Shown here: in pieces, positions 1 to 20,917 of the stretch
How the letters are laid out: the number at the start of each line of letters is the position of its first letter
Numbering within the stretch: position 1 is the first letter of the stretch
From: a virus
Direction: 5' to 3' (one strand)
DNA length: 20,917 nucleotides
Virus record (IMG/VR): IMGVR_UViG_3300032265_001463
Span: 1 to 20,917 of that record
Made by a program: the position numbers and the translations under genes
The notes under the pieces: generated by a model
Told to the model about the DNA's origin: nothing
The model's database searches: none
What the model saw: the letters and a program-made list of their open reading frames with translations, nothing else

Positions 1-627
1 CCATGCGTCTGCATAGTTGTGCGGAAACGCATTGCCAATATAAATCATATTTTGACGTTGCTGACGTTTATGAAAGTGCCCGCTAAAGCCAAGTTCATAG
101 TTTTTAAAACTATCCAGTTGAATCTCACCATGATCCGGCATCTGCACCATGGCATTCATAAAGAAACTGGGCAGTTCAAAGTGACCAAATATATACTTGC
201 CACCTTTCTTGCCTATGGTTTTCCACTCGTCGCCTACAAGCCACGGGCATAGTGTAACGTCCCCAATGGTAGTCGGTTCATGTACCACAGTGATGCCGGG
301 AATATATTTTCCAAATTCGACTGAATGGATATCCCGCTTGTCTTTGTAATAAAGATCATGATTACCAGGAAAGAAATAAAATTGATCAAACGCCTGACCC
401 AGTTTTTCCAGGACTCTCAAGGAGTAATCCATTGTAACTACATTTAATGTATTTCGATTATGATGAAAATCTCCAAGAAATAATCCGGTCTCACACCCTT
501 CAAATTTGGCTTTAGCTATGAACCAATCAACAAAGTCTTCGCAATCTTGATTATGGATTGACGAATTGCTTTTAAGTCCGAGATGCAGATCTGTAAACAC
601 AGCCGCCTTCTTAAATAAATTACCCAT
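1..627 (-). CDS. 47: Recombination endonuclease subunit gp47 (SbcD/Mre11-like), 3' end outside window
   Basis: Nuclease subunit of the gp46/gp47 (Rad50/Mre11-like) complex that resects DNA ends for phage recombination and recombination-primed replication. The frame is open from ATG at 627-625 to base 1, giving 209 residues of a protein that is 339 residues in T4, so the C-terminal part lies off the left edge. Metallophosphoesterase motifs appear in order: D13-L-H15, G51-D52-F-H-H-N-R57, G87-N-H-D90, G147-H148 and G182-H183-F-H185. These are the metal-binding residues expected of the Mre11 family. The start is supported by an AAAGGA ribosome site just upstream; this overlaps the stop codon of the preceding endonuclease gene, 9 bases away, suggesting translational coupling. 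GC is clearly higher than in that neighbour (27 of 60 bases in 181-240). gp46 would be expected further left; this is inferred from T4 gene order. Confidence 0.93.
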   Translation of the reverse strand, partial: MGNLFKKAAVFTDLHLGLKSNSSIHNQDCEDFVDWFIAKAKFEGCETGLFLGDFHHNRNTLNVVTMDYSLRVLEKLGQAFDQFYFFPGNHDLYYKDKRDIHSVEFGKYIPGITVVHEPTTIGDVTLCPWLVGDEWKTIGKKGGKYIFGHFELPSFFMNAMVQMPDHGEIQLDSFKNYELGFSGHFHKRQQRQNMIYIGNAFPHNYADAW

Positions 628-636
628 ATTTTTCCT

Positions 637-1293
637 TTATCTACAATCCACTAATGGATCCCTTAATTTTACTATCTTATAACCCTTAAAATCAAGTTTT
701 TTGATACAAACTTTTAATCCATATCGTATATCTATTCCTAATTCTCTTGTTGCTTGCCCGCATGAATCAAATATTTTAATCTCACCGTTAGGTGTAGTTA
801 CTTGTACTTGAAATCCGTATTTTGCATGTTGTTCTTTTTCTTTTTCTGTAAAACCTGTTGATGCTATTCTTGCTAATCTTGTTTCAATTTTAATTTTATA
901 TGATACTTGTTCTGCTTCACTTAGTCCTAATTTTGCGTGTTTTTCTTTTAATGTATTTGATCTTTTTTCAATATGTTTTCTTGTTATATGACTAGACCCG
1001 CCCAACGAATAATTATTCAAATTGTAATAATTTTTATTCTCTCTAATATTAGGAATACAATTTAACCACATTTGTTCTTTTTCTAATAGTAATTTTTTAT
1101 TGTCTTCAACAAGATATTCTAATACATTCATCTTAAAAAGATTTGGATTTCGATTATAAGCCGGTTTAAACGCTTTCCCGGATCCTGTATAATAATCGTC
1201 TACTGACCCGTAATGGGATCCAATATATTTTTTACCATTCTTAATATTTGTCCACTCATAAATGTATCCATAATAATCAATTTTGTATTTCAT
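637..1293 (-). CDS. GIY-YIG homing endonuclease (Seg/I-TevI type)
   Basis: Probable free-standing homing endonuclease of 218 residues between gene 55 and gene 47. The N-terminal catalytic module shows G9-Y-I-Y followed by Y23-I-G25, then a YYTGSGK stretch (residues 34-40) and an LLLEKEQMW segment whose E71 or E73 is the likely catalytic glutamate. The middle (about residues 95-160) is basic and helical. The C-terminal part (about 163-210), with PNGEIKIFDSCGQATRELGI and a GYKIV ending, resembles the small DNA-binding repeats (NUMOD/IENR type) of phage homing enzymes. It is much richer in AT than its two neighbours (14 and 12 GC of 60 in 841-900 and 1081-1140, against 27 in gene 47 and 31 in gene 55 samples), consistent with acquisition. 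A strong AGGAGGT site lies 7 bases before the ATG but is buried in a hairpin. The target is probably in or near gene 47 or 55; this is inference. Confidence 0.92.
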   Translation of the reverse strand: MKYKIDYYGYIYEWTNIKNGKKYIGSHYGSVDDYYTGSGKAFKPAYNRNPNLFKMNVLEYLVEDNKKLLLEKEQMWLNCIPNIRENKNYYNLNNYSLGGSSHITRKHIEKRSNTLKEKHAKLGLSEAEQVSYKIKIETRLARIASTGFTEKEKEQHAKYGFQVQVTTPNGEIKIFDSCGQATRELGIDIRYGLKVCIKKLDFKGYKIVKLRDPLVDCR

Positions 1294-1300
1294 AACTAAT

Positions 1301-1329
1301 ACCTCCTATGATTATTTATCATAGGCGAT
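1301..1329 (-). promoter_or_regulatory. RNA hairpin masking the endonuclease ribosome binding site
   Basis: On the minus strand, CCTATGAT and ATCATAGG form a perfect 8-bp stem around the 5-base loop AAATA. The stem can extend by four more positions (one G-A mismatch, a C-G pair, a U-G wobble, an A-U pair). The complete stem covers all of the AGGAGGT Shine-Dalgarno sequence (plus-strand 1301-1307). Transcripts reading through from gene 55 would contain both arms and should be translated poorly. The arrangement matches the known control of T4 I-TevI and related phage endonuclease genes. Confidence 0.8.
1313..1320 (-). promoter_or_regulatory. Late promoter box GATAAATA for the endonuclease
   Basis: GATAAATA on the minus strand matches the T4 late box TATAAATA at 7 of 8 positions. 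It spans the hairpin loop and the first bases of its 5' arm. Counting the last A as -6 puts the start near base 1307, the first base of AGGAGGT. That transcript would lack the 5' arm, so the ribosome site would be free and the leader would be about 14 bases. Confidence 0.72.
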
Positions 1330-1349
1330 TGGCATTACATACTTATTAC

Positions 1350-2177
1350 TCATTCAGCACCTTCATCAAAACGTTTGACAGCGGCAGCATGTTCTCCTGA
1401 GCCAGTTCTACTATAACTTGGATTCATACCATTCATTTCAAGCACATCGTCTCTAATATTCTGATTACGTTTTTCAATATTAATAACTCTAACAAAACTA
1501 TTAGTAACTGCGGCAGTAAAATAAGCAAAAGGATTGTCTGATTTTGATTCATCAAATTGTAGTCCAATCTGCGTTAGTTGTAAAATAGCCTGTCCCTTCA
1601 TTTCGTCGTTGTAAGTATAACCACGAACATTGCCCCGTGTGGCATAACGCTCACACAGTTTGATCATCATACGGGCAAGTGTTGGAGTAATTTGTCCAGC
1701 ATCTTTATCAAAGTGACCTTTTTCCAAATCGCCTTTCCAGTGACTCTTGCCCACACATACTAGTTCATCTTCTTCGTTGTATTTCCAATGTTGGAACGGT
1801 GGAAAATTTACCTTGTCTCTATGATCTGCCAAACTCTTAGGATTCTTTTTTCTAGTCCCGTTAAGCGGAATGTGATCAAAAGTCATAACCCTAAACACTA
1901 CATCTGTTTTTGTGATCTTTTTATAATCAACTTCACAGTCTGCTTGCTTGACTTTTTCACCAGCTGCCTTACGTCTAGCATACTCTAAATCACCAATTCG
2001 TTTTGCCCGTGCTCGTTTTGCATCTGCAACACTTCTGATATTAATCTTATCAACGCTTGGCAATATGCTATCATATTGATGAAATTCGGGCTGTGTGAAG
2101 CTACAATACGATGTTTTACTTCTGTGTATTTCCAACAACATATCCTTGTTGTTTAGGTAATTAACTTTTGCTGTCAT
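1350..2177 (-). CDS. 55: Late-transcription sigma factor gp55, with long N-terminal extension
   Basis: Phage sigma factor that replaces host sigma70 on RNA polymerase and recognises late boxes of the TATAAATA type. The protein has 275 residues, against 185 in T4 gp55. The conserved sigma-like part starts near residue 163 (QITPTLARMMIKLCERYA), continues through GYTYNDEMKGQAILQL and FDESKSDNPFAYFTAAV (N215-P-F-A-Y-F220), and ends with EKRNQNIRDDVLEMNG. Residues 1-160 are extra: a basic stretch (DAKRARAKRIGDLEYARRKAAG) and a Trp/Phe-rich stretch (FPPFQHWKYNEEDELVCVGKSHW). I do not see an obvious hydrophobic clamp-binding tail at the C-terminus, which ends in acidic residues. The start at 2177 has a GAGGAA ribosome site about 7 bases upstream and a consensus host promoter behind it. 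The late boxes in this window are its expected targets. Confidence 0.88.
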   Translation of the reverse strand: MTAKVNYLNNKDMLLEIHRSKTSYCSFTQPEFHQYDSILPSVDKINIRSVADAKRARAKRIGDLEYARRKAAGEKVKQADCEVDYKKITKTDVVFRVMTFDHIPLNGTRKKNPKSLADHRDKVNFPPFQHWKYNEEDELVCVGKSHWKGDLEKGHFDKDAGQITPTLARMMIKLCERYATRGNVRGYTYNDEMKGQAILQLTQIGLQFDESKSDNPFAYFTAAVTNSFVRVINIEKRNQNIRDDVLEMNGMNPSYSRTGSGEHAAAVKRFDEGAE

Positions 2178-2199
2178 TAGATGATTCCTCGTAAATTAC

Positions 2200-2228
2200 A
2201 TTATAAACTACGCACTTATTAAAGTCAA
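2200..2228 (-). promoter_or_regulatory. Host-type sigma70 promoter for gene 55
   Basis: Read on the minus strand, the -35 is TTGACT (plus 2223-2228, 5 of 6 consensus) and the -10 is TATAAT (plus 2200-2205, 6 of 6), separated by exactly 17 bp (2206-2222). The predicted start is near 2193, leaving a leader of about 16 bases that contains the GAGGAA ribosome site of gene 55. This fits early or middle expression by unmodified host polymerase. Confidence 0.8.
2204..2220 (+). repeat. Copy A of 17-bp upstream block of the late promoters
   Basis: TAAACTACGCACTTATT, seven bases upstream of the AATAAATA late box of gp48. It differs at one position from the block at 8106-8122, which has the same spacing to its own late box. 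Relative to a late start it covers about -37 to -21. On the other strand it overlaps the spacer of the gene 55 early promoter. Confidence 0.75.
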
Positions 2229-2235
2229 ATAAATA
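2228..2235 (+). promoter_or_regulatory. Late promoter box AATAAATA for the gp48 baseplate operon
   Basis: AATAAATA matches the T4 late box at 7 of 8 positions and the NATAAATA form described for T4-like cyanophages. With the last A as -6, the start falls near 2241, two bases before the AGGAGA ribosome site, so the leader would be about 14 bases. It probably drives gp48 onward. Confidence 0.78.
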
Positions 2236-2254
2236 GAGTATCAGGAGATATATT

Positions 2255-3271
2255 ATGAGTTTCGATTTAGGTGCTGGATTAACATCAACACTAACAAATA
2301 TTGGCAATGTGGTCACTGCCGGTACCAACGGATTTAATACAGCAAGCAATTTAAGTTCTGTATTTTCCGCTGCTCTTGAATCAGGTGACATTGCTAAGGC
2401 TATTCGTAGTATAAATTTACCAGCGTCTGGTGAAGCAATTGGCGATATACTAGGTGCTATTAGTGCTTTCACAGAAGATACCCATGCAAATGACTGGCGA
2501 GTCAGGTTAAGTCTTGCTAATTGGATTAGTTTCAAATCAAGCCCAGTATTAAAACCATTAAAAGACGCAGGCGGTTTAATATTTCCATATACTCCTCGAA
2601 TCAATATACACAGTGGAGCCAGTTATACACCAGTATCTCCAATTCATTCAAATTATACATTCCAAACATTTAAAAATAGTGACCCGGGTGCTATCATTAT
2701 CACAGCTCCTATGTATGTTTCGGATCCTACAGAAGGACTATACTGGATTGCCATGGTGCATTATTTAAGAAGTTTAACCAAAATGTTCGTAGGAAATGAT
2801 CCAAAGGCTGGCAATCCTCCACCTGTTATTATGTTGAATGGTTATGGAAATTATGTTTTTAAAAATGTTCCTGTAGTAGTTACTTCAATGGATATTACGC
2901 TAGATGATAAATCCGATTATATTGGAGTACCTGTTGTGGGAAGTGCAGCCGGCGGTGTTCAAGGAACCGCAGATGCAGTTGGAGGATTGTTAGATTCGCT
3001 TGGAGGTGCCTTTGGCAGTGCTCTTGGTGGATCAGTTGGATCGGCTACTTCTATTCTTAGTAGTTTAGCCGGTGGTGTTGGACAAGTTGCTGGATTGCTA
3101 GGTACGTTTGGAATTGGCGGTACGATGAGCGGTGGCATAAGCCATGTGCCAACAAAGAGCACTTTCACAGTAAAACTACAACCTATTTACAGTAGAAACA
3201 GTGCCCGTAAATTCAGCCTTGATAGGTTTGTCACTGGCGGATATCTTAATAATACTTTTGGATATGTTTAA
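2255..3271 (+). CDS. 48: Baseplate tail-tube cap gp48
   Basis: Baseplate protein that sits with gp54 on top of the hub and nucleates the tail tube. It has 338 residues (T4 gp48 is 364). The conserved core starts at NDWRVRLSL (W81) and goes on through GGLIFPYTP (106-114), YTFQTFKNSDPGAIIITAPMYV and YWIAMVHYLRSLTKMFVG, a combination typical of the cyanophage gp48 family. Two parts are low in complexity and rich in Gly, Ala, Ser and Leu: residues 1-75, and a glycine-rich insert at about 229-296, after which the core resumes with STFTVKLQPIYSRNSARKF. AGGAGA lies 6 bases ahead of the ATG, and a late box precedes it. It is the first gene of the rightward operon; gp53 follows after 2 bases. Confidence 0.88.
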   Translation: MSFDLGAGLTSTLTNIGNVVTAGTNGFNTASNLSSVFSAALESGDIAKAIRSINLPASGEAIGDILGAISAFTEDTHANDWRVRLSLANWISFKSSPVLKPLKDAGGLIFPYTPRINIHSGASYTPVSPIHSNYTFQTFKNSDPGAIIITAPMYVSDPTEGLYWIAMVHYLRSLTKMFVGNDPKAGNPPPVIMLNGYGNYVFKNVPVVVTSMDITLDDKSDYIGVPVVGSAAGGVQGTADAVGGLLDSLGGAFGSALGGSVGSATSILSSLAGGVGQVAGLLGTFGIGGTMSGGISHVPTKSTFTVKLQPIYSRNSARKFSLDRFVTGGYLNNTFGYV

Positions 3272-3273
3272 TT

Positions 3274-3576
3274 ATGGCTTCTAATTATAAAAATACCAGT
3301 CCCTGGTATGCTACACCTACAATTACAAATTATTTAGATGTATTAACAATACGACCTGTTAGTGCAGGAAAAGATGATTTCTTATATACTATTGAAAGTC
3401 AGTATACATATCGCCCAGATTTGCTGGCATTTGACTTATATAATGATGCTGCCTTGTGGTGGGTTTTTATACAACGTAATCTTGATGTGTTACAAGATCC
3501 AATTTTTGATTTTGTTCCAGGTAAAAAAATATATATTTGTAAAAATAGTAGTTTAAAAATAGCATTAGGTTTGTAA
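3274..3576 (+). CDS. 53: Baseplate wedge subunit gp53 (short form)
   Basis: Wedge protein that helps join wedges to the hub during baseplate assembly. It has 100 residues, about half of T4 gp53 (196), matching the short cyanophage-like form. Recognisable parts are the N-terminal SPWYATP, the RPDLLAFDLYNDAALWWVFIQRN segment and the C-terminal DPIFDFVPGKKIYI, a LysM-like fold ending as known for gp53. The ATG follows the gp48 stop after two bases and the next gene starts one base after its own stop. The ribosome site is weak (GGA further upstream), so translation is probably coupled to gp48. Confidence 0.88.
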   Translation: MASNYKNTSPWYATPTITNYLDVLTIRPVSAGKDDFLYTIESQYTYRPDLLAFDLYNDAALWWVFIQRNLDVLQDPIFDFVPGKKIYICKNSSLKIALGL

Positions 3577-3577
3577 G

Positions 3578-5815
3578 ATGGCTCTTTTAGATCAAGCAAC
3601 AACTCTAATAACCACTGTTAAAAATACGATTAGTAATGTAGGAATTGCCACAGGATTGTCATCTACATTTGACAGTGTCAGTGGGTTCCTTAATAGTTTA
3701 AACAAATATCTTAAAACACTGGAAGGTGTTAAACTTCCTCTAGCAAATCCGTTATTTGATTATGCTAGCTATACTTACGTATTAGGCATAGGTTGTTTGT
3801 CTGACCAAGAGGCCAATGCACCTGACGCAACTTATATGTCAGGTAGCCGCATTGACCTGCTTTGTAAATCAGCAAATACTGATTTTGATAACAGAGTGCA
3901 AACTGCATACGGAAAATTTGATTTTTTTATAGATAATCTTGTGTTGGAACAATCAATAGGATTTGAACATGATTCGAATTCTAACGTAACTGATATTAGT
4001 TTTAATATTACAGAACCTTATAGTATGGGTATGTTTTTTATAGCATTAGAAACATTAGCCAGACTAAAAGGACATAAGAACTGGCGTGATGCTACCTGGA
4101 CATTGACGATTGAATTTCGTGGAAATAAAGAAACAGGTATGATGGCTAATATACCCGGCACCTTTCGTTGCATTCCTTTTGTTATAACTGATATTGATAT
4201 GACGGTTGATAATAAAGGTGCAATTTATCAAATAGGAGCGATGCCAACTAGTCAGGCTGCGTTGGCAAATGAATATAAGAATTTTAAAACAGAAGTATCC
4301 ATTTCAGGAAAGTCTGTACAAGAGATTTTGCAAACCGGCCGAAACAGCTTAGAATCATATCTCAATAAACAAGCTATTGATGAAGCTAAACGACTTGGAT
4401 CCGATTCTGTTCCTGACGAATATATTATACTATTTCCAGAAGACTGGTCTTCTGCTTCTAGTAAATCAACCCCAACTAATGCCAGTGCAACCACAGATTT
4501 ATCAGTAACTGATAACGGTTTAAGAACTATATTAGGTGTTACTCGAGCTCCACCAACAACAAAAGGCGGCCGCGGCAATTATGTACAAGACGGAAGTAAA
4601 GTCAATTTTTTAGGCAAAGGCGTATTAGATGTTGATGCTAATAGAACTTCAACTCCGCCAACTGTAAAAAATATTTCGGCATATAAAAATGGTGGATTTG
4701 ACAAAAGTGCAATAACTGCAGGTAATGGTCCTACTGAGGGTAATTTTAAGTATCCTCAAGGTAGCGATATTCCCAATGCTATAAATCAAGTATTATTAAA
4801 AAGCGATTATGTTAGAGTAGCTCTTGGACCAGAGGCACTAACTGACGAAGGTTGGCGTAAGTGGTGGAGAATAGATTGCCAAGTGTATAATATTACAACG
4901 GATGCTAATTTGGCGACTAAGGGAGTAAAACCTAAAATTTATGTTTATCGAGTTATTCCTTATAATGTACATGGTAGTAGAGTGACTGCACCTAATGTCA
5001 AAGTTAAAGGATTTGATCGTTTAAAAGAAGAAGCCGTTAAAGAATATAATTATATCTATACTGGAAAAAATGCTGATATTCTAGATTTTAAAATTTACTT
5101 TGATAACGGATTTGTGACAGCAATGCTTGCAGACTCGTTTGCTAAAAGTTCTGATATTATCACAAGTACATCGCAGGGAGAAGGTGTCGAAGTCCAACCG
5201 CTTGACCCAGTTGGCAAAGGAAATCCTCCTGAAGATAAACCTGGAATAATACCAGGAATTGTCAAATTTGTTAAAACGTTAACTAACACTGACCGAAAAG
5301 GCGGCAGCGGGCCTGATAGTCCAGTAACTCGTGCCGCAAGACTATTTCACGATGCAATTACTAAGAGCCAAGGAGATATGATTGAATTGGATATGACAAT
5401 TATTGGAGATCCGTATTATATTGCACACAGTGGCATGGGGAATTATACCGGATCATCTACATCTAATAGCTCAAATTTATTAGATGATGGCAGTATAAAC
5501 TATCAAAATGGAGAAGTTGATATCGTTGTTAATTTTAGAACGCCAATTGATATCAACCAAGGTACTGGCTTGTATACATTTACTGGCTCAATAGACAGTG
5601 CTCCGGTTACTTCATGGAGCGGAATTTACCGACTAACAGAAGTTACTAGTACATTTAACGGCGGAGAATTTAAACAAAAATTAGGCGGATATAGACGTCC
5701 GTATCAGGAAGCTACCAATACAGATCCTGACTCGAAGGTATTTAATACTACCGGTACGCCAGTTCCTGCAACTTCGCCGGCCGCAGACCCAGACGATTAT
5801 TCACAAGGACCTTAA
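3578..5815 (+). CDS. Virion structural protein, probable baseplate hub (gp27-like role)
   Basis: A 745-residue protein between gp53 and gp5, resembling a conserved structural protein found at this place in T4-like cyanophages. The N-terminal part contains an IDNLVLEQSIGFEHD / ISFNITEPYSMGMFFIALE block followed by TWTLTIEFRGN. The C-terminal part has MIELDMTIIGDPYYIAHSG (GDP at 610-612) and W680-S-G-I-Y-RLTEVTSTFNGGEF then GYRRP. In contractile-tail hub proteins, an 'IxGDP' strand followed by a 'GxYxVxxVxHxF' strand is a common signature, so a gp27-like hub that carries the gp5 spike is my best reading. This is inference from position and strand pattern; T4 gp27 is only 391 residues. The middle (about 270-400) is Ser/Thr/Asn-rich and probably flexible. 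It starts one base after the gp53 stop. Confidence 0.6.
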   Translation: MALLDQATTLITTVKNTISNVGIATGLSSTFDSVSGFLNSLNKYLKTLEGVKLPLANPLFDYASYTYVLGIGCLSDQEANAPDATYMSGSRIDLLCKSANTDFDNRVQTAYGKFDFFIDNLVLEQSIGFEHDSNSNVTDISFNITEPYSMGMFFIALETLARLKGHKNWRDATWTLTIEFRGNKETGMMANIPGTFRCIPFVITDIDMTVDNKGAIYQIGAMPTSQAALANEYKNFKTEVSISGKSVQEILQTGRNSLESYLNKQAIDEAKRLGSDSVPDEYIILFPEDWSSASSKSTPTNASATTDLSVTDNGLRTILGVTRAPPTTKGGRGNYVQDGSKVNFLGKGVLDVDANRTSTPPTVKNISAYKNGGFDKSAITAGNGPTEGNFKYPQGSDIPNAINQVLLKSDYVRVALGPEALTDEGWRKWWRIDCQVYNITTDANLATKGVKPKIYVYRVIPYNVHGSRVTAPNVKVKGFDRLKEEAVKEYNYIYTGKNADILDFKIYFDNGFVTAMLADSFAKSSDIITSTSQGEGVEVQPLDPVGKGNPPEDKPGIIPGIVKFVKTLTNTDRKGGSGPDSPVTRAARLFHDAITKSQGDMIELDMTIIGDPYYIAHSGMGNYTGSSTSNSSNLLDDGSINYQNGEVDIVVNFRTPIDINQGTGLYTFTGSIDSAPVTSWSGIYRLTEVTSTFNGGEFKQKLGGYRRPYQEATNTDPDSKVFNTTGTPVPATSPAADPDDYSQGP

Positions 5816-5817
5816 TT

Positions 5818-7644
5818 ATGGCACAAGAAGATAACAGTTATTATAGTTCCGACATGCTGGAAAGTCCAAGACCCGGCCCGTTCCTTGCCAAAGTAATTGG
5901 ACATTTAGACAGCACATTTATGGGAATTTTAGAAGTACAAATATTACGTCCGGTTGGTGCAGGTACAGACTCATCTAAAACATTTCAAGCTAGATATATG
6001 AGTCCGTTTTATGGTGTAACCAGTTCTGATCATCTTGGCGGAGTGTCTAAAGATTCAAAGACTGACACCTATAATAATACACAAAAGTCTTATGGCATGT
6101 GGATGGTACCACCCGATGTTGGATCTTTAGTAATTGTTATTTTTATTGATGGAGCAGTAGATAAGGCTTTTTGGATAGGATGTGTGGCAGACGAAGGCAT
6201 GAATTTTATGCTACCTGGTCTTGCCGCCACTCAAAAAGTAGTTGAAGATGTTAAACCTGATAAAGCTGGTCGATACGGTAGAGTGCCTGTGGCAGAATAT
6301 AATAAAAAAGTTGATAATACTGCCGATCCAGATATTACACAAGGATTAAAACCTCAACACCCGTTTGCTGATGTATTAAAAACTCAAGGATTGTTGTTTG
6401 ATGATATCAGAGGAATTACATCTTCCAGTGCTAGACGAGAAGTTCCTAGTATGGTATTTGGAATTAGTACCCCAGGCCCAGTTGATAAACAAGACGGAGC
6501 ACAAAAAGGAAAAATTGGTAATTTAGACTATAGAATAGATGCATTTGTTAGTCGTCTTGGCGGAACAACATTTGTTATGGATGACGGTGATGATAGATAT
6601 CTACGTAAGACTACTGCTAGTGCAGGCCCGCCTGAGTATGCCAGTGTTGCCAACAATGAAACTGACGGTAAAGTTACATTACCACATAACGAACTGTTTA
6701 GAATTAGAACTAGAACTGGCCATCAAATCTTACTACACAACAGTGAAGATTTAATTTATATTGGTAACGCCCGCGGAACAAGTTGGATTGAATTAACTAG
6801 CGACGGCAAGATTGATATCTACGCCAACGATAGTATCAGTGTACATACTAAAAATGATTTGAATTTTTATGCAACTAGAGATATTAATATGGAAGCAGGC
6901 AGAAATATTAATATTAAAGCCAACAAAGAAATGCACACCCATGTGCTCAAAGATCATATTTTAATTGTTGATGAAAATCAAAAAATTCATGTAAAGAAGG
7001 ATGTTGATAAAACATACGAGCAAAAATATACACATCATGTTAAAAAAGATGTGAACAAATTATACGATCAAAACTACCTACAACATGTATTACAAAATGT
7101 AGATAAAGTATTTGACGGCAACTATCAGCATAAGGTAGTTGGAAATTTTGACTTTAATATTGCCGGACACAATTTTCAAACTTCCGGCGGAAATATGGAA
7201 ATTAAGGCGGCTAATACTACTATATCCGGCGGCAATATTAACTTAAATCCAACATCTCCTGCATCTACAGCAAGTAAACCAAGTGACGCTAGTCTTACTG
7301 CACTGAGTACAGCAAGTAAAAAAGGATTACCTCAACGATTAAAACTACATAAGTTATCAGTTGAAACTGGAAAGTACGATGAAACTCAAATTCCTCCAAC
7401 AATTATGCGTCGAGTTATTACAGCTGAACCATATGTATATCACGAAAATATAAATCCGGGTAAAGTTAAAACTGAAAAAACCGATAGAGATATTGACGGC
7501 CGATATGACGATACAGATGAAAATCAGCTTAGTAAGCAAAGTAATTTTAGCGAAACTATGTTAACACCTCCAGATTTGTGGCAAAATTATACTACCAGCA
7601 CAGATACATTTAAAGTAGATCCGCCACCAGCAACACAACAATAA
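5818..7644 (+). CDS. 5: Baseplate hub spike gp5-like, no lysozyme domain seen
   Basis: Central membrane-piercing spike protein, 608 residues. The N-terminal OB-fold (about 15-135) ends with YGMWMVPPDVGSLVIVIFID and FWIGCV, as in gp5/VgrG proteins. A middle part (about 225-335) has RLGGTTFVMDDGDDR and RTRTGHQILLHNSEDLIYIG, leading into the spike. From residue 338 to about 478 there are 8-residue beta-helix repeats (for example NDLNFYAT, RDINMEAG, RNINIKAN), including four clean 16-residue repeats at 391-454. T4 gp5 has a lysozyme domain between OB-fold and helix; no lysozyme-like E-G-(9)-D pattern is visible here. A 130-residue tail follows the helix, with MRRVITAEPYVYHENINP at 530-547, a motif I associate with cyanophage gp5 proteins. 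AAGGA lies 9 bases before the ATG. Confidence 0.85.
   Translation: MAQEDNSYYSSDMLESPRPGPFLAKVIGHLDSTFMGILEVQILRPVGAGTDSSKTFQARYMSPFYGVTSSDHLGGVSKDSKTDTYNNTQKSYGMWMVPPDVGSLVIVIFIDGAVDKAFWIGCVADEGMNFMLPGLAATQKVVEDVKPDKAGRYGRVPVAEYNKKVDNTADPDITQGLKPQHPFADVLKTQGLLFDDIRGITSSSARREVPSMVFGISTPGPVDKQDGAQKGKIGNLDYRIDAFVSRLGGTTFVMDDGDDRYLRKTTASAGPPEYASVANNETDGKVTLPHNELFRIRTRTGHQILLHNSEDLIYIGNARGTSWIELTSDGKIDIYANDSISVHTKNDLNFYATRDINMEAGRNINIKANKEMHTHVLKDHILIVDENQKIHVKKDVDKTYEQKYTHHVKKDVNKLYDQNYLQHVLQNVDKVFDGNYQHKVVGNFDFNIAGHNFQTSGGNMEIKAANTTISGGNINLNPTSPASTASKPSDASLTALSTASKKGLPQRLKLHKLSVETGKYDETQIPPTIMRRVITAEPYVYHENINPGKVKTEKTDRDIDGRYDDTDENQLSKQSNFSETMLTPPDLWQNYTTSTDTFKVDPPPATQQ
6988..7179 (+). repeat. 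Four 16-residue beta-helix repeats in gp5
   Basis: Residues 391-406, 407-422, 423-438 and 439-454 align without gaps on the pattern H-V-K-K-D-V-(D/N)-K-x-(Y/F)-(E/D)-x-x-Y; the fourth is more divergent. Sixteen is twice the 8-residue period of the T4 gp5 spike helix, so each repeat probably forms two strands. Confidence 0.8.
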
Positions 7645-7664
7645 CAAGAGGAGTCAAGAACATA

Positions 7665-8108
7665 ATGAGCTCAAATGCTAATCTATATAAAAAAATAACA
7701 TTACCAGCGGTCAATCATACGGAATCTATCCGACCAAAGATGTATAAAGGGTTTAGTACTGTTAATACCAATACTGAAAACTATAATCTTTATGACTTTG
7801 AATTGATCAAACAGGACTTGTTTAACCACTTTTACACACGTCAGGGCGAACGATTAATGCAACCAGGATTTGGAACAGTAATATGGGACTTGTTGTTTGA
7901 GCCATTAACTCCTGAAATAAAAGAAATAATATTAAAAAATGTTAACACCATTATTAATTATGATCCTCGAATTAAAGCCGAAAATGTTGTGGTAACCGGA
8001 TACGATCAAGGTATACAGATTCAATGTACACTAACCTTTCTTGCGTACAACATTCAACAAACCCTGCAATTAAGATTTGATCAAACTAATGGCTTACTGG
8101 CACAATAA
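7665..8108 (+). CDS. 25: Baseplate wedge subunit gp25
   Basis: Wedge protein of 147 residues (T4 gp25 is 132), a family shared with phage P2 gpW and TssE of type VI secretion. It forms the sheath-initiating contact of the baseplate wedge. Recognisable parts are YDFELIKQDLFNHFYTRQGERLMQPGFG, then TVIWDLLFEPLTPE, IINYDPRI and the final strands ending QQTLQLRFDQ. The family's conserved Glu-Pro pair is present (FEPL). About 35 residues precede the core. The start is supported by AGGAG about 11 bases upstream in the 20-base gap after gp5. The gene ends immediately before the second copy of the late promoter block. Confidence 0.93.
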   Translation: MSSNANLYKKITLPAVNHTESIRPKMYKGFSTVNTNTENYNLYDFELIKQDLFNHFYTRQGERLMQPGFGTVIWDLLFEPLTPEIKEIILKNVNTIINYDPRIKAENVVVTGYDQGIQIQCTLTFLAYNIQQTLQLRFDQTNGLLAQ

Positions 8109-8122
8109 ACTACGTACTTATT
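8106..8122 (+). repeat. Copy B of 17-bp upstream block of the late promoters
   Basis: TAAACTACGTACTTATT, identical to the block at 2204-2220 at 16 of 17 positions and again exactly seven bases before AATAAATA. Its first three bases are the stop codon of gp25. Confidence 0.75.
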
Positions 8123-8129
8123 GATATAA

Positions 8130-8137
8130 AATAAATA
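8130..8137 (+). promoter_or_regulatory. Late promoter box AATAAATA for gp6
   Basis: Matches the T4 late box at 7 of 8 positions. The predicted start is near 8143, next to the TAGGAT ribosome site, giving a leader of about 11 bases. It probably adds transcription of gp6 and the giant gene inside the baseplate operon. Confidence 0.76.
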
Positions 8138-8153
8138 CACGATAGGATACATC

Positions 8154-11100
8154 ATGAGTTCAACTGATAGACAAAATAATTTATTAATTAGCGAAGACTG
8201 GAAGAAAATTTATCAGAGCTTCCGCAATGCAGATTTTCAAAGTTATGACTTTGAAAACTTACGCAGAACTATGATTACCTATTTGCGTACAAATTATCCT
8301 GAAGATTTTAACGATTATATTGAGTCTAGCGAATACCTTGCCCTAGTGGATCTTATTGCATTCTTGGGCCAGAGCATAGCTTTCCGTGTTGACTTAAATG
8401 CCCGTGAAAACTTTTTAGAACTAGCAGAGCGACGTGACAGTGTACTGCGATTAGCCCGGTTAATTAGCTATAATGCTAAACGTAATATTCCTGCTAGCGG
8501 CTTATTAAAATTTAATACAGTACGTACTACCGAAACGGTTGTTGACAGCAATGGAAGAAATTTAGCAGGACAGATTATTACCTGGAACGATCCAGCCAAT
8601 GCATACTGGTACGATCAGTTTATCAAAGTTTTAAATGCCTCAATGAGTTCTACACAGCAGTTTGGAAACCCTAGCGATAAGGCAACTATATACGGAATAC
8701 CAACTAGTCAGTACCGATTCCAAGGTGCTAATACAGACATTCCGATTTATACTTTTTCTAAATCGGTGGCTGGCAGAAATATGAATTTTGAAATTACCAG
8801 TACAACCTTTGCTGGCCAAGACTATGTTTACGAAGAAGCTCCTAAAATTGGCAATCACCCAGCTTATATCTATAAAGAAGATGGCCACGGAGCAAGTAGC
8901 CCAGGTACAGGATTCTTTTTTAATTTTACACAAGGCACGCTGAGTACAGGTACATTTACCATTACACAACCTAGTACTAACGAATCTGTTGATATCGCAA
9001 CGCAAAATATTAATAATAATGATGTTTGGTTATATCGTTTAAATCAGAATGGTGCCGAGTCAGAATTGTGGACACAAATCTCAAGCCTTAAAGGTAATAA
9101 TGTAATTTATAATAGTCTTAATAAAAGTATTAGGAACATATATTCGGTAATTACCAGAGCCGCCGATACCGTTAGTATTGCATTTAGTGATGGTACTTTT
9201 GGAAATTTACCACTAGGTACTTTTAGAACATACTATCGAACTAGTAATGGTCTTAGTTATGTAATTAATCCTGCAGATATACGAAATATTTCTATTTCAA
9301 TTCCTTACATTTCAAAAAAGAACCAAACTGAAACATTGACGATTACATTGAATCTTCCTACATCAATTTCTAATTCAGAAATAGCTGAAACCAATGCATC
9401 AATTAAAGCAAATGCACCAGCAACCTATTATACACAAAATAGAATGATTACGGCCGAAGATTATAATATTAGTCCTTTGGCAGTTAGTCAGCAAGTTGCA
9501 AAAATTAAAGCAGTTAATAGAACCGCCAGCGGAATAAGTCGATATTTTGACCTTAAGGATCCTACTGGAAAATATAGTTCTACAAATTTATATGCAAACG
9601 ACGGAGTGTTATATCAAGACTCTTATGTATTATATACAAAATTTAATTATGTAACTAAAACAGATATAGAAGGTATTATAAAAAATCTTGTATATGATAT
9701 TATCAAAAACGCAGATTTAAGAAATTTTTATTATTCTAATAACATTACTTTTTTATCTACTAGTCTTACTATTGCATGGTATAAGAAAAGTACAGATAGC
9801 AATTCTTCTACAGGCTATATTGGTGATATAGCAGACAATGTTGCATATCCGGTGGGATCATATACATCTACTGATTTAAAATATCTTACTCCTGGTGCAT
9901 TAATTAAATTTTTGCCACCAGACGGCAAGTATTTTGATTCAACAAATGGTAATGCAATAACACCTATCCCTCTGGGATCTACTGTTGCTAATAAACCAGG
10001 TGCATTATCTTATCTTTGGGCCGAAGTAATTTTGGTTAATAGTGCTGGTACTGATTTATCACAAACTGATGGCCCTATAACTTTAAATCAAATTATTCCG
10101 TCAACTGCAAAAATTATTCAGATTATTCCTAAATTAGCCACATCGTTAAGCACTTCGGTAATTGCAACAATGATTGATTTAATCTATTCTAATAGACCGT
10201 TTGGATTAAGATATAACACGGTTGTGCAGTCTTGGCAGTTAGTATTTGAAAATAATTTAGATCAGGTTAGTGCGTTTAGTTTAAGCAAACAGGGAAACAA
10301 TACTAATAAAAAACAAGATTCTAGCTGGATATTAATGTTTACCACAGATAACGAGTATTATACTATAACTACTCGCCTTCTGAGATATGTATTTGAAAGC
10401 GATAAAGAAACCAGATTTTATTTTGATGATAATATACGGATTTACGATAACACTTCTAATTCAGTTGTTGGTGATTCAGTTAATATTTTAAGTATTAATA
10501 CTAAACCTTCGAGTACTATGCCATTTACGGCAGACCTAGTGTGGGATGTTATTTCCTCGTATAGCGGAATAGACGGATATATTGATAATAAAAAATTAGT
10601 AGTATCTTTTCAAGACAGCGATAATAACGGAGTGGTAGACAATCCACAGATGTTTTTAGATATTGTTTCTCCAAACGGAGTTGATTTAACAGAATATATT
10701 ATACAAGAAAGATATTCAATATCAGACGGCCAGGAAGATTACAGATATATTAATAATGATACAAACAAGATACTAATCTTAAGTTCGCAACCTAAATCTT
10801 TTGTGGGATATGCTGATGGCCAGTATTTTTATTTTGCAGATACTGGAGTTGTAAAAGTATACAATACCAAACTTGGAATTCAACCAACTCTTGATTATAA
10901 AGTTTATCCAGGTCGCGATAAATTAAAATTTCAATATACTCATAGTGCAGATTACGAATCAAGAATTGATCCAGGTTCAAGTAATATTATTGATATCTAT
11001 GTTTTAACTAAATCATATGATACACAATTTAGACAGTGGATTGATGGTGCTACTTCAAGTCAACCACGACCCCCAAGTTCATCTGAATTATATAATATAA

Positions 11101-11603
11101 TAGGCCCGTCATTGGGATTAATTAAATCTATTAGTGATGAAATTGTTTATCATCCTGTAAAATATAAAATTTTATTTGGTAGTATTGCAACAGCAGATGT
11201 TCAAGCTAGTTTTAAAATAAGTAAGAATGTTGATTCCGTAGTGTCTGATAATGATATTAAATCAAGAGTAATCACAGCAATTAATCAGTTTTTTACTTTA
11301 GACAATTGGAACTTTGGTGATATATTTTATTTTACAGAACTATCTACGTATGTAATGAATCAGCTTGCTCCTGATATTACAAATTTTATTATTGTTCCAA
11401 GGCAAGCCGGATCGTATTTTGGAAGTTTATTTGAAATAAAATGCCCAAGCGACCAGATTTTTATCAATGGTGCAACAGTTTCTGATATAGAAATAATTTC
11501 AGGAATCACGTCAGGTAATATTAAATCAGTTACAGGCGATGCATTAGGCTCAATTTATACACAAAACATAACCAGTTCAAATTACGGAGCATCAAATGGC
11601 TGA
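8154..11603 (+). CDS. 6: Baseplate wedge subunit gp6, long form
   Basis: Wedge protein whose dimers form the continuous inner ring of the T4 baseplate. The N-terminus is clearly gp6: LLISEDWKKIYQSFRNADF, LVDLIAFLGQSIAFRVDLNA, RENFLELAERRDSVLRLARL. The C-terminal part (about 990-1149), with VYHPVKYKILFGSI and DNWNFGDIFYFTELSTYV, also fits. At 1149 residues it is much longer than T4 gp6 (660); the extra length lies in the middle and includes RPFGLRYNTVVQSWQLVFEN and a likely calcium loop D821-S-D-N-N-G-V-V-D829. AGGA lies 6 bases before the ATG, with its own late box and upstream block. The last 8 bases overlap the start of the next gene (ATGGCTGA). Confidence 0.92.
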   Translation: MSSTDRQNNLLISEDWKKIYQSFRNADFQSYDFENLRRTMITYLRTNYPEDFNDYIESSEYLALVDLIAFLGQSIAFRVDLNARENFLELAERRDSVLRLARLISYNAKRNIPASGLLKFNTVRTTETVVDSNGRNLAGQIITWNDPANAYWYDQFIKVLNASMSSTQQFGNPSDKATIYGIPTSQYRFQGANTDIPIYTFSKSVAGRNMNFEITSTTFAGQDYVYEEAPKIGNHPAYIYKEDGHGASSPGTGFFFNFTQGTLSTGTFTITQPSTNESVDIATQNINNNDVWLYRLNQNGAESELWTQISSLKGNNVIYNSLNKSIRNIYSVITRAADTVSIAFSDGTFGNLPLGTFRTYYRTSNGLSYVINPADIRNISISIPYISKKNQTETLTITLNLPTSISNSEIAETNASIKANAPATYYTQNRMITAEDYNISPLAVSQQVAKIKAVNRTASGISRYFDLKDPTGKYSSTNLYANDGVLYQDSYVLYTKFNYVTKTDIEGIIKNLVYDIIKNADLRNFYYSNNITFLSTSLTIAWYKKSTDSNSSTGYIGDIADNVAYPVGSYTSTDLKYLTPGALIKFLPPDGKYFDSTNGNAITPIPLGSTVANKPGALSYLWAEVILVNSAGTDLSQTDGPITLNQIIPSTAKIIQIIPKLATSLSTSVIATMIDLIYSNRPFGLRYNTVVQSWQLVFENNLDQVSAFSLSKQGNNTNKKQDSSWILMFTTDNEYYTITTRLLRYVFESDKETRFYFDDNIRIYDNTSNSVVGDSVNILSINTKPSSTMPFTADLVWDVISSYSGIDGYIDNKKLVVSFQDSDNNGVVDNPQMFLDIVSPNGVDLTEYIIQERYSISDGQEDYRYINNDTNKILILSSQPKSFVGYADGQYFYFADTGVVKVYNTKLGIQPTLDYKVYPGRDKLKFQYTHSADYESRIDPGSSNIIDIYVLTKSYDTQFRQWIDGATSSQPRPPSSSELYNIIGPSLGLIKSISDEIVYHPVKYKILFGSIATADVQASFKISKNVDSVVSDNDIKSRVITAINQFFTLDNWNFGDIFYFTELSTYVMNQLAPDITNFIIVPRQAGSYFGSLFEIKCPSDQIFINGATVSDIEIISGITSGNIKSVTGDALGSIYTQNITSSNYGASNG

Positions 11604-14600
11604 TAGTATTAATCCTGCAGGATCTAAAAAAAGTATTGGAGTAAACTTCCTTCCAAATTTTTACAAAACTGACGCCAACAAGAGATTTTTACAAGCTACT
11701 ATTGACCAGTTAGTACAGCCAGGTACTGCTAAAAAAGTTAATGGCTATGTTGGTAGACAATATGCTAAAGCTACTACTGGAACTGATATATTTGTAGAAG
11801 CTATTGATAGTAGTAGGCAAAATTATCAATTAGAACCTAGTGTTGTAATTAACGACACTTTGGGAAATAATACATTTTTTAAAGATTATATTGATTATAT
11901 TAATCAATTAGGAGTATTTGGAGCCAACACTTCTAATCATGCAAGATTAAATAAACAAGAATTTTATAGCTGGGATCCGCATATTGACTGGGATAAATTT
12001 GTTAATTTTCAAAATTATTATTGGTTACCCTACGGCCCTGAAACTATTAAGATATACGGCCAACAGAGTGATGTTACTAGTTCGTACACAGTAAAACTTC
12101 AAAAAGAAGGAGCTAATAATCAGTATTTGTTTACTCCAGATGGTCTAACAGCTAATCCTGTTATTAAGTTATATCGCGGCCAGACTTATAAATTTGAAAT
12201 AGATAGTGTTGGAAATCCATTCAGTATTAAAACAGCCCGTACCCTCAGTGCCCTTGACATATACTCCAGAGGAATAACTAATAACACTATTGAAACCGGA
12301 ACACTATTATTTAAAGTTCCTCCAAATTCACCTAATATATTATATTATCAAAGTGAAACCGATATAAACCTAGGAGGTGTATTTGAAATTTATAACGTTG
12401 ATGAAAATTCATCTATAGATGTTGCATCTGATATTATTGGCAAAAAGTTTTATAAATTAAGTGATGGAACCAAATTAAGTAACGGAATGAAAGTTGCATT
12501 TGGAGGCAATGTCAATCCAGTTGAATATGCAAAAGGCGAGTATTATATCGAAGGTGTGGGCACCTCTATACAATTAATTAACAAATCTATTTTAGAAGTA
12601 TCGAGCGTATATTCTCAATCTGAAGTATTAAAATTTGACTCAACTCCGTTTGACAGTGACGGTTTTGGAGACTCCACAGGCTTTGCAAAGACACTTGATT
12701 ATATTGTTATTAATCGTGCAAGTTTAGATCACAATCCTTGGTCAAGATATAATCGATGGTTCCATAAAGATGTCATAGAAACTAGTGCAAAGTATAATAA
12801 CACAACGGTAGGACTAGATCAAACATTGCGGGCTGTTAGGCCTATTATTGAATTCGAAGCAAATTTAAAATTATTTAATTTTGGTACTAATGCAGTTGCT
12901 GATATTGATTTGATTGATAATTTTACAAAAGATGCATTTTCAACGATTGAAGGTACACTCGGTCATAACGTTGATGGTATTAGTCTTGCCGAAGGCCAGC
13001 AGATTTTATTTTTATCTGATACTGATCGTTTAGTAAAAAACAATTTATATCGAGTAGAATTTATTGATGTTGTACATACTGTAACTGCCGGAGTATCGAG
13101 CAGACAAATCCGACTAGTTAAAATTGCTGAACCTGTTCTTAATGACGTTGTGCTAGTCAAGCAAGGTACTAAAAATCAAGGCTTGATGTATTGGTACAAC
13201 GGCACAACTTGGCTACCAGCACAACAAAAAACTAATGTAAATCAAGCACCTTTGTTTGATATTGTTGACGAGTTAAATCAAAGTTTTGGCAATAAAACCG
13301 TATATGATGGATCTACATTCACTGGGACAACGTTATTTTCTTATAAAATAGGAAGTGGTGCACCGGATACGAATTTAGGATTTGCATTATCTTATAAAAA
13401 TATTGCAAATATTGGAGATATTGTTTTTAATTTTAATTTAGCGACTGATACCTTCCAATATAAAGATATTATCACTATTATTAATAAATCTGTTAAAACA
13501 GGTCATCTTGTCAAAACTAGTTATACTGGAAATACAAATTTTGTTAACGGGTGGCAAGTTGCTACAAATTCAACTACACAAGCCGCAATAAGAATTTATA
13601 AAAATTCCAACAAAACTAACAATTTTGATATTGACATTTTTGATAATATTTTAGATCTCGCAGATTTAATTGTTAGAGTATATATTAATGGTAAACGTCT
13701 TGCACGTGACCACTGGAAGATAATTGATAAGTCGGATTATAAAAAAATAGTTCTTAAAACAGATATTTCTCTTACTGATGTATTAACTATTCGAGCATTT
13801 GCCGCTCAGCCTATTAATTCTAAAGGCTTTTACGAAATACCAGTTAATTTAAAAAATAATCCTCTTAATGCTGATATTAAAGATTTCACACTGGGCGAAG
13901 TTATTGACCATGTGGATAGTATCATTGACAATATCTACATGGAAGACGCTGATTCTATAGAAGAAACTGAATATGATTTGATCAGTGACACTACATTTAT
14001 TGGAGTATTTCCGGGTGCCAGTAATTTACGAGATTTAGGTAATGTAACACAACGCGGTACTAAATTTGTACAGCACAGCGGCCCGGGCAGTTTAAGTTTA
14101 TACCACATTACATCCAGTAGTAATAATATTATTCGTGCAATTGAACAAGCAAGCGATAATTATAATCAGTTTAAGCGTAATTTTATTTCAATCGCTACTT
14201 CTCTTGCAGCCAACACAACCCCTATAGAACAAGTAAATTTAATTTTACAAGAGATTAATAAAGATAAACCTAATAATTTTCCATATTATTTTAGTGACAT
14301 GGTTCCTTATCGAGCCAGCAAGATAACCAACATTACTGTAATAGATGGCAGAATAAAATTTTATCCTCTTACTAATGTGTTTAACTTAGATGAGTTATCA
14401 AATACCGCAGTTCTTGTATATTTGAATGGTATACAGCTAATACATACAAAAGATTATACATTTGATACGCAGGGATTTGTAAATCTTTCTGCCATACTAG
14501 CAGAAAATGATATCATTTCAATTTACGAATACGACAGCACTGATGGCAGTTTTATTCCAGAAACTCCGACTAAACTAGGTATGTGGCCCAAATATGAGCC

Positions 14601-17600
14601 TAAACTTTATCTAGATACTAGTTTAATAACACCTCGTATGATAATACAGGGACACGATGGTAGTCAGATATTAGCATATAACGATTATCGAGATAACATA
14701 ATATTAGAATTAGAAAAGCGTATTTTTAATAATATTAAAATTTCTTATGACACTGAAATATTTGATATTGCAGATATTATTCCTAGTTACAATAGAACAA
14801 CAGACTATAGCTTAACTGAATTCAATGAAACTTTGGCTCCTAGTTTTTATAAGTGGTCAAGCCTGATTGATAGAGATTTTACAAAACCAATTAACTATAA
14901 TCAAAATAATTCTTTCACATTTAACTATACAGGGCATAATGCTCCTGACGGTCGGCAACTTCCAGGTTACTGGAAAGGTATCTATCAATGGATTTTGGAT
15001 ACTGAACGACCACAGTTATGCCCGTGGGAAATGCTGGGATTTACAATCGAGCCATTATGGTGGCAATCAGTATATGGTCCATCGCCATATACTAGTGATA
15101 ATCAGATAATGTGGCAAGATATTGCTGACGGTGCAGTACGTAAACCAGGTGTGCCTGCAACTTATTTAAAAAAATATGCAAAACCGTTTTTAACAAAACA
15201 CATCCCAGTAGATGAGTTTGGAAATCTTATTAGCCCACTTGCCTCTGGTTTAGCAAGCAGTCCGTTAACCGCTCGTCCCACGGACGGTTTTATATTTGGA
15301 GATATAAGTCCTGTTGAATCCACATGGAGACGGAGCAGTCATTATGCTTTCAGTATTATTTTGACATCAATATTATTAGCTCCTTCAAAAACATTCGGTG
15401 TGCTACTTGATAGATCTAAGATTATGAGAAATATAACAGGGCAATTAATTTATAAAGACACTGGATTGCGTGTTACACCTTCGGATATTACGCTTCCTAG
15501 TATATATTCTAGTACAATAAGAAAACAAACTTCAGGGATTATAAATTACATTGTAAATTATATTTTAAGCGATAATTTAAAATCTTATAATTCTTATCAA
15601 TACGATTTATTAAATATTAAAACACAATTGAGTTATCGTGTTGGCGGATTTACTAGCAAAGAAAAATTTAATTTATTATTAGATTCAAAAACTCCGTTAT
15701 CAGCCGGTAGTGTATTTGTTCCTCCGGAAAATTATACAACTATTTTGAATACGTCTAGCCCAGTGCGTAAGATTACGTACAGCGGAGTTATTATAACTAA
15801 ACTATCTAGCACCGAATATGAAGTAAAGGGTTACAGTAAAACACAGCCATATTTTAAAACATATAATTTTCTACAATCTGGTATAACAATTAATGTAGGC
15901 GGAATTTCAGAAAGTTTTACTAACTGGACTCCTGATCAAAATTATGTTGCTGGCAACATAGTTAGATTTGACAATAAATTTTATAGAACAACTATATCGC
16001 ATTTGTCAGTTGCTAGTTTTAATCTTAATAATTTTAAATCATTATCTTCGCTACCAATTATTGGCGGACGAGAAGCTATTTTAAGAAAAGTTTGGGATAG
16101 AGAATTTGCAAATACTGTCCCATACGGAACTAGATTTACAACCTTGCAGGATGTTGTTGACTTTTTATTGGGATACGGAGAATGGTTAAAAGATCAGGGA
16201 TTTGTATTTGATGATTTTAATACAACATTAAATGCAGTTACCAATTGGGAAACTAGTGCAAAAGAATTTCTATTCTGGACTACACAACATTGGGCTACCG
16301 GACAGGAGAGATGGATTGATTGGAATCCGCTAGAATCAGTTGAATACGGCAATATTGTTAGATATAATGGAGACTATTATCAAGCACTTAGAAAAGTCGA
16401 AGCCAGTCCAGACTTTAATGAAGAATTATTTGTTAAACTTGAAGGATTAAGTAGCATTGGTAGTCCGGTTATAAGTCTTAGTCCAGCTGCCGACAAAATA
16501 ATCTTTAATGCTAACTTGTGTGTTATTGACGATATTAGAAATCCGTTCAACGGCTATGAAATTTTTAAAGCTGACGGTACTCCATTGGAAGCAATATTTA
16601 TTAATTCTTATAGAGAAGATAATTCAGTTAGTTATAGTTCTCGTACTAGCGATGGTATTTACGGTGCAAGTTTTTATTTAATACAACACGAGCATGTTAT
16701 ATTATTAGATAATTCAACTATGTTTAGCGATACAATTTATAGTCCAGAAACTGGATATAAACAAGATAGAGTTAAAGTGTCTGGATATATTAGTGATGCA
16801 TGGTACGGCGGCCTTGATATTCCAGGATTTATTCTTGATATTGCAAAAATCCAAAATTGGATTGCCTGGCAAGACTATGACTTGGGAGATATTGTTCAGT
16901 ATAAACAGTTCTTTTATACTGCAAGTAAGTTTTTATCAGGCTCGCAGACATTTGAAGCTAAAAATTGGATTAAACTTGATAAGAAACCAGTTACTCAATT
17001 ATTGCCAAATTGGACTTATAAAGCCTCACAGTTTGAAGATTTTTATAGTTTAGATAGTGATAATTTTGACAATAATCAACAAAAGATGGCCCAACATTTG
17101 ATAGGATATCAAAAACGGCAATATCTTGAAAACATTATTAAGAATGATGTTAGCGAATTTAAATTTTATCAAGGCATGATAATTGAAAAAGGTACTCAGA
17201 ATAGTTTTAATAAACTGTTTGATGTATTAAGTGCAGAAGGCCAAGATAGCTTAACATTTTACGAAGAATGGGCACTTCGTGCCGGACAATATGGAGCAAG
17301 CTCTGCATTCGATAATATAGAATTTATATTAGATGAATCACTTGTTAAAAACAATCCACAGGGTTACGAATTATCCGATACAACAAATGCATTTACTGAT
17401 TTTATCATAAGACAAAATGCCAATCAAATATATTTAAAACCTCAGGTCTATAACAATAGTCCGTGGCCAGCAGTTAATAATTATAAACCGTTTTTACGTA
17501 GTGCAGGTTATGTGAGATCATCAGAAGTTTTTAAAATCCTTAAAACATTAGGAGATATTACAGGTATAGATCCCGAAACTGGAATCAATTATGATATTAC

Positions 17601-20600
17601 AACATTTACCAATAAATGTTACATTTGGGTGACATTTGACAAGAATGATTGGAATGTTTATCAATTTACTAATTCTAATATTAATGTAAGTGACTTAGAA
17701 TATGATAATGCAACATTAACTGTAACTACAACTGAACTACTAACCTTAGTAGTCGGAGATTATATTGGCTTATCTCAAGTTTCCTTATTGAATGGATTTT
17801 ATAAAATTATATCTGTATCGCAAAATAAATTTACTATTGGAATAACTATTAAAGGTTGGAGCCAGCAAATTGTTCCTGAATTAATATCTAATGTAAATGT
17901 AAATGTATTAATCAGCCGTCGTCTGTCATCTATTGATAGTATTGATCGATCTATTACTTCTAATTTAGAATTAGGAGAACAGATATGGACTGACGATGCA
18001 GGAACCGGCCAGTGGGCGGCATGGGAATATAGTCCAATATACGAAACGACCGAATTAACAAATTCAAGCCCTGCAAATTTATTAAATTACGGACGATATA
18101 TTGCGTCTAACCAACACGGCACGTTAATTGCAATTTCGACTGCATTAGGAGAATTACAAACTTGGGACAAAGCTGGTTATAAATCTCCGTGGTTGCAACG
18201 ACAGAATATACAACGTCCTTATATTTCAAGTGTTGCTGGCACTGGAACAATAGTTGGCCCAGCAGGTAATTTGCCTAAAAATATTGCCACTGTGACTGCT
18301 ATTTCACCTGACGGCAACTGGCTGGCAACCGGATCAAAATTAGCTAGTAACGTATACACACGTATTAAATTATCAGGCCCGTATGTAGTAGGCGATATTG
18401 TATATAACATAACGGATACCTACTATTATGAAGCAATTGTAAATACTTCTTCTACAACATTTAGTAATGGCAGTGTCTGGAAAAAAATATTGTATGTTCC
18501 GGTAACTCTTATTCCTGGCACGGATAGTGGGCTTACTGAACAAGGCGTAATTTCTTTATACAAAAAAGATTCAAACAATGTATTCACAATAGTTAATTCT
18601 ATCGTTAGTCCAACTCCAACTTCTTACGAACATTTTGGTTCTAATTTAATATTTGGTGATAATGTTTTATATGTTACTGCGTCTGGTTATAATAATAATG
18701 CAGGAAAGATTTATAAACTGCAATATACCACTACAGTTTATAAGACTGCATATTATAATCCAGTTGGTAGTTCGTCTACTACTCTTTCACTATCAAAAGA
18801 TGTTGGATCGTTAATAAATCCAACCGTTGGTATTTTACCAGGTATGACCATTAGTGGTTCTGGATTCACTAGCGGGCAAACTGTATTAGCAGTATCAAGC
18901 AACGGACTAAGTTTAATTATTAGTAACCCCGCCGACAGCACACCAAGTGGAAAACTCAGCTTTTCGTTTACTGGCTGGGGATACGATAAGCAAGTAACAT
19001 ACGAAGGTGCTATTGTAAATGCTAATTTTGGTAGTACGTTGTCTATTAGTTCTGATAATAATACTTTAGTAATATCTTCAAATAATGGAATAACTAACGG
19101 AAAAATCCTTGTAGTTACAAGTCCAGGCCCGAATGCTACTCAGCAACTCCTACAAGGGACTACTACAAGTTTTGGAGAAACTGTTACGTTATCATCTGAT
19201 GCATCTTATCTTGCTATAGGTGATAGTTTAGCATCTGGCAACAAACAATTCCAAGGAACTGTTACTGTATATAAAAAGACAACATCTGGATACGTATTTT
19301 ATCAAGAATTAGTAAATCACAAAGCAGAAGAATCTGGATACTTTGGTAGCAGAGTTGCATTTATGAACGGTAGTAATACACTTGTTGTGTATAGTTCATA
19401 CGAAGATACTGTCATAAAAACATCGTTAGATCAGTATGCAACTACATTACCGACATTTTTGTATGTAGATTCCAACGATACTATATTGACATCGACGTAT
19501 GTAAACGATTCGGCATCAACCAGAAATGAATATGCTACAACATTTGATAAAGATTCTACAAGATTTGTTTCCGTTAATGTTGATAGCGGCCGTATTGATA
19601 TCTATGACAAATATGCCAGCAAGTGGGTATACAGCGAAACCCTTAATAACACATTAAAAGTTCGAGATGGTTACGGCATCGGTTTTGCAGTAGGCAATGA
19701 TAGAGTAGTAGTAGGTGCACCTTATGCACTGGATCGTAATTTAATTTCTGGAAAAGTCTTTGATTATTTAAAACCGTCTTCTACTAATAGTTGGGCCATT
19801 AAATATCAAGAAATTTCTAAACCCGATGTTAGTAAAATTAAAAAAGCCTTCTTATATAATCGAGTATCAGGTAAGTTACTAACATATCTTGATGTTATTG
19901 ACATAGCACAAGGAAGACCACCCGGCCCTGCCTCTCAAGAAATTAAATATCAAGCATTCTATGATCCTGCAATATATTCGGTAGGCGTCGGAGATGTTAA
20001 TGTTGATGCTGCCTCGCCTTGGAATAAAATACAAGTTGGTCAATTATGGTGGGATTTGCGTACCGCTAAATTTATCAATAGTTACGAATCAGATGTAATG
20101 TACAGAACTAATACATGGAATACATTGGCAACTGGTGCAAGCATTGATATTTGTGAATGGGTTGAAACAACATTATTACCCGATGCCTGGAATAAATTAG
20201 CCGATACTGAAGCTGGCCTTGCTGCAGGCATTAGCGGAAAATCCTTATACGGAAATAGTGTATATGCACTAAGGCAGCAATATGATTCAATTAGTCAGTC
20301 CTTTAATAACACATATTACTACTGGGTTAAAAATAAGAAAACTATTCCAAATGTAATTGGTCGATATCTCACAGCACAGGCTGTTGCAAGTTTAATAGAA
20401 AATCCACGTGGCCAAGGATACACATATCTTGCTTTAACTGGTACTAATTCATTCAGTTTAGTTAACACTAAGCAATACTTAACGGACACAGAAGTTGTAT
20501 TGTCAGTAGAATATTGGACCATTGATAAAACTGATAGTAACGTACATAGTCAATGGAAAATTATTAACAATGATGCCAATACAGTATTACCTGCTACAAT

Positions 20601-20917
20601 TGAATTAAAATGGTTTGATAGTTTATGTGGAAAAGATTTAGTTAGTCGAGAAGTTCCGGATTTATCATTGCCTCCTAAATTGCGTTACGGAATTGAAAAT
20701 CGTCCGCGTCAAAGCATGTTTATTAATCGATTTGAAGCGTTAAAACAATTTATTGAACAAGTTAATTTGATATTGAAAGCCGAACAAATTGTTTTTACTC
20801 GAAATATATTAAAATTAGACATGCGTGATCCTGTACCGAGCTTAGTCACTGGTTTATATGACAGTACAGAAAATACAGATGCCGAATTGCGATTTGTGAA
20901 TATTGGTGCATATAAAC
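11596..20917 (+). CDS. Giant baseplate/virion structural protein at the gene 7 position, 3' end outside window
   Basis: A single frame is open from ATG at 11596 to the right edge: at least 3107 residues with no stop, read codon by codon. Its place directly after gp6 is that of T4 gene 7 (gp7, 1032 residues, wedge), and it resembles the very large structural proteins encoded there in T4-like cyanophages. Landmarks: an N-terminal block (FLPNFYKTDANKRFLQATID to NFQNYYWLPYGP, residues 15-150); a cupredoxin-like domain (162-271); NIGDIVFNFNL; CPWEMLGF at 1142 and a WWQSVYGPSPYT block; small W/Y modules at 1444, 1576, 1758 and about 2256; a propeller at 2165-2726; and RYGIENRPRQSMFINR near the edge. 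GGAG inside the end of gp6 serves as ribosome site. Coding and structural role are near certain; identity with gp7 is inference. Confidence 0.9.
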   Translation, partial: MADSINPAGSKKSIGVNFLPNFYKTDANKRFLQATIDQLVQPGTAKKVNGYVGRQYAKATTGTDIFVEAIDSSRQNYQLEPSVVINDTLGNNTFFKDYIDYINQLGVFGANTSNHARLNKQEFYSWDPHIDWDKFVNFQNYYWLPYGPETIKIYGQQSDVTSSYTVKLQKEGANNQYLFTPDGLTANPVIKLYRGQTYKFEIDSVGNPFSIKTARTLSALDIYSRGITNNTIETGTLLFKVPPNSPNILYYQSETDINLGGVFEIYNVDENSSIDVASDIIGKKFYKLSDGTKLSNGMKVAFGGNVNPVEYAKGEYYIEGVGTSIQLINKSILEVSSVYSQSEVLKFDSTPFDSDGFGDSTGFAKTLDYIVINRASLDHNPWSRYNRWFHKDVIETSAKYNNTTVGLDQTLRAVRPIIEFEANLKLFNFGTNAVADIDLIDNFTKDAFSTIEGTLGHNVDGISLAEGQQILFLSDTDRLVKNNLYRVEFIDVVHTVTAGVSSRQIRLVKIAEPVLNDVVLVKQGTKNQGLMYWYNGTTWLPAQQKTNVNQAPLFDIVDELNQSFGNKTVYDGSTFTGTTLFSYKIGSGAPDTNLGFALSYKNIANIGDIVFNFNLATDTFQYKDIITIINKSVKTGHLVKTSYTGNTNFVNGWQVATNSTTQAAIRIYKNSNKTNNFDIDIFDNILDLADLIVRVYINGKRLARDHWKIIDKSDYKKIVLKTDISLTDVLTIRAFAAQPINSKGFYEIPVNLKNNPLNADIKDFTLGEVIDHVDSIIDNIYMEDADSIEETEYDLISDTTFIGVFPGASNLRDLGNVTQRGTKFVQHSGPGSLSLYHITSSSNNIIRAIEQASDNYNQFKRNFISIATSLAANTTPIEQVNLILQEINKDKPNNFPYYFSDMVPYRASKITNITVIDGRIKFYPLTNVFNLDELSNTAVLVYLNGIQLIHTKDYTFDTQGFVNLSAILAENDIISIYEYDSTDGSFIPETPTKLGMWPKYEPKLYLDTSLITPRMIIQGHDGSQILAYNDYRDNIILELEKRIFNNIKISYDTEIFDIADIIPSYNRTTDYSLTEFNETLAPSFYKWSSLIDRDFTKPINYNQNNSFTFNYTGHNAPDGRQLPGYWKGIYQWILDTERPQLCPWEMLGFTIEPLWWQSVYGPSPYTSDNQIMWQDIADGAVRKPGVPATYLKKYAKPFLTKHIPVDEFGNLISPLASGLASSPLTARPTDGFIFGDISPVESTWRRSSHYAFSIILTSILLAPSKTFGVLLDRSKIMRNITGQLIYKDTGLRVTPSDITLPSIYSSTIRKQTSGIINYIVNYILSDNLKSYNSYQYDLLNIKTQLSYRVGGFTSKEKFNLLLDSKTPLSAGSVFVPPENYTTILNTSSPVRKITYSGVIITKLSSTEYEVKGYSKTQPYFKTYNFLQSGITINVGGISESFTNWTPDQNYVAGNIVRFDNKFYRTTISHLSVASFNLNNFKSLSSLPIIGGREAILRKVWDREFANTVPYGTRFTTLQDVVDFLLGYGEWLKDQGFVFDDFNTTLNAVTNWETSAKEFLFWTTQHWATGQERWIDWNPLESVEYGNIVRYNGDYYQALRKVEASPDFNEELFVKLEGLSSIGSPVISLSPAADKIIFNANLCVIDDIRNPFNGYEIFKADGTPLEAIFINSYREDNSVSYSSRTSDGIYGASFYLIQHEHVILLDNSTMFSDTIYSPETGYKQDRVKVSGYISDAWYGGLDIPGFILDIAKIQNWIAWQDYDLGDIVQYKQFFYTASKFLSGSQTFEAKNWIKLDKKPVTQLLPNWTYKASQFEDFYSLDSDNFDNNQQKMAQHLIGYQKRQYLENIIKNDVSEFKFYQGMIIEKGTQNSFNKLFDVLSAEGQDSLTFYEEWALRAGQYGASSAFDNIEFILDESLVKNNPQGYELSDTTNAFTDFIIRQNANQIYLKPQVYNNSPWPAVNNYKPFLRSAGYVRSSEVFKILKTLGDITGIDPETGINYDITTFTNKCYIWVTFDKNDWNVYQFTNSNINVSDLEYDNATLTVTTTELLTLVVGDYIGLSQVSLLNGFYKIISVSQNKFTIGITIKGWSQQIVPELISNVNVNVLISRRLSSIDSIDRSITSNLELGEQIWTDDAGTGQWAAWEYSPIYETTELTNSSPANLLNYGRYIASNQHGTLIAISTALGELQTWDKAGYKSPWLQRQNIQRPYISSVAGTGTIVGPAGNLPKNIATVTAISPDGNWLATGSKLASNVYTRIKLSGPYVVGDIVYNITDTYYYEAIVNTSSTTFSNGSVWKKILYVPVTLIPGTDSGLTEQGVISLYKKDSNNVFTIVNSIVSPTPTSYEHFGSNLIFGDNVLYVTASGYNNNAGKIYKLQYTTTVYKTAYYNPVGSSSTTLSLSKDVGSLINPTVGILPGMTISGSGFTSGQTVLAVSSNGLSLIISNPADSTPSGKLSFSFTGWGYDKQVTYEGAIVNANFGSTLSISSDNNTLVISSNNGITNGKILVVTSPGPNATQQLLQGTTTSFGETVTLSSDASYLAIGDSLASGNKQFQGTVTVYKKTTSGYVFYQELVNHKAEESGYFGSRVAFMNGSNTLVVYSSYEDTVIKTSLDQYATTLPTFLYVDSNDTILTSTYVNDSASTRNEYATTFDKDSTRFVSVNVDSGRIDIYDKYASKWVYSETLNNTLKVRDGYGIGFAVGNDRVVVGAPYALDRNLISGKVFDYLKPSSTNSWAIKYQEISKPDVSKIKKAFLYNRVSGKLLTYLDVIDIAQGRPPGPASQEIKYQAFYDPAIYSVGVGDVNVDAASPWNKIQVGQLWWDLRTAKFINSYESDVMYRTNTWNTLATGASIDICEWVETTLLPDAWNKLADTEAGLAAGISGKSLYGNSVYALRQQYDSISQSFNNTYYYWVKNKKTIPNVIGRYLTAQAVASLIENPRGQGYTYLALTGTNSFSLVNTKQYLTDTEVVLSVEYWTIDKTDSNVHSQWKIINNDANTVLPATIELKWFDSLCGKDLVSREVPDLSLPPKLRYGIENRPRQSMFINRFEALKQFIEQVNLILKAEQIVFTRNILKLDMRDPVPSLVTGLYDSTENTDAELRFVNIGAYK
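12079..12408 (+). other. Cupredoxin-like domain lacking metal ligands, inside the giant protein
   Basis: Residues 162-271 follow the cupredoxin-like pattern seen in marine phage and bacterial proteins: LYRGQTYKFEIDSVGNPFSI, a middle 'Y-(S/x)-R-G-I-T-N-N' strand, VPPNSPNILYYQ and INLGGVFEI. In metal-binding relatives the equivalent positions carry His (before Pro-Phe), Cys, His and Met. Here they are Asn, Ser, Asp and Leu, so metal binding is unlikely. Confidence 0.5.
15925..16056 (+). other. Carbohydrate-binding-like module 1 in the giant protein
   Basis: Residues 1444-1487 show W-x(5)-Y-x-x-G-N-I-V-x-F-x-N-K-F-Y, the core pattern of CBM5/12-type (chitin/cellulose-binding-like) modules. Confidence 0.45.
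16321..16449 (+). other. Carbohydrate-binding-like module 2 in the giant protein
   Basis: Residues from W1576 to about 1618 show W-N-P...V-E-Y-G-N-I-V-R-Y-N-G-D-Y-Y-Q-A followed by F-V-K-L, the clearest copy of the pattern. Confidence 0.5.
16867..16980 (+). other. Carbohydrate-binding-like module 3 in the giant protein
   Basis: Residues 1758-1795 show W-Q-D-Y-D-L-G-D-I-V-Q-Y-K-Q-F-F-Y-T-A ending in N-W-I-K-L, including the closing Trp typical of CBM5/12-like folds. Confidence 0.5.
18085..19773 (+). other. FG-GAP-like beta-propeller domain with internal insertions
   Basis: Residues about 2165-2726 hold eight repeats, each opening with an aromatic-Gly or similar strand, then a 'S-x-D-x-x-x-L-x-I' strand and a 'G-x-(V/I)-x-(V/L/I)-(Y/T)' strand. 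They begin near 2165, 2229, 2347, 2478, 2526, 2583, 2646 and 2693. The last (YGIGFAVGNDRVVVGAPYA...GKVFDYL) is a near-classic FG-GAP motif. Repeat 2 contains the fourth W/Y module, and another beta module (about 2381-2474, LPGMTISGSGFTSGQTV) sits between repeats 3 and 4. Confidence 0.6.
18361..18492 (+). other. Carbohydrate-binding-like module 4, nested in propeller repeat 2
   Basis: Residues 2256-2299 show P-Y-V-V-G-D-I-V-Y-N...Y-Y-Y-E-A followed by F-S-N-G-S-V-W-K-K-I. It lacks the leading Trp but keeps the Y-x-x-G-D-I-V core and the closing Trp. It lies between two strands of one propeller blade. Confidence 0.42.

Follow-up and report, generated by a model that had tools for sequence, protein, structure and literature searches.

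Interlocked divergent early and late promoters at the late sigma factor gene of a T4-related phage group: a possible early-to-late switch

At PR and PRM of phage lambda, polymerases with the same sigma factor compete for divergent, overlapping promoters with a dyad operator between them, and the repressor is known. The textbook example of a promoter without an upstream element comes from T4 late transcription, and the MotA box of T4 is a non-palindromic activator site, centred at -30, that works with sigma-70. The MotA consensus has been published (PMC1524935). T4 late promoters have no upstream or -35 element and no sequence conservation in that region, where gp33 makes backbone contact only (PMC2988020, PMC7892883). 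Overlapping early and late promoters have been described in RB49 and S-PM2, where they serve as “middle” promoters (PMC2984593). For CBB/GAP32, the section on transcription describes an RpoD promoter, Porf_244, upstream of gp55, with a TATA -10 and a TGAAACG -35, and this section mentions no late promoter overlapping that of gp55 (PMC5259590). A literature search for gp55 autoregulation or a divergent overlap of early and late promoters, with most subscription journals outside its range, returned nothing specific.

Gene 55 and the divergent baseplate operon

The window, the stretch of DNA analysed here, is a whole IMG/VR record of 20.9 kb, and no near match to it was found among sequenced phage records. 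Its leftward genes are gp55, a homing endonuclease and gp47, and its rightward baseplate operon encodes a structural protein, a gp53-like wedge, a further structural protein, a gp5-like hub, a gp25-like wedge and a gp6-like wedge (Table 1).

The leftward ORF 1350-2177 is securely a T4-type gp55 on the basis of PHROG, sequence profile and predicted fold. In addition to its PHROG matches (12791 and 234), a profile search found T4 gp55 in PDB 7d7c (E=1.4e-9, residues 166-242), and the best match of its AlphaFold model was 7d7c_F, with an rmsd of 1.4 over 89 columns. The first-pass annotation, made from the letters, had already named this gene a late sigma factor, and the name is confirmed. The protein has 275 aa, compared with 185 aa in T4 gp55, and its C-terminal end is ...GEHAAAVKRFDEGAE; in the model comparison, the extra N-terminal half showed no match to sigma region 4. 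The same annotation had called the divergent ORF 2255-3271 gp48. PHROG 12050 identifies it as a virion structural protein; the name gp48 was not upheld, as a profile of the ORF searched against the PDB matched no T4 gp48 or gp54 chain.

Table 1 Features of the gene 55 locus and of the gene 6 promoter in the window.
Feature	Position	Strand	Basis or remark
Gene 55, T4-type late sigma factor, 275 aa	1350..2177	-	PHROG 12791 E=6.9e-72; PHROG 234 E=1.1e-24
Shine-Dalgarno GAGGA, gene 55	2186..2190	-	read from sequence
Expected early start, gene 55	2193	-	from -10 position (7 nt past -10)
Early promoter -10, TATAAT	2200..2205	-	
Imperfect 18-bp dyad ATAAACTACGCACTTATT	2203..2220	.	early-promoter spacer; ~-38 to -21 of late promoter
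Early promoter -35, TTGACT	2223..2228	-	
Late box AATAAATA ([AC]TAAATA in relatives)	2228..2235	+	alignment of relatives; depletion elsewhere in window
Expected late start	2241	+	T4 geometry, box spans -13 to -6 (PMC1524935)
Shine-Dalgarno AGGAG, divergent structural gene	2243..2247	+	read from sequence
Divergent late operon, first gene, virion structural protein	2255..3271	+	PHROG 12050 E=6.6e-41
Later operon genes: gp53-like wedge, structural protein, gp5-like hub, gp25-like wedge	3274..8108	+	
Dyad, second copy, upstream of gene 6	8105..8122	.	no sigma-70 hexamers
Gene 6 late box AATAAATA	8130..8137	+	
Gene 6-like baseplate wedge subunit	8154..11603	+	PHROG 10646 E=7.7e-290

The homing endonuclease (ORF 637-1293; TIGR01453 and GIY-YIG/NUMOD matches) lies between gp55 and gp47 in the window and in only one of ~80 relatives (L027, 89% identical); in the other relatives, gp47 directly follows gp55. 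The endonuclease gene appears to be a recent insertion into the gp55 operon. Its start region (1295-1330, minus strand) is predicted to form a stable hairpin, CCTATGAT-AAATA-ATCATAGG (-15.4 kcal/mol, z -4.2), in which the AGGAGG ribosome site is paired and a GATAAATA late box is contained. This anatomy is that of T4 I-TevI, mobE and segB, with a silent early read-through and a translated late transcript.

Interlocked promoters and their conservation

The minus-strand sequence TTGACT-17-TATAAT ahead of gene 55 is the sole site in the first 6 kb that agrees with the sigma-70 consensus (TTGACA/TATAAT, spacer of 16-18 nt) at 11 of 12 positions, and an equally good minus-strand site appeared in the 77-bp intergenic region in only 0.4% of shuffles. 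Such sites abound in the relative G002 (IMGVR_UViG_3300032285_001268), which has 37 copies of TTGACA-17-TATAAT versus 3 in a shuffle; 21 of the 37 are clustered at 25-39 kb, many of them directly ahead of a AAGGAGCGAAC ribosome site and an ATG. Because of this excess and clustering, the phage group appears to have a real early promoter class, and the gp55 promoter appears to belong to it.

On the plus strand, the late box stands ahead of a structural gene and agrees both with NATAAATA, the late motif of S-PM2 (PMC2984593), and with CTAAATA, that of Aeh1 (PMC2984593, PMC1524935). Of 15 isomeric hexamers, TAAATA showed the strongest depletion in the window (observed/expected 0.46; next lowest 0.88), with 21 copies seen in its whole length versus 46 expected from a Markov model and 55 from shuffles, a depletion that fits an active late signal. 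A second divergent gap, upstream of a 274-aa gene, sets late against late, with boxes on the two strands separated by about 20 bp (contigs G001, 72048/72070; G002, 124814/124837; G003, 51025; G004, 87898).

At gene 55 the two promoters are interlocked. The late box shares base 2228 with the early -35, which is itself positioned between the two elements of the late promoter, the box and a dyad that falls in the early spacer. By standard spacing, the expected leftward and rightward starts are ~48 bp apart, so polymerase footprints (~-55 to +20) would overlap almost wholly, as in overlapping polymerase sites of the PR/PRM type. Given this geometry and the established footprints, the two polymerases probably cannot be bound together, and only one promoter would be usable at a time. 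A divergent gap of 77 bp would by itself impose some overlap on two promoters, whatever their function. The near-consensus host-type promoter, the late box and their divergent, interlocked placement had all been proposed in the first-pass annotation, and both the coordinates and the arrangement were borne out, the latter in relatives as well.

Eighty close relatives, which are non-independent samples, were fetched from IMG/VR. A divergent structural gene was found at about the same distance in nearly all whose contig reaches far enough, and the core was conserved in all 66 distinct alignable relatives (counts here and below are of distinct sequences: 66 aligned relatives, 38 unique cores and 41 gene-6 promoters). 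The alignment was anchored on the TAAATA late box, so the invariance of the box arises by construction and is no independent evidence; in the 66 sequences so anchored, ATTATA at -30 to -25 and GTCAA at -6 to -2 were nearly invariant. The 36-bp core contained no indel and had a mean pairwise identity of 88%, versus 50% at gp55 third codon positions, though its distances to the two start codons vary (14-26 and 19-25 nt). The intergenic region is similarly short in relatives. All 38 unique cores kept an early promoter with 10-12 of 12 consensus positions, the hexamer pairs being TTGACT/TATAAT (28), TTGACA/TATAAT (6), TTGACT/TATACT (2), TTGACT/TATTAT (1) and TTGATT/TATAAT (1). The -10 was accordingly TATAAT, TATACT or TATTAT in 38/38, and the -35 was TTGACT or TTGACA in 37/38, with TTGATT in the remaining one.

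The late promoter of gene 6 served as a comparison. Its 41 distinct sequences had the block (-27 to -10 on the same TAAATA anchor) and the box at the same spacing, with no conserved ATTATA or GTCAA positions. Since ATTATA and GTCAA are conserved at gp55 only and the block at both promoters, the sigma-70 hexamers can be assigned to gene 55, and the block is a feature of late promoters. Judged from these alignments, the arrangement is under strong selection in the relatives, and its occurrence is far beyond chance.

In more distant phages, the divergent order of gp55 and a structural gene was found in PA5oct, RaK2, 121Q, GAP32, Vibrio 2.275 and SCTP-2; the two genes are separated by a nucleotidyltransferase gene in Atu_ph07 and Phosso. 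The gp55 TATAAT of RaK2/121Q/GAP32-type phages lies 27-29 nt from the divergent late box, compared with 24 nt in the window, and the sequence between the -10 and the late box differs from that of the window group. In PA5oct-type phages, tens of additional bases separate the late box from the gp55 -35. A search of IMG/VR for relatives of the Vibrio phage 2.275 gp55 found none. On this distribution, the back-to-back pair appears to be old, and the tight interlocking, seen in two of three groups, is not universal. CBB falls into the RaK2/121Q/GAP32 group. As far as the published section on the CBB/GAP32 promoter describes it, CBB/GAP32 and the window both have a host-like promoter directly before gp55, the -35 being TGAAACG in the former and TTGACT in the latter.

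A palindromic block at three late tail promoters

The first-pass annotation had placed an upstream block of the late promoter in the early spacer. This position is right, but the earlier reading had missed that the block is an imperfect 18-bp palindrome common to three late tail promoters. The block, AACTACGCACTTATT, falls within the spacer of 17 nt and has an exact repeat at 8108-8137, upstream of gene 6; two such matches occurred in 0/100 shuffles. The third promoter with the dyad is that of the tail-tube protein gene (PHROG 13438), where the palindromes are near-perfect (e.g. ATTAACTACGTAGTTAAT) and one base nearer to the late box. In all three promoter sets the same centre had the highest dyad symmetry of 27 tested (6.1, 5.0 and 5.8 of 9 pairs), with a close runner-up at gene 6 (4.8); the window's own copy is weak, at 5 of 9 pairs. 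Relative to the expected late starts this centre is at ~-30, and relative to the expected gp55 start at ~-18; its distance from TAAATA is 18-19 nt in three unrelated promoters.

A symmetric weight matrix was built from the tail-tube sites and run on four contigs of 140-185 kb. The three known loci scored at or near the top, and with the same threshold shuffles yielded about one site in each contig; in G003 the copies at the tail-tube gene and gene 6 are weak (14-15 of 27). The dyad thus recurs at two other late tail promoters, those of baseplate gene 6 and the tail tube, and essentially nowhere else. Two other assignments of the block were rejected. It is not part of a general late-promoter consensus, as most of the boxes in four contigs lack it, and it is probably not a sigma -35 element read by gp55, whose model has only a T4-like core and no region 4 match. 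A palindrome that most late promoters lack points to a separate dimeric factor more than to gp55 itself, and we take the dyad to be, most probably, the binding site of a putative dimeric, sequence-specific factor on the three late tail promoters.

Dyad-like TATGCGTAC motifs also immediately follow the late box of two genes, a very conserved one of 94 aa (MSRPKP...) and one of 159 aa (G001, 120649 and 121418; G002, 179270 and 178500; G003, 103207; G004, 138557, minus strand). The 94-aa protein had no family match in PHROG. In the 25-39 kb cluster of G002, several promoters share the spacer end CTAAGTGCGC, which is similar to half of the dyad.

Proposed switch, alternatives and known systems

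We propose that the conserved interlocked pair is a built-in early-to-late switch that places gp55 under negative feedback, a reading to which we give about an even chance. Early in infection, host sigma-70 polymerase would transcribe gene 55 and gene 47 leftward from TTGACT-17-TATAAT; after gp55 has been made, gp55-polymerase would transcribe the baseplate genes rightward from AATAAATA. With the late box abutting the early -35 and the dyad in the early spacer, the two polymerases would exclude each other. A putative dimeric factor on the dyad may assist the late tail promoters (divergent operon, gene 6 and tail tube) from ~-30, and its occupation of the dyad at gene 55 would also close the gene 55 promoter. 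The first-pass annotation had already read the locus as such a switch, a reading that finds partial support here. The feedback role fits the arrangement; that gp55 would be repressed in vivo, in which direction and when, is our inference from it. More tentative, and well short of an even chance, is the specific proposal that the factor is a phage-encoded dimer binding the ATTAACTAC-GTAGTTAAT dyad at -30 in a tail regulon of three promoters and that, with gp55-polymerase, it closes the early promoter of gene 55. Several points stand against the switch: early promoters may be shut off globally, making local exclusion redundant, the PA5oct-type late box is farther off, the window dyad has only 5 of 9 pairs, and the 77-bp gap forces overlap.

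One alternative is that both promoters are real and overlap only because the divergent gap is ~80 bp, with no regulatory role for the overlap. We regard such compaction as unlikely. It would explain why the region is short in the window and in relatives, and the separated promoters of PA5oct-type phages mean that the tight form is dispensable; yet the core lacks indels even though the start-codon distances vary, and RaK2/GAP32-type phages keep a similar spacing despite the changed intervening sequence. Core rigidity is only moderate evidence against compaction, because interlocked elements are rigid anyway. That the sigma-70 promoter is instead a chance by-product of an AT-rich late motif might be entertained because weak sigma-70-like sites are common in AT-rich sequence (39 found versus 24 expected). 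The comparison with the gene-6 promoter, which has the same block, rules against this: the hexamer positions are free there and invariant at gp55, and variants stay within functional hexamers (TTGACA, TATACT, TATTAT), making the by-product explanation very improbable.

The exclusion might also run in the reverse direction, with holoenzyme on the strong early promoter keeping the late promoter shut and delaying the baseplate genes until sigma-70 activity drops. All relatives have a near-consensus early promoter, and gp55-polymerase, whose basal binding in T4 is weak before promoter opening (PMC2988020), would lose the early competition. However, the gene-6 promoter has the dyad and late box without a sigma-70 promoter, which argues against a general need for such a block, and we consider this reverse order unlikely, though compatible with the feedback switch. 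We are likewise doubtful that the dyad is no activator site and serves as an operator at which a phage or host repressor holds the three tail promoters and gene 55 off. Repressors classically bind over a sigma-70 spacer, where this imperfect palindrome sits. The conserved 94-aa gene has weaker copies of the motif just past its late box, and in T4 the A/T-rich sites bound by DsbA overlap two late promoters (PMC2988020). Against an operator, which would tolerate changes in spacing, the fixed 18-19 nt from centre to TAAATA in three unrelated promoters suits an activator that contacts polymerase.

If the feedback switch with its dyad-bound factor is correct, T4-type late promoters would have their first upstream element in the dyad, and one site would switch tail assembly on and synthesis of the late sigma factor off. 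A dyad at -30 in a subset of late promoters of a large, mostly uncultured T4-related group raises the possibility that late genes are sub-regulated by a sequence-specific factor. The interlocked pair at gene 55 would give the late sigma factor a simple feedback that can be tested, and its outline is kept across jumbo phages that can be grown on laboratory hosts.

Compared with the described systems, the locus shares with T4 a gp55 with a sigma region 2 fold, a TATAAATA-like box placed roughly one turn ahead of the start, and late tail genes. Unlike T4 late promoters, which have no conserved upstream element, the three tail promoters here have an 18-bp dyad at ~-30; to judge from these features, they probably work like T4 late promoters, with a variant architecture. 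As in the middle promoters of RB49 and S-PM2, early and late elements are combined at one gene, but there both signals are described as serving the same gene, whereas here the transcripts are divergent and one of them encodes the late sigma factor. The site centred at -30 recalls the middle promoters of T4 bound by MotA, from which it differs in being a palindrome and in having the late box as its -10 element. The locus resembles lambda PR/PRM in its back-to-back promoters with a dyad between them, and differs from it in the use of two different sigma factors, in a dyad-binding factor that is putative, and in its place in a lytic cascade.
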